From the NCBI RefSeq assembly GCF_023061185.1, contig NZ_JAKGAK010000019.1, positions 1 to 58,545 of the forward strand: 58,545 nucleotides of DNA, read 5' to 3'. Positions 1 to 58,545 of this stretch are shown here, piece after piece. The notes beneath the pieces were generated by a model. It was not told the DNA's origin, made no database searches, and worked only from the letters and a program-made list of their open reading frames with translations. Made by a program: the position numbers and the translations under genes. This stretch comes from Chromohalobacter beijerinckii (lineage in GTDB: Bacteria > Pseudomonadota > Gammaproteobacteria > Pseudomonadales > Halomonadaceae). Each line of letters starts with the position of its first letter. Positions within the stretch are counted from its first letter, which is position 1.

Positions 1-155
1 ACACGGCGGCGACACATCGTTATCTGGAGCGTGTCGCCGAGGAGCATGCCGATATTCTCGAGGCGATTCTCGCCGGCGACTCGGACGCGGCCCGCGATGC
101 GATGCGTCATCATCTGAGCCGTGCGAGTAATACCTATGCTTCTTATCGGACGTGA
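1..155 (+). CDS. FadR-type GntR regulator, C-terminal fragment (gene enters from the left)
   Basis: The frame is open from the left edge (codons in phase with base 3) and ends at TGA 153-155. The last 50 residues read as the end of an FCD ligand-binding domain: a helix with EEHADILEAILAGDSDAARD followed by AMRHHLSRA, the usual pattern in which a His-rich helix closes the metal/ligand pocket of FadR-family repressors. The DNA-binding domain lies outside the window, so the regulated pathway cannot be inferred. The next gene is on the opposite strand, so this is the end of its transcription unit; I see no terminator between 156 and 225. Confidence 0.75.
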   Translation, partial: TAATHRYLERVAEEHADILEAILAGDSDAARDAMRHHLSRASNTYASYRT

Positions 156-225
156 CGCCTGGTTGGCGCATGGCGGCCCTTATCCTGCGACCTTGGCGTC
201 TCGGATGGGGCCCGGGTCGACATGT

Positions 226-753
226 TCATTCGAACGCTTGTGGGTAGCGACGCCTGGCGCGGGCCAGCCGATAGATGGTGATAGCGTTGGTAACGAATAC
301 CAGCGCCTCGGCGAGCATGCCGCCCACTGAGCCCACCAAGGCATGGCTGAGAAACCATGACAATGCTGCGAGCCCCAAGCAGATGCGCATGGATATGCCG
401 TGGAATAGAAACATACCCACCGTTCCCACCGTCATCGCCACGATGGCAGGCACGTCTGCCCAACCTTGCCAGGTCAGCAGTGCCGCCAAGCCGCTGGCGA
501 CAAGCACGCCCGCCATGACACCCTTGCTGCCCGGATAGCGCCGGGCGAGTGCGATGCGCACGATCACCAGCACCGTCAACGCCGCTGCCGTCCAGCTCTC
601 GAAGAGGATGAACTGCAACGCGAAGGCCACATTGGCGGAGAGCAATAGACCCATCAGCCGCTCATCCCGCTTACTGGCAAAGGCAAGCAGGCAGAGTATC
701 AGCGAGATCACGCCAAAGAATTGCCCAGCGAGTGCGCTATAACTGTCAAGCAT
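226..753 (-). CDS. YgjV family inner-membrane protein
   Basis: A 175-residue, strongly hydrophobic protein with about six predicted membrane segments and short polar loops, ending in a basic cytoplasmic tail (RLARARRRYP). Length, the repeated small-residue helices and the opening QFFGVISLILCLLAF match the YgjV (Imp-YgjV) family of bacterial inner-membrane proteins of unknown function. The start at 753 has an AAGGAG about 11 bases upstream, a little far. It is a single gene between a plus-strand regulator tail and a minus-strand transporter. No catalytic residues are evident. Confidence 0.7.
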   Translation of the reverse strand: MLDSYSALAGQFFGVISLILCLLAFASKRDERLMGLLLSANVAFALQFILFESWTAAALTVLVIVRIALARRYPGSKGVMAGVLVASGLAALLTWQGWADVPAIVAMTVGTVGMFLFHGISMRICLGLAALSWFLSHALVGSVGGMLAEALVFVTNAITIYRLARARRRYPQAFE

Positions 754-790
754 GCAGCGGCTGACTCCTTGTCATGGCCATATTCACTTA

Positions 791-805
791 ATCGCAGTTT
801 GCGAT
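791..805. promoter_or_regulatory. Palindrome upstream of ygjV-like gene
   Basis: ATCGCA-GTT-TGCGAT is a perfect 6-bp inverted repeat 38 bases upstream of the YgjV-family start. It could be a regulator site; no family is assigned. Confidence 0.25.
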
Positions 806-862
806 AAGGGGCGCAAACCTTCGGCAAATATCGTGAGTGAGGTGATTAGTGAGTGGCCGGTT

Positions 863-1810
863 TTAGATCCAGCCTATCAATTTCAGTATGAACACTCCGG
901 CGCTAAGGGTGAACAATGAGGCGACGGTAGTGATGACGATGATATTGGCGGCGAGTTTGGCGTTGGCGTGCGCGGCCTTGGCCATGACGAAACTCGCCGC
1001 AGCGCCGGGGCTACCGAAGAAGAGAAAGAGAATGCCCAGCTCGCGCCCACGATAGCCGAGCGCGAAGGCGCCCAATACGCCTAGAAGGGGGAGCCATACG
1101 ACCTTCCAGAGGCTGGCATCCAGTGCAAGGCCGCTACTCTGTTTGACGGAGGTGAACGACAATGTACCGCCGATACAGACCAAGGCCAGCGGTAGAGACA
1201 TGGCGCCGAAATAGTCGCCCGAGGTGAGCAGCCATGCGGGCAGGTCGATATGGAAATACGCAAAGGGAATCGCCAATAAGACACCCAGGATGAGCGGGTT
1301 CTTGGCAATATGTTTGAGAATCGCGCCGATGCCCGATCGTGCACCTGCGCTGTAATAGGCCAAAATGATCGCCGATAAGACGTTGTACACGATGATGATG
1401 CCGCCGACGAGGATGCTTCCTAGCGACAACCCGTAGTCGCCGTACTGGTTGGCGGCAAGGGCCAAGCCGACGATTCCGCAATTACCGCGGAAAGCTCCTT
1501 GCGTGAAAACGCCGCGCTCGGCATGGGGGCAGCGCCAGATGGACCAGCCCCAGGCAAGGAAGAAACTCAGTACCGAAAAGCCTAGGAAGTAGACGATCAG
1601 TCCCGGCTGCAGGGCGACGTCCAGATCGGCGCGCACGATACTCAGGAAAATCAGAGTCGGCATGGTGGCGCGAAACACCAATGCCGAGGCCATGGAAATG
1701 AAATGTGCGTCGATCCAGCCGATGCGTTTGAAGACGATTCCCAGAAACACCATGGCGAAGACGGGAAGCGTGACTTGCAGGGTATGCGAGAAGACGGCCA
1801 GCAGGTCCAT
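863..1810 (-). CDS. AEC family transporter (auxin efflux carrier-like permease)
   Basis: A 315-residue membrane protein with about ten hydrophobic segments. The N-terminal half has TLPVFAMVFLGIVFKR and the C-terminal half FGSPGAAASFVMA, typical of AEC/BASS-fold carriers such as YfdV and the malonate transporter MdcF, which move small organic anions across the inner membrane. The start at 1810 sits 6 bases after the stop of a 36-codon upstream gene and shares its ribosome-binding region, so the two are probably co-translated. The substrate cannot be read from sequence. Confidence 0.85.
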   Translation of the reverse strand: MDLLAVFSHTLQVTLPVFAMVFLGIVFKRIGWIDAHFISMASALVFRATMPTLIFLSIVRADLDVALQPGLIVYFLGFSVLSFFLAWGWSIWRCPHAERGVFTQGAFRGNCGIVGLALAANQYGDYGLSLGSILVGGIIIVYNVLSAIILAYYSAGARSGIGAILKHIAKNPLILGVLLAIPFAYFHIDLPAWLLTSGDYFGAMSLPLALVCIGGTLSFTSVKQSSGLALDASLWKVVWLPLLGVLGAFALGYRGRELGILFLFFGSPGAAASFVMAKAAHANAKLAANIIVITTVASLFTLSAGVFILKLIGWI

Positions 1811-1816
1811 GCGCGA

Positions 1817-1927
1817 TCAGCTTCCTTGTCTTGCTAGTACGAAGCCCACGATGATGGCAGCGGCCACGACGAGCCAAAATAGGGTATTGCGCAGGCGAGT
1901 GGGACGGGGTGGTCGAGATTTTGGCAC
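1817..1927 (-). CDS. Small single-span membrane protein (36 aa)
   Basis: A GTG-started frame encodes a basic N-terminus (PKSRPPRPTRLRNT) followed by one hydrophobic helix (LFWLVVAAAIIVGFVLA) and a short RQGS tail: a textbook N-in, single-span mini-protein. A ribosome-binding sequence AAGGA lies 7 bases before the GTG. It ends 6 bases before the AEC transporter start, implying an operon. I do not recognise a named family; it could be a small partner of the transporter or an unrelated small membrane protein. Support is the combination of start signal, topology and tight spacing. Confidence 0.6.
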   Translation of the reverse strand: MPKSRPPRPTRLRNTLFWLVVAAAIIVGFVLARQGS

Positions 1928-2084
1928 GCAGGATTCCTTGTTCCTTGGTCGGCTTGGGAAACGAAAAGGTTTATGGTAAACCCGTTAGCCTGCTAGGCCC
2001 AGTGCCGCGCTTCAAACGCCCCATGACCGATGAAGACGGTGGCGTGGCGAGCGGGCCCTCGATCGATCAATTATGGGAGTCCTC

Positions 2085-2966
2085 ATGCGCGAACCCGAAT
2101 CTCTGAATCTGGCCCATGGGCGCCTCGCGGCCCTGGCCTGGGGCGACGCTGACGCGCCCGTGTGGTTGGCGCTGCATGGCTGGTTGGATAACGCCGAAAG
2201 CTTTTCGCGCTTGGCCCCGTTGCTAGTCGAACGTCTGGGGATTCGCATCGTCGCGATCGACTTCCCTGGTCATGGGCGCTCGCAGCCGCGTGCCGAAGGC
2301 GGCGACTACCCGATCTGGGAATATACGTTGGACGTGTTGGACGCGCTCGATGCATTGGGGCTCGATAGTGCGCCGCTGCTCGCGCATTCGATGGGGGCGG
2401 CTGTCTCGTGTCTGGTGGCGGCCGCGATGCCGGAGCGTGTCGAGCGTCTGGTGCTGCTCGATGGCCTGGGGACATTGACTACCGAGGTCGACGATACCGC
2501 CAAGCAACTGCGCATGGGGTTGATCCAGCGCCGTCGCTCGCGTTCCACGGTGCCGCGCTATCCCGACGAGGCCACTGCGATCGCGGCACGCGTGGCGGGC
2601 GGTGTGACGCCCATCGATACCGACACGGCTACGCCCCTGGTGCGCCGCAACCTGGATGTGGAAGACGATGGCCACGTACGCTTACGCTCCGACGGTCGCT
2701 TGCTGCGCCCCTCGTTGGTGCGCTTTACCACCGAGCAGATGCTGTCGTTACTGAATAACATCGAAGCCCCGGTACTGTTGATCGAAGGCGAGCAGGGTAT
2801 TCTCGCCGAGCGTGCCTACGCCCAACGTGCTCGTGACGCCATCGCTCGGCTCACGCGCGTGCTACTGCCCGGTGGACATCATCTGCATCTCGAAGCGCAC
2901 GCCGTCGACGCCGTGGCCGAGGCTATCATCGCCGACTCGAATGAGACGACGAGGCGTCATGTTTGA
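2085..2966 (+). CDS. Alpha/beta hydrolase (serine hydrolase-like)
   Basis: A 293-residue alpha/beta-hydrolase fold protein. Visible elements are the oxyanion-hole LHGW near residue 30, the DFPGHGRS strand-turn, the nucleophile elbow AHSMGA (first Gly of GxSxG replaced by Ala), and the catalytic His in GGHHLHLE near the C-terminus. The pattern resembles the SERHL/MenH-like group; the substrate is unknown. I chose ATG 2085 rather than 2073 because GGGAG at 2075-2079 lies 5 bases before it and would otherwise be inside the gene. It is followed after 14 bases by the patatin gene, so the two are probably co-transcribed lipid or ester hydrolases. Confidence 0.85.
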   Translation: MREPESLNLAHGRLAALAWGDADAPVWLALHGWLDNAESFSRLAPLLVERLGIRIVAIDFPGHGRSQPRAEGGDYPIWEYTLDVLDALDALGLDSAPLLAHSMGAAVSCLVAAAMPERVERLVLLDGLGTLTTEVDDTAKQLRMGLIQRRRSRSTVPRYPDEATAIAARVAGGVTPIDTDTATPLVRRNLDVEDDGHVRLRSDGRLLRPSLVRFTTEQMLSLLNNIEAPVLLIEGEQGILAERAYAQRARDAIARLTRVLLPGGHHLHLEAHAVDAVAEAIIADSNETTRRHV

Positions 2967-2980
2967 AGGAGAAGGCTGAC

Positions 2981-4021
2981 ATGGGCAAGCGAGTGGCGTT
3001 GGTACTGGGCAGTGGTGGCGCGCGGGGCTATACGCATATCGGCGTGATCGACGAGCTAGTGGCCCGCGGATACGAGATCGCCGCCATTTCGGGCTGCTCG
3101 ATGGGCGCCCTGGTGGGCGGTATTTATGCGGCTGGCCAGCTTGATCGATACCGCGACTGGGTGTGTCAACTGGATTACTTCGATGTGCTCAAGCTGGTCG
3201 ACGTAACCTGGAGCCCGATGGGGGCGATGCGTGCCAGCAAGGTGATGAACAAGCTCGAGAGCCTGATCGGGGATATCCGCATCGAGGATTTGAGCATTCC
3301 GTTGACGACCGTGGCCACCGACCTCAATCGGCAGAAGGAAATCTGGTTCCAGAGCGGTCCGCTTTTGCGCGCGATCCGTGCCTCCATCGCGGTTCCTGGC
3401 ATCATCACGCCGGTGCATCTGGATGGGCATGTTCTCGTCGATGGCGGTTTGCTCAACCCATTGCCGATCATTCCCACCGTGGCGGTTCACGCCGACCTGG
3501 TAGTGGCGGTCAACTCCACTGCGCAGACTTCCCGACAGGTGACGCTCGAGGAAATGCTGCCGCCCGAGGAAGCGGCCCAGGAAGAAGCACGCGAACGCGA
3601 GCGCGAATCGCGCGGACAAGGATTCGGCGGCTGGCTGGGCGGTGTGCGCGAGCGTGTGCAGCACATGTTCGGCAACGGCCAGGAAGACGGCGAGGATAGC
3701 GAGTCCTCCGAACAAGCGGCGACCGAACGCGCCTGGGGCAAGCTCGACATGATGCTGGCCTCATTCGATATCACTCAGGCGGCATTGGCTAAATACAAGG
3801 TGGCCGGGTATCCCCCCGATATCTTGATCGAGGTGCCCAAGAGCGTCTGCGGTGCCTATGAGTTTCATCGTGCCGAGGCGCTGATTCAACTGGGGCATCA
3901 CCTGGCCGCGCAGGCCATCGACCGTTACGAGGGGGATCGCGACATGACCGTGACCGGAGGGGACGTGACTGAAGCCAAGTATCATCCACTGATGACCCCT
4001 GCCAGACGCAAGCCGAGTTGA
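2981..4021 (+). CDS. Patatin-like phospholipase family protein (RssA-like)
   Basis: A 346-residue patatin-domain protein. The oxyanion loop GSGGARG is at residues 10-16, the nucleophile serine in GCSMG at 38-42, and the catalytic Asp in the DGG of VLVDGGLLNP near residue 155, so the Ser-Asp dyad is intact. This family hydrolyses acyl chains from phospholipids or lipid intermediates; bacterial RssA-type members are cytosolic and poorly defined. An acidic, Arg/Glu-rich insertion (about residues 185-250) breaks the fold, probably a surface loop. ATG 2981 is preceded by AAGGAGAAGG. A fourfold degenerate repeat begins at its stop codon. Confidence 0.88.
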   Translation: MGKRVALVLGSGGARGYTHIGVIDELVARGYEIAAISGCSMGALVGGIYAAGQLDRYRDWVCQLDYFDVLKLVDVTWSPMGAMRASKVMNKLESLIGDIRIEDLSIPLTTVATDLNRQKEIWFQSGPLLRAIRASIAVPGIITPVHLDGHVLVDGGLLNPLPIIPTVAVHADLVVAVNSTAQTSRQVTLEEMLPPEEAAQEEARERERESRGQGFGGWLGGVRERVQHMFGNGQEDGEDSESSEQAATERAWGKLDMMLASFDITQAALAKYKVAGYPPDILIEVPKSVCGAYEFHRAEALIQLGHHLAAQAIDRYEGDRDMTVTGGDVTEAKYHPLMTPARRKPS

Positions 4022-4083
4022 AGCTTGGGTGTGTTAAAGCTTAGGTGTGTTACAACTTGGCTGTGTTGAAACTTAGATGTTGG
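4020..4083. repeat. Four degenerate 16-bp tandem repeats
   Basis: Units at 4020-4035, 4036-4051, 4052-4067 and 4068-4083 follow the pattern RAAGCTTGGGTGTGTT with a few changes each, the last being the most decayed. The array starts within the stop codon of the patatin gene and fills the gap towards the converging smrB gene. Confidence 0.8.
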
Positions 4084-4107
4084 ATATTCGTGGCCGGTGG
4101 CGGTCGG

Positions 4108-4698
4108 TTATACGGCATCACCGCGCCGACGAAGCAGGATATAGACCGCCCCGGTTCCACCATCCGCATCGCGTGCCGAGCAGAAGGCGAGCACGGCGGG
4201 CCATTCGCGCAGCCATGCATTGACGTGGCTCTTGATGACGGGGTAATCATCGTCCTTACCCAGTAGCGATGCGCGGGCCTTGCCGTGTATGACGAGTACA
4301 CAACGCCAGCGTTGCCCGTGGGCGTCGTGAAGGAACGTTTCGAGCTGCTCGCGCGCCTCGCTGACGGTGTAGCCGTGGAGGTCCAGGCCGGCTTCCCATT
4401 CGATATTGCCGCGCTTTAGTTGTGTCCGTGTGCGATAGGGAAGATCGGGGACCGCGAATTCCAGTGCCTCGCTGGGGCGCACCGGCTCGACGCGACCATC
4501 ACTGGTGCGACTGGTGGGGGCTTGGGTGTCGGCGCTGGTGGCGGCGGCACGGCGCTCCGCCACGGCCTCGTCGTCGCTGCGACGCGGGCGTCCGGTATCG
4601 GCGCGGTTGGTATGCAGGCGGTGCACACCGGCGTCTTCCAGCGCTTGACGAAACACGTTGATCTCGGCGTCGTCGGGCTGGCCACGGCGTCGGCTCAT
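4108..4698 (-). CDS. smrB: Smr-domain endonuclease, probable ribosome-rescue factor SmrB
   Basis: A 196-residue protein: a charged N-terminal part, then a C-terminal Smr domain starting with DLHGYTVSEA (the DLH motif) and continuing through VLVIHGKA to GGTGAVYILLRRR. E. coli SmrB, recruited to collided ribosomes, cleaves mRNA and is likewise encoded divergently from prmB, so synteny plus length (183 aa in E. coli) supports the name. The HGxG loop reads HGKA, replacing the second Gly with Ala, a change in a motif used in catalysis or RNA binding. ATG 4698 has GGGGAG 7 bases upstream. SmrA or a generic Smr protein is the alternative. Confidence 0.8.
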   Translation of the reverse strand: MSRRRGQPDDAEINVFRQALEDAGVHRLHTNRADTGRPRRSDDEAVAERRAAATSADTQAPTSRTSDGRVEPVRPSEALEFAVPDLPYRTRTQLKRGNIEWEAGLDLHGYTVSEAREQLETFLHDAHGQRWRCVLVIHGKARASLLGKDDDYPVIKSHVNAWLREWPAVLAFCSARDADGGTGAVYILLRRRGDAV

Positions 4699-4826
4699 GA
4701 CGAAACTCCCCAGGCGGCACGGTCGGTTGAAAGGTTACCCAGTATAGCGACTTGCCCACGGCTGTGAACCGGCGCGCGCTCCGGGTACAATCGCCGATTC
4801 CATGGAACCGCTTAACAGGATGCTTC

Positions 4827-5780
4827 GTGCCCGCTTCCCGACCGACCGACGTTTCCACGCTGACCCTTGACGATGCGTCACTGGCCGAAGGGCTGGTGTC
4901 GCTGCGTGATTGCCTGCGCTGGGCGACCAGTGAATTCAATGCCCACCGCTTGCACTTCGGACATGGCACGGCGAGCGCATGGGACGAGGCGGTGGCACTG
5001 GTGCTGGGCGCGCTGCATCTGCCTTGGGATGTCGACCCGGCGGTGCTCGATGCCCGATTGTTGCCGATCGAGCGTCGCCGGGTCGTGAGCCTGGTGCGCC
5101 AGCGCATCGAGCAGCGCACACCTTTGCCGTATTTGCTGGGTGAGGCTTTCTTCGCCGGTTACCCTTTCGAGGTCGACGAGCGGGTACTGATCCCGCGCTC
5201 GCCGATCGCCGAGTTGGTCGAGGACGCCTTCGCAGCCTGGTTCCCCCAGTGGTCACCGACGCGGGTACTGGACTTGTGCGCCGGTTCCGGTTGTATCGGT
5301 ATCGCCACGGCGCTTTACCTGCCCACGGCCGAGGTCGACCTGGTCGACATCAGCCCCGAGGCGCTGGCGGTGGCCAAGGCCAACATCGTGCATCACGATG
5401 TTGGTAAGCGCGTGCGTGCGGTGACCTCGGATTTGTTCGCCGGCGTTGCCGGTCAGCGCTATGACATCATCGTCTCCAACCCGCCCTATGTGGATGCGCG
5501 TGACCTGGCGGGCATGCCGGCCGAGTTTGGCCACGAGCCAAGCCTGGCTCTGGCGGCGGGCGACGATGGGTTGGATATCGTGCGCCGCATGTTGCGCGAG
5601 GCGCGTGAGCATTTGACCGACGATGGCGTGTTGATCGTCGAAGTGGGCAATTCCGCGCGGCATCTCGACGCGGCGTTTCCCGAAGTCCCGTTCTTGTGGC
5701 TCGAGTTCGAGCGGGGCGGCGAGGGCGTATTCGCGCTGACCGCTGCCGAGCTCGACCACTATGCGGCATCGTTCGCCTGA
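4827..5780 (+). CDS. prmB: Ribosomal protein uL3 glutamine N5-methyltransferase PrmB
   Basis: A class I SAM-dependent methyltransferase of 317 residues. It has the SAM-binding [18 protein letters not shown] loop and the NPPYVD catalytic motif that positions the glutamine amide of ribosomal protein L3 (HemK/PrmC family). The stretch [19 protein letters not shown] distinguishes PrmB from the release-factor methylase PrmC. The frame opens at 4752, but GTG 4827 preceded by CAGGA with a 6-base spacer gives the family length (about 310). It lies 17 bases before aroC, the common gammaproteobacterial pair, and diverges from smrB. Confidence 0.93.
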
Positions 5781-5797
5781 TCGTTGAGGAGCGCGGA

Positions 5798-6883
5798 ATG
5801 TCCGGCAATACCTTTGGCAAGTTGTTCACCGTCACGACCTTCGGCGAGAGCCACGGCGAAGCGCTAGGCGCCATCATCGATGGATGTCCGCCGGGGCTCG
5901 AGCTCGATGCCTCGGATTTGCAGCATGATCTGGATCGGCGTCGGCCGGGCACCTCGCGGCATACTACGCAGCGCCGCGAGCCCGATCAGGTACGCATCCT
6001 CTCGGGCGTTTTCGAGGGCGTTACCACCGGCACGCCGATTGGGCTTTTGATCGAGAATACCGACCAGCGCTCCAAGGACTACTCGAAGATCAAGGACCAG
6101 TTCCGCCCCGCGCATGCCGACTACACCTACCATCACAAGTACGGGATTCGTGACTATCGCGGCGGTGGACGTTCGAGCGCCCGCGAGACGGCCATGCGCG
6201 TCGCTGCCGGCGCTATTGCGCGCAAGTACCTAGCATCGCAAGGTATTCGCGTGCGCGGCTACATGAGTCAGCTGGGCCCCATTGGCATCGACTTCAAGCA
6301 GTGGGAAGCGGTCGATAGCAACCCGTTCTTCTGTCCCGACCCGGACAAGGTCCCTGAGCTCGAGGCCTTTATGGATCAGTTGCGCCGCGACCAAGACAGT
6401 GTCGGCGCGCGGATCACCGTCGTTGCCGAGGGCGTGCCGGTGGGGCTTGGTGAGCCGGTCTTCGACCGCCTGGATGCCGACCTGGCCCACGGCTTGATGA
6501 GCATCAACGCGGTCAAGGGGGTGGAGATCGGCGACGGTTTCGCCGCCGTGGCAAGCCGCGGCAGCGAGCATCGCGATGAGATGACGCCCGAGGGTTTCCT
6601 CTCCAACCATGCCGGGGGCGTGTTGGGTGGCATTAGTTCCGGTCAGGCGCTGGTGGCGCATCTGGCGCTCAAGCCGACCTCCAGCATCACTCAGCCGGGG
6701 CGTTCGATCGACATCCACGGTGAGGCCGTGGAGGTGGTCACCAAGGGACGGCACGATCCTTGTGTCGGCATTCGAGCCACGCCGATCGCCGAGGCGATGA
6801 TGGCGCTCACATTGATGGATCACTTCTTGCGTCACCGCGCGCAGAACGCGGATGTCGAAGTGGACACACCACGCTTGTCGTGA
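5798..6883 (+). CDS. aroC: Chorismate synthase
   Basis: Converts 5-enolpyruvylshikimate-3-phosphate to chorismate using reduced FMN, the last step of the shikimate pathway. The 361-residue product equals the E. coli length. Family signatures are visible: [18 protein letters not shown] near the N-terminus, [20 protein letters not shown] around residue 125-145, and [14 protein letters not shown] near 245. ATG 5798 is preceded by GAGGAGCG; the open frame extends further upstream but overlaps prmB. The gene is followed by a strong intrinsic terminator. Confidence 0.97.
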
Positions 6884-6912
6884 AGGCTACTTGATAAGCG
6901 TCATGCATCACG

Positions 6913-6940
6913 AAGCCCGCCTTGCCCAGGCGGGCTTTTT
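6913..6940 (+). terminator. Intrinsic terminator of prmB-aroC
   Basis: Perfect 9-bp stem AAGCCCGCC (6913-6921) / GGCGGGCTT (6929-6937) with a 7-base loop and a T run; flanking CACGA/TCGTG can extend the stem. Confidence 0.85.
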
Positions 6941-7007
6941 CGTGGGGAACGCTCTCGTTTCGCGCAAGGCTCGCTACACTGAAAGGAGCAAGCAACGGGA
7001 GCGTCTC

Positions 7008-7298
7008 ATGAAAGTCCATGTCGAGTTCGATCTCACCCCAGCCGAATTTCGCCAGGCGATGGGGTTGCCGGATGTCGAAGCCTTTCAACAAGAGTTGATG
7101 ACCCATATTCGCCAGCAGATGGACGCTGGGGCGGAGGGCTACGATCCCTGGAGCCTCATGCAGCCTTTCCTACAGCAAGGCATGGCACAGGGTGTCGCCA
7201 ATTTCGGGCACTACCAGCAGATGTTGATGGATATGCTGCGTCAAGCCGATACACAGGGTGACGAAACGGCTCACAATTCGAAACGAAAAAAGTCCTAG
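7008..7298 (+). CDS. DUF6489-like small protein beside the PHA genes
   Basis: A 96-residue soluble protein starting MKVHVEFDLTPAEFRQAMGL, which resembles the DUF6489 pattern (a short beta strand, then a helix with GLPDV), followed by Met- and Gln-rich amphipathic helices and a basic tail. ATG 7008 has GGGAG 6 bases upstream; an in-frame extension to 6852 would run through the aroC terminator and is unlikely. It sits directly before the phasin and phaC and has the amphipathic character of granule-associated proteins, so a PHA-related role is inferred. No catalytic motif is seen. Confidence 0.7.
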   Translation: MKVHVEFDLTPAEFRQAMGLPDVEAFQQELMTHIRQQMDAGAEGYDPWSLMQPFLQQGMAQGVANFGHYQQMLMDMLRQADTQGDETAHNSKRKKS

Positions 7299-7345
7299 AG
7301 TCTTGACATATGGCAATTGCAAGCTCAAAGGGGTGGGACTATTAT

Positions 7346-7363
7346 TTGTGCAGTGCAGCATAA
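7346..7363. promoter_or_regulatory. Candidate PhaR-type operator before the phasin gene
   Basis: The sequence TTGTGCAGTGCAGCATAA contains TGC-rich half-sites like those described for the PHA-responsive repressor PhaR in other proteobacteria. It lies about 45 bases before the phasin start. No phaR gene is present in this window; the assignment is by resemblance only. Confidence 0.4.
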
Positions 7364-7404
7364 CGCGCACTGGCCTTGCCTAGATCCTCCAGGAGGAATC
7401 CGTC

Positions 7405-7854
7405 ATGCAGGACAAAATGTTTAGTGCCTTCTCCGAACAGACGCGCGGCTTTTTCGAGCCCATGCGCAAGTTCAACGGTCTGATGCTGGACAACATGGAG
7501 CGGATGACCGAATACCAGCTCGATGCCATGAAGCGCTATAGCCAACTGGGCGTCGAGCGTATGCGGGCGGCTTCCGAGGTCAAGGATGCCGAGGACGCAC
7601 GCGATTTCACCACCCAGCAGGCCGACATGCTGAATTCGCTTTCCAAGCAAATGCTCGAAGACGCCCGTGCGATGGCCGACATCAGCCTCAAGTTCAAGGC
7701 CGACCTGGAAGAGATGATGTCCGAAACGGGGCAGCAGGCTGCCGATCAAGCCTCTGAGAACATGAAGGCGGCGTCCGAACCCGCCAAGGCGGCGAGCAAC
7801 AATAGCCAATCGTCCTCTTCACGCAGTAGCAGCACCAGCAAAAACAAAGAATAG
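7405..7854 (+). CDS. phaP: Phasin family protein (PHA granule coat)
   Basis: A 149-residue, almost wholly helical protein. The first 110 residues form a phasin-type amphipathic helix pair (FEPMRKFNGLMLDNMERM, YSQLGVERMRAASEVKDAED), and the tail is a Ser/Asn/Lys-rich disordered segment (SSSSRSSSTSKNKE). Phasins coat the surface of polyhydroxyalkanoate granules and control their number and size. AGGAGG lies 8 bases before ATG 7405. Its position 102 bases before phaC, and the PhaR-like site upstream, fit a PHA locus. The symbol phaP is by family; paralogues may exist. Confidence 0.88.
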   Translation: MQDKMFSAFSEQTRGFFEPMRKFNGLMLDNMERMTEYQLDAMKRYSQLGVERMRAASEVKDAEDARDFTTQQADMLNSLSKQMLEDARAMADISLKFKADLEEMMSETGQQAADQASENMKAASEPAKAASNNSQSSSSRSSSTSKNKE

Positions 7855-7956
7855 AACAGCAGGCACCACGTGCCGTGTCCCCGGCAGTCGCGAAGACAGG
7901 CGGCTGCCGACGGCGCGCATGCGCGTGAACCGTTTTGCGATGCGGGGAGATGACGT

Positions 7957-9813
7957 ATGTGGCAAGGGCCCGAGGAAGGCAATGATGCCTTCGCTGACCC
8001 GCACGCCTGGCAACGTCAGGTGAGCGAGTTCGGTGAGCAATACCAATCCCTCATGCAGGAAGCCTTCAATCGGTTGTGGCCCAGCGACGCGGGTGCTTCG
8101 GTGTATGCCGACATGCAGGAGAGTCTGCGTATCGGCGCCGAGGCCATGGTTTTCAATGCGCCGGCGGTCTATACCGTGCAGATGCGTCTGGCGCAGGATC
8201 AACTGCGTGTCTGGCAGAATGCTCTGCGGGAGCTCATGGGCGAGAATGTACCTGCAGTGATCGAGCCGAGTCCCGAGGATCGACGCTTTCGCGATGATGC
8301 CTGGCACTCGCATCCCTTCTATCGCTATATCCTTCAGCAGTATTTGCTCTTCGTGCGTGCCGTCGACGAGTTGTTGGCGAATCTCGGCGGATTGACGCCC
8401 GAGACACGCCATCAACTGGAATTCTATGCGCGGCAGTACGTCAACGCACTGGCGCCGAGCAACTTCGTCTCCACCAATCCTGAAGTGGTCCGCAAGACTC
8501 TCGAAACACGAGGACAAAACCTCGTCGAGGGCCTCAAGCGTTTGCGCGAGGATCTGGCCAATTCCGCCGAGGGACTCAACGTCGCGATGAGCGACCGCAG
8601 CGCCTTTCGGTTGGGTGAGAACCTTGCCATCACACCGGGCGAGGTGGTCTTCGAAAACGATTTGATGCAACTGATTCAGTACAACCCGAGTACCGAGGAG
8701 GTCTTCAAGACGCCGCTGCTGATCGTGCCGCCCTGGATCAACAAGTATTACGTGCTCGACTTGCGCCCGGATAACTCGCTGGTGAAATGGCTAGTGGCGC
8801 AAGGGCATACGGTGTTCATGATCTCATGGCGCAACCCCGGGCCCGAGCAGCGTTACCTGACCTGGGCCGATTACATGCAGTCGGGGCCGGTCGCCGCCAT
8901 GGGCGCCATCGAGCAAGCCTGTGGTGAGAAATCCGTCAACCTGTTGAGTTACTGCATCGGCGGCACGCTGGCGGCGACCACGGTGGCGTATCTGACGAGT
9001 AGTCTGCGTGGTCGCAAGGTGCGTTCTGTGACCTACATGGCGACGCTGCAGGATTTCAGTGACCCCGGCGAGATTGGCGTGTTCCTCAGTGAGCCGGTGC
9101 TGGCGGGCATCGAACGTCAGCTAGCGCGTGACGGCTACCTCGATGGTCGTGCCATGGCGTTTTCCTTCAACCTGCTGCGCGAGAACGATCTTTTCTGGTC
9201 GTTCTATATCAGCAACTATCTCAAGGGCGAGGCGCCAGCGGCGTTCGATCTGCTGTATTGGAACAGCGACGGCACCAACCTGCCGGCGGGCACCCATGGT
9301 TGGTACCTGCGCCACATGTATCGCGAGAATCGTCTCGTCCAGCCCGGCGGCATAGAGCTCGATGGCGTCAAGATCGACCTACGGAAGATCTCGACACCGA
9401 GTTATTTCGTCTCCACGCGCGATGACCACATCGCCAAATGGCGAGGCAGCTATTTGGGAGCTCGACTGCCTAAGGGGCCGGTGACCTTCGTGCTGGGGGG
9501 CGCGGGGCATATCGCGGGAATCGTCAATCCACCGGCGAAACGCAAGTACGGCTACTGGACCCATGATGAGATCCCCGACGATCCCGATGCCTGGCTCGAG
9601 TCGGCGACGTTTCAGGAGGGATCCTGGTGGCCGCATTGGCAAGCCTGGATGACCGACAACCGCTATGCCGATCCCGACAAGACGGTCGCGGCGCGTCATC
9701 CGGGAGAGGGCGAACTGAAGCCCATCGAACCCGCCCCCGGCCGCTATGTGCGGCAGACGATTCCCGAGGTGTTGGGTGTTAAACCTGCTGAGGACGACAG
9801 CTCGTCGTCATGA
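7957..9813 (+). CDS. phaC: Class I poly(3-hydroxyalkanoate) synthase
   Basis: Polymerises (R)-3-hydroxyacyl-CoA into PHA at the granule surface. The 618-residue protein has the PhaC N-terminal domain (about 100-270) and an alpha/beta-hydrolase core. The triad is visible: Cys333 in SYCIGG, Asp490 in RDDHIAKW and His518 in GGAGHIAGIVNPP. The lipase-like box starts with Ser (S-Y-C-I-G) instead of the usual Gly, a variant I recall for halophile synthases. GGGGAG precedes ATG 7957. No phaA or phaB is near, so monomer supply is encoded elsewhere. It ends 13 bases before the converging regulator. Confidence 0.95.
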   Translation: MWQGPEEGNDAFADPHAWQRQVSEFGEQYQSLMQEAFNRLWPSDAGASVYADMQESLRIGAEAMVFNAPAVYTVQMRLAQDQLRVWQNALRELMGENVPAVIEPSPEDRRFRDDAWHSHPFYRYILQQYLLFVRAVDELLANLGGLTPETRHQLEFYARQYVNALAPSNFVSTNPEVVRKTLETRGQNLVEGLKRLREDLANSAEGLNVAMSDRSAFRLGENLAITPGEVVFENDLMQLIQYNPSTEEVFKTPLLIVPPWINKYYVLDLRPDNSLVKWLVAQGHTVFMISWRNPGPEQRYLTWADYMQSGPVAAMGAIEQACGEKSVNLLSYCIGGTLAATTVAYLTSSLRGRKVRSVTYMATLQDFSDPGEIGVFLSEPVLAGIERQLARDGYLDGRAMAFSFNLLRENDLFWSFYISNYLKGEAPAAFDLLYWNSDGTNLPAGTHGWYLRHMYRENRLVQPGGIELDGVKIDLRKISTPSYFVSTRDDHIAKWRGSYLGARLPKGPVTFVLGGAGHIAGIVNPPAKRKYGYWTHDEIPDDPDAWLESATFQEGSWWPHWQAWMTDNRYADPDKTVAARHPGEGELKPIEPAPGRYVRQTIPEVLGVKPAEDDSSSS

Positions 9814-9826
9814 TGGCTGAGTGCCC

Positions 9827-10840
9827 TCAGCGCTTGACGGGAAAGAGGCGCACCGGGACCACCGGTGCGTCTCGCGACTGCAGGCGGTCGTCGCTGGGCG
9901 CGCAGCCGAAGAAGCGCCGGTAGGCACGGGAGAAATGCTCCAGAGAGCCAAAACCGGCGCAACTGGCGACTTCTGCCACGCTCAGGTCGGTCTGCTGCAG
10001 CAGTCGATGCGCGCGATTGATGCGCAGCCAGAGATAATAACGAATCGGCGTGACGCCGAGTTCTGCCTTGAAGCGCCGTTCCAACTGGCGAGCCGAGAGC
10101 CCGACGAGGGCGGCTAGTGCCGGCGCCGAGAGCGGCGTTTCCAGGGTGCGTCGCATGGTGCGAATCACCTTGCGCAACTGCGCCGACGTCTCGACATGGT
10201 GTTCGGGCGCCGCCGACAACTGTTCGCTGTCGTCGCGACGCTGGCGGCGTTCCAGCAAGTGATTGCGCAACTCCTCCATGTAGGGCGGCTCCACACGTGG
10301 CGTGAGCCAGGCGAACATCATGTCGAGCACGGCGGTGCCTCCGGCGCAGCTCAGCCGCTGGCCCGCGATGCGATAGAGGTCGCTGGTGGCCTGGATGCGC
10401 GGATAAAGCTCGCGAAAGCCTTCCAAATTATCCCAGTGCACGGCCACCTGATGCTCGTCGAGCACGCCCGCCGCGGCCAGTACTTCGCTGCCCATCTCGA
10501 TGCCGCCCAACGCCACCCCGGCCGCCGCACACTGGCGAAGCCACATGGCGATACGCTTGTCGCCGGTATACGTCTTGGTCTCGAAACTGGCGAGGACGAA
10601 CACGCTGTCCAGATCGGCCGGTGCCGGCCACTCGGTGTCCACGTTCAGGGGGACGCCGTTGGAAGCGGCGACCGTGGTATCGCTGCCCAATAATTGCCAC
10701 TTGAAGCGCGGCTCTTGGGCCAGCCAGTTGATGATGAACAACGGATCCAGCATCGCCCCCAGACCGGCAAAGGAAAACTGCGGCATCAACAGGATCGCGA
10801 TGCGCTCTGGGGTTGGCGTTGTGCGCTGCGTATTAATCAC
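9827..10840 (-). CDS. GlxA family AraC-type regulator (DJ-1/PfpI domain plus HTH)
   Basis: A 337-residue regulator: residues about 12-190 form a DJ-1/PfpI-like domain (RIAILLMPQFSFAGL at its start), and about 230-325 an AraC double helix-turn-helix (ALVGLSARQLERRFKAELG; LSVAEVASCAGFGSLEHFSR). This architecture is shared with GbdR, CdhR and SouR of Pseudomonas, which activate glycine betaine, carnitine and sarcosine catabolism. Translation appears to begin at GTG 10840, inside the last codons of the aldolase gene (8-base overlap) without a clear ribosome-binding site, so it is probably coupled. As last gene of the catabolic operon it is the likely local activator. Confidence 0.88.
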   Translation of the reverse strand: MINTQRTTPTPERIAILLMPQFSFAGLGAMLDPLFIINWLAQEPRFKWQLLGSDTTVAASNGVPLNVDTEWPAPADLDSVFVLASFETKTYTGDKRIAMWLRQCAAAGVALGGIEMGSEVLAAAGVLDEHQVAVHWDNLEGFRELYPRIQATSDLYRIAGQRLSCAGGTAVLDMMFAWLTPRVEPPYMEELRNHLLERRQRRDDSEQLSAAPEHHVETSAQLRKVIRTMRRTLETPLSAPALAALVGLSARQLERRFKAELGVTPIRYYLWLRINRAHRLLQQTDLSVAEVASCAGFGSLEHFSRAYRRFFGCAPSDDRLQSRDAPVVPVRLFPVKR

Positions 10841-11568
10841 GATAGTCGGGGGCGTCGCGGTCGAGCAGGCGCATCAAGGCGGCAAGATGCATGTGCGCCG
10901 AGCCTTGCGTCAGATAGTCCTCCCATTGCTGGGCGGTCTTGCGCGCGACCTCGGGCGCGACGGGACGCACGGGAAGGCCGCTGGCACGGGCCACCAGATA
11001 GGAGCGGCAGGCGCGCTCGAAGTAATAGAGGTTGTCGAAGGCTTCGGCGACGTCGTGGCCGGTGGCGACCACGCCATGATTGCCGAGCAGGAGGATCGGC
11101 GCCGTGCCGGCCAACTGACCGAGGCGTTCCGCTTCTTCGTCGAGCCCCATGCCGTCGAACCCGGCATCGACATGCACTCGCTCGAAGAAGCGCATGGCGT
11201 TCTGTTCCACCGGGGGTAGCTCTGGCGTCTCCAGGCAGGCCAGGGCGGTGGCGTAGAGCGAGTGGGCATGCATCACGCATCCCACGCCGCGGCCCTGACG
11301 ATGCATGGCGCCGTGAATGGCCCAGGCGGTGGGATCGATGGATTCGGGACGTTGTGCGGCGCTGGCATCCACCTCGACGAGGTCGCTGGCACGCATTTCC
11401 GCGAAATGACGCCCTTCGGGGTTGACCAGAAAGCGCCGGCCGTCCGCCTGGGTGGCCAGGCTGCAGTGATTGGCGACGCCTTCGTGCATGTCGAGGCGGG
11501 CCAGCCAGCGGAACGCGCAGGCCAGTTGTTCGCGGGGGGGTACCGGGAAGCTCGGTAGCGGTCGTCAT
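10833..11568 (-). pseudogene. Class II aldolase/adducin family protein with a 1-base frameshift near its start
   Basis: The downstream frame (218 codons from an internal ATG at 11489) has the class II aldolase fold: metal-ligand histidines in VMHAHSLYATALA and the GNHGVVATG strand. The true start should be ATG 11568, which has AGGAG 6 bases upstream, but that frame departs from the aldolase frame at a run of seven C on the coding strand (G at 11534-11540). Removing one C joins them into a 244-residue protein whose N-terminus (REQLACAFRWLARLDMHEG) fits the family. The shift may be a sequencing error, a real null allele or a slippery tract. The substrate is unknown. Confidence 0.8.
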
Positions 11569-11603
11569 GTATCGCTCCTGTGGCGATGGCGAAACCGAGG
11601 CCA

Positions 11604-13103
11604 TCAATAGTGGATCCAGCGCGTCTTGAGCGCCATGTATTTGTGCATGCCGGCCAGCGCGTAGTCGCGGCCGATGCCGGATTGCTTCATGCCGCCGAAA
11701 GGCGTCTGCGGGCTGACGGCATCGACGCCATTGACCGTCACGGTGCCGGCCTGCAGGGCATCGCAAAGGCGATGGGCGCGTCCCAGGTCGGCGGTCCACA
11801 GGGACGCTGCCAAACCATACTGGCTGGCATTGGCCAATGTCACGCCCTGGTGCTCGTCGCTGAAGCACGTCACGCTGAGCACGGGACCGAAAATCTCCTC
11901 CTGGAAGAGCCGATGATGCGGTTCGACATCGGTGAATACCGTGGGGGCGACGAACAAGGCGCCGCCCGCCGCCTGCAGCGTCTCGCCGCCGCACAACAGC
12001 GTGGCCTCGCGCTTGCCGACCGCCAGATAGTCGCGAACCTTGTCGAACTGTGCCTGGCTGACGAGCGGGCCAAGCGTCGTCGCCGGATCGAGCGGGTCTC
12101 CCGGCACGAGCGTCGCGATACGTGCCTGCAGGGCCTCGAGGAAGCGCTCGGCGATGCCCTCTTGCAGCAACAGGCGCGAATGCGCCGAGCAGACCTGGCC
12201 GGCGTTGGTGAAGATACCGGCCACGGCGTTGTCCACGGCGGCCTCCAGATCGGGGCAATCGTCGAACACCAGATGCGGGCTCTTGCCGCCGCATTCCAGC
12301 CACACGGGTTTCATGTTGGATTCCCCCGAGTAGACCAGAAAGCGTTTGCCGATCTCGGTGGAGCCGGTGAAGCCGAGCGCGTCGACACCTGAATGCCGGC
12401 CCAGCGCTTCGCCGGCGACATGCCCGTATCCCGGCACGACATTGAGCACACCGGGCGGGAGGCCGGCCTGGGTCGCGAGTTCCGCCAGACGCAGCGCGGA
12501 AAGCGACGATTCCTCGGCGGGCTTGAGCACCACGCTGTTGCCGGCGGCCAGCGCGGGCGCCAGTTTCACCGCCGCGTTATGCAGGGGAAAGTTCCACGGG
12601 ACCACGGCGGCAACGACGCCGAGAGGCTCGTGGGCCACCGTGGCCTGTACGTTATTGGGGCTGGGCGCGAGCTGGTCGTAGCATTTGTCCTGGAGCTCGC
12701 CGAACCAGTCGAAGAGCAGGGCCGCTTCCTCGACGTCGTCCAGGGCTTCGTGAATGCACTTGCCGACCTCCAGACTGTCGAGCAGGGCCAGTTCCTCGGC
12801 GTGGTCGCGCACCTGAGCGGCGAGCGCCTGCAGGCATCGGCGGCGTGTCGTCGGCTCGGCACGTGACCAGGCACCGAGCTCGAACGCGCGGCGTGCCGCG
12901 TCGACCGCGACATCGATATCCTCTGGGCCGCAGGCCGTGATATCTGCCAGCGACGTGCCCGTCATGGGGTTGATCGACGCGAGCGATTCACCCTGGCGCG
13001 TCATATAACGGTGACCGTCGATGTAGGCCGCGCCATCCAGCGAGAGGGCGGCGGAACGGTGTTGCCAGTCGGCGTGGGTGGTGGGTAGGGGAGAGGAAGA
13101 CAT
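11604..13103 (-). CDS. NAD(P)-dependent aldehyde dehydrogenase
   Basis: A 499-residue ALDH superfamily enzyme oxidising an aldehyde to its acid. Visible features: cofactor-binding PWNFPLHNAAVKLAPALAAG, FTGSTEIGK, general base Glu270 in WLECGGKSPH, and nucleophile Cys305 in NAGQVCSAHSR. It resembles the PuuC/BetB-like group that acts on amino- or betaine-aldehydes. ATG 13103 follows the reductase gene after 50 bases, and the next gene follows after 35. In this operon it would take the aldehyde made by the GMC oxidoreductase or released by the Rieske oxygenase; which of the two is not evident. Confidence 0.92.
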   Translation of the reverse strand: MSSSPLPTTHADWQHRSAALSLDGAAYIDGHRYMTRQGESLASINPMTGTSLADITACGPEDIDVAVDAARRAFELGAWSRAEPTTRRRCLQALAAQVRDHAEELALLDSLEVGKCIHEALDDVEEAALLFDWFGELQDKCYDQLAPSPNNVQATVAHEPLGVVAAVVPWNFPLHNAAVKLAPALAAGNSVVLKPAEESSLSALRLAELATQAGLPPGVLNVVPGYGHVAGEALGRHSGVDALGFTGSTEIGKRFLVYSGESNMKPVWLECGGKSPHLVFDDCPDLEAAVDNAVAGIFTNAGQVCSAHSRLLLQEGIAERFLEALQARIATLVPGDPLDPATTLGPLVSQAQFDKVRDYLAVGKREATLLCGGETLQAAGGALFVAPTVFTDVEPHHRLFQEEIFGPVLSVTCFSDEHQGVTLANASQYGLAASLWTADLGRAHRLCDALQAGTVTVNGVDAVSPQTPFGGMKQSGIGRDYALAGMHKYMALKTRWIHY

Positions 13104-13153
13104 AACGTACCTTGGCGATTGTTGAATGGGCGTGGAAAGCGCTCGCGCCGACC

Positions 13154-14107
13154 TTACAGGTCGAGCACCAGGCGTTCCCCCTTGGGACGCGAAACGCAGA
13201 CGTAAATGATGTCGTTGGCGGCTTTTTCGGCATCGGACTGAAGAACGTCGCGATGCTCGACCTCGCCTTCGAGCACGGGGATGCCGCAGGTGCCGCAGGC
13301 GCCTTCGCAACACAGGCTGTCCGGCGCCGCGCCGGCGCGCGCGAGGCCGTCGAGCAGGGTTTCGTCCTCGGCGAGCGTGAACTGCATGTCGCTGCGTGCG
13401 AGCTCGATCCGGCAAGGCGTGGTACGCGCTGCCGGCGCTTGCGATGCGCCGCGGAAGCGTTCCATTTGCAGTGCGCCCGGGGGCCACGCCTGTGCCGCGT
13501 CGGTCAAGGCGCCCAGCAGGCTTTCGGGGCCGCAGGCATAGACCCCGGTCTCCGGCGCGTAGTTGCCCAGCAGCGCTCGCGGTGCGAGCCTTCCCTGCGT
13601 GGCGGAGGCGTGCAGGTGCAACTGCGATGCGGGCAGGAACGCGCGTAGTTCGTCGAGGAACGCCGCCTCGTCCCGGTGGCGCACCAGGTAATGCACCTCG
13701 ACCGTATCGCCCCGCTCGACGAGTCGGCGCGCCATGGCGACGAGCGGCGTGATGCCGATCCCGCCTCCGATCAGCCGGTAGTGCTGCCGGTCGTCGGCGA
13801 GAGGGAAGCGATCCTGGGGCTCAGAGACGCGCAGCCGTGTGCCGATACCGGCCTGTTCAGCCAGGAAGGCGGATCCCCCGCGCGAGGCCGGATCATGCAG
13901 CACGCCGATGCGATAGCGACCGTGACGCGCGTCGTCCAGCAGCGAATAGTGACGTACCAGGCCATTGGGAAGGTGCACCTCGAGATGGGCACCCGCCGGG
14001 GCCGGCGGCAGGGCGTCGCCATCGGCGGCGGCCAACTCGATCTGGTAGATAGCGCTCGATAGCCGCTGGTGGCTCTCGATCACGACGTCGAATGGCGTCG
14101 CGGTCAT
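13154..14107 (-). CDS. Oxygenase reductase with FMN/NAD and 2Fe-2S domains (PDR/VanB, CntB/GbcB-like)
   Basis: A 317-residue electron-transfer protein. The flavin-binding segment includes RHYSLLDD (near residue 55) and [14 protein letters not shown] (near 115) with the NAD-binding YACGPESLL; the C-terminal plant-type ferredoxin domain has ligands C-x4-C-x2-C in CCEGACGTC and a final Cys in YVCVSRPKG. This layout is that of phthalate dioxygenase reductase and of CntB/YeaX and GbcB, the NADH-dependent partners of quaternary-amine Rieske oxygenases. It almost certainly feeds electrons to the oxygenase encoded at the start of this operon. It starts 12 bases after the GMC gene. Confidence 0.92.
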
Positions 14108-14119
14108 GGCATGTCCTCC

Positions 14120-15784
14120 TCAACGTTGCTGGTGTTGCCAGTCGTCATGCAGCCAGAAGGGAGCATCCGAGGGCGCCGGCGGCGCATGGCCGAGGATCAT
14201 GTCGCTGGCCTTTTCGGCGATCATGACGGTCGGCGCATTGGTATTGCCGCTGACCACGCGGGGCATGATCGAGGCATCGACCACACGCAGACCATTGATG
14301 CCATGCACACGAAGCTCGGGGTCGACCACGGCTTCCGGGTCGTCGGCTGGGCCCATCTTGCAGGTGCCGGCGGCGTGATAGCCGGTTTCGGTGGTAGCGC
14401 GCGCCCAGGCATCCAGTGCCTCGTCGCTCTGGCAGTCGGCACCGGGGGAAATTTCCTCGCCCCGCAAATCCGCGAATGCCGGCTGCTCGACCAGTTCCCT
14501 GACGCGACGCACGGCCGCGCGCATGTCGGCGCGATCGCGCTCGGTGGCCAGGTAGTTGAAGACGATCTCCGGCGCTCGTGCGGGGTCCGCGCTCCTGAGG
14601 CGCACGCGGCCCATGCTCGTGGGGCGCATCAAGTCGATGTGCACCTGGAACGCATGCTCGCGCAGGCTTTCGGTGGTGCCGGGCGCGATGGCCAGAGACA
14701 TGAACGTCAACTGAATGTCGGGATGCTCGACCCCCGCCCGCGAGCGGATGAAGGCGCCGGCGTCGAACTGGTTGCTCGCCGCGAGGCCGCGCCGGTCGAG
14801 GAACCAGCGCATGCCCAGCCACCACTTGCGGGGGGCGTAGGTCCAAGGCGCATGCGAAACCGGCTGGCGGCAGCGGTACGCCACCACGGTATCCGGGTGG
14901 TCGCTGAGGCGGCGGCCCACGCCCTCGAGCGTATGCACGCGAGGAATGCCGCAGCGGGTCAGTTCGTCGTCGGGGCCGATGCCGGAGATCATCAACAACT
15001 GGGGGCTGTTGATGGCGCCGCCCGCCAGGATGACCTCGCGGGTGGCGCGTGCCCGGTGCAGAGTGTCGGCGTGGCGATATTCGATGCCTTCGGCACCGGT
15101 CTCGCCGATCAGCACGCGCTGGGCCAGTGCGTGGGTGACGACTGTCAGGTTGGCGCGCTTTTCGGCGCGCGCCAGGTAGCCACGCGCCGTGCTCCAGCGC
15201 CTGCCCGCGCGCGTCGTGCGATCGACACGACCGAAGCCTTCCTGACGATAGCCGTTGAGGTCGTCGCTGGCGGCATAGCTGGCTTCCTCCCCGGCGGCCA
15301 GGAAGGCTTTCGCCAGGGGATCCTCGGGGCGCCCGGCACTGACATGCAGCGGCCCCGTCTCGCCATGGTAGGCATCGGCCCCCAGTTCGTGGGTTTCAGC
15401 ACGGCGAAAGTAGGGCAGGACGTGCCGGTAACCCCAGCCGGGACAGCCGGCGTCTTCCCAGACATCGTAATCGCGGGCATGACCGCGGATGTACACCATG
15501 CCGTTGATCGACGACGAGCCGCCTAGCGTGCGCCCGCGCGGCGTGGCAATGTGCCGTCCGTCGAGGTAGGGCTCGGGCCCCGACCAATAGTGCCAGTTGA
15601 AGCGTGGTCCATCGATGGCCGCCCCCATGGCGGCCGGCATGTCGATGGTCCATGAGCGATCGCGGGGGCCGGCTTCGAGCAGCAGCACCCGGGATTCGCC
15701 ATCGGCGGTGAGCCGGTCGGCCAGCACGCAGCCGGCCGATCCTGCCCCGACGATGATGTAGTCGTAATCTCGATGAGTCGTCAT
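14120..15784 (-). CDS. GMC family oxidoreductase, choline dehydrogenase (BetA)-like
   Basis: A 554-residue FAD enzyme. The Rossmann motif [18 protein letters not shown] is at residues 8-25, the GMC signature [19 protein letters not shown] near 80-98, and the C-terminal active-site region [12 protein letters not shown] and [13 protein letters not shown]. Overall it tracks BetA, which oxidises choline to betaine aldehyde, but differs at the usual HPSCTCKMG motif and is linked to a Rieske system rather than to betB/betI. I infer an alcohol dehydrogenase for a choline-like compound. ATG 15784 has AGGA 7 bases upstream; the frame extends to 15817 but overlaps the previous gene. Confidence 0.9.
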
Positions 15785-15813
15785 GCAAGCATCCTGAGGC
15801 GAAGGGCGAGAGT

Positions 15814-16773
15814 TCAACGCGAGGCCTGGTAGGCGTCTTGTGCACTCGTATTACCATCCGCGGTGGTCACGCCCTCGAGCCAGGCGTTGACCCGCTCGGG
15901 ATGCGACTGGATCCAGGTCGCGGCGACCGCTTCCAGCGGCTGGTCCTCGCGGCTGTAGGCGTAGACCCACTGGTCCTGGACGGCGATGGGCACGACCATG
16001 TTGTCGAGAAAGGCGATGACGTTGGGGTGGCGCTCGGCGAAGTCGCTGGCGACCACCGTGGACACCGAGCTGGCGTCGCCCCAGAGGTTCTCGGGGTCCT
16101 CCAGGTAGCGAATGTCGAAGTCGACGTTCATCCAATGCGGTTCCCAGCCCAGGAAGGCGACCCATTGCTCGTTACGGATGTCGCTTTCGACCTGCGACAT
16201 CATGCCGGTCTCGCTGGACGCGGCGACCCGCCAGTCATCCAGGCCGTAGGTGCCGTCATCGATGGCGTTCTGCATCAATTCGTTGCCGACGTTGCCCGGC
16301 TCGATGCCATAAAAGGTGCGGCCGAAGCGTTCCGCGTGCTCGGCGAGATCGGCCATCGAGTGCACACCGGCGTCCCAGACGTATTCGGGCACCGCGAGCT
16401 GAAAGCGCGCGCCGTCGATGTTCTTGACGACTTCGACCAGCTCGCCGGCTTCCAGGCGAGGATCGAGCATGCCGCTTTGCGACGGCCGCCAGAGCGCCAT
16501 GTTGACGTCGAGATCGCCGCTCGCCATGCCTTCCAGGATGATCGACGAGCTGGCTTCCCGCAGCGAGGTGCGATAGCCGAGCGTGTCCAGCAGTTGTCGC
16601 GCCACTTCCGACTTGACGGTGGCGCCGGGCCATTGCGGCGTGCCGAAGCGGACCGTGTCGTCCTCGGCCTGGGCGAGCCCGAAAGGCGCGAGCAGTAGCG
16701 CGCCCATGGCGCCGCCGAGCAACGTGGACGTCAAGCGGCCCAGCGGGGTGCGGTGTCGGGGGATAGCGGTCAT
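15814..16773 (-). CDS. ABC transporter substrate-binding protein, glycine betaine/choline type (OpuAC family)
   Basis: A 319-residue periplasmic protein with a signal peptide (basic start, hydrophobic LLGGAMGALLLAPFGLAQA, cleavage before EDD). The mature part carries OpuAC-family features: VRFGTPQWPGATVKSEVA, aromatic box residues in MALWRPSQS and FLGWEPHWMN, and the C-terminal WIQSHPERVNAWL. Such proteins bind quaternary ammonium compounds in a cage of Trp/Tyr rings. No permease or ATPase gene is nearby, so like CaiX and BetX of Pseudomonas it probably docks on a shared transporter elsewhere. It is co-directional with the oxidative genes and suggests the imported substrate. Confidence 0.9.
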   Translation of the reverse strand: MTAIPRHRTPLGRLTSTLLGGAMGALLLAPFGLAQAEDDTVRFGTPQWPGATVKSEVARQLLDTLGYRTSLREASSSIILEGMASGDLDVNMALWRPSQSGMLDPRLEAGELVEVVKNIDGARFQLAVPEYVWDAGVHSMADLAEHAERFGRTFYGIEPGNVGNELMQNAIDDGTYGLDDWRVAASSETGMMSQVESDIRNEQWVAFLGWEPHWMNVDFDIRYLEDPENLWGDASSVSTVVASDFAERHPNVIAFLDNMVVPIAVQDQWVYAYSREDQPLEAVAATWIQSHPERVNAWLEGVTTADGNTSAQDAYQASR

Positions 16774-16839
16774 GGGAGTCTCCTCGTGATGTGTTGTCGT
16801 TGTGTTGCCGTCAGGTGCGGCGAGCGGGCCTGCGCGAGC

Positions 16840-17607
16840 TCAAAAGCCGCACACGCCGCCACCGTCGACGGACAGGATGGCGCCATGGGTGAAACCGGCC
16901 TGGGGAGAGGCGAGATAGAGCACGGCATCGGCGATCTCTTGCGGTTTTCCCATGCGTTGCAGGGGCGCTCGTCGATGGGCCGCGTCCAGGTAGGCGTGTG
17001 GCTCGCCGCTGGCCTCGGCGGCGTGCTGGATCATGTCGGTCTCGACATTGCCCGGGCACACGCAGTTGATCCGTATGCGGCCGGCCAGCTCCAGGGCCAG
17101 GGCGCGGGTCAGGTTGACCACGGCGGCCTTGGCACCGGAGTAGACGCTGCTCGGTGGGAAGCCGATCAGGCCGGCATCCGAACCCAGGTTGACGACGTTG
17201 CCGCCACTGGCCTCCAGGTGCGGTAGCGCCGCCTGGAGGCAGAAGAAGGTGCCGCCCACGTTGACGCGGAACGTGCTGTCCCAGTGTTCCTGCGTGACCG
17301 CTTCGAAGGGCACTTCCTCGAAGACGCCGGCGCAATTGACCAGGATGTCGAGCCCACCGAGGCGCGCGACGGCAGTTTCCACGACCGCCCGGCACTCGGC
17401 CTGGGTGCCGATCTCGCCCACGGCGGATTCCACCGTGGCCGAGGCAAGCTCGGTATTCGCCAGCGAATCGCGGAACGCCTCGACGGAGGCCTCTCGGCGC
17501 GCGCCGATGGCGACGCGCGCCCCCTGTTCCAGAAAGCGCCGTGCCGTGGCGGCGCCGATACCGCGGGCGCCGCCGGTCACCAGCACGCGTTGACCGGTGA
17601 ATGTCAT
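16840..17607 (-). CDS. SDR family oxidoreductase
   Basis: A 255-residue classical short-chain dehydrogenase: cofactor motif TGGARGIG at residues 12-19, NCAG near 90, catalytic Ser and Tyr-x3-Lys in SSVYSGAKAAVVNLTRALA near 150-170, and a C-terminal DGG. Arg/Ala residues after the second strand (IGARRE) leave NAD versus NADP preference open. Its start codon overlaps the stop of the Rieske gene by four bases (ATGA), implying translational coupling. It probably oxidises or reduces a hydroxyl/keto intermediate in the pathway; the exact substrate cannot be deduced. Confidence 0.9.
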   Translation of the reverse strand: MTFTGQRVLVTGGARGIGAATARRFLEQGARVAIGARREASVEAFRDSLANTELASATVESAVGEIGTQAECRAVVETAVARLGGLDILVNCAGVFEEVPFEAVTQEHWDSTFRVNVGGTFFCLQAALPHLEASGGNVVNLGSDAGLIGFPPSSVYSGAKAAVVNLTRALALELAGRIRINCVCPGNVETDMIQHAAEASGEPHAYLDAAHRRAPLQRMGKPQEIADAVLYLASPQAGFTHGAILSVDGGGVCGF

Positions 17608-18770
17608 GACGGCGCCTCCTGGGGCGTGCTGGCGTCACCGTGCAAGGCCTGGAACACCAGGCGGTGAAAGTGCAGCACCAGGTGCTCGCTTTCGTTGCTG
17701 CGTGCGGCATCGATCATGTAACGGCCTTGGTCGTAGCCCAGCGAGTGCAGGCCTTTCTGCACGCTGATGTTGAGCTCGATGTCCTCGGGGCCGAGTTCTT
17801 CGTTCATCCAGCGCATGCTGGCCTTGGTGACTTCCGGCAGCGTGTCGTGCGGGGTGTAATACCCGAAGCGCAGAATCGAACGCTCGGCATCCAGCGGGAT
17901 GATCATGAACGTGCCCATGCACTGCGAGAACGGGAACTGGTAGAAGGTGTTGTGCGGCCAGATGCCGATGTTGAAAAAGCCGTCGCCGTTGCCGGGCGGG
18001 CGATCCAGCGACACGCCGTAAGCCTGCTTGGCATCGGCATTGGGCGGCGCGCCGTAGGTCCACCAGTTGTCGTGATGGGTCAGGCGGTAGCCATCGAAGT
18101 CGATCAGGGCGGCCAGGTCGACGTGGTGGGGCCCCGAAAGCTGGAAGTGATAGCCCTCGATGGAGTTGTCCATGATCACTTTCCAGTTGGCCGGGACGAT
18201 GACGTCGTCTTCCTGGATCAACTGCATGGCGTCCAGATCCGGAATCGCCTCGCGTATGGCGGCCTCGGCACCGGGGAAGAGTGTCTGCATGTCGGTGGCG
18301 TTGGGATCGAGATTGAAGTAGACGCCCCCCGCGAAGACTTCCAGGCGCACCGGCGGAATGTGGTAATCATCGACATTGAAGGCCGCGATCCGGTCGCTGC
18401 GAGGTGCGGCGCGTAGGCTGCCGTCCAGCCCGTAGCACCAGGAATGATAGGCACAGCGGATGACGCCTTTCTGAACGCCGCGCGTCTCGTTGAGTAGACG
18501 GTTGCCACGGTGCTGGCAGACGTTATGAAAGGCATGCAACTCGCCTTGGCGGTCACGTATCACGATGACGCTCTGATCGAAGATCTCACGCACCACGAAG
18601 GCGCCGGGCTCGGCCAGCTCGTTGACATGACAGGCGAAATGCCAGGCACTCATGAAGATGCGGTCACGTTCGGCGGCAAACAGTTGTGGGTCGTAGAAAT
18701 AACGGGACGGAAGAGTCAGTGCCTTTTCCGCGGGCTGCTCCGCCCACGCTTGGGGAGTCGTGTCGGTCAT
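17604..18770 (-). CDS. Rieske non-haem iron oxygenase, CntA/YeaW-like (quaternary amine type)
   Basis: A 388-residue oxygenase alpha subunit. The Rieske 2Fe-2S ligands are C-x-H and C-x2-H in NVCQHRGNRL and CAYHSWCYG; the mononuclear iron site is in NWKVIMDNSIEGYHFQLS followed by GPHH. Segments such as VCQHRG, LDPNATDMQTLFPG and PEDIELNISVQKGLHSLGY closely resemble CntA/YeaW, which cleave carnitine or gamma-butyrobetaine, rather than aromatic-ring dioxygenases. ATG 18770 was preferred to 18782 (GAGG upstream). It heads an eight-gene operon; the 211 bases upstream to the LysR stop hold no promoter I can name with confidence. Confidence 0.9.
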   Translation of the reverse strand: MTDTTPQAWAEQPAEKALTLPSRYFYDPQLFAAERDRIFMSAWHFACHVNELAEPGAFVVREIFDQSVIVIRDRQGELHAFHNVCQHRGNRLLNETRGVQKGVIRCAYHSWCYGLDGSLRAAPRSDRIAAFNVDDYHIPPVRLEVFAGGVYFNLDPNATDMQTLFPGAEAAIREAIPDLDAMQLIQEDDVIVPANWKVIMDNSIEGYHFQLSGPHHVDLAALIDFDGYRLTHHDNWWTYGAPPNADAKQAYGVSLDRPPGNGDGFFNIGIWPHNTFYQFPFSQCMGTFMIIPLDAERSILRFGYYTPHDTLPEVTKASMRWMNEELGPEDIELNISVQKGLHSLGYDQGRYMIDAARSNESEHLVLHFHRLVFQALHGDASTPQEAPS

Positions 18771-18981
18771 GTCCTGCCTCATGCAAGCGGTTTGTGTCGT
18801 TGGTCTGGCACAAGGCTAAGGCGGCGCCGAACAGCTCACATGATGTTTTCTGACACGACGTGGCGGACCGATTGATAATAAACGGCGTTTTTGCGTCGCT
18901 ATAGATCAAATAAGAGTGACGAAAAAAGGCGAACCGCCTGGCTATCTTGCGGATGGTCTTGATCTTTCACGACATGGGGTT

Positions 18982-19875
18982 TCACGACCAGCCTCGGGCC
19001 GTCGTGTCCCGGGCGTCGTCGAGCATACCTAGCATAGCCCTGGCGGCATTGGAGAGAGTACGGCTCTTGTGGAACAGGTATCCCAGCGGACGCTGGATGG
19101 GACGATGATCGATGGGCATGACCTCGATCTCGTCGTCGATCATGGTCTCGGGCAATACGCTCCAGCCCAGGCCGATGGCGACCATCATCTTGAGGGTTTC
19201 GAGGTAGTTGGTGGATAGCGAGACGTTCACTTGCAGGCCGTCGCGGGCGAAGGTGTCCACCACGATGCCCCGGGTGAAGGTCAGATGCCCCGGCAGCACG
19301 GCGTCGTAATCGGACAGTGCCGACAGGGCGACCGTGTCGCGTCCGGCGAGGGCGTGCTCGCGTCCGCAGACGAAGCGCAGCTGGTCGATCCACACCGGCA
19401 CCACCGTCAGCGCAGGATCGGGGACCGGGGCCAGCGTGACCACGGCGAGCTCCAGGTCGCCGTCCAGCACGCCTTGGTAGGCTTGTTCCGAGTCCAGGAA
19501 GCGCATGTCCATGCGGACGTCGGGATGCGCCTGAGTATAGGCCTTGAGCAGCGGTGGCAGACGGTGTAGGCCGACATGATGGCTGGTGGCCATGGTCAGG
19601 CTGCCGCTGACGTCGCCGCTGAGGTTGGAAAGCGCGCGGCGGCTGTCGTCGAACATCACCAAAATCTGGCGGGCACGCGGCAGCAGGGTGTGACCGGCCT
19701 CGGTAAGCGTCACGCGGCGGTTGAGTCGGTCGAAGAGCTGCGCGCCGACTTGCCCCTCGAGGCCCGCGATGCGCTTGCTGACGGCGGGCTGTGTCAGGTG
19801 GAGCTGCTCCGCGGCGAGCGAGAACGAGCCGTGATCGGCGACCGCGAGGAAGGCTTGCAGGCTTTGCGTATCCAT
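18982..19875 (-). CDS. LysR family regulator divergent from leuC
   Basis: A 297-residue LysR-type regulator with an N-terminal winged helix (LQAFLAVADHGSFSLAAEQLHLTQPAVSKRIAGLE) and a periplasmic-binding-like effector domain. It is divergent from leuC, the same arrangement as the uncharacterised LysR gene beside leuC in Pseudomonas, so control of leucine synthesis genes is inferred. Alternatively it could regulate the Rieske operon, which lies downstream in the same direction. A palindrome 29 bases upstream of its start overlaps the likely promoter. Confidence 0.9.
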   Translation of the reverse strand: MDTQSLQAFLAVADHGSFSLAAEQLHLTQPAVSKRIAGLEGQVGAQLFDRLNRRVTLTEAGHTLLPRARQILVMFDDSRRALSNLSGDVSGSLTMATSHHVGLHRLPPLLKAYTQAHPDVRMDMRFLDSEQAYQGVLDGDLELAVVTLAPVPDPALTVVPVWIDQLRFVCGREHALAGRDTVALSALSDYDAVLPGHLTFTRGIVVDTFARDGLQVNVSLSTNYLETLKMMVAIGLGWSVLPETMIDDEIEVMPIDHRPIQRPLGYLFHKSRTLSNAARAMLGMLDDARDTTARGWS

Positions 19876-19896
19876 GAACGCGCTCTCTTGGGAAGT

Positions 19897-19916
19897 ATTC
19901 TATTTTGGAATCCAAA
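19897..19916 (-). promoter_or_regulatory. LysR-gene promoter -10 and overlapping palindrome
   Basis: On the minus strand TAGAAT (19897-19902) could be a -10 box for the LysR gene. Directly upstream of it lies the perfect palindrome TTTGGA-A-TCCAAA (19904-19916). The layout suits an autoregulated LysR/leuC divergent control region; no -35 box is convincing. Confidence 0.4.
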
Positions 19917-20094
19917 GCATAAATAACATGAATTGCGTTTATCCATAAGCCCCCTTAGGCTTAGGGGCATCAAGGTTGCGCCGGTTATCGCGGCGTGTAG
20001 CTAGCGACATGTTGCAAGGCGACATTTTGCAAGACGACATAGAGCGTCATCGCCCAATCTTCCCGGTCGGGAAGGCACGAGTGGAGGAGATTCC

Positions 20095-21558
20095 ATGGCA
20101 GGCCAGACTCTTTACGACAAGCTCTGGTCGCGGCACCTGGTAAAGGAACGCGACGATGGCACGGCGTTGATCTACATCGACCGTCACCTGCTCCACGAGG
20201 TGACCTCACCGCAGGCCTTCGAGGGGCTGCGTCTCGCCGGACGCAAGCCGTGGCGGCTGGATACCAATCTCGCCACGCCGGACCATAACGTGCCGACCAC
20301 GCTCAAGGAGCGTGCCGAGGGCAACGCGGGCATCGTTGACCCGGTCTCGCGCATTCAGGTCGAGACGCTGGATGACAACTGCACCAGCTTCGGCATCGAA
20401 GAGTTCCGCATCAACGATGCGCGCCAGGGCATCGTACACGTGGTCGGGCCGGAGCAAGGCGCCACGCAGCCGGGTATGACGGTCGTCTGCGGCGATTCTC
20501 ACACCGCCACACACGGCGCCTTCGGGGCTCTAGCACATGGCATCGGTACCTCTGAGGTCGAGCACGTGCTGGCGACCCAGTGCCTGATCCAGCGCAAGAT
20601 GAAGAACATGCAAGTGCGCGTCGAGGGCGAGCTGGGTCTCGGCGTGACGGCGAAGGACATCGTGCTGGCGGTGATCGGCAAGATCGGTACCGCCGGCGGC
20701 ACAGGCTATGCCATCGAGTTCGCCGGTAGCGCGATTCGCGACCTGTCCATGGAAGGCCGCATGACCATCTGCAACATGGCCATCGAAGCTGGCGCGCGCG
20801 TAGGGCTGGTGGCGGTCGACGAGACCACGGTCGAGTATCTGCGTCGGCGTCCCTTTGCGCCCAGTGAGGAATACTGGGATGCGGCGGTCGCCGACTGGCG
20901 CGAGCTGGTCTCCGACGACGATGCGCCGTTCGACAAGGTGGTCGAACTCGACGCCGCCGAGATCGAGCCGCAGGTCACCTGGGGAACGAGCCCGGAAATG
21001 GTCGCCGGTGTCGGCGCGCAGGTACCGGATCCTGCCGCCGCCGGCGACGAGACTGTGCAGCGCGGCGTCTCGCGTGCCCTCGAGTACATGGGGCTTCACG
21101 CGGGGCAGCAGATCACCGATATCCAGCTCGACAAGGTCTTCATCGGCTCGTGCACCAACTCGCGCATCGAAGACTTGCGCGAGGCGGCCAAGGTCGCCAA
21201 AGGGCGCAAGGTGGCGGATTCCATCCAACTGGCGATGGTCGTACCCGGCTCCGGGCTGGTCAAGCGCCAGGCCGAGGAGGAAGGGCTGGACAAGATATTC
21301 CTCGAGGCGGGATTCGAATGGCGCGAGCCGGGGTGCTCCATGTGCTTGGCGATGAATGCCGACAAGTTGGGGACCGGCGAGCATTGCGCTTCGACGTCCA
21401 ATCGTAACTTCGAGGGACGCCAGGGCTACGGAGGCCGCACGCATCTGGTGAGCCCCGCCATGGCTGCTGCCGCCGCCATCGCCGGGCACTTCGTCGATGT
21501 GCGCGATTTCGGGGCCGAGCGCGCCGCCAACGATGACAGCCAAGTACAGGAGGCGTGA
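20095..21558 (+). CDS. leuC: 3-isopropylmalate dehydratase large subunit
   Basis: Aconitase-family subunit that, with LeuD, isomerises 2- to 3-isopropylmalate in leucine synthesis. The 487 residues carry the [4Fe-4S] cysteines in [12 protein letters not shown] (about residue 347) and [11 protein letters not shown] (about 410), and the substrate loop [14 protein letters not shown] near 130. GGAGGAG lies just before ATG 20095. leuD begins 2 bases after its stop, so the subunits are made together. It is divergent from a LysR gene across a 219-base control region. Confidence 0.97.
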
Positions 21559-21560
21559 GC

Positions 21561-22208
21561 ATGCGACAGTTCGATCGTCATCAGGGCCTCGTGGCGCCCA
21601 TGGATCGCGCCAACGTGGATACCGACCTGATCATTCCCAAGCAGTTTCTGAAGTCGATCAAGCGCACCGGCTTCGGCCCCAATCTGTTCGATGAGCTGCG
21701 CTACCTGGACGAGGGCTATCCGGGCCAGGACGTCGCCAACCGCCCGCTCAATCCGGATTTCGTGCTCAATCAGACGCGTTATCAGGGCGCCAGCGTATTG
21801 CTGGCACGCCGCAACTTCGGCTGCGGCAGCTCGCGCGAGCATGCCCCCTGGGCACTGGAAGACTTCGGGTTTCGCGTGATCATCGCGCCTAGCTTCGCGG
21901 ATATCTTCTTCAACAATGCCTTCAAGAACGGCCTGTTGCTGATCACGTTCGACGAGGCCACGGTGGATCGGCTATTCCGGGAAGCCGAGGCCGAAGAAGG
22001 CTATCGCCTGGATGTCGATCTGGAAAAGCAGCAGGTCACCACACCCAGCGGCGAAGTGCTGACCTTCGAGGTCGACTCGTTCCGCAAGCATTGCCTGCTC
22101 GAAGGGCTGGACGATATCGGCCTGACCTTGAAGGACGCCGACGCTATCGATGACTTCGAAAAGCGTCATCGCCAGGCGCGGCCGTGGTTGTTCCGCCAGG
22201 CCGGATGA
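21561..22208 (+). CDS. leuD: 3-isopropylmalate dehydratase small subunit
   Basis: The 215-residue swivelling-domain partner of LeuC. It shows the typical start [27 protein letters not shown], cut here as separate motifs [17 protein letters not shown] and [15 protein letters not shown], which close over the active site. AGGAGG lies 7 bases before ATG 21561, inside the end of leuC. A 177-base gap separates it from leuB, so leuB may have its own promoter or leader; that gap has no obvious terminator. Confidence 0.97.
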
Positions 22209-22385
22209 CGCCGGCGGTCTTTGAATAACAACAACGCTGGACACAACCGATAGGGAGGCCCGGCTCAATGAGTCGGGATGGCAGGGAACGCCCATCTTCC
22301 CGTGGTCGGCGTCGCGGCGCCGGCCACCCACGAACCAATCATCACGTCATTCATGATGATGTGTCGAGTTGCGAGAGAGTACGCC

Positions 22386-23465
<1,080 letters not shown>

Positions 23466-23521
23466 GCGCGGCTCACGTATCATGGCCGTACGCCCATTCG
23501 TAGATTTCAGGAGGACGACAC

Positions 23522-24637
23522 ATGCTTAGAGTCGGTTTTGTCGGTTGGCGAGGAATGGTGGGGTCCGTCCTCATGCAACGCATGCGCGAGGATGGCGATT
23601 TCAGCGGCCTCGAGCCGGTGTTCTTCACCACCTCCCAGGTCGGCCAGCCTGGCCCCGACATCGGGGTTGAAGTGCCGCCCCTCAAGGATGCCCGTGACCT
23701 GGAGGCCCTCAAGAGTCTCGACGTGGTGGTCACCGCTCAGGGTGGCGACTATACGGAAAGCGTCTACCGCCCGCTGCGCGAGGCCGGCTGGCAGGGCTAT
23801 TGGATCGACGCCGCCAGCACGCTGCGCATGGCGGACGAGGCGACCATCGTGCTCGACCCGGTCAACCGCCACGTCATCGAGCGCAGTCTCGCCAATGGCG
23901 GCAAGACGTTCGTGGGCGGCAATTGCACCGTCAGCCTGATGCTGCTGGGCCTGGGCGGTTTGTTCGAGGCCAATATGGTGGAGTGGATGACCTCCATGAC
24001 CTACCAGGCCGCATCGGGCTCGGGCGCCAAGCACATGCGCGAGCTACTTTCCCAGATGGGTGCCCTGCACGGTGCTGCGGCATCCTCGCTGGCCGATCCC
24101 GGCAGTGCGATCCTGGATATCGACCGTCAGGTGACGCAGACCATGCGCGGCGGTGATTTTCCCACCGAGCAGTTCGGTGAGCCACTGGCCGGCAGCCTGT
24201 TGCCGTGGATCGACAAGGCGATGGACAACGGTCAGAGCAAGGAAGAGTGGAAAGGCGGGGTCGAGAGCAACAAGATTCTCGCCACCGGTGACTCGCCGAT
24301 TCCCATCGACGGCTTGTGCGTGCGCATCGGCGCGATGCGTTCGCATAGCCAGGCGTTCACCATCAAGCTCAAGCAGGATGTGCCGATCGACGAGATCGAG
24401 GATCGTCTAGCCAAGCACAACCAGTGGGCGAAGGTGATTCCCAATGAGAAAGACGCCACCTTGAGCGGCCTGACACCGGCGGCCGCTACCGGCACGTTGG
24501 ACGTGCCGGTCGGGCGCTTGCGTAAGCTGGCCATGGGCGGCGAATATCTGTCCGCCTTTTCGGTGGGCGATCAGCTGCTGTGGGGCGCGGCGGAGCCGCT
24601 CAAGCGGATGCTGGGCATCCTCCGCGAGCAGCGTTGA
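23522..24637 (+). CDS. asd: Aspartate-semialdehyde dehydrogenase
   Basis: NADPH-dependent reduction of aspartyl phosphate to aspartate semialdehyde, the branch point to lysine/diaminopimelate, threonine, methionine and ectoine. The 371-residue product has the cofactor loop [14 protein letters not shown], the nucleophile Cys in [10 protein letters not shown] (about residue 136) and active-site His in [10 protein letters not shown]. It is close to the 367-residue E. coli enzyme. AGGAGG is 8 bases before ATG 23522. Clustering with leuCDB is usual in Pseudomonas relatives. A strong terminator follows. Confidence 0.97.
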
Positions 24638-24658
24638 TCGGGTCGCCGGTCAGGCAAT

Positions 24659-24695
24659 GAGAAGGGCGCCCAAGAACGGGCGCCCTTCTCGTTTT
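24659..24695 (+). terminator. Intrinsic terminator of the leu-asd unit
   Basis: Perfect 13-bp stem GAGAAGGGCGCCC (24659-24671) / GGGCGCCCTTCTC (24678-24690), 6-base loop, then GTTTT. It lies between the converging asd and aceA genes. Confidence 0.9.
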
Positions 24696-24713
24696 AGGCG
24701 AGTGTGCGACGTG

Positions 24714-26024
24714 TCAGAACTGCGCTTCCTCGGTAGAGCCCTTGAGCGCGGTCACCGATGATACGCCGCCTTGAATGATGTTGGTCATGTCGTCGAAGTA
24801 GCCGGTACCGACTTCCTGCTGGTGGGCGACGAAAGTGTAGCCACGCTCGGCCGCTTCGAATTCAGGCTGCTGGACCTTCTCGACATAATGCTTCATGCCT
24901 TCGCCTTGGGCGTAGGCGTGGGCGAGATCGAACATGTTGTACCACATGTTGTGAATGCCGGCTAAGGTGATGAATTGGTAGGTGTAGCCCATATCGGCCA
25001 GGGCTTTCTGGAAGCCGGCGATCTCGGCGTCGTCTAGATTCTTCTTCCAGTTGAACGACGGCGAGCAGTTGTAGGCCAACAGCTGATTGGGATATTCGCG
25101 GTGGATCGCATCGGCGAAACGCTTGGCCTCGTCGAGATCCGGCTTGGCGGTTTCGCACCAGATCACATCCGCGAAGGGCGCGTAGGCCAGGCCTCGGGCG
25201 ATGGCTTGATCGAGCCCGGCGCTGACCCGGTAGAAGCCTTCGGCGGTGCGCTCGCCGGTGATGAAGGGCTTGTCGTAATCATCCACGTCGGCGGTAATCA
25301 GATCGGCGGCGTTGGCATCGGTGCGCGCGATGACTAGCGTCGATGTGCCTGCCACATCGGCAGCCAGTCGTGCAGCGACCAGTTTCTGCACGGCTTCCTG
25401 GGTCGGCACCAGCACCTTGCCCCCCATGTGGCCGCATTTCTTGACCGCGGCGAGTTGATCCTCGAAATGCACGCCGCTGGCACCGGCACGAATCATCGCC
25501 GTCATCAGTTCATAGGCGTTGAGCACGCCGCCGAACCCCGCCTCGGCGTCGGCGACGATGGGCGCGAAGTAATCGACGAAGTCGGCATCGCCGGGGTTGG
25601 CGCCTTTCTGCCACTGGATCTGATCCGCGCGGCGGAAGCTGTTGTTGATACGCTCGACGACCTTGGGCACCGAGTCCACCGGGTAGAGCGACTGGTCGGG
25701 GTACATCGACAGGTAGCTGTTGTTGTCGGCGGCGACCTGCCAGCCTGAGAGATAGATCGCTTCGATACCCGCCTTGACCTGTTGCATGGCTTGGCCGCCT
25801 GTCAGCGCGCCGAGACAGTTGACGTAGCCTTTGCGAGCCTCGCCGTTGACTAGGCGCCAGAGCTTTTCGGCGCCTATCGTGGCGAGCGTATGCGCTTCAT
25901 TGACGCTACCACGAAGCCTTACGACTTCCTCGGCACTATACGGACGCGTGACGTCCTTCCAGCGCGGATTCTCGTTCCAATCCTTTTCCAATGCGGCGAT
26001 TTGCTGTTCGCGTGTCTGGGACAT
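24714..26024 (-). CDS. aceA: Isocitrate lyase
   Basis: Splits isocitrate into glyoxylate and succinate, the first step of the glyoxylate shunt needed on acetate or fatty acids. The 436 residues match the E. coli type (434). The catalytic motif [17 protein letters not shown] is present, with [14 protein letters not shown] upstream and the closing-loop region [13 protein letters not shown] 26024 was chosen because the family starts MSQTREQQI; the frame extends far upstream without conservation. GAGGC lies about 8 bases before it. Its long upstream region holds direct repeats that could be operators. aceB/glcB is not in the window. Confidence 0.96.
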
Positions 26025-26096
26025 GTCGCTTGCCTCTTGGTCATCGTGAGCGTTTAGAGCGTGCCCGAAAGGGCATTTCACGTTCAGCCGAAGTAC

Positions 26097-26145
26097 GATA
26101 TTTTCCGCTGCGGTACGCGTAATGACGCGGATATTGCGCTGCGGT
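26097..26145 (-). promoter_or_regulatory. Direct repeats upstream of aceA
   Basis: Two copies of a box, minus-strand TACCGCAGCGGAAAATATC (26097-26115) and TACCGCAGCGCAATATC (26129-26145), lie about 75-120 bases before the aceA start. Their spacing of about three helical turns suggests paired binding of a regulator, but no known motif is recognised. Confidence 0.4.
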
Positions 26146-26230
26146 AAAACAACCGTTTTAACCTCGGCTTTAGAGAAAATATGACGCACACAAGGCGTGG
26201 CAACAATGCCTAGTTAGGCGCAGGAAACGT

Positions 26231-26281
26231 TGTAGTTTGACTACATGACGCCCGAATGGCGCGGCATCATGTAGCTTTTTT
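26231..26281. other. Nested inverted repeats with a T run between aceA and the GNAT gene
   Basis: TGTAGT-TTG-ACTACA (26231-26245) is a perfect palindrome. It overlaps a second hairpin, CTACATGACGCC (26241-26252) / GGCATCATGTAG (26263-26274), 11 of 12 pairs, followed by CTTTTTT on the plus strand. The larger hairpin looks like a terminator, but no plus-strand gene leads into it; the smaller may be an operator. Together these give four copies of a CTACA-type half-site. Confidence 0.5.
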
Positions 26282-26309
26282 CCGAGGGGTAAGAAAGGTC
26301 CAAGACAAC

Positions 26310-26735
26310 TTATTGAAAACGCAGGCTCATATGGTAATGGGGGATGTTGGCATCGAGGAACTCATCGCCATACGCGGTAAAGCCCAAACGTTCGTAGAAA
26401 GGGATCGCGTAGGTCTGAGCATCCAAATGCACGGTATGGTGGCCGGCTTCGCGGGCCACCACGAGAATCGCTTCCATCAAATGCAGGCCTAGCCCTTGGC
26501 CGCGGGCTTCCTCGAGAATCGCCACGCGCCCGATATGGCCATCCGGCAAGAGGCGCGCCGTGCCCACGGCGCGATCATCGACATGGAGCAGGAAATGCAG
26601 ACATTGCGGGTCGCGGCCATCCCACTCTTCCGACTGGGGAACGTTTTGCTCCTCGATGAACACGACCTTGCGGATCGCGCTACACGCCGAACCCAGCGTC
26701 TCCCAGTCACCGTTGGTGATATGCCGTTCACTCAT
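26310..26735 (-). CDS. GNAT family N-acetyltransferase (ElaA-like)
   Basis: A 141-residue single-domain GNAT. The acetyl-CoA loop is ILEEARGQGLGLHLM (about residues 73-87), preceded by VGTARLLPDGHIGRVA, and the fold ends with FYERLGFTAYGDEFLDANIPHYHM. The last motif is characteristic of ElaA-type acetyltransferases. Its start (26735) overlaps the stop of the preceding oxygenase gene by eight bases, so it is the last gene of the mnmA-hflD-purB side. The acceptor substrate is unknown. Confidence 0.85.
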   Translation of the reverse strand: MSERHITNGDWETLGSACSAIRKVVFIEEQNVPQSEEWDGRDPQCLHFLLHVDDRAVGTARLLPDGHIGRVAILEEARGQGLGLHLMEAILVVAREAGHHTVHLDAQTYAIPFYERLGFTAYGDEFLDANIPHYHMSLRFQ

Positions 26736-27921
26736 CGTCGTTTTCCTGCGTCTCGTCTTGCCAGTGGAGGCTGCCTTGACTGACCAGCTTGGCGAGTAGC
26801 GTCAGCGCCTGATCATCGAGGTGAGATGCCAGCGTGGCGGCATGCAGTGGCGTGGTATCGGCCAGCAGACGCGCGAGACCAGGCGGGCAGTCATGGCCGT
26901 CGCCATCCGTGAACAGCGTGGTGCGGCCGTTCTCCTCGTGAAATGCGAAGCGCGAGCCCAGGGCGCGTTCCAAGTAGTGTCCCTGTGACAGCCCCTCGGT
27001 GATGGCGTCGCTGTCGGTGGGTGTCTCGAGGGGCGCGAGCTGATCGGCATACTTGGGTTGGGTCATTACGCGTCCGAACCATTGTGTCATCTGCGCCGGA
27101 TCGTCGATCACCGACAGCACCAAGGTGCGCAGACGCGCGATGGCGTCGTCATCGACGCGGCCGGCGTGTTCGATGGGGCGCAGATCAGGGTCGGTGTAGC
27201 GCGAGGTCTCGGACTGCATTTCACCGAGATAGTCGGCGAACGAGGTGATGATTTCGTCGGTTGAGGGCGCGCGGAAGCCGATCGAGTAGGTCATGCAGTC
27301 GGCGCTCTGGCTGACCCCGTGATGGGCGATACGCGGTGGCAGATACAGCATGTCGCCGGGCTCGAGTACCCAGTCCTCGCCAGGGGCGACCTCGAAGCGT
27401 TCGAGCATGCGCAGGTCGACGCCTGAGACGATGGGGGCGTCGTCGGGCTGCTCACCACCGAGTTGCCAGCGCCGCTGACCGCTGCCCTGGAGCAGGAAGA
27501 CATCGTAGCTGTCGACATGGGGGCCGACACTGCCCTCGGGCGGCGCGTAACTGACCATGACGTCGTCGAGGCGCCAGCGCGGCAGGAAATCGAAGGCTTC
27601 GAGCAGGGCAGCGACCTCGGGCACGTAATGATCGACGGCCTGGACCAGTAGGGACCATTCCCGGTCGGGCAGGCGCGCGAAGGTGGCATCATCGAAAGGC
27701 CCATGGCTGACCTGCCACGGCTTGTCGGGGCCATGCGCCTCGACGAGTCGGGCTTCGATGCCGTCTTCACAGGCCAGGCCGGCGAGTTCCTCCGGGGCAA
27801 GCGGCGACTCGAAGTCAGGGAATGCGCCACGAATCAGCAGCGGTTTTTTCTGCCAGTAGTCACGCAGGAAAGTCTCGGCGGTCAAACCGCCGAGTATCGA
27901 TAGGGGAGTGTCGCTCGACAT
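26728..27921 (-). CDS. roxA: Ribosomal oxygenase, JmjC/cupin type (uL16 arginine hydroxylase RoxA-like)
   Basis: A 397-residue Fe(II)/2-oxoglutarate oxygenase. Iron ligands are in PHVDSYDVFLLQ (HxD, about residue 131) and the distal His in RIAHHGVSQS. The N-terminal FLRDYWQKKPLLIRGAFPDF and C-terminal winged-helix region match E. coli YcfD/RoxA (373 aa), which hydroxylates Arg81 of ribosomal protein uL16. Orthologues sit near purB in Pseudomonas-like genomes, as here. ATG 27921 is preferred to an upstream extension at 27966. Function at the ribosome is inferred from family. Confidence 0.87.
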   Translation of the reverse strand: MSSDTPLSILGGLTAETFLRDYWQKKPLLIRGAFPDFESPLAPEELAGLACEDGIEARLVEAHGPDKPWQVSHGPFDDATFARLPDREWSLLVQAVDHYVPEVAALLEAFDFLPRWRLDDVMVSYAPPEGSVGPHVDSYDVFLLQGSGQRRWQLGGEQPDDAPIVSGVDLRMLERFEVAPGEDWVLEPGDMLYLPPRIAHHGVSQSADCMTYSIGFRAPSTDEIITSFADYLGEMQSETSRYTDPDLRPIEHAGRVDDDAIARLRTLVLSVIDDPAQMTQWFGRVMTQPKYADQLAPLETPTDSDAITEGLSQGHYLERALGSRFAFHEENGRTTLFTDGDGHDCPPGLARLLADTTPLHAATLASHLDDQALTLLAKLVSQGSLHWQDETQENDDE

Positions 27922-27969
27922 AAGAATCTCGGGACTCGAAAGGGATGAGTGGGCAACCGCGACCATGTG

Positions 27970-28065
27970 TGAAGCTTGAAGAGCGGCGCTGCGCGCCTGG
28001 AAGCCGGAAGAAACGGCTTGGCACCGTTGGTAGCGAGTTCATGATGCCTTCCAGCTTCCTGCTAC
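27970..28065. repeat. AGCTT-rich intergenic repeat remnant
   Basis: The gap between roxA and purB contains GAAGCTTGAAG, GGAAGCCGGAAG, CCTTCCAGCTTCCTGC and TAGCTTGCGAGCTTG, variants of an AGCTT/GGAAG theme arranged as an imperfect inverted repeat. Similar tracts recur at about 31.34 and 56.72 kb. No gene or terminator is recognised. Confidence 0.5.
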
Positions 28066-30117
<2,052 letters not shown>

Positions 30118-30121
<4 letters not shown>

Positions 30122-31272
30122 GCGGCGTTGTCTCCTTGGCGCGCGTGTCGGTTCCATGTCTGGCGAATGACGCCGCCGCCCAGGCAGATATCATCTTCGT
30201 AGAGCACCAGCGACTGGCCCGGTGTGACGGCGCGCTGGGGATCGTCGAAGAATGCTTCGATACCGCCGTCTTCGAGCACGCGAACCTGACAGGCGACGTC
30301 CTGCTGACGGTAGCGGGTCTTGGCTTGGAGACGTGCTTCCGGTGCCGGCGGCTGACCGGCGACCCACTCCACGGGCTCGGTGCTCAGGCTGTCGGTGTAC
30401 AAAAGCGGATGGTGCTTGCCCTGCACGGCGACCAGGACGTTACGCTCGAGGTCCTTGGCGGCCACGTACCAGGGGGCGTCAGGATGGTTGGGCAGGCCGC
30501 CGATGCCCAGGCCCTGGCGCTGTCCGAGGGTGTAATACATCAGCCCCATGTGCTCGCCAATGACCTCTCCCTCGGGCGTTTCGATCGTGCCAGGCTGTGC
30601 GGGCAAGTACTGCTTCAAGAAGTCGCCGAAGCGCCGCTCACCGATGAAGCAGATGCCGGTAGAGTCCTTCTTGCGCGCGGTGGCCAGACCATGGCGCTCG
30701 GCGATGGCGCGGACCTCGCTTTTCTCCATCTCGCCGACCGGGAACAGCGTACGCGCGATGGCGACTTCCGGTACGGCGTGCAGGAAGTAGCTCTGGTCCT
30801 TGTTGGCATCCAAGCCTTTGAGCAGGCGCACGCGACCGTCACGCTCGCCGTTGCGCACGTAATGCCCGGTAGCGATGCGTTCGGCGCCAAGCATTTCGGC
30901 GTATTCGAGGAAGACCTTGAACTTGATCTCGCGGTTGCAAAGGATATCCGGGTTGGGCGTCCGCCCGGCCTTGTACTCGGCGAGGAAATGTTCGAAGACG
31001 TTATCCCAGTACTCGGCGGCGAAGTTCGCGGTATGTAACCGAATGCCGAGCTTGTCGCACACGGCCTGGGCATCGGCAAGGTCGTCCTTGGCGGTGCAGT
31101 ACTCGGTGCCGTCGTCCTCGTCCCAGTTCTTCATGAACAGGCCTTCGACCTCGTAGCCCTGCTCCAGCAGGACGAGGGCGGTCACGGACGAATCGACGCC
31201 GCCGGACATGCCGACGATGACTTTGCACGCGGTAGCGGCCCCCGCGGTGGAGGATTCCGTGGCGTGAGACAT
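30118..31272 (-). CDS. mnmA: tRNA 2-thiouridylase MnmA
   Basis: Thiolates U34 at the wobble position of tRNA-Lys, Glu and Gln using ATP and sulfur relayed by IscS/TusE. The 384-residue protein has the PP-loop [10 protein letters not shown] near residue 20, the catalytic Cys pair in [14 protein letters not shown] and [12 protein letters not shown], and the ATP-site [11 protein letters not shown] 31272 is chosen over a longer frame because upstream sequence is repeat DNA and promoter. It heads the mnmA-hflD-purB unit behind a perfect TATAAT. Confidence 0.97.
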
Positions 31273-31317
31273 GGTCACTCTCGAATGGGTTGAGGATGGA
31301 TTGATGTTCGGGGCGAT

Positions 31318-31323
31318 ATTATA
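31318..31323 (-). promoter_or_regulatory. -10 box upstream of mnmA
   Basis: A perfect minus-strand TATAAT lies about 46 bases before the mnmA start. No consensus -35 is visible; that region is inside AGCTT-type repeat DNA. Confidence 0.5.
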
Positions 31324-31351
31324 CCTGAAACCGGCTTCGTGCTTCGAGCTT

Positions 31352-31439
31352 GAGCCATCAGCGCTCGTGAATTGAGCCATCAGTGCTCGTGAATTGAGCC
31401 ATCAGCGCTCTTGAATTGAGCCATCAGCGTTCGTGAATC
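31352..31439. repeat. Four tandem copies of a 22-bp repeat (minisatellite)
   Basis: Copies at 31352-31373, 31374-31395, 31396-31417 and 31418-31439 of GAGCCATCAGCGCTCGTGAATT differ by one or two bases. The fourth copy contains the last codons and stop of nudJ, so the array looks like successive duplications of the nudJ 3' end into the mnmA upstream region. Confidence 0.9.
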
Positions 31440-31873
31440 ACATCGAGCGGAAACTGGCGTCCGGCCTTGGCGTCGCGTATGCGCTTGAGCACCAGCGGGC
31501 TGCGCAGGCGGTGCGCGCGTTCTAGCGCCTCGATTTCGTCGAGCGTGAGCCAATGTGCGGCGACGATGCCACTGTCCAGGTCGTTGCCCAGATGCGCCAG
31601 GGGAATTCCCACGAAGGCATGGCTGTGAAACGTCAACTCATTGGGGGCGGTATACACGTAAAGCCCCAGATAGCCGGTCAACGTGATGTGCCAGGCAGCT
31701 TCCTCGCGGGTTTCGCGTTCGGCAGCCTGGGTCAGACGCTCGCCGGGTTCGAGGTGGCCGGCGGGCTGGTTGAAGAGGCTGAACGGGCCGCCCTTGTCCT
31801 CCTCGACCAGCAGGTAACGGCCCGCGCGTTCGACGACGCTGGCAACAGTGACGTGTGGCGTCCAGCGGCTCAT
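31424..31873 (-). CDS. nudJ: Nudix hydrolase NudJ
   Basis: A 149-residue Nudix enzyme. The Nudix box GHLEPGERLTQAAERETREE keeps the Gly, Glu and REx2EE metal ligands, though the Gly after EE is Ala. E. coli NudJ hydrolyses HMP-PP and nucleoside di-/triphosphates and lies in the same order rluE-nudJ-mnmA, which supports the name. Its start overlaps the rluE stop by ATGA. The stop codon lies inside a tandem 22-bp repeat, so the C-terminus (VIHER) has been the source of downstream duplication. Confidence 0.9.
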   Translation of the reverse strand: MSRWTPHVTVASVVERAGRYLLVEEDKGGPFSLFNQPAGHLEPGERLTQAAERETREEAAWHITLTGYLGLYVYTAPNELTFHSHAFVGIPLAHLGNDLDSGIVAAHWLTLDEIEALERAHRLRSPLVLKRIRDAKAGRQFPLDVIHER

Positions 31874-32463
31874 CGACGCCTCCGTTGGCGCTTATCGGGT
31901 GTGCGGGCCTGGGGGCGCGGCGCATGCAACGTCTCCTTACGCCAGGCGCCCGGCGCGAGGTCGTCGAGGCGCCACGGACCAATGGCGACGCGGACCAACC
32001 GCAGCGTAGGATGACCGACATGTGCCGTCATGCGGCGGACCTGCCGGTTGCGGCCTTCGTTGAGGACGATTTCGAGCCAGGCGGTGGGAATGGCCTCGCG
32101 GTAGCGTACCGGCGGTTGGCGTGGTGCGATACCGGGTGCCTCGAGACGCCGCACCTGGGCGGGACGCGTTGGGCCATCTTTTAGCGTGACGCCGCTGCGC
32201 AGCGCATTTAGGGTCGTTTCCCCGGGCGCGCCTTCGACTTGCACCCAGTAGGTTTTGGGCTGCTTGTGACGCGGATGGCTGATGCGGTGGGCCAGGGCGC
32301 CGTCGTCGGTCAGCAGGAGCAGGCCCTCAGAGTCGTAATCGAGACGCCCGGCGGGGTATACCTCGGGGACGTCGATGACGTTGGCGAGCGTTGCCCTGCC
32401 TTGCGTATCGGTAAACTGCGAGAGCATTTGATAAGGTTTATGCAGCAGGTACAGCGAACTCAT
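31870..32463 (-). CDS. rluE: 23S rRNA pseudouridine synthase RluE
   Basis: A 197-residue RsuA-family pseudouridine synthase without an S4 domain, as expected of RluE, which modifies U2457 of 23S rRNA. The catalytic Asp is in [17 protein letters not shown] (about residue 40); [19 protein letters not shown] is the second family signature. A basic tail ends in KRQRRRR. ATG 32463 is preferred because [14 protein letters not shown] is the conserved start. It opens the rluE-nudJ pair; relatives usually have icd on the other side, but here clpS follows divergently. Confidence 0.93.
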
Positions 32464-32687
32464 GGGCGGTCTCGGACCTTTCGACAAGCAGCGGCGATGG
32501 GCAAAGCCTACTCCGCACTCGGGGCGCGATGCCATACTTGCTCCTGTCAGGAGTGGGCTTTTTCGTGGTGTCTACCTTGTATCCATGCCCAGCCGGCCGC
32601 ACATTGAAGAGACCGAAGATAGGCGGCGGTGATGGCCCCAGGGCTTCGTATTGCCTATCCGGCGCGCACTTACGGAAATTTCCATCT

Positions 32688-33083
32688 ATGTTTGAAACAG
32701 AAAGCCCATTCGTACCTCGAGCGCCTGACGCGGCGGTCATCCTTGGCATGACACGACCGCCTGGCGAGGATCCCCACGAAGACCCGGAGGGCGACGTATC
32801 GGTCCAGTCGGCGGACCCAGAGCTGGCTAAGCCGCCGATGTACAAGGTCGTGCTGCACAACGATGACTTCACTCCCATGGAGTTCGTCGTCGAGGTGCTG
32901 CAAACCTTCTTTGCGTTGGAGCGGGAGAAAGCCGTGCAGATCATGCTTGTCGTGCATACTCATGGCAAGGCGACCTGCGGCATCTTTACCCGTGATATCG
33001 CGGAAACCAAATGTCATCAAGTCAACGAGTACGCACGCGAATGTCAGCATCCGTTACTGTGCGATATCGACGAGGCGGACTGA
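32688..33083 (+). CDS. clpS: ATP-dependent Clp protease adaptor ClpS
   Basis: Delivers N-degron proteins with Leu, Phe, Tyr or Trp at the N-terminus to ClpAP. The core is clear: [20 protein letters not shown] with the substrate-pocket Asn-Asp-Asp, then [19 protein letters not shown]. With ATG 32688 the product is 131 residues; a start at 32748 (MTRPPGED) gives 111 and is nearer E. coli (106). Neither has a strong ribosome-binding site, so the start is uncertain. clpA follows after 111 bases. A cspD gene, usual upstream in relatives, is absent. Confidence 0.93.
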
Positions 33084-33194
33084 GACGGCACTACTACGTT
33101 AAGTCGTGGTCCAAGGTAGCACTTGCATAACCTCTGTTTGTGCCCGATTGTGAAAGTGCCGACAGACGCCATAGGCGGCTAAGAGGGGATTGCC

Positions 33195-35456
33195 ATGTTG
33201 AGCAAAGAACTTGAACTCACCCTGAACACGGCCTTCACCGTGGCGCGCTCCAAGCGCCACGAGTTCATGACCGTGGAACACCTGCTGCTGGCGTTGTTGG
33301 ACAATGCCTCCGCGGCCGATGTGTTGCGAGCCTGCGGCGCCAATCTCGAAAAGCTGCGCGCCGATCTGCAGGACTTCATCAATTCCACCACCCCCTTGAT
33401 TCCCGACGATCAGGAAGATCGTGAAACGCAGCCCACGCTGGGCTTCCAGCGCGTACTGCAGCGCGCCGTCTTCCATGTGCAATCCTCGGGGAAATCGGAA
33501 GTCACGGGGGCCAACGTCCTGGTCGCGATCTTCTCAGAGCAGGAAAGTCAGGCCGTCTACTTCCTCAAACAACAGAATGTTGCGCGCGTCGATGCGGTGA
33601 ATTACATCGCGCATGGCATTTCCAAGGTTGCCGGACATGGGCAGTCTCCTTCCTCTCATGAAAGTGAAGAGGCCGAAGAGGGCGTGTCGGAGGGTAGCCC
33701 CCATCCGCTGACGGGCTATGCCACCAACCTCAACGAACAGGCGCGCCTGGGCAAGATCGATCCGTTGATCGGTCGCGACCATGAGCTGGAGCGCGTGATT
33801 CAGATCCTTGCGCGGCGGCGCAAGAACAATCCGTTGCTGGTGGGCGAGGCCGGTGTCGGCAAGACCGCCATCGCCGAAGGCCTGGCCAAGCGTATCGTCG
33901 AGGAAGATGTCCCCGATGTGATCAGCGATGGTGTCGTCTACTCGCTGGACATGGGGACCTTGCTGGCCGGCACCAAGTACCGGGGTGACTTCGAGAAGCG
34001 GCTCAAGGGGCTGCTGGCCGAGTTGCGCAAACAGCCTAACTCGATCTTGTTCATCGACGAGATTCATACCGTGATCGGTGCCGGCGCCGCATCGGGCGGC
34101 GTCATGGACGCCTCCAACCTGCTCAAGCCGCTGCTGTCTTCGGGCGAGTTGCGCTGTATCGGCTCGACCACTTTCCAGGAGTATCGTGGCATCTTCGAAA
34201 AGGATCGTGCCTTGGCGCGGCGCTTCCAGAAAGTCGACGTGCCCGAGCCGACGGTGGACGACACCATTCGCATCCTCAAGGGGTTGCGTGGACGCTTCGA
34301 GGAGCATCACGCGCTCAAGTACACCGATGGTGCGCTGGACAGCGCGGTGCGTCTGGCGGATCGTTATATCAACGATCGCTTCCTGCCGGACAAGGCCATC
34401 GATGTGATCGACGAGGCGGGGGCGCATCAGCGGTTGTTGCCGCCGGAAATGCGCGTCTCGACCATCGATGTCGACCAAGTCGAGGCAGTGGTCGCCTCCA
34501 TTGCACGGATTCCGCCGAAGAGTGTCTCCAGTTCGGACCGCACCTTGTTGTCGAATCTCGAGCGCGATCTCAAGATGCTGGTATTCGGTCAGGATGAAGC
34601 CATTACCAGCCTCTCGGCGGCGATCAAGCTATCGCGCGCGGGGCTGAAATCGCCCGACAAGCCAGTGGGCAGCTTCCTGTTCTCGGGGCCGACCGGTGTC
34701 GGCAAGACCGAGGTGGCGCGCCAGCTGTCGCAGTTGATGGGCATCGAACTGGTGCGCTTCGATATGTCCGAGTACATGGAGCGCCACACGGTGTCGCGTC
34801 TGATCGGCGCTCCTCCCGGCTATGTCGGATACGACCAAGGCGGCTTGCTGACCGAGGCGATCACCAAACAGCCGCATTGCGTGCTGTTGCTCGACGAGAT
34901 CGAGAAGGCGCACCCCGAGGTCTTCAACCTGCTGCTGCAGGTCATGGATCATGGCCGCCTGACGGACAACAACGGTCGTGAGGCCGATTTCCGCCATGTG
35001 ATCGTGATTATGACCTCGAATGCCGGGGCCGAGCAGATCGCTCGGCGCTCCATCGGCTTCCAGACACAGGATCACTCCTCGGATGCCATGGAAGTGCTGC
35101 GTAAGACCTTCTCGCCCGAGTTCCGCAATCGCCTGGACGGCATCATCCAGTTCCATGGCCTGGCGCCCTCGGTGGTGCGCAACGTGGTCGACAAGTTCCT
35201 GGTTGAACTCCAGGCGCAACTCGACGAGAAACGCGTTCAGTTGGATGTCGATGAATCGGCGCGAGCCTGGCTTGCCGAAGAGGGCTACGATCCGGAAATG
35301 GGGGCGCGTCCGATGGCGCGTGTCATCCAAGAGAAGCTCAAGAAGCCGCTTGCCGAGATGATCTTGTTCGGCGACCTCGCCGAGCACGGCGGCGTAGTCT
35401 ACGTCACCATTGAAGAAGGCGAGCTACACTTGGAGACGGAGGCGGCTGTGGCCTGA
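33195..35456 (+). CDS. clpA: Clp protease ATP-binding subunit ClpA
   Basis: Hexameric AAA+ unfoldase that feeds substrates to ClpP. The 753-residue chain has the N-domain (1-145) that binds ClpS, AAA-1 with Walker A GEAGVGKT near 217 and Walker [11 protein letters not shown], and AAA-2 with GPTGVGKT near 498 and [13 protein letters not shown] short acidic Ser/His-rich linker follows the N-domain. GAGGGG lies before ATG 33195. It is followed by a terminator and the converging infA. Confidence 0.97.
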
Positions 35457-35493
35457 GCAACCGCTCAACTCACACCGTAACGCCGCACGCTTC

Positions 35494-35522
35494 ACGCCCT
35501 GTCGTCATGACGGGGCGTTTTT
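35494..35522 (+). terminator. Intrinsic terminator of clpS-clpA
   Basis: Stem ACGCCCTGTC (35494-35503) / GACGGGGCGT (35509-35518), nine pairs plus one G-T, 5-base loop and a T5 run. Confidence 0.85.
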
Positions 35523-35570
35523 CGTGGGCGCAGTGGCAAGCCGACAGCGCGAGTGCGCCGTGATGATGGC

Positions 35571-35789
35571 TCAGCGGGCGCGGTAGACGATGCGACCCTT
35601 GGAAAGATCGTACGGGGTCAGTTCGACCTTGACCTTGTCGCCGGTCAGAATGCGGATGTAGTTCTTGCGCATCTTGCCGGAGATGTGGGCCGTCACGACG
35701 TGCCCGTTTTCCAGTTCGACTCGGAACATGGTGTTGGGAAGGGTATCGACCACGACACCTTCCATTTCAATATGGTCTTCACGTGCCAT
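35571..35789 (-). CDS. infA: Translation initiation factor IF-1
   Basis: A 72-residue OB-fold protein, the exact E. coli length, that blocks the ribosomal A site during initiation. It starts [20 protein letters not shown] and ends KGRIVYRAR, both invariant family features. GAGGAA lies about 10 bases before ATG 35789. It lies between clpA and the bpt-aat pair, the usual place in gammaproteobacteria. The 175 bases upstream should contain its promoter; I see no clear boxes. Confidence 0.97.
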
Positions 35790-35964
35790 ATTAGGCGTTT
35801 CCTCGTATTGCGTTGAAAGCTTCTTCGTAAGTGCGCCACGGTTTGCGTTGCCGTTGCCAGCACTAATTACCGACCGTGGTCAGCGTCGATTTTGAAGATA
35901 GCCCGATATTCTGCCGCATGCCGAGGGTTAAGGCAAAAATCATGTGCATGATGTTACGCTGACA

Positions 35965-36720
35965 TCATGATGAGGGAGTATCGGATAGGGGGATTCGACG
36001 CCGCCAATATCGGCCATCGAGGTATTCTAGAGGCTGAAAATCCTGCTTGTAGCGCATCTTGCGACACTGGCGAATCCAGTAGCCGAGGTAGACGTGGGGG
36101 AGCTCGAGCCGACGCGCCAGCTCGATCTGATGGAGGATCGAGTAGGCGCCAAGAGAGCGGCGCTCGAATTCCGCCCCCGGGTCGAAGAAGGTGTAAATGG
36201 CCGACACGCCATGGCTCAGAAGATCCGTCGCCGCCACGGCAAGCAGTTGGCCCTCCAGACGAAATTCGATCAAGCGTGCGTAGGGGTGATCCAGGGTCAG
36301 GAAGGTGCGGTATTGCTCGTGGCTGGGCGGGAACATGTCGCCATCGGCGTGGCGGGTGCGAATGTAACGTGCATAAAGCGCATAATGTTCTTCATGGAAA
36401 GCTGCCGGCCGTATGCGTGTTTCGAGGTCGGCATTACGTGACATCAGCTTACGCTGCGTGCGAGAGGCCGCGAAGTCTTGCACCGGGATACGCACTGAAA
36501 TGCAAGCCCGGCATCCCTCGCAGTGTGGGCGATAGAGATGGCGGCCACTGCGCCGAAAGCCCAGCAACGACAGCGCGTCGTAGACGCCTTGACCTGGCTG
36601 TTCCTGAGGGTCCAGAAATAGCGTGGTCGCCTCGCGGTCTGGTAGATAACTGCATCCATGCGGGACCGTGAGGAAGAAACGCAGATCTCGCGTGAGTTGG
36701 GACGGCGTGTTGCTGCTCAC
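35965..36720 (-). CDS. bpt: Aspartate/glutamate leucyltransferase (Bpt, N-degron pathway)
   Basis: Transfers Leu from leucyl-tRNA to N-terminal Asp or Glu, creating a primary degron. The 251-residue protein has the ATE fold: [16 protein letters not shown] at the N-terminus, the Cys cluster [14 protein letters not shown], and the C-terminal [21 protein letters not shown]. The start is GTG 36720, overlapping the aat stop by four bases (GTGA). It acts with Aat, ClpS and ClpA encoded on either side. An arginyl rather than leucyl transferase activity cannot be excluded from sequence, but bacterial members are Bpt. Confidence 0.93.
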
Positions 36721-37448
36721 GTTGGCTTCGGCTCTTCGACTGGGAAATGATCGGGCGTAGAGGAAGACCACAGCATCGGTGATCCATGACTCTCCACATA
36801 TTGGTCAAGGTAGTCGATGAATGTTGAACGGGCGATGCTGCGTGCGCCAAGACTGGCCAGATGGGGCGTATGCACCTGACAGTCGATCAGTCGCCCGCCG
36901 TGTGCTGCCAGATGCCGTGCAAGATGCACCAGCGCCACTTTCGACGCATCGGCGACGCGGCTGAACATCGACTCGCCGAAGAACACGCCGCCCAGACCGA
37001 TCCCGTAGAGACCGCCGACCAGCTCGCCATCGCGCCATACCTCCACCGAATGGGCAATGCCTTCAGCATGCAAGCGGCAGTAGGCGTGGCGCATCTCCGG
37101 GGTGATCCAGGTGCCTGCGTAGTCTTCGCGAGGGGCGGCGCAAGCGTCGATGACAGCGCTGAAAGCGTGGTCGAAGGTTACCGTGAAACCGGCGTTGCGC
37201 AGGCGCTTGGCGAGGCTGCGGCGCACGTGAATCTCGTCAGGAAACAACACCAGACGTGGGTCGGGACTCCACCACAGGATGGGTTCACCCGGTGCAAACC
37301 ATGGGAATATGCCGCGTCGATAGGCGCAGCGCAACCAGTCCGGCGAAAGCTCGCCGCCGGCAGCAAGCAGCCCGTCGGGCTCGCGTAACGCTTGTTCGAC
37401 GGGTGGGAAACCGACCCGGTGGGGAGGTAACCAAGGCAACATGGGCAT
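36717..37448 (-). CDS. aat: Leucyl/phenylalanyl-tRNA--protein transferase
   Basis: Adds Leu or Phe to proteins with N-terminal Lys or Arg, marking them for ClpS/ClpAP. The 243-residue product carries [14 protein letters not shown], the GIFPWF and [14 protein letters not shown] motifs, and the GNAT-like core with [19 protein letters not shown] and [17 protein letters not shown]. Two ATGs (37448 and 37442) are possible; both have only weak ribosome-binding sequences, and 37448 is taken. It is divergent from ftsK. The usual trxB neighbour is missing. Confidence 0.94.
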
Positions 37449-37736
37449 GCGTCTCTGCTGATATCGTTCAAGAGGGAGTTTCAGCGTACGCCAGGTATGG
37501 CATCGATAACTACCCGCTTCGCCTCCCAGCCGCGTGGCGTCGCCCTTTCGCGACAACGAGAGGTATGGTTTTTCCCCTGTGACGCAGCGCATGGGGTGGG
37601 TATGATGGCAAACCAGAAAAGCCCATCGGATGAGATGCGAGCCGTTTTTTCGTACGTGAACGATAGTGGACGGCACGCGTCGGGTAGTGTCGGCAACATT
37701 AGGTATCGCCATACGTGGCGCAAGGGGGATGGCCAC

Positions 37737-40700
37737 TTGAGTGTCAATGGAAAACGCAACGAGCGTGGACAAACAGCGTCCCAGGCCAAGGAGCAGGCGC
37801 GCCGAGTCGTAATGCATTTGCAGGGCGTGACGCGCGAAGGTGCGGCCATCGTGCTGCTTGCTATCTGTGTCTTTCTCCTGTTGTCGCTTTTCAGCTATGT
37901 GCCTGGCGACCCGGGCTGGTCACATAGTGGCCCCAATCAAACGATCAATAACTGGATGGGCCCCGTCGGGGCGTGGTTGTCGGATGTGTTGTATTCGCTA
38001 TTCGGTGCTAGCGCCTTATGGTGGCCAGGCATGTTCGGCTTCGCGGCCTGGCGGATGCTGCGTGCACGGGAAGTGAACATCGCCTGGGACCCGACGGTGC
38101 TTTCGGTACGTACCAGCGGCCTGGTACTGCTATTGCTGAGCACGACCACCTTGGGGGCGCTGCATTTCTATCATCCCGACAGCGAACTGCCTTACGCGGC
38201 GGGTGGTATTCTCGGCGAAGGGCTGGTCGGTGCCCTGCAGCCCTTGCTCAACATGCAGGGCACCACACTGGTCTCGCTGGTGGCTTTCATGTGCGGTTTT
38301 ACCCTGTTCACCGGCATGACCTGGCTGGCAGTCATGGATGAACTCGGGCGTGCCATGTATCGCCTGCTGGCGTGGAGCATTGCCAAGTGGCGCGGGAGTC
38401 GGCAACGTCTCGCTCAGCGGCGTGATGCCTACGACGATGACGACATGGACGCCGCCGAGGCTGATGCGCCATTGGAGGAGGATGAGGCGCCGGCGGACGA
38501 GAAAAAACGCCCCTCGTGGTGGCAGCGCTGGCGCGCGTCACGGCGCGCCCCGCAATTGGCAGGTGCGACCTCTGAGCCATCGTATGCAACGGCCAGTGAG
38601 CGCCGTGTGGAACCGTCCTTCGAGACCACCGAGCCCACGCTTGAAACCTCTGCTTGGCGTAATGATGGCAAAACCGATATCCCCTGGGATGTTCCTGAGC
38701 ATACGCCCTCTGCCAAGCGCCCGGATGCTGCCTATACGGCCCGCCAGCGTGCCGATGACGAGCGGGCCGGCTTCGCCGCCTCGGGTGCACCACAGCGCCA
38801 TGCGGCCACTACCACAGCGCCGCATGATCGCTCTCTCAACGAGCGTGGCGAGAGCGAGAAACCTCGCCCCACGGAGCATGCCTCCGATGAGCCTGACGTG
38901 ACGTCTCAGACGCCGTCCCAAGCGGATACGAGCTCTACGGCCTCGATGCGCGCCGATGTTACCCGACGGCGTGTTCCTGAACCCATCCCGGAGCCGCTGA
39001 CCGCTGACGACGATGACGACGTTCCGCTCGGCGATTGGGGCATCCAGGCCCGCCGCGACGATGATGACGTCGGAACGGCGCCCCCCGCCACGTCAGCACG
39101 CGAGTCGGATGACGCTTCGACGACGGCGTCCGAGGATGCCACGTCGCCGGAACCCGCGCCCGAAGCGCCGTCGGAGCCGCCACGCCCCCGCATCAGCTGG
39201 GACGACGAAGCCCCGGAAGCACGCTCATCGGCACCGGCCTCGGCGCCGCCCGAGCCCGAGGTGCCGGATGCGCCTTCGGAGGATCTGTCACGGTCAGCGC
39301 CGCGTGGCCAGGTAGAAAGCGCCCCCGGGGAAGCGCCCGACGTGCGCACGGCCGAGCCGTCGGCGAGCGAGCCGGAAGGCGATGATGAGGCTCCGGCATT
39401 GTGGACGGTGGAGCATCTGCAGAATCAGCGTCCCGAGACCGTACCATCGACCGAGCCCGAGGGGGCGTTGCCCACGTTGCGGCTGTTGACGCCGACCGGT
39501 GAGCAAAAACCCAATTATACCGATGAGCAGTTGGCGGACATGGCCGAGCTGCTGGAAACGCGGCTGCGTGAGTATGGTGTCAAGGCAGAGGTCGTCGACA
39601 CCTGGCCGGGCCCGGTCATCACCCGTTTCGAGATCAAGCCCGCCGCTGGGGTCAAAGTCTCCAAGATCAGCAATCTATCGAAGGACTTGGCGCGTTCGCT
39701 GATGGTCAAGAGCGTGCGCGTGGTGGAGATCATCCCTGGGCGTCCCACGGTAGGGATCGAAATCCCCAATCCTAACCGCGCCATGATTCGGCTGCGCGAA
39801 GTACTGGACTCGGATGTCTACCAGCAGGCCGATTCGCCGGTCACCATGGGGCTGGGGCAGGATATCGGCGGTAATCCCGTGGTCACCAATCTCAATAAGA
39901 TGCCACACCTGCTGGTGGCCGGGACCACGGGGTCGGGCAAGTCGGTGGGCGTCAATGCCATGCTCATCTCGATGTTGCTCAAGGCGACGCCGGATGAAGT
40001 GCGCATGATCATGGTCGATCCCAAGATGCTGGAACTGTCGGTCTACGACGGCATCCCGCATCTGCTGGCGCCGGTGGTTACCGACATGAAGGAAGCCGCC
40101 AACGCATTGCGCTGGTGCGTGGCCGAGATGGAGCGTCGCTACAAGCTGATGGCGGCGATGGGGGTGCGTAACCTGGCCGGCTTCAACGCTAAGCTCGACG
40201 AGGCCGAACGCCATGGCGCCCAGGTTGCCGATCCGCTATGGGAGCCGCAGCCGTGGGAAATGCATCAGCAGCCCCCGGTACTAGAGAAGTTGCCGTACAT
40301 CGTGGTCGTGATCGACGAATTCGCCGACATGTTCATGATCGTCGGCAAGAAGGTCGAAGAGCTGATCGCCCGGCTGGCGCAAAAAGCTCGTGCTGCGGGG
40401 ATCCATTTGATCCTTGCCACTCAGCGTCCCTCGGTCGATGTGGTCACCGGCCTGATCAAGGCGAATATTCCGACGCGGATGGCGTTCCAAGTCTCCTCCA
40501 AGGTCGATTCGCGCACCATTCTCGACCAAGGCGGAGCGGAGAACCTGCTCGGCCACGGCGACATGCTTTATCTACCGGCCGGCGCCGGCATGCCGACGCG
40601 TGTGCATGGGGCCTTCGTCGACGACGATGAAGTGCACCGTATCGTCGAGGACTGGAAACGGCGCGGCGAACCGGAATACGTCGATGAGATCCTTTCGGGA

Positions 40701-40967
40701 GGCGTCTCGGCCGATGCCTTGACTGGGCTCGAGGCGGAAGGTGGCGATGGTGACGACCCGGAGCGAGACGCGCTCTACGATGAAGCCGTGCAGTTCGTCA
40801 CCGAGTCACGTCGTGCCTCGATCTCGGCGGTGCAGCGCCGCTTCAAGATTGGCTATAACCGGGCTGCACGCCTGGTCGAGACCATGGAGTCGGCAGGCGT
40901 CGTGTCGTCGATGGGCACCAACGGGGCCCGCGAAGTGCTGGCATCGCCGCCCGCCGCCGATCATTGA
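37737..40967 (+). CDS. ftsK: DNA translocase FtsK
   Basis: Septal ring ATPase that pumps DNA and activates XerCD at dif. About 1,076 residues: four to five membrane spans (about 35-210), a long Pro/Glu/Asp-rich linker (about 245-590), the alpha-beta motor with [14 protein letters not shown] and [20 protein letters not shown], and the C-terminal winged gamma domain ([21 protein letters not shown]). The best start is TTG 37737, with AAGGGGG 8 bases upstream; the frame opens at 37497, where other ATGs lack ribosome sites. The start is therefore uncertain by up to 80 residues. Confidence 0.93.
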
Positions 40968-41093
40968 GCGCGTAAGCGCTCTAGAGGCCAGTAAAAAGTG
41001 CAAAGACGATGGACGTCGCCTCGTGCGAAGCAACTTTTTCGCCCGAGTTGGCGTCACATCGAGTAATGCAGGATGAGCAAACAAGGAGTGGTA

Positions 41094-41720
41094 ATGAGAA
41101 CATTCAAGCTGGCCTTGGCCCTGGGCGCGGCACTCGCGTTACCTAGTATGGCGCAAGCGGATGGTGTGGAGCGTTTGACGGACTTGTTGGAGCCGCTGGA
41201 AAGTTATTCGGCGGATTTCGAACAGCAGATCCTCGATGGAAGCGGCCAGCGCCTTCAGAAGGTCGAAGGTCACATGTGGTTGTCCCGCCCCGGCAAGTTT
41301 CACTGGGAAGTCGATGCTCCATACCAGCAGGTCGTCGTCTCTGACGGCGATAAGGTGTATCTCTACGACCCCGACCTACAACAGGTCAGCGTTCGCCCGC
41401 TCGATACGCGGGTGACGCATACGCCAGCGTTGTTGCTCTCGGGAAGCGCCGAGGCCCTGACCGAGAACTATGAGGTGACCAGTCGCCAAGAATCCGGAAG
41501 CGAAACCTTCACGCTCATACCGAAGGCGCCCGACACATTGTTCGAGAGTCTCGAGCTTACCTTCGAGGATGATCGCCTGGAGGGCTTGCAGATGGAAGAC
41601 AGCACCGGTCAGCGTACAGCGATTAACTTCGATGACATCGACGTCAACGAAGACATTTCGGCATCGCGTTTCGAATTCGAAATTCCCGATGGGGCGGACG
41701 TCATCCGCGAAGGCGGTTGA
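41094..41720 (+). CDS. lolA: Outer-membrane lipoprotein carrier LolA
   Basis: Periplasmic chaperone that accepts lipoproteins from LolCDE and hands them to LolB. The 208-residue precursor has a signal peptide (MRTFKLALALGAALALPSMA, cleaved after AQA). The mature half-barrel shows LESYSADFEQQILDGSG, GHMWLSRPGKFHWEVDAPY and VSDGDKVYLYDPDLQQV, all typical. AAGGAG is 5 bases before ATG 41094. It follows ftsK as in most gammaproteobacteria; rarA, the common next gene, is absent and a terminator follows. Confidence 0.95.
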   Translation: MRTFKLALALGAALALPSMAQADGVERLTDLLEPLESYSADFEQQILDGSGQRLQKVEGHMWLSRPGKFHWEVDAPYQQVVVSDGDKVYLYDPDLQQVSVRPLDTRVTHTPALLLSGSAEALTENYEVTSRQESGSETFTLIPKAPDTLFESLELTFEDDRLEGLQMEDSTGQRTAINFDDIDVNEDISASRFEFEIPDGADVIREGG

Positions 41721-41738
41721 CCGACGTCGTCTACTGAT

Positions 41739-41766
41739 ACGCCAGGTCCGCGTGGCTTGGCGTTTT
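41739..41766 (+). terminator. Probable terminator after lolA
   Basis: ACGCCA (41739-41744) / TGGCGT (41758-41763) with a GC-rich loop and TTTT. Confidence 0.55.
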
Positions 41767-41831
41767 GCGTTTCATAGCACGCTTGCCGAGAGTTCTTGCG
41801 GCAGGCGAGTATCCAGACGAGGAGGAAGGCC

Positions 41832-42137
41832 ATGCATGTCATCGTCGATTTATGCGTCGTGCCGCTGGGGGTAGGCGTTTCGGTGGGAGAACATGTCGCG
41901 GCTTGCCAGCGCGTCATCGAGGCCTCAGGGCTCGAGTACCGCATGCACGCCTATGGCACTAACATCGAGGGCCCGTGGGACGATGTCATGGCGGTGGTCA
42001 AGGCGTGTCATCAGCGCGTGCACGAGATGGGCGCGCCGCGCATTACCACGACGTTGAAGATGGGAACCCGCACCGACCGCGAGCAACACATGGATGACAA
42101 GGTGGCCAGTGTCGAGCGGCACCTGCAGTCGCCTTGA
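41832..42137 (+). CDS. MTH1187/YkoF family thiamine-binding-type protein
   Basis: A 101-residue alpha/beta protein starting MHVIVDLCVVPLGVGVSVGE, with EYRMHAYGTNIEGPWDDVM and a C-terminal TTTLKMGTRTDRE. These segments define the MTH1187 (DUF77) family, members of which form tetramers and some of which bind thiamine or related compounds. GAGGAGGAAGG immediately precedes ATG 41832. It stands alone between lolA and the converging argP gene. The ligand in this organism is not known. Confidence 0.85.
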   Translation: MHVIVDLCVVPLGVGVSVGEHVAACQRVIEASGLEYRMHAYGTNIEGPWDDVMAVVKACHQRVHEMGAPRITTTLKMGTRTDREQHMDDKVASVERHLQSP

Positions 42138-42157
42138 TTTGGGTCCATGAGACGCGT

Positions 42158-43066
42158 CTAGAGTAGTGGCTGAGCCTCTGGCGAGGGCGGCATCAGCCAA
42201 GCGCTGCTCATGTCGAGCAGGTGGGCAGTCAAAGCGTCCAATGTGTCGCCGCCGTGACGCCAGTGATGCCAGTACAACGGCACATCGATGTAGCTATCTG
42301 CGTCGAGATCGACCAGACGCCCCTCACGTAGTTCGCGTTCCACCTGCCGTTCGGGAATCAAACCGTAGCCCATGCCGGCCAAGGCCAGATGCACGAAGCC
42401 TTCCGAGGACGGGCACAGGTGGTGCGGAAAGGATTCCTTATAGCCTCGCATCTCCAGATAACGATGCTGAAGGCGGTCATCGGGCCCAAACACGATGGCA
42501 GGCGCCTTGCGCAAGGCATCGTGCGTCAGCCCTTCGCTGAAATGGCGTGACACGTAACCGGGGCTGGCGATGGCACGGTAGCGCATGCTGCCCAGGGCGT
42601 GCGCGCGGGCACCTTGAACGGGGCGCGGTGTGGCACAGATGCAGCCGGCGACCTCGCCATCGCGCATGCGCTTGAGCGCAACGTCCTGATCCTCGACGAT
42701 CAAGTCCAATAAAACGCCTTGGCGCCGACAGAAGTCGCCGGTGGTCGGCGACCACCAGGTGGCCAGGCTGTCGGCATTGATGGCGAGGCGCAGGCGTTGT
42801 TCGCGTTCACCCAGCGCGGGGATCTGATCGAGCAGGTCATGCTCGAGCAACCGAACCTGTTGCACATGGTTGAGTAGCCGTCGACCCAATGGGGTCGGGG
42901 CGAGCTTGGGCGCGCGGACCAGCACCGGTTGTCCGAGGCGTGCTTCGAGCAATTTGATGCGTTGCGAGACGGCGGACTGGGTGAGTCCCAGGTAATGCGC
43001 GCCGCGTTCGAACCCTCCCTGGTCGACCACGACGGCCAGTGCTTCAAGAAGTTTGTAATCGAGCAT
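42158..43066 (-). CDS. argP: LysR family regulator ArgP
   Basis: A 302-residue LysR protein with the opening MLDYKLLEALAVVVDQGGFERGA and TQSAVSQRIKLLEARLGQPV characteristic of ArgP/IciA/LysG. ArgP senses lysine and arginine and activates the exporter argO. Here it is divergent from an argO/lysE-type gene with a 107-base AT-rich control region, the standard pairing. The effector domain contains LRLAINADSLATWWSP, a conserved ArgP segment. Confidence 0.92.
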   Translation of the reverse strand: MLDYKLLEALAVVVDQGGFERGAHYLGLTQSAVSQRIKLLEARLGQPVLVRAPKLAPTPLGRRLLNHVQQVRLLEHDLLDQIPALGEREQRLRLAINADSLATWWSPTTGDFCRRQGVLLDLIVEDQDVALKRMRDGEVAGCICATPRPVQGARAHALGSMRYRAIASPGYVSRHFSEGLTHDALRKAPAIVFGPDDRLQHRYLEMRGYKESFPHHLCPSSEGFVHLALAGMGYGLIPERQVERELREGRLVDLDADSYIDVPLYWHHWRHGGDTLDALTAHLLDMSSAWLMPPSPEAQPLL

Positions 43067-43173
43067 CAGTAAACGTTATCACCCATTCCTTGAATTAATT
43101 TAACTTATCTATGTAGTCAAGCGTATTCTGCGCCACTTATCAATGTCTTCCTGGTGAAAAGGAGGGAACGGAT

Positions 43174-43785
43174 ATGTGGGGCTCCTGGCTCAATGGTCTG
43201 TTCGTGGGGGCGGGGTTGATCATCGCCATCGGCGCGCAGAATGCTTTCGTACTTCAACGCGGACTGATGCATGAACATCCCTGGTGGGTAGCGACCGTAT
43301 GTGCATTGTGCGATCTGATACTTATCGGTGCGGGCGTGCTGGGGCTGGGTGCCTTGTTGACATCGCATGCGGGGCTCATGCAAGTGGCGCGCTGGGGCGG
43401 CGTGGCGTTCTTGAGCTGGCAGGCGTGGCAAGCCTGGTGTCGCGTGCGTCGGCCTTCCTCGCTCAAGGCCGATGGTGAGACACGACCTCGCTTGTGGGGT
43501 GTGTTGATGGCGACGCTGGCCGTGACCTTGCTCAATCCGCATGTGTATCTGGATACGGTGATCATGCTCGGCGCTATCGGTGCACAGCAAGCAATGCCAG
43601 AAGCCTTCGTGATCGGTGCGGCCATGGCTTCTTTTGGATGGTTCTTCGCTCTCGTGGGAGGTGCGGGCTGGTTGGCGCCGCGTCTGGCCAACCCGCGTGC
43701 CTGGCAGGCCATCGAAGGTGGGATCTGCGCCATACTGTTATTAGTGGCATGGCAACTGGCGACGGCGCCCTTGGGTGCTGCCTGA
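43174..43785 (+). CDS. argO: LysE/ArgO family amino-acid exporter
   Basis: A 203-residue inner-membrane protein with about six spans. The N-terminal GLIIAIGAQNAFVLQRGL and central TLLNPHVYLDTVIMLGAIG motifs define the LysE/ArgO family, which exports arginine, lysine or toxic analogues. AGGAGG lies a few bases before ATG 43174. Divergent placement with argP supports the argO name over generic LysE; the intergenic region has T-N11-A-like AT-rich sequence but I cannot fix the exact site. Confidence 0.9.
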   Translation: MWGSWLNGLFVGAGLIIAIGAQNAFVLQRGLMHEHPWWVATVCALCDLILIGAGVLGLGALLTSHAGLMQVARWGGVAFLSWQAWQAWCRVRRPSSLKADGETRPRLWGVLMATLAVTLLNPHVYLDTVIMLGAIGAQQAMPEAFVIGAAMASFGWFFALVGGAGWLAPRLANPRAWQAIEGGICAILLLVAWQLATAPLGAA

Positions 43786-43813
43786 GCTTGCTACCAATGT
43801 CATCCCATAAGAT

Positions 43814-43869
43814 TCAAACGAACGCTTGACTTGGTGCTTGGCGGCGCTTAATTTCAAACGAATGTTTGA
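43814..43869 (+). promoter_or_regulatory. Promoter with two PsrA-like operator palindromes
   Basis: Operators TCAAACGAACGCTTGA (43814-43829) and TCAAACGAATGTTTGA (43854-43869, perfect palindrome) fit the PsrA consensus CAAAC-N4-GTTTG. Between them lies a sigma-70 promoter: TTGACT (43826-43831), 17-base spacer, TAATTT (43849-43854). The boxes are 40 bp apart centre to centre and touch the -35 and -10, an arrangement expected for repression. Confidence 0.75.
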
Positions 43870-43910
43870 TGTCCTCGGGATACCTGCCCGTACCGTTCAG
43901 GAGCTTCAAG

Positions 43911-45722
43911 ATGCCCAGTTATCAGGCGCCGCTACGCGATTTTCGTTTCGTGATGGACGAGATTCTCGATTATCCCCGTCATTATGCCCAATTGCCCCAG
44001 GCTGATGAGGTCACCCCGGATGTGGTGAGCGCGATTCTGGAAGAGGGCGCACGCTTCACACGCGAGGTGCTACTGCCGCTCAACCGAACCGGTGACGAGC
44101 AAGGGTGTCGACTCGAAGGTGGCGAGGTGCTGACGCCTTCGGGATTCAAGGAGGCCTATGCCCAGTACGTGGAAGGCGGCTGGCCGAGTCTAGCCGGCGA
44201 TACGGCCTATCACGGTCAAGGGTTGCCGACCTCGCTTGGCATGATGCTCTCGGAGATGGTGTGTTCGAGCAATCTGGCGTGGGGCATGTACCCGGGGCTT
44301 TCCCAGGGCGCCGCCGATGCGCTTCGCCATCATGGTAGCGTCGAGCAGAAAGCGCAGTATCTGACCAAGCTCAATGATGGCACTTGGACGGGCTCCATGT
44401 GCCTGACCGAGCCGCAATGTGGCACCGACCTTGGCCTGATCAAGACCCGGGCGCGTCCCGACGAGGCGGGGGGTTATCTCATCACCGGGACCAAGATCTT
44501 CATCTCCGCGGGCGAGCATGACCTGGCCGAGAACATCGTGCACCTGGTCCTGGCCAAACTGCCCGATGCACCGGAGGGTACCAAGGGGATTTCCCTATTC
44601 GTGGTGCCCAAGTATCTGCCAGATGCCGAGGGCGAAGCCGGTGAACGCAATGCCGTAAGCTGCGGTGCCCTGGAGCACAAGATGGGTATTCACGGTAATG
44701 CCACTTGCGTGATGAACTTCGATGGCGCACGGGGGTATCTCGTTGGCGAACCCCACAAGGGGCTAGCTTGCATGTTCACCATGATGAACGTGGCGCGCAT
44801 CGGCGTTGGCATCCAGGGGTTGGGGCTGATGGAGGTGAGCTTTCAGAATGCCTTGGCCTACGCCCGTGATCGTCTGCAGATGCGTGCACTGTCCGGTGCG
44901 CGAGAAACTGACAAGCCAGCCGATCCGATCATCTCGCATCCCGATGTTCGCCGCATGCTGCTGACCCAGAAGGCGCTGGCCGAGGGCGGTCGCATGCTGG
45001 TGCTGCATGCCGCGCAACTCGCGGATCGGGTCGAAGGCGCGACCTCCGACGTCGAGCGCGAAACGGTCGAAACCGAGCTGGGCTTGCTGACGCCCATCGT
45101 CAAGGCGTTTTTGACCGAGGTGGGGTTCGAGGCTACCAATGAAGGCGTGCAGGTCTTCGGGGGGCACGGCTACATCCGCGAATGGGGTATGGAGCAGTAC
45201 GTGCGGGATGCCCGCATTACACGGCTCTACGAAGGCACCACGGGTATCCAGGCCCTCGACCTGCTCGGCCGCAAGGTGCTGATGAGCCAGGGAGAGGCCT
45301 TGAAGCCCTTCACCAAGCAGATTCACAAGTTCTGCAAGGCCCATGAAGCGAACGATGCCATGGCGGAGTTCGTCATGCCCTTGGCGAAGCTCAACGCCGA
45401 GTGGGGCGATCTGACCATGGCGGTCGGCATGAAGGCCATGCAGGATCGCGAAGAAGTGGGCGCCGCAAGTGTCGATTACCTGATGTATTCCGGCTACGTC
45501 ACTCTGGCGTTTTTCTGGGCCCGAGCGGCGCAGGCAGCGCATCAAGCCCTGGCCAGTAACCCCGACGATGCGGCGTTCTATCGTGCCAAACTCGAGACCG
45601 CCCGCTTCTATTATCAGCGTTTGTTGCCGCGTACCCGCGCGCATGCCGAGATGATACGCGCCGGTAGTGAGACGTTGATGGCCATGCAGGCTGAGGACTT
45701 CGGGCTCGGTTTCGCCATGTGA
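43911..45722 (+). CDS. Acyl-CoA dehydrogenase (DmdC-like, with C-terminal extension)
   Basis: A 603-residue FAD-dependent acyl-CoA dehydrogenase, longer than the usual 380-400. It has GSMCLTEPQCGTDLGLIKT (FAD/substrate loop), the catalytic-Glu region in RLYEGTTGIQALDLLGRK, and an extra C-terminal helical domain. The start MPSYQAPLRDFRFVMDEIL matches the subgroup containing 3-methylmercaptopropionyl-CoA dehydrogenase DmdC and several long-chain enzymes. AGGAG is 7 bases before ATG 43911. The PsrA-like operators suggest induction by fatty acids, so beta-oxidation is as likely as DMSP-derived substrates. Confidence 0.88.
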   Translation: MPSYQAPLRDFRFVMDEILDYPRHYAQLPQADEVTPDVVSAILEEGARFTREVLLPLNRTGDEQGCRLEGGEVLTPSGFKEAYAQYVEGGWPSLAGDTAYHGQGLPTSLGMMLSEMVCSSNLAWGMYPGLSQGAADALRHHGSVEQKAQYLTKLNDGTWTGSMCLTEPQCGTDLGLIKTRARPDEAGGYLITGTKIFISAGEHDLAENIVHLVLAKLPDAPEGTKGISLFVVPKYLPDAEGEAGERNAVSCGALEHKMGIHGNATCVMNFDGARGYLVGEPHKGLACMFTMMNVARIGVGIQGLGLMEVSFQNALAYARDRLQMRALSGARETDKPADPIISHPDVRRMLLTQKALAEGGRMLVLHAAQLADRVEGATSDVERETVETELGLLTPIVKAFLTEVGFEATNEGVQVFGGHGYIREWGMEQYVRDARITRLYEGTTGIQALDLLGRKVLMSQGEALKPFTKQIHKFCKAHEANDAMAEFVMPLAKLNAEWGDLTMAVGMKAMQDREEVGAASVDYLMYSGYVTLAFFWARAAQAAHQALASNPDDAAFYRAKLETARFYYQRLLPRTRAHAEMIRAGSETLMAMQAEDFGLGFAM

Positions 45723-45757
45723 TCGTAGCCTCGGGCTCGCATACCTGAACGATGCTT

Positions 45758-45787
45758 GGCGGACCTTTGTGGGGTCCGCCTTGTTTG
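45758..45787 (+). terminator. Terminator after the acyl-CoA dehydrogenase gene
   Basis: Perfect 8-bp stem GGCGGACC (45758-45765) / GGTCCGCC (45773-45780), then TTGTTTG. Confidence 0.75.
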
Positions 45788-45873
45788 TCTATTGCGAAAG
45801 GGGATGGAGTTTGTGCAAGTAACCCCTGCCAGGCAGAATAACACCTTGGTTTCGTCAAGGATGCGAACGCACC

Positions 45874-46968
45874 ATGTCCCCCGGACAAGATCCCGGTTCC
45901 CAGAACCTCCCTCTCAACTTGATGCTGACCTTGGCGTCTTTGGTGATCATCGTTGGCGGCATGCAGGCCGGCGCCGACTTGCTGATTCCCATATTGCTGT
46001 CGCTGTTCATCGCCGTTATTTGCACATCGCCGGTGCATTGGCTGCATGAGCGCGGTCTGGGCATGCGGTTGTCGGTGTTGGTCACGTTGCTGATACTCGG
46101 CGTGTTGGTGACCCTGTTGGGTGCACTGCTCGGCAATAGTTTCACGACCTTCATGGACGCCTTGCCCAAGCTGCAGGAGCAGCTGCAAGAGCACTATCTG
46201 ACCGTGCTGCGATGGCTGGCGGGGCAGGGGATATCCATTGATCCCAAGGGTGTCTCCGAGCTTCTCGATGCCTCTCGGGCGACCGATTGGGTTCCCGTCT
46301 TCCTTGGCAGTGTGGGTAATTTGCTCTCGCAGAGCGTTGTGATCATGCTGTTGGTGATCTTCATGCTGTTCGAGACATTGGAGTTTCGCAACAAGGTCTC
46401 GCAAGCCTTGCTCAATCCGGCGCCGAGCCTACAGCGTTTCACCGAGTTCAGTCGCAATCTCAAGCGCTACCTAGCCATCAAGACGGTAATCAGCTTGGTG
46501 ACCGGCGTACTGGTGTGGGGCACGTGCATGTTGATCGGTGTCGACTTCGCGCTGTTGTGGGGAACCTTGGCGTTCTGTCTCAACTATATCCCCAATATCG
46601 GCTCGGCCTTGGCGGCCGTTCCTGCCGTGCTCTTGACCTTGGCGATGCCGGAAGGTGGCCCCTTCAAGGCGATGCTGCTGGCGGGTGCCTATCTGGCGAT
46701 CAATTTCCTCATGGGAAATATCATCGAGCCCCGGGTCATGGGACGCACGATGGGACTTTCCACGTTGGTGGCGTTCTTGTCGCTGGTGGTATGGGGATGG
46801 ATCTTCGGGCCCGTGGGCATGTTGCTGTCGGTACCACTGACCATGACGCTCAAGATTGCCCTGGATAGTCATCCCGAAACGCGTTGGTTAGCGAAATTAC
46901 TGAGCCCTTCTGAACGCGTGCGCCGCCGTCGTGCCGAGATGATATCCCCGGAACCGCCTCCCGAGTAA
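45874..46968 (+). CDS. AI-2E family transporter (PerM/YdiK-type)
   Basis: A 364-residue membrane protein with about seven to eight spans, paired helices at the N-terminus (LASLVIIVGG, LIPILLSLFIAVICTSPV), a long soluble loop (about 90-140), and the family signature LNYIPNIGSALAAVPAVLL followed by NIIEPRVMGRTMGLS. Members export varied solutes, including autoinducer-2 and sodium; the substrate here is unknown. The tail is basic and cytoplasmic. It converges with trxA across a GC hairpin. Confidence 0.88.
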   Translation: MSPGQDPGSQNLPLNLMLTLASLVIIVGGMQAGADLLIPILLSLFIAVICTSPVHWLHERGLGMRLSVLVTLLILGVLVTLLGALLGNSFTTFMDALPKLQEQLQEHYLTVLRWLAGQGISIDPKGVSELLDASRATDWVPVFLGSVGNLLSQSVVIMLLVIFMLFETLEFRNKVSQALLNPAPSLQRFTEFSRNLKRYLAIKTVISLVTGVLVWGTCMLIGVDFALLWGTLAFCLNYIPNIGSALAAVPAVLLTLAMPEGGPFKAMLLAGAYLAINFLMGNIIEPRVMGRTMGLSTLVAFLSLVVWGWIFGPVGMLLSVPLTMTLKIALDSHPETRWLAKLLSPSERVRRRRAEMISPEPPPE

Positions 46969-46997
46969 CCATGCCCCCGACCACGCCTGTAACGACA

Positions 46998-47021
46998 ATC
47001 GCCCCGCATGAGCGGGGCGAT
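46998..47021. terminator. GC hairpin between converging transporter and trxA genes
   Basis: Perfect 10-bp stem ATCGCCCCGC (46998-47007) / GCGGGGCGAT (47012-47021) with ATGA loop. The T tract is poor on both strands, so a bidirectional terminator is plausible but not certain. Confidence 0.55.
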
Positions 47022-47055
47022 CGTTGGCATACTTCGACAGCTTAACGCCGTGACT

Positions 47056-47379
47056 TCAGGCGTTCTGATCGATGAACTGTGTCAGTTGTGACTTGGACTG
47101 TGCGCCGACCAAGGAAGCCACCTTGGCGCCGGACTTGAACATCATCACGGTCGGAACACCGCGCACGCCTTGCTCGGCGGCGATTTCCGGTGCGTCGTCG
47201 ACATTAATGCTGACGACCTTGAGACCACCGGCTTTTTCATCGGCGACTTCATCGACTACGGGGGCCATCATCTTGCAAGGACCGCACCACGGTGCCCAGA
47301 ACTTGAGCAGTACGGGCTGTTCGGCGTTGACGACTTCCTGCTCGAAGTTAGCGGAGGTGACATCGACATTATTAGCCAT
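47056..47379 (-). CDS. trxA: Thioredoxin 1
   Basis: A 107-residue thioredoxin with redox motif FWAPWCGPCKMMAP near residue 32 and cis-Pro in GVRGVPTVMMF near 75. Reduces ribonucleotide reductase, PAPS reductase and many other proteins. ATG 47379 has GGAGAG upstream; the frame extends further but without similarity. It is divergent from cysB, and cysH lies beyond cysB, so a thioredoxin-dependent sulfate reduction step is encoded within 2 kb. rho, a frequent neighbour elsewhere, is absent. Confidence 0.96.
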   Translation of the reverse strand: MANNVDVTSANFEQEVVNAEQPVLLKFWAPWCGPCKMMAPVVDEVADEKAGGLKVVSINVDDAPEIAAEQGVRGVPTVMMFKSGAKVASLVGAQSKSQLTQFIDQNA

Positions 47380-47596
47380 TACGAATCTCTCCAGTATTCC
47401 ATTGCGCTTTTGCGAGCGTAGATGAGGCGATGGTAGCCGCTGACCATGGCCCTGGCAAATGCCCCATCGGTATGGTGACAATAGCATCAGCCTATCATGT
47501 TGGCGCTTTTCCACGCACCACCACGGTGCGGTATTGCCAGGATGTCGACGCTCTTCTACTCTCGCACCATATGCTTTAAAGTAATCACAAATTTAA

Positions 47597-48610
<1,014 letters not shown>

Positions 48611-48631
48611 GAGCGGCCTGTTAATACGAGA

Positions 48632-48663
48632 ATGCCGATGCCCCGTGGAGGCGGCATCGGCAT
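48632..48663. terminator. Hairpin between converging cysB and cysH
   Basis: Perfect 11-bp stem ATGCCGATGCC (48632-48642) / GGCATCGGCAT (48653-48663), 10-base loop, no T run; probably a bidirectional transcript end. Confidence 0.55.
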
Positions 48664-48705
48664 GGCTCGCATTCGTGTCATCTATTCGATGGTTAGACTC
48701 AGCGT

Positions 48706-49326
48706 CTAGTGCTGAAGGTGCAGCCCGCACTCGCGCTTATCTTCCACCTTGGTGGGGTCGAAGTAATCGAAGTTGTTGGGCAAGTCGTGCTTCTGTAGGT
48801 ATTGATACATGTCCTTGGCCGTCCAATGCAGGACCGGGGCGACCTTGATCAAGCCATCCTGATTAATCGATACCGGCTGCATCTGGGCACGCTCGGCGGT
48901 GTCTTCGGCGCGCAGCGCGGTGAGCCAGACACGCGGTGCGGCCTCGCGCAGCGCCCGCTGGAACGGCTCAAGCTTGACTTCCTCGGTGAACGCCGCGTGG
49001 CGCGGATCGTCGATAGTCGGAAACTCACCCTCGACGGCATCGCGATGCCCGCGTGAACGTCGGGGGTGATAAATCGTCAAGTTGAGGCCCAACTGTTGGC
49101 TGGTCTCTTCTGCGAAGCGATAAGTGGCCTCGGTGTTGTAGCCGGAATCCATCCAGACCACGGGGATGTCCGGCTGTACCTGCGTGATCATATGCAGGAT
49201 CACCGCTTCGAAGGGCCGGAAGTTGGTAGTGCAGATCGCCTTGCCATCGAGCGAGAGCGCCCAGCGAACCAGAGCCTCTGGGTCGTGACCAAGCTCGCGA
49301 TTGATGGCATCGATATCGAGCGACAT
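48706..49326 (-). CDS. cysH: Phosphoadenosine phosphosulfate reductase family protein (compact CysH)
   Basis: Reduces PAPS (or APS) to sulfite. The 206-residue protein keeps the adenylyl-binding start (FRPFEAVILHM), WMDSGYNTEATYRFAEE and the catalytic Cys in KRECGLH at the C-terminus. It lacks the paired-Cys motifs that bind [4Fe-4S] in APS reductases, so a thioredoxin-dependent PAPS type is inferred. Compared with E. coli CysH (244) the segment before KRECGLH is about 30 residues shorter and reads FDYFDPTKVED. ATG 49326 is the only start with family similarity. The neighbour cysB likely controls it. Confidence 0.87.
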   Translation of the reverse strand: MSLDIDAINRELGHDPEALVRWALSLDGKAICTTNFRPFEAVILHMITQVQPDIPVVWMDSGYNTEATYRFAEETSQQLGLNLTIYHPRRSRGHRDAVEGEFPTIDDPRHAAFTEEVKLEPFQRALREAAPRVWLTALRAEDTAERAQMQPVSINQDGLIKVAPVLHWTAKDMYQYLQKHDLPNNFDYFDPTKVEDKRECGLHLQH

Positions 49327-49492
49327 GATGATCTCCTGTGGAAGGTGGCGTGAAGTCTGTCGACTTCGACGAATGGCCATACCCTAGCAAATCGCCAAAA
49401 CGATCCCCCAATATCGATTGGTTCGAAGCTTATATGCCTTTAACGAAGGCAGTGATTGTCCTGTTAGAACCTAACTGCATGAACGTGAGCGG

Positions 49493-50275
49493 TCATCGTC
49501 CCAGGGGGTGAATCGCTGTAAGGGGCGTAATACGGGGCGGCTCGTCGTCCGGCCATTCGATGTGTGCCTCGATGGCATAGACATCGCGCAGACGTGCATG
49601 GGTCAGGACGTCGCCGGGAGTGCCGCTGGCGGCGACACGGCCTGCCTTGAGCATCCATACATGCTGGGCGAAACGCGCCGCCAAGCTCAGGTCATGAATG
49701 GCGATGACGATGATGATATGGCGCTGCGCAGCGAGGCGGGTCAGCCAGTCGAGCACCTGCAATTGATGATGAAGATCCAGCGCGCTGGTCGGTTCGTCGA
49801 GCAGTAGCAGTGAGGGTTCGCGCGTCACGGCTTGGGCAATGGCGACTCGTTGTCGCTGCCCGCCCGAGAGCTGGTTCAGTTCGCGCTCGGCCAGCGGCTC
49901 CAACTCAAGAGCCTGAAGCGTCGCCTGCACCTTGAGCAGTGCGCATTCATGCGGTTCGTGAATGCAAGTACGGCGCGCCAGCAAGACGGCTTCGAACACA
50001 CTGAGCACGGCACGTGAGCCGAGCTCTTGAGGTAAGTAATAAAGATACCGGGAACGTCGTTCGAGCGATAGCGTCATCAATTCCTGGCCATGCAGCATGA
50101 GCGAGCCGTCGGCGCGCTCGAGACCGGCGATGGCCTTGAGCAGTGTCGATTTTCCCGCGCCGTTAGGGCCGACCAGAGCGGTGATCTCGCCGGGGCGTGC
50201 CTCGAGACCGGCGATGCCCTCGAGGACGGATGTGCTACCCAAGTAGCAATCGAGACGGCCGAGCGTGAGCGTCAT
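49493..50275 (-). CDS. ABC transporter ATP-binding protein, FecCD/BtuCD type
   Basis: A 260-residue ABC ATPase: Walker A VGPNGAGKST near residue 36, signature LSGGQRQRVAIAQA near 135, Walker B LLLLDEPTSALD near 158, and His switch in IAIHDLSLAARF. Sequence and gene pairing put it with importers of B12, haem or ferric siderophores. Its ATG overlaps the permease stop by four bases. No substrate-binding protein is nearby, so substrate is open. The frame upstream of 50275 is a shadow of the permease gene. Confidence 0.9.
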   Translation of the reverse strand: MTLTLGRLDCYLGSTSVLEGIAGLEARPGEITALVGPNGAGKSTLLKAIAGLERADGSLMLHGQELMTLSLERRSRYLYYLPQELGSRAVLSVFEAVLLARRTCIHEPHECALLKVQATLQALELEPLAERELNQLSGGQRQRVAIAQAVTREPSLLLLDEPTSALDLHHQLQVLDWLTRLAAQRHIIIVIAIHDLSLAARFAQHVWMLKAGRVAASGTPGDVLTHARLRDVYAIEAHIEWPDDEPPRITPLTAIHPLGR

Positions 50276-51342
50276 CCCCACATCTCCTTGCGGCTGCGTA
50301 GGATCAGCGAGACGAAAAACGGTAGCCCGATGAGTGCGGTGAGCAAACCGATGGGCAGCAGAATGCCGGGCACCAGGGTTTTTGAGAGGATCGAGGTGAC
50401 GGACATGATCAATGCCCCGCTGAGTGCGGACATGGGCAGAAAGACGCGTTGGTCCTCGCCGACCAGCAAACGCGCGATATGCGGGCCCACCAGGCCGACG
50501 AAACCGATCGTCCCAACGAAGGCCACGGCGGTGGCGGCCAGCAGCGAGCAGCACAGCAGGATGCGCAGTCGCAAGCGCGCGACATCGATGCCCATCGCCT
50601 GGGCATGAAGGTCACCCAGCCGCAGCGCGGTGAGTCGCCAGCCAGCATGCAGAAATACCGGCAGCGTCACGCAAAGCGCCAGCGTCGCCAGGCCGACCTT
50701 GCTCCAACTGGCCTTGCCGAGACTGCCCAGTGACCAGAATACCAGTTGTTGTAGGGCCTCTGCGGAGGCGACGTACTGCATCAATCCGAGCATGGCGTTG
50801 AAGAAGAACATGATGGCGATGCCCATCAACACCAAGGTCTGCACGCTAACACCTCGCAAGCGGCTGACACCCCAAATGACCAGCGACGCGGCCAGGGCCA
50901 GCAAGAACGCGTTGCCGGTGACCAGTAACGTATCGGCGAAGGGCACGATGCCCACGCCGAGGGTGATGGCGAGCGCAGCGCCGACACTCGCCGCCGAGGA
51001 AATGCCCAGCGTGAACGGGTCGGCCAGGGGGTTGTTGAGGATGGTCTGCATTTCGGCGCCGGCGAGAGCCAGGCTGACACCGACGACTATGGCCATCAAC
51101 GCCACCGGCAGACGAATGTTCCACACGATGACGCGCAGCGCGTCCGATGCATCGCCTGGCGCGACGAGGGTCATGAGCACATCGCGCAGCGAGTAGTGGC
51201 CCGGGCCGGTGGCGATATCGACGATAACCATGGCAAGCGTCAGCACGGCGACGCCGACGATGAGACGACGCTGGCGCCGCCGCCGCGTGCGATACCGGGT
51301 GACACTATTGATGGCAGAGGACTCAGGCATTGCGGTTGTCAT
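50272..51342 (-). CDS. FecCD family ABC transporter permease
   Basis: A 356-residue permease with nine to ten membrane spans. Family motifs are AGAEMQTILNNPLADPFTLGISSAASVGA, given here as AGAEMQTILNNPLADP and TLGISSAASVGA, and FVGTIGFVGLVGPHIARLL, which contacts the ATPase. It forms an importer with the overlapping ATPase gene. Its start codon in turn overlaps the pabB stop by four bases (ATGA), an unusual link to folate synthesis. The basic N-terminal tail (RYRTRRRRQRR) is cytoplasmic. Confidence 0.9.
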   Translation of the reverse strand: MTTAMPESSAINSVTRYRTRRRRQRRLIVGVAVLTLAMVIVDIATGPGHYSLRDVLMTLVAPGDASDALRVIVWNIRLPVALMAIVVGVSLALAGAEMQTILNNPLADPFTLGISSAASVGAALAITLGVGIVPFADTLLVTGNAFLLALAASLVIWGVSRLRGVSVQTLVLMGIAIMFFFNAMLGLMQYVASAEALQQLVFWSLGSLGKASWSKVGLATLALCVTLPVFLHAGWRLTALRLGDLHAQAMGIDVARLRLRILLCCSLLAATAVAFVGTIGFVGLVGPHIARLLVGEDQRVFLPMSALSGALIMSVTSILSKTLVPGILLPIGLLTALIGLPFFVSLILRSRKEMWG

Positions 51343-52721
51343 TCGCTCAGGATACGCGATTCGTCGCGCTCATGGGCCCCATCGGCGCCGAGCGCCTCCA
51401 TCAAACGCGAGATCTTTGCCAGTGTCTCCTGATACTCGGCCTCCTCGTCTGAGTCGGCGACCAGACCACCGCCGCCCCACAGGTGGAGTTGACCGGCATC
51501 CGCCACGGCGGTGCGGATGGCGATAGAGGTGTCCATTCGCCCGCGCGTATCGACGTAGCCGATGCTCCCGCAATACACGCTGCGGCGACTGGGTTCGAGG
51601 TTGTCGATGAGTTGCATGGCGCGGACCTTGGGCGCGCCGGTGATCGAACCGCCGGGAAATGCTGCTCCCAGCAGATCAAGCGCATGCCGTGTCTCATCGA
51701 GCTCACCGGTCACCACGCTGACCAGGTGGTGGACGTTGGCGTAGCTCTCCAGGCCGCATAATTGGGGGACGCGGACGCTTCCCGGCTGACAGACGCGCCC
51801 CAGATCGTTGCGCAGCAAGTCGACGATCATCACGTTTTCGGCGTTATCCTTGAGGCTGTCGCTCAGCTCGCGGGCGTAGTGCTGATCTTGAGTAGAGGTG
51901 TTGCCGCGCGGCCGAGTGCCCTTGATGGGACGCGTTTCCACGCGTCCTTCGACGACTTCGAGGAAGCGTTCCGGCGACAACGATAGAATGCCCTTGTCGT
52001 CCCAGGCGAGATAGGCGCCATAAGGCGTCGGCGTTGCTTGGCGCAGCCGCCGATAGGCGTGCCATAAATCGCCTTGGTAGTGGGTGCTGAAACGCTGGGC
52101 CAGATTGATCTGGTAACAGTCGCCGCTGCGGATGTAATGCTGCACGGCACGGAAGCGCTCGCCGTAAGCGGCGCGGTCGAGTTCACCTCGAAAGGGGGCC
52201 AGCAGCTTAAACGGCGGGGCTGGCGATGGCGTGGCTTGTAGCCATGCCAACACTTGGGCGCGGCGCGCCGGCGTAGCCACGAGCCAGGCTTGGCGGGTGT
52301 GATGATCGTGGATGAGGGCCCAGTCGTAGAGTCCGACACGGCTGTGGGGCAGCGTGACCGCCTCGCAAGCATGGCCTGAAAACGCCTCCAGATGCCGCCC
52401 GAAATCGTAGCTCCAGTAGCCGATCAAACCGCCTAGAAACGGCAGTTCACTCGTCATGTCGGTGGCGGGAAGACGCTCGAGCAAGGCACGCTGAGCGGCG
52501 AGCGGATCATCGGGAAGGTTCGCGACGTCACTAGTGACCTGGCCGTCTCGGTTCACTTCCAGCCATGCGATGGGGTCGCTGGCGAGAATGTCGTAACGCC
52601 CGCCGGGGGCCGCTGGGAAGCCACTATCCAGCAGTACGGCGTCGGGGCGACGGCGCAGACGCTCGAAGCGTGCCAGTGGATCGCCATGATAGGGCAGGGG
52701 CGTCAATTCGAGTGTCGGCAT
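51339..52721 (-). CDS. pabB: Aminodeoxychorismate synthase component I
   Basis: With PabA it converts chorismate and glutamine to 4-amino-4-deoxychorismate for folate. The 460-residue protein has the chorismate-binding core: PIKGTRPRGNT (the Lys of the TIAGTR/PIKGT switch supports PabB over TrpE), DNAENVMIVDLLRNDLGRVC and GSITGAPKVRAMQLI. ATG 52721 with AGGAAG 8 bases upstream is chosen; MSRPRQ at 52751 is the alternative. It starts an apparent three-gene unit with the ABC permease and ATPase. Confidence 0.93.
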   Translation of the reverse strand: MPTLELTPLPYHGDPLARFERLRRRPDAVLLDSGFPAAPGGRYDILASDPIAWLEVNRDGQVTSDVANLPDDPLAAQRALLERLPATDMTSELPFLGGLIGYWSYDFGRHLEAFSGHACEAVTLPHSRVGLYDWALIHDHHTRQAWLVATPARRAQVLAWLQATPSPAPPFKLLAPFRGELDRAAYGERFRAVQHYIRSGDCYQINLAQRFSTHYQGDLWHAYRRLRQATPTPYGAYLAWDDKGILSLSPERFLEVVEGRVETRPIKGTRPRGNTSTQDQHYARELSDSLKDNAENVMIVDLLRNDLGRVCQPGSVRVPQLCGLESYANVHHLVSVVTGELDETRHALDLLGAAFPGGSITGAPKVRAMQLIDNLEPSRRSVYCGSIGYVDTRGRMDTSIAIRTAVADAGQLHLWGGGGLVADSDEEAEYQETLAKISRLMEALGADGAHERDESRILSE

Positions 52722-52848
52722 CGGTGCAGCTTCCTGTCGCGGGCGACTCATTTTAGGGAAGCTGGCCGGATTTGTCCGCCCATGAGCGTGTGCGGATAAT
52801 GACGGCCATTCAACGCCCCAGAGGCGCGACACATAGAGGATGATGAAT

Positions 52849-53724
52849 ATGACAACGTCGCTGGACGAGGGCGAGTTGCGGCAAGGCACGCTGGCGCGCC
52901 CGGATCAGCAGTGCCATTGGCGTCGCCTCGAGCGTCGAGCAGGCGCGGGGAAGGTCGTCATGCTGCACGGTGCCGGAGTGGCGGCCGAGCTGACCTGGAG
53001 ACCGATGGTGACGTATCTCGATGCCTGGCGGACGTTCCTGATGCCCGACTTGCGGGGCATGGGGGCGACGCGTGCGGCGGATGGCCGTGAGCGGCCTTTC
53101 TCGCTGGATGAAGTCGTCGACGATGTCGAAGCCTTGCTCGACGCCCAGGATATCGATCAATGCGATGTCATGGGCTATTCGTTTGGCGGGCTGGTAGCGA
53201 TGCGGCTCAAGCAGCGCTTGGGTACCCGCATCGGACGTATGATGCTGCTCGAGCCGGCACTTCTGGAGCGCGAAGACCGCGCGACCATGGTGCGAGTGCG
53301 CGAGGGCTATGCCGAGGCGGCACGTGCCATGCGCGAGGCGTCGACGCCGGAAGCAGGTATCGTCGCCTTTCTGGATTTGATTGCACCACATCGCTCGCGC
53401 AACCCACGGGCCGAGCGCATGATGATACGCCGCCTCGCGCACCGCCCACTGGGGTTCGCCAATGCGCTGGATTGCGTGACCGATGCCGTCCGGCATCTCG
53501 ACCGCGATGCCTTGCTCGAGGCGCAACATGATGTGACGAGTGTCGTGGGAGGCAAAAGCCTCGCGGCCATGCAAGCCTATCACTCAACATTGGCGCAGCG
53601 ACGGTCCGACTGGCGCTACATTGAACTGCCGGGCACTGACCATTCTCTGCCGTTTCAAAAACCCCGGCGGCTCGCCGGCCTGTTGCAAGAAGCACCTTCA
53701 TTTAACAAGGGTGAAGATGGTTGA
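52849..53724 (+). CDS. Alpha/beta hydrolase
   Basis: A 291-residue alpha/beta hydrolase: oxyanion VMLHGAGVAAELTW near residue 40, DLRGMGATRAADG, nucleophile Ser in GYSFGGLVAM near 108, and His in GTDHSLPFQK near 268. The substrate is not evident. Three ATGs (52840, 52843, 52849) are in frame; AGAGG at 52835-52839 best serves 52849. It lies upstream of the prp genes, and the first copy of the prp operator begins right after its stop, so it may be outside the regulon. Confidence 0.83.
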   Translation: MTTSLDEGELRQGTLARPDQQCHWRRLERRAGAGKVVMLHGAGVAAELTWRPMVTYLDAWRTFLMPDLRGMGATRAADGRERPFSLDEVVDDVEALLDAQDIDQCDVMGYSFGGLVAMRLKQRLGTRIGRMMLLEPALLEREDRATMVRVREGYAEAARAMREASTPEAGIVAFLDLIAPHRSRNPRAERMMIRRLAHRPLGFANALDCVTDAVRHLDRDALLEAQHDVTSVVGGKSLAAMQAYHSTLAQRRSDWRYIELPGTDHSLPFQKPRRLAGLLQEAPSFNKGEDG

Positions 53725-53851
53725 TTGTCGACAACATGCTCACCGGTGAGTGCTGGTTATGCGGCGAAAGGTGTAGTAGCGCCAGGCTTCAGGCAGTTGA
53801 CCCTTTTGGGGTAGATTACTAAAGTAATACTTATTCTTTATTGTCGACAAT
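53725..53851 (+). promoter_or_regulatory. prp control region: promoter flanked by two TTGTCGACAA operators
   Basis: The palindrome TTGTCGACAA occurs at 53725-53734 and 53841-53850 (extended to ATTGTCGACAAT at 53840-53851). Between them lies a sigma-70-like promoter, TTGACC (53797-53802), 17-base spacer, TAAAGT (53820-53825), itself inside an ATTACT-AA-AGTAAT palindrome. The second operator sits at the transcript start, just before the regulator ATG, as expected for autorepression by the GntR protein. Confidence 0.7.
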
Positions 53852-53854
53852 TAA

Positions 53855-54634
53855 ATGACGCTTCCTACTTTACCTCATAACGCTGATTCTCATGATGCTT
53901 GGCAATCGGCGACTGGTCATGACGACGCTCCCGAAGTGCGCACACTTGCCGAGCGCGTCTTTCACCAACTGCAAAGCGCCATCGTGCGGGGTGAACTGGC
54001 CCCCGGAGCCAAGATCACCGAGCCGGGGTTGGCCAAGACCTATGGCATCTCTCGTGGCCCGTTGCGCGAGGCAATGCGTCGCCTGGAAGCCCACCGCTTG
54101 ATCGAGCGTATCCCGCATGTCGGTGCACGCGTAGTCAAACTCTCCATGCGCGAACTGCTGGAGTTGTTCGATCTGCGCGAAGCCCTGGAGAGCATGGCGG
54201 CGCGTCTGGCAGCGCGACACATGACGGCGCCGGAAATCGCCGGACTGCGCGATGTGCTGGCAGTTCACGAGCGTCAGGAGGACCTGCAGCGCGACGAGGC
54301 CTATTTCCAGCGAGAGGGTGACCTGGATTTCCATTACTGCATCGTGCAGGGCAGCCACAATCGCATGCTGATGACCATGCTGTGTGACGACCTTTATTAC
54401 CTAGTGCGCCTTTACCGCACGCAATTCAGTGCCAGCGGCGCCCGTCCGCAGCGTGCCTTCGTCGAGCATCATCGTATCGTCGACGCCATCGAGGCGGGCG
54501 ACGAGGAGCTGGCCGAACTCTTGATGCGTCGCCACGTCAGCGCGTCTCGCGAGAATGTCGCCAAGCATTATGCCGAGACACTCGATGAGGAGCAGGCGTC
54601 CCAAACCCGTTTCGAGGAGAATACGACGTCATGA
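53855..54634 (+). CDS. GntR family regulator of the prp (methylcitrate) genes
   Basis: A 259-residue FadR-subfamily regulator: winged helix (about 30-100) with [32 protein letters not shown], cut as [20 protein letters not shown], and an FCD domain with [18 protein letters not shown] and metal-site histidines ([25 protein letters not shown]). Its last four bases overlap prpB (ATGA). Many proteobacteria use such a GntR repressor in place of the sigma-54 activator PrpR. There is no ribosome-binding site before ATG 53855 and the predicted leader is about 20 bases, so weak translation is likely. Confidence 0.88.
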
Positions 54635-55512
54635 GCCATCCCACACCGGGCGTCCGCTTCCGCGCCGCGCTCGACGCGCATCGTCCCTTGCCGATCGTCG
54701 GCACCATTAACGCGTATACGGCTCTCATGGCCGAAAAGGTCGGGCATCCGGCGATTTACCTCTCCGGGGGCGGCGTGGCCAATGCGTCCTTCGGCTTGCC
54801 CGATCTGGGCATGACCACGATGAACGATGTCGCCGAGGACGCACGGCGTATTACGGCGGCCTCAGACACGCCGCTGCTGGTCGATATCGATACGGGGTGG
54901 GGCGGGGCATTCAATATCGCGCGCACCATCAAGGAAATGCAGCGCGCTGGCGTGGCGGCGGTGCACCTGGAAGACCAGGTCGCGCAGAAGCGCTGTGGAC
55001 ACCGGCCCAACAAGGCCATCGTGTCGCAGCAAGAGATGGTGGACCGCATCAAGGCGGCAGTCGATGCGCGTCTGGATGACGATTTTTATTTGATTGCGCG
55101 TACCGATGCCTTCCAGAAGGAAGGCTTGGAAGCGGCCATCGAGCGCGCCAATGCCTGTCTCGAAGCCGGTGCCGATGCCATCTTCGCCGAGGCCGTGCAT
55201 AGCCTCGAGGACTACCGTGCATTCTGCACGGGCGTCAATGCGCCGATTTTGGCCAATATCACCGAGTTCGGCGCCACGCCATTGTTCACTCAGCAGGAAC
55301 TGCATGACGTGGGCTGCCGCATGGTGCTGTATCCGCTGTCGGCCTTCCGTGCCATGAATGCCGCGGCACTCGAGGTGTATCGCAGCATTCACGACAATGG
55401 GCATCAGCGCGATGTCCTCGACAAGATGCAGACGCGCGATGAGCTTTACGAGTTTCTCGATTACCACGCCTTCGAGCGCAAGCTGGATGCCTTGTTCGAC
55501 GAGGACCAGTGA
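54631..55512 (+). CDS. prpB: 2-methylisocitrate lyase
   Basis: Cleaves 2-methylisocitrate to pyruvate and succinate, last step of propionate breakdown. The 293-residue protein is of ICL/PEPM type: [20 protein letters not shown] near residue 45, metal ligand Asp in [13 protein letters not shown], and the catalytic Cys in [13 protein letters not shown] near 124. Length equals E. coli PrpB (296). Coupled to the upstream regulator by ATGA. Confidence 0.96.
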
Positions 55513-55582
55513 AACGGTAGGTGTGGCTGGCGCTATCAGCGTAAGGCAACAACGATAACGATCTGGCACAAGGAGGCTCGCC

Positions 55583-56710
55583 ATGGCGGATAACACGCCC
55601 ACCAGTACCGGCTTGCGCGGCATGAGCGCCGGCAGCACTGCGTTATGTACCGTTGGCCAGTCCGGCTCCGGGTTGACGTATCGTGGCTATGACATTCACG
55701 ACCTCGCTGAGCACGCGCGCTTCGAGGAAGTCGCCTATTTGTTGTTCAAGGGCAAGTTACCTAACCAGAAGGAGCTGGACGCCTACGTGGCCAGGCTCAA
55801 GTCGCTGCGCGGCCTTCCCGCATCGCTGAAGGCGGTGCTCGAGCAGATTCCCGCTGATGCCCATCCGATGGACGTGATGCGTACCGGGGCCTCGATGCTG
55901 GGCAATCTCGAGACGGAGGAAGGCTTCGCCGAGCAGCAGGATAAAAGCGACCGGATGCTGGCGGCGTTCCCCTCGATCATTAACTACTGGTATCGCTTCA
56001 GCCATGACGGCGTGCGCATCGATACCGAAACCGACGATGACTCGGTGGGCGGCCATTTCCTGCATTTGCTGCATGGCGAGCCCGCTTCTGAGTGGCATGC
56101 ACGGGTGATGAACGTCTCGTTGATTCTTTACGCCGAGCATGAGTTCAATGCCTCGACCTTCACCGCCCGAGTGTGCGCCTCGACGCTGTCGGATATTCAT
56201 TCCTGCGTGACCGGCGCTATTGGCTCGCTACGTGGCCCATTGCATGGAGGAGCCAATGAAGCGGCGATGGCGATGATCGAGGACTGGCAAACACCTGAAG
56301 AGGCCGAGCGCGAGCTGCTGGGCATGCTCGAGCGCAAGGAAAAGATCATGGGCTTCGGGCACGCGATCTATCGCGAATCCGACCCGCGCAACGCCATCAT
56401 CAAGCAGTGGTCAAAGCGCCTCGCGGATGATGTGGGCGACACGCGGCTCTACCCTGTCTCCGAGCGTGTCGAGGCGGTGATGTGGCGTGAGAAGAAACTT
56501 TTCTGTAACGCCGACTTTTTCCATGCCAGCGCCTACCACTTCATGGGCATTCCCACCAAGCTGTTCACTCCGATCTTCGTGTGTTCGCGCCTTACCGGCT
56601 GGTGTGCCCATGTGTTCGAGCAGCGCGAGAACAACCGCATCATCCGGCCTAGCGCGGACTATGTTGGACCGGCGAAGCAAGGATGGCTACCGATCGGGCA
56701 GCGTCAATAA
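55583..56710 (+). CDS. prpC: 2-methylcitrate synthase
   Basis: Condenses propionyl-CoA and oxaloacetate. The 375-residue citrate-synthase-family protein shows GLTYRGYDIHDLAEHARFEE, the active-site GSLRGPLHGGANEAAM with His, MGFGHAIYRESDPR and the Asp region AYHFMGIPTKLFTPIFV; its size and the start with GLRGMSAGSTALCTVG mark it as PrpC rather than the larger GltA. AAGGAGG precedes ATG 55583. It follows prpB by 70 bases. Confidence 0.95.
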   Translation: MADNTPTSTGLRGMSAGSTALCTVGQSGSGLTYRGYDIHDLAEHARFEEVAYLLFKGKLPNQKELDAYVARLKSLRGLPASLKAVLEQIPADAHPMDVMRTGASMLGNLETEEGFAEQQDKSDRMLAAFPSIINYWYRFSHDGVRIDTETDDDSVGGHFLHLLHGEPASEWHARVMNVSLILYAEHEFNASTFTARVCASTLSDIHSCVTGAIGSLRGPLHGGANEAAMAMIEDWQTPEEAERELLGMLERKEKIMGFGHAIYRESDPRNAIIKQWSKRLADDVGDTRLYPVSERVEAVMWREKKLFCNADFFHASAYHFMGIPTKLFTPIFVCSRLTGWCAHVFEQRENNRIIRPSADYVGPAKQGWLPIGQRQ

Positions 56711-56715
56711 TACTG

Positions 56716-56745
56716 GCTTCGAGCTTCGAGCTTCGAGCTTCCGAG
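56716..56745. repeat. GCTTCGA heptamer tandem repeat
   Basis: Four consecutive units of GCTTCGA (the last altered) fill most of the 55-base gap between prpC and prpD; same theme as the AGCTT-rich tracts at 28.0 and 31.34 kb. Confidence 0.75.
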
Positions 56746-56765
56746 CCTGACTTCAAGGAATCAAC

Positions 56766-58250
56766 ATGAGTGCCAACGTCGAACAGAACCAGCGCCCTGA
56801 CTACGATCCCGAGCTGCAGGCGATCGCCGATTATGTGCTGGAATATCGTGTCACCGGTCAGGAGGCACTGGAAACCGCCCGCTACTGCTTGATGGATACA
56901 CTGGGATGCGGCTTGTTGGCACTGCGCTTTCCCGAGTGCACCAAGCATCTAGGGCCTTTGGTCGAGGGGACAGTGGTGCCCCACGGTGCGCGGGTACCAG
57001 GCACCCAACTGCGTCTCGATCCGGTCAAGGCGGCCTGGGATATCGGCGCCATCATTCGCTGGCTGGATTATAACGATACCTGGCTGGCGGCAGAGTGGGG
57101 GCATCCCTCGGACAATCTGGGGGGAATCCTGGCGGTTGCCGATCATCTGTCGCAAAAGCGCGTGGCCGAAGGCGAGGCGCCGCTGACCGTTCGTGACGTA
57201 CTCGAGGCGATGGTCATGGCTCATGAGATTCAGGGCGTGCTGGCACTCGAGAACTCGTTCAATCGGGTCGGGCTCGATCACGTCGCCCTGGTCAAAGTCG
57301 CCTCGACGGCGGTGGTCGCCAAGTTGATGGGCGCGGATCGCGAACAGCTGCTTGCCGCGTTGTCGCATGCCTTCGTCGACGGCCAGAGCCTGCGCACTTA
57401 TCGGCATGCACCGAACGCCGGGTCACGTAAGTCCTGGGCGGCGGGCGATGCAACTTCGCGTGGCGTGCGCCTGGCGGATATCGCCATGCGTGGCGAAATG
57501 GGTATCCCGGGTGTGCTGAGCGCACCGCAATGGGGCTTCTATGATGTGCTGTTCACGAAGACCAACAAGGACCAGCAGCTCAAACCGGAAGATGATCGCC
57601 ACTTCCGTATCAGTCAGGAGTACGGCTCCTATGTCATGGAAAACGTGCTGTTCAAGATCAGTTTTCCGGCTGAGTTCCATGCTCAAACCGCCTGCGAAGC
57701 AGCCGTAACGCTGCATCCTCAGGTCAAGGGCCGCCTGGACGACATCGACAGGATCGTGATCACCACTCATGAGTCGGCGATTCGCATCATCTCCAAACAA
57801 GGGCATCTGGCCAATCCCGCTGACCGCGATCATTGCCTTCAGTACATGACGGCCGTTCCCTTGATCTTCGGCCAACTGGTCGCCGAGCATTACGAAGATG
57901 CCTTTCATGAGTCACACCCGATCATCGATCAATTGCGTGACAAAATGGAAGTGGTAGAGGACGCGCGCTATACCCGCGAGTATCTCGAGGCCGACAAGCG
58001 CTCCATCGCCAACGCGATTCAGGTGTTCTTCAAAGATGGCAGCAAGACCGAGCAAGTGGCTGTCGAATATCCCATCGGCCACCGTCGGCGCCGGGAGGAA
58101 GGTATGCCCCTTCTGGAAGAGAAGTTTAGCGCTAACCTCGCGACTCGCTTCCCGGCACGACACTGCGATGAGATTCTGGCGCTGTGCGCTGATCAGGCGT
58201 GCTTGGAAAGCACCCCTGTACACCGCTTCGTCGACCGTTTCGTAATCTGA
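56766..58250 (+). CDS. prpD: 2-methylcitrate dehydratase
   Basis: Dehydrates 2-methylcitrate to 2-methyl-cis-aconitate. The 494-residue protein belongs to the MmgE/PrpD family: [57 protein letters not shown] and [30 protein letters not shown], split as [19 protein letters not shown], all conserved. Because prpD (not acnD/prpF) is present, the E. coli-type cycle is used, needing an aconitase for the hydration step. AAGGA lies 7 bases before ATG 56766. Confidence 0.96.
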
Positions 58251-58270
58251 GCAAAAACCCCTTGCGTTCG

Positions 58271-58308
58271 CGCCGGCGGATCCGTAAAGTACGCATCCGC
58301 TGCCGGCG
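58271..58308. terminator. Imperfect GC hairpin after prpD
   Basis: CGCCGGC-GGAT (58271-58281) can pair with ATCC-GCT-GCCGGCG (58295-58308), leaving a 3-base bulge. There is no T run; it is the only candidate transcript end for the prp genes in the window. Confidence 0.35.
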
Positions 58309-58359
58309 ACGGACTTCGTGGCCAGCGGTGAAAGGGTAGCGCAAGTGGCTGACGTGCTT

Positions 58360-58389
58360 GAGAAATTCAACCCTTCGGGTGGCTTTCTC
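58360..58389. other. Hairpin directly upstream of the tandem promoters
   Basis: GAGAAA (58360-58365) / TTTCTC (58384-58389) enclose an inner ACCC-TTC-GGGT stem. It ends 3 bases before a -35 box. Possible transcription insulator or terminator for prpD; T run absent. Confidence 0.35.
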
Positions 58390-58391
58390 GC

Positions 58392-58419
58392 TTGACAGTG
58401 ACGCCGGATTCGGTAAAAT
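58392..58419 (+). promoter_or_regulatory. Strong sigma-70 promoter (first of a tandem pair)
   Basis: TTGACA (58392-58397), 16-base spacer, TAAAAT (58414-58419), followed by a GCGCC-type discriminator as in stringently controlled stable RNA promoters. Confidence 0.75.
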
Positions 58420-58494
58420 GCGCCGCACCTCGAAAGGCCTCTGATGACGCCGCGGTTCAAGGCGCTATCAGCGATTGTCACCTCGGTTAACGCC

Positions 58495-58522
58495 TTGACA
58501 ATCACGGCACTTTCGGTAGAAT
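58495..58522 (+). promoter_or_regulatory. Strong sigma-70 promoter (second of a tandem pair)
   Basis: TTGACA (58495-58500), 16-base spacer, TAGAAT (58517-58522). The last part of the spacer (TTCGG) and the bases after the -10 match the first promoter, indicating duplication. The transcribed gene lies beyond the right edge; an rRNA or tRNA operon is the best guess. Confidence 0.75.
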
Positions 58523-58545
58523 ACGCCTTCCTTGCGAGGCGCCCG

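Follow-up and report, generated by a model that had tools for sequence, protein, structure and literature searches.

A conserved eight-gene Rieske oxygenase operon in Chromohalobacter beijerinckii, putatively for catabolism of a choline-like quaternary ammonium alcohol

Which compound is broken down by an operon that joins a Rieske oxygenase to a choline-dehydrogenase paralogue and an aldolase-fold protein, a combination that matches none of the familiar choline, betaine or carnitine routes? We sought to answer this for a locus of the salt-loving bacterium Chromohalobacter beijerinckii, lying on contig NZ_JAKGAK010000019.1 (positions 1–58,545; this whole stretch of 58,545 nucleotides is hereafter the window). 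The original prediction, made from the letters alone, had proposed a hydroxylated betaine or choline analogue as substrate. On our reading the balance tips slightly towards an operon that is induced to break down a choline-like quaternary ammonium alcohol, or the betaine derived from it, the compound being neither choline, glycine betaine, carnitine nor stachydrine.

The operon itself is confirmed as a compact set of eight co-directional genes on the minus strand, spanning positions 9827–18770, with every predicted gene present and the Pfam domain calls in agreement with the first assignments (Rieske plus Ring_hydroxyl_A, SDR, OpuAC, GMC, Fer2 reductase, Aldedh, Aldolase_II and HTH_18). It begins with the Rieske oxygenase (17604–18770, 388 aa) and an SDR dehydrogenase (16840–17607, 255 aa), followed by an OpuAC-type substrate-binding protein (SBP; 15814–16773, 319 aa), a GMC oxidoreductase (14120–15784, 554 aa), a 2Fe-2S reductase that is the presumed partner of the Rieske protein (13154–14107, 317 aa), an aldehyde dehydrogenase (ALDH; 11604–13103, 499 aa), a class II aldolase-fold protein (10833–11568) and a GbdR-like AraC-family regulator (9827–10840, 337 aa). 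The computed gaps from Rieske gene to regulator gene are −4, 66, 29, 12, 50, 35 and −8, so that the predicted spacing (66 bases or less, two overlaps) is correct provided that the aldolase-like gene starts at 11568, as it does in relatives. The frame from that start is broken at a run of seven C (11534–11540), a site at which it is open in 5/5 close relatives; a sequencing error could account for this. In the frame list the open frame begins no earlier than 11489, and with that start the gap would be 114.

Searching other Halomonadaceae for the gene set, as had been suggested, recovered 17 loci, and because order and strand are kept in all 17 we place the operon above chance. All eight genes occur in 16 of these loci, the exception (L008) giving no match for the SDR, which we treat as accessory. 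Upstream lies a LysR regulator gene (18982–19875, minus strand), with a terminator-like hairpin and T run (18927–18939, minus strand) between it and the operon; the hairpin is weak, a scan of the region finding six such sites against 5.5 in shuffles. LysR was considered as the operon's regulator and rejected, since it has a match in 245/250 family genomes against 19/250 for the Rieske protein. It travels with leuC (16/17 each in the Halomonadaceae loci) and remains the neighbour of leuC in three genomes that lack the operon, and we judge it to lie outside.

In all we fetched 77 loci, Halomonadaceae included, drawn from the best 80 among 101 confirmed hits to six peptide patterns taken from the window's Rieske protein. 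A four-gene core recurs among them (Rieske protein 77/77, GMC 75/77, GbdR-type regulator 74/77, aldolase-like protein 72/77), with a patchy spread that beyond Halomonadaceae takes in Pseudomonas, Burkholderiaceae and a small number of other groups; of the 60 loci from outside Halomonadaceae, 31 have a match to the SBP and only 25 one to the ALDH. Of 369 genomes drawn evenly from the class, 11 match the Rieske protein at 1e-40, and as only the window's own genome holds a close relative, the family is rare; the 13 listed class matches outside that genome are 30–37% identical. Among 30 selected proteins from six loci of the other versions (L020, L026, L036, L062, L071 and L073) no shared neighbour offered a clue to the substrate, and the gene set was not recognised in the open-access literature among the matches listed, judged from titles and abstract openings (a weak negative).

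The GMC oxidoreductase belongs to the choline-dehydrogenase subfamily in the wider sense (PRK02106; 759 bits, cut-off 605) and stands apart from BetA, failing the BetA equivalog (TIGR01810; 665.5 bits, cut-off 732.1) and sharing 47–48% identity with two BetA proteins. In a tree, 20 sampled family rows separate from the two BetA rows with a support of 99, which drops to 84 if a long-branched third GMC is counted. An acidic residue is found in 75/75 relatives at the position that contacts the head group in choline oxidase. The ALDH, nearest to PuuC and KauB, falls short of the betaine-aldehyde dehydrogenase model (TIGR01804; 464 bits, cut-off 668.6, searched minus its first two residues), and the SBP of the ChoX model (TIGR03414; 274.9 bits, cut-off 379.05). 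Aligned with ChoX, the window SBP keeps aromatic residues at the aromatic-box positions (Trp, Trp, Phe and Trp). The ChoX Asp, which we take to mark the choline-hydroxyl position, is Gly in 16/16 Halomonadaceae SBPs and Asp in 31/31 SBPs near non-Halomonadaceae versions. No permease or ATPase gene stands beside the SBP in the operon itself.

One annotated plasmid of P. aeruginosa carries the gene set together with a choline-type SBP (471.7 bits, cut-off 379) and with an ALDH that matches BADH best among the models but stays under its cut-off (596.9 against 668.6), and the choline-binding model is passed by both SBPs scanned from the Pseudomonas and Burkholderia versions (the plasmid locus L097 and L034). 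The SBPs and ALDHs near the other versions are distant from those of the window (32–38% and 28–44% identity, respectively); we rejected orthology on that ground, and the different versions may accordingly handle different compounds.

Compared with BetA/BetB choline oxidation, the operon likewise pairs a choline-dehydrogenase-type GMC enzyme with an ALDH, but it lacks BetI and its ALDH sides with PuuC and KauB. One rival reading is a redundant route for choline or glycine betaine itself, with parallel enzymes under a different regulator. The subfamily of the GMC enzyme, the two choline-type SBPs and the Asp retained in 31/31 argue for it. Against it, the Halomonadaceae SBP has Gly in place of the Asp in 16/16, the GMC enzyme is apart from BetA, the Rieske pocket is unlike that of GbcA, and the genome already carries, elsewhere, genes for a ChoX-like SBP with BetI, BetB and BetA, and for GbcA and GbcB. 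We consider redundancy unlikely, and a route separate from the genome's own betIBA and gbcAB is the best reading. The predicted mismatch to the choline, betaine and carnitine routes is thus borne out, both by these separate bet and gbc genes and by the Rieske phylogeny given below.

The regulator finds its best NCBIfam match in GbdR (NF052371, residues 8–323), below cut-off (236.6 against 480 bits), and Pfam gave no match for its GlxA/GATase part. In architecture the locus recalls the cdhR–caiX carnitine operon of Pseudomonas, which is built on carnitine dehydrogenase chemistry: in both, the gene for an OpuAC-type SBP accompanies one for a GATase-AraC regulator, and they differ in the Rieske and GMC genes of the window operon. 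Upstream of the Rieske gene we identified a motif, GTCRN6MTCA, a candidate regulator site which resembles in sequence the CdhR/GbdR half-site GGTCGC; this half-site is reported for CdhR and its relatives, and for CdhR a second one at 15-bp spacing. The motif occurs in 70/77 loci against an expected 1.1 (shuffles that preserve base composition only) or 2.0 (background). Its six-base spacer was defined after inspecting 31 of the 77 loci, and it is present in 40 of the 46 not inspected at that stage; a five-base-spacer form occurs in 0/77. The window holds a proximal copy 84 bases upstream of the Rieske start (18841–18854, minus strand) and, by motif scan, a distal copy (18960–18973, minus strand) and a third on the opposite strand (18895–18908, plus). 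Over the window's own genome a longer form of the motif has 24 matches at two mismatches or fewer, against 5 for the reversed pattern, and the window site is the only exact one.

We next consider the Rieske protein, for which CntA is the best solved relative (34% identity; 36% to YeaW). The bridging Glu205 and the His208/His213/Asp323 triad (CntA numbering), characteristic of Rieske proteins with inter-subunit transfer, are present in 77/77 relatives and in the window. The pocket is equally invariant and quite different: Tyr203, Cys206, Cys209, Asn270, Tyr295, Tyr315 and Phe319 of CntA are all replaced, giving a signature of Ser203, Gly206, Phe209, Tyr270, Phe295, Met315 and Leu319 in the window and all 77 relatives, and in 0/13 of the more distant class matches. 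One search pattern (WMNEELGP) spans positions 315 and 319, and part of the conservation at these two sites is owed to the selection of loci; positions 203, 206, 209, 270 and 295 are covered by none of the six. Counted over the CntA substrate pocket proper, five of seven residues are altered in 77/77, while Tyr225 and Phe258 are retained in 77/77, column 258 being the less surely aligned (other clades shifted there between two alignments). The label "CntA/YeaW-like" holds for the fold and the best solved relative, whereas the pocket differs.

These replacements bear on class. The aromatic residue at 203 that marks group Va is absent, as is the Cys pair at 206/209 of group V (described in PMC10952381), and the group Vb traits of GbcA and Stc2 are likewise lacking, position 203 being Ser rather than Asn and the GbcA model reaching 139.7 bits against a cut-off of 670. 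The window system shares with CntAB/YeaWX the pairing of oxygenase and 2Fe-2S reductase, Glu205 and the triad, but differs in seven residues, clade and partner genes; with GbcAB and Stc2 it shares Rieske chemistry and the triad, but neither Asn203 nor the Cys pair. The gbc genes are reported to be under GbdR-type control in Pseudomonas. Since Tyr203 of CntA serves the ammonium group through a pi-cation contact (PMC7948474) and is Ser in 77/77 relatives, the Rieske protein itself can be called no more than a putative binder of quaternary amines. A quick tree with long branches flagged, comprising the window protein and 24 of the 77 relatives picked for spread, places the family in a clade of its own outside CntA/YeaW, a BKACE-linked clade and GbcA/Stc2: the 25 family rows lie on one side of a branch with SH-aLRT 100, and the carnitine clade is separate, also at 100. 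In the tree built here, then, the protein is outside the characterised clades sampled rather than nested in any of them.

A substrate that is not a quaternary amine at all (examples would be an N-methyl or tertiary amine, a sulfonium compound like a DMSP analogue, or some other osmolyte) would suit a Rieske protein set apart from group V by Ser203 and the lost Cys pair, and OpuAC-fold proteins also take sulfonium osmolytes. Against this stand the aromatic positions of the SBP, the GbdR-like regulator with its half-site-like motif, and the choline-type SBPs of the other version, and we hold such a substrate to be rather improbable.

The aldolase-like protein passes the model of PRK07490, a "hypothetical protein" family (NF005689; 329.8 bits, cut-off 260). 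It retains three His in 72/72 relatives and lacks the catalytic Glu73 of FucA, which is Ala in 72/72; its nearest solved folds are NovR, 3ocr (an uncharacterised structure) and TqaM, with pyruvic oxime dioxygenase (POD) slightly further, all at 20–30% identity. NovR, TqaM and POD share with it the class II aldolase fold and the kept His residues, and are non-haem iron enzymes, whose Fe(II)- and O2-dependent activity is putative here. The prediction of a class II aldolase stands as to fold and domain, but an ordinary aldolase step is doubtful, and we set aside aldolase cleavage as the default.

The operon may also be decaying in the window strain and encode no working pathway there, which would be compatible with the other readings. 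The broken frame of this gene and the patchy spread (19/250 family genomes) fit, as do three genomes that have no Rieske gene yet keep the aldolase-like gene at 81–95% identity (at the same site in the two for which this was shown), one copy with an internal stop. With the other seven frames open and the homopolymer break a possible sequencing error, decay seems to us a slim prospect. Slimmer still is a variant carnitine/gamma-butyrobetaine pathway of CntAB/YeaWX type, for which CntA as best solved relative and the retained Tyr225 and (less surely aligned) Phe258 speak. It is made very improbable by the five altered pocket residues, the separate clade and the gene content, the operon having neither the tartrate-dehydrogenase and BCCT genes seen at two CntA-type loci nor the BKACE and HCDH-like genes seen at three related-clade loci.

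Returning to the choline-like alcohol, we infer the following scheme, including its substrate, step order and Rieske chemistry. The binding protein would capture the compound and use a permease encoded elsewhere; the GMC enzyme and ALDH would oxidise the alcohol by way of the aldehyde to the acid; the Rieske protein and its reductase would hydroxylate the carbon beside the nitrogen, so that a methyl group is removed or the amine split off; and the NovR-like metal enzyme, with the SDR in Halomonadaceae, may process the small acid left over. The GbdR-like regulator would sense substrate or product and turn the operon on via the conserved upstream site. The proposed hydroxylated betaine or choline analogue stands in outline, a quaternary alcohol fitting the GMC enzyme, the regulator and the choline-type SBPs near the Pseudomonas and Burkholderia versions. 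Homocholine and trimethylhomoserine, a head group of betaine lipids, are natural choline analogues that would be candidates.

As osmolytes and as membrane head groups, quaternary amines are of major importance, and whether they are demethylated or release trimethylamine is decided by Rieske enzymes. Across gamma- and betaproteobacteria, a scattered branch whose pocket is invariant yet different, and which goes with a single type of regulator site and a single GMC partner, suggests that its members have a natural substrate in common, one to which we found no pathway assigned. The operon also places in a catabolic operon setting a NovR/TqaM-like protein of a kind usually annotated "aldolase". 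More tentatively, and with somewhat less than even confidence, these Rieske proteins may form a third subgroup of quaternary-amine oxygenases whose invariant pocket would bind the cation without the known aromatic residue, acting together with an aldolase-fold Fe(II) enzyme in an unknown route for choline analogues in halophiles and soil pseudomonads.

The eight operon genes (9827–18770 of the window, which is contig C11 of a 3.34 Mb, 60-contig genome) all lie on the minus strand, in the order Rieske oxygenase, SDR, OpuAC-type substrate-binding protein (SBP), GMC oxidoreductase, reductase, aldehyde dehydrogenase (ALDH), class II aldolase-fold protein ("aldolase-like") and GbdR-like regulator, flanked by a convergent gene (7957–9813) that we read as phaC and by a LysR gene. 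With the aldolase-like start taken as 11568, the gaps from Rieske gene to regulator are −4, 66, 29, 12, 50, 35, and −8 bases, bearing out the original prediction of eight co-directional genes with gaps of 66 bases or less and two overlaps. The listed open frame of the aldolase-like gene begins only at 11489, and a seven-C run (11534–11540) breaks the frame read from 11568; the same stretch is open in 5/5 close relatives, and the break may be genuine or may stem from faulty sequencing.

Relatives of the Rieske protein, drawn from the best 80 of 101 confirmed hits, comprise 77 loci (54–99% identical, some ending early at contig ends). Seventeen belong to Halomonadaceae, with order and strand kept in 17/17 and all eight genes present in 16/17. 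At the Aidingimonas halophila locus (L008, 10000–11600), the Rieske protein is 89% identical, the SBP frame is shortened and the SDR match is absent. The remaining 60 loci come mainly from Pseudomonas and Burkholderiaceae; their fetched stretches contain the GMC in 58 cases, the regulator in 57, and the aldolase-like gene in 55, often in a different order or orientation. A reductase relative at least 38% identical occurs in 7 of them. SBP matches turn up in 31 and ALDH matches in 25, both distant from their window counterparts (32–38 and 28–44% identical, respectively). Since GMC, regulator, and aldolase-like genes are widespread in these loci and reductase, SBP, and ALDH sparse or distant, the conserved core is Rieske, GMC, aldolase-like, and regulator.

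Plasmid pF045_1 of a P. aeruginosa cystic fibrosis isolate (L097, 13959–21302) carries Rieske, GMC, regulator, aldolase-like, ALDH, and choline-type SBP genes, with recombinase genes on both sides. Isochorismatase-family hydrolase genes lie near the Rieske set on this plasmid (13233–13493) and in Caballeronia (L026, 9194–9946), and two or more further fetched loci (L046, L050) have relatives of the Caballeronia gene; these genes possibly encode an amidase feeding the pathway, or are there by chance.

The distribution is patchy: the Rieske gene occurs in 19/250 genomes of the family and 7/10 of the genus, and among 369 class genomes drawn evenly, only the window's own held a close relative. A close aldolase-like gene accompanies it in 19/19 of the Rieske-bearing family genomes, and eight further family genomes have aldolase-like matches, three close (81–95%; G394, G409, G410) and five at 46–47%. 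In two of the same genus, G410 (L155, 3716–4429) and G394 (L156, 5311–6009), the gene sits between phaC and LysR–leuC, a site from which the other seven operon genes are absent, and the G410 copy contains an internal stop; the corresponding site of G444 yielded none of the eight genes. The pattern looks like piecemeal loss. The LysR gene itself has a match in 245/250 family genomes and adjoins leuC in all sites examined.

The best solved relative of the Rieske protein is CntA, and we aligned the family with CntA, YeaW, the own-genome GbcA and, from S. meliloti, a Rieske protein encoded next to stc4 and taken from that context to be Stc2. The family retains the electron bridge, the iron ligands, and CntA Tyr225; it also has Phe258, in a less sure part of the alignment. 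CntA positions 203, 206, 209, 270, 295, 315, and 319 are S, G, F, Y, F, M, and L in 77/77 relatives, although conservation at 315 and 319 is partly built in, because one pattern of the search set overlaps them. Position 203 is described as the pi–cation residue dividing group V (Tyr or Phe in Va, Asn in Vb; PMC7948474), and 206/209 as a Cys pair noted for the group (PMC10952381). With Ser203 and Gly206/Phe209 throughout, the family is placed by sequence outside both subgroups. In a quick maximum-likelihood tree (48 rows, OxyBAC and choline monooxygenases not among them), a branch with support 100 sets the family off from the carnitine clade of CntA and YeaW, from GbcA/Stc2, and from a clade associated with beta-keto acid cleavage genes; the deeper branching order is unsure because several other rows are long-branched. 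A separate clade with Phe203 (L100, L102, L103), neighbored by GlxA regulators, a BKACE-type cleavage protein, and ALDH, SDR, and HCDH-like genes, probably represents a betaine route of its own. Two distant gammaproteobacterial proteins (L119, L121) pair together, sharing Gly206 with the family and keeping an aromatic 203.

Against the choline dehydrogenase subfamily model the GMC reaches 759 bits (cut-off 605), and against that of BetA 665.5 (cut-off 732.1); it shares 47% identity with E. coli BetA, and 20 sampled family rows separate from two BetA rows with support 99, or 84 counting a third, long-branched GMC. At the position that contacts the choline head group, 75/75 GMCs keep an acidic residue. 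The Halomonadaceae SBP retains the ChoX aromatic positions but has Gly instead of the ChoX Asp (16/16), whereas SBPs of the other loci have the Asp (31/31); both of these scanned (plasmid L097, L034) passed the choline-binding model. The eight-gene span lacks a permease gene, and permease sharing has precedent in Pseudomonas CbcWV (PMC12442406). Elsewhere, the genome encodes, each above cut-off, a ChoX-like SBP, BetI, BetB, and BetA (contig 1) and GbcA and GbcB (contig 12). It holds at least 12 OpuAC-type SBP genes; a WPG motif at the first binding loop is common to the window SBP and 5/10 of those compared, where the choline type has Asp.

The aldolase-like protein is a PRK07490 member of the class II aldolase fold, and 72/72 relatives retain three metal-position His; an aldol step looks doubtful. 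All 72 have Ala where FucA has the aligned Glu73. For the intact C. canadensis copy, modelled with AlphaFold2 (mean pLDDT 86), the closest PDB folds are NovR, uncharacterised 3ocr, and TqaM. Next come one fuculose aldolase (4xxf) and pyruvic oxime dioxygenase (POD), and after these a decarboxylase, adducins, and more fuculose aldolases. The PDB entries of NovR and one TqaM name non-haem iron enzymes, and a reference title words POD as a nonheme Fe(II)-dependent enzyme. Given the Ala replacement and the proximity of the model to NovR, TqaM, and POD, the protein appears more likely to oxidise or decarboxylate a small acid in an Fe(II)-dependent reaction than to cleave an aldol.

The motif GTCRN6MTCA lies no more than 250 bases upstream of the Rieske start in 70/77 loci, where shuffles preserving composition predict 1.1 loci and the background rate across these loci predicts 2.0 matches; the motif was set after viewing 31 loci and found in 40/46 unseen ones. 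It is absent from this interval in L022, L067, L068, L070, L072, L073, and L076; of the four loci most distant from the window, three are among these seven. A motif scan places copies at 18841–18854 and 18960–18973 (minus strand). Over the whole window it occurs 17 times versus 8.4 expected, so single matches mean little and the weight lies in the conserved place. The first half of the motif is similar to the CdhR half-site GGTCGC, for which a likeness to the GbdR, SouR, and ArgR half-sites has been reported (PMC5806209); CdhR has paired half-sites with a 15-bp spacer, and the likeness here is to one half-site.

The gene content is most economically explained if the operon serves to import a choline-like quaternary alcohol and oxidise it step by step, along a route that would parallel choline, betaine, and carnitine breakdown yet be distinct from them. 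The enzyme superfamilies are known; the Rieske branch and the gene combination are so far unassigned.
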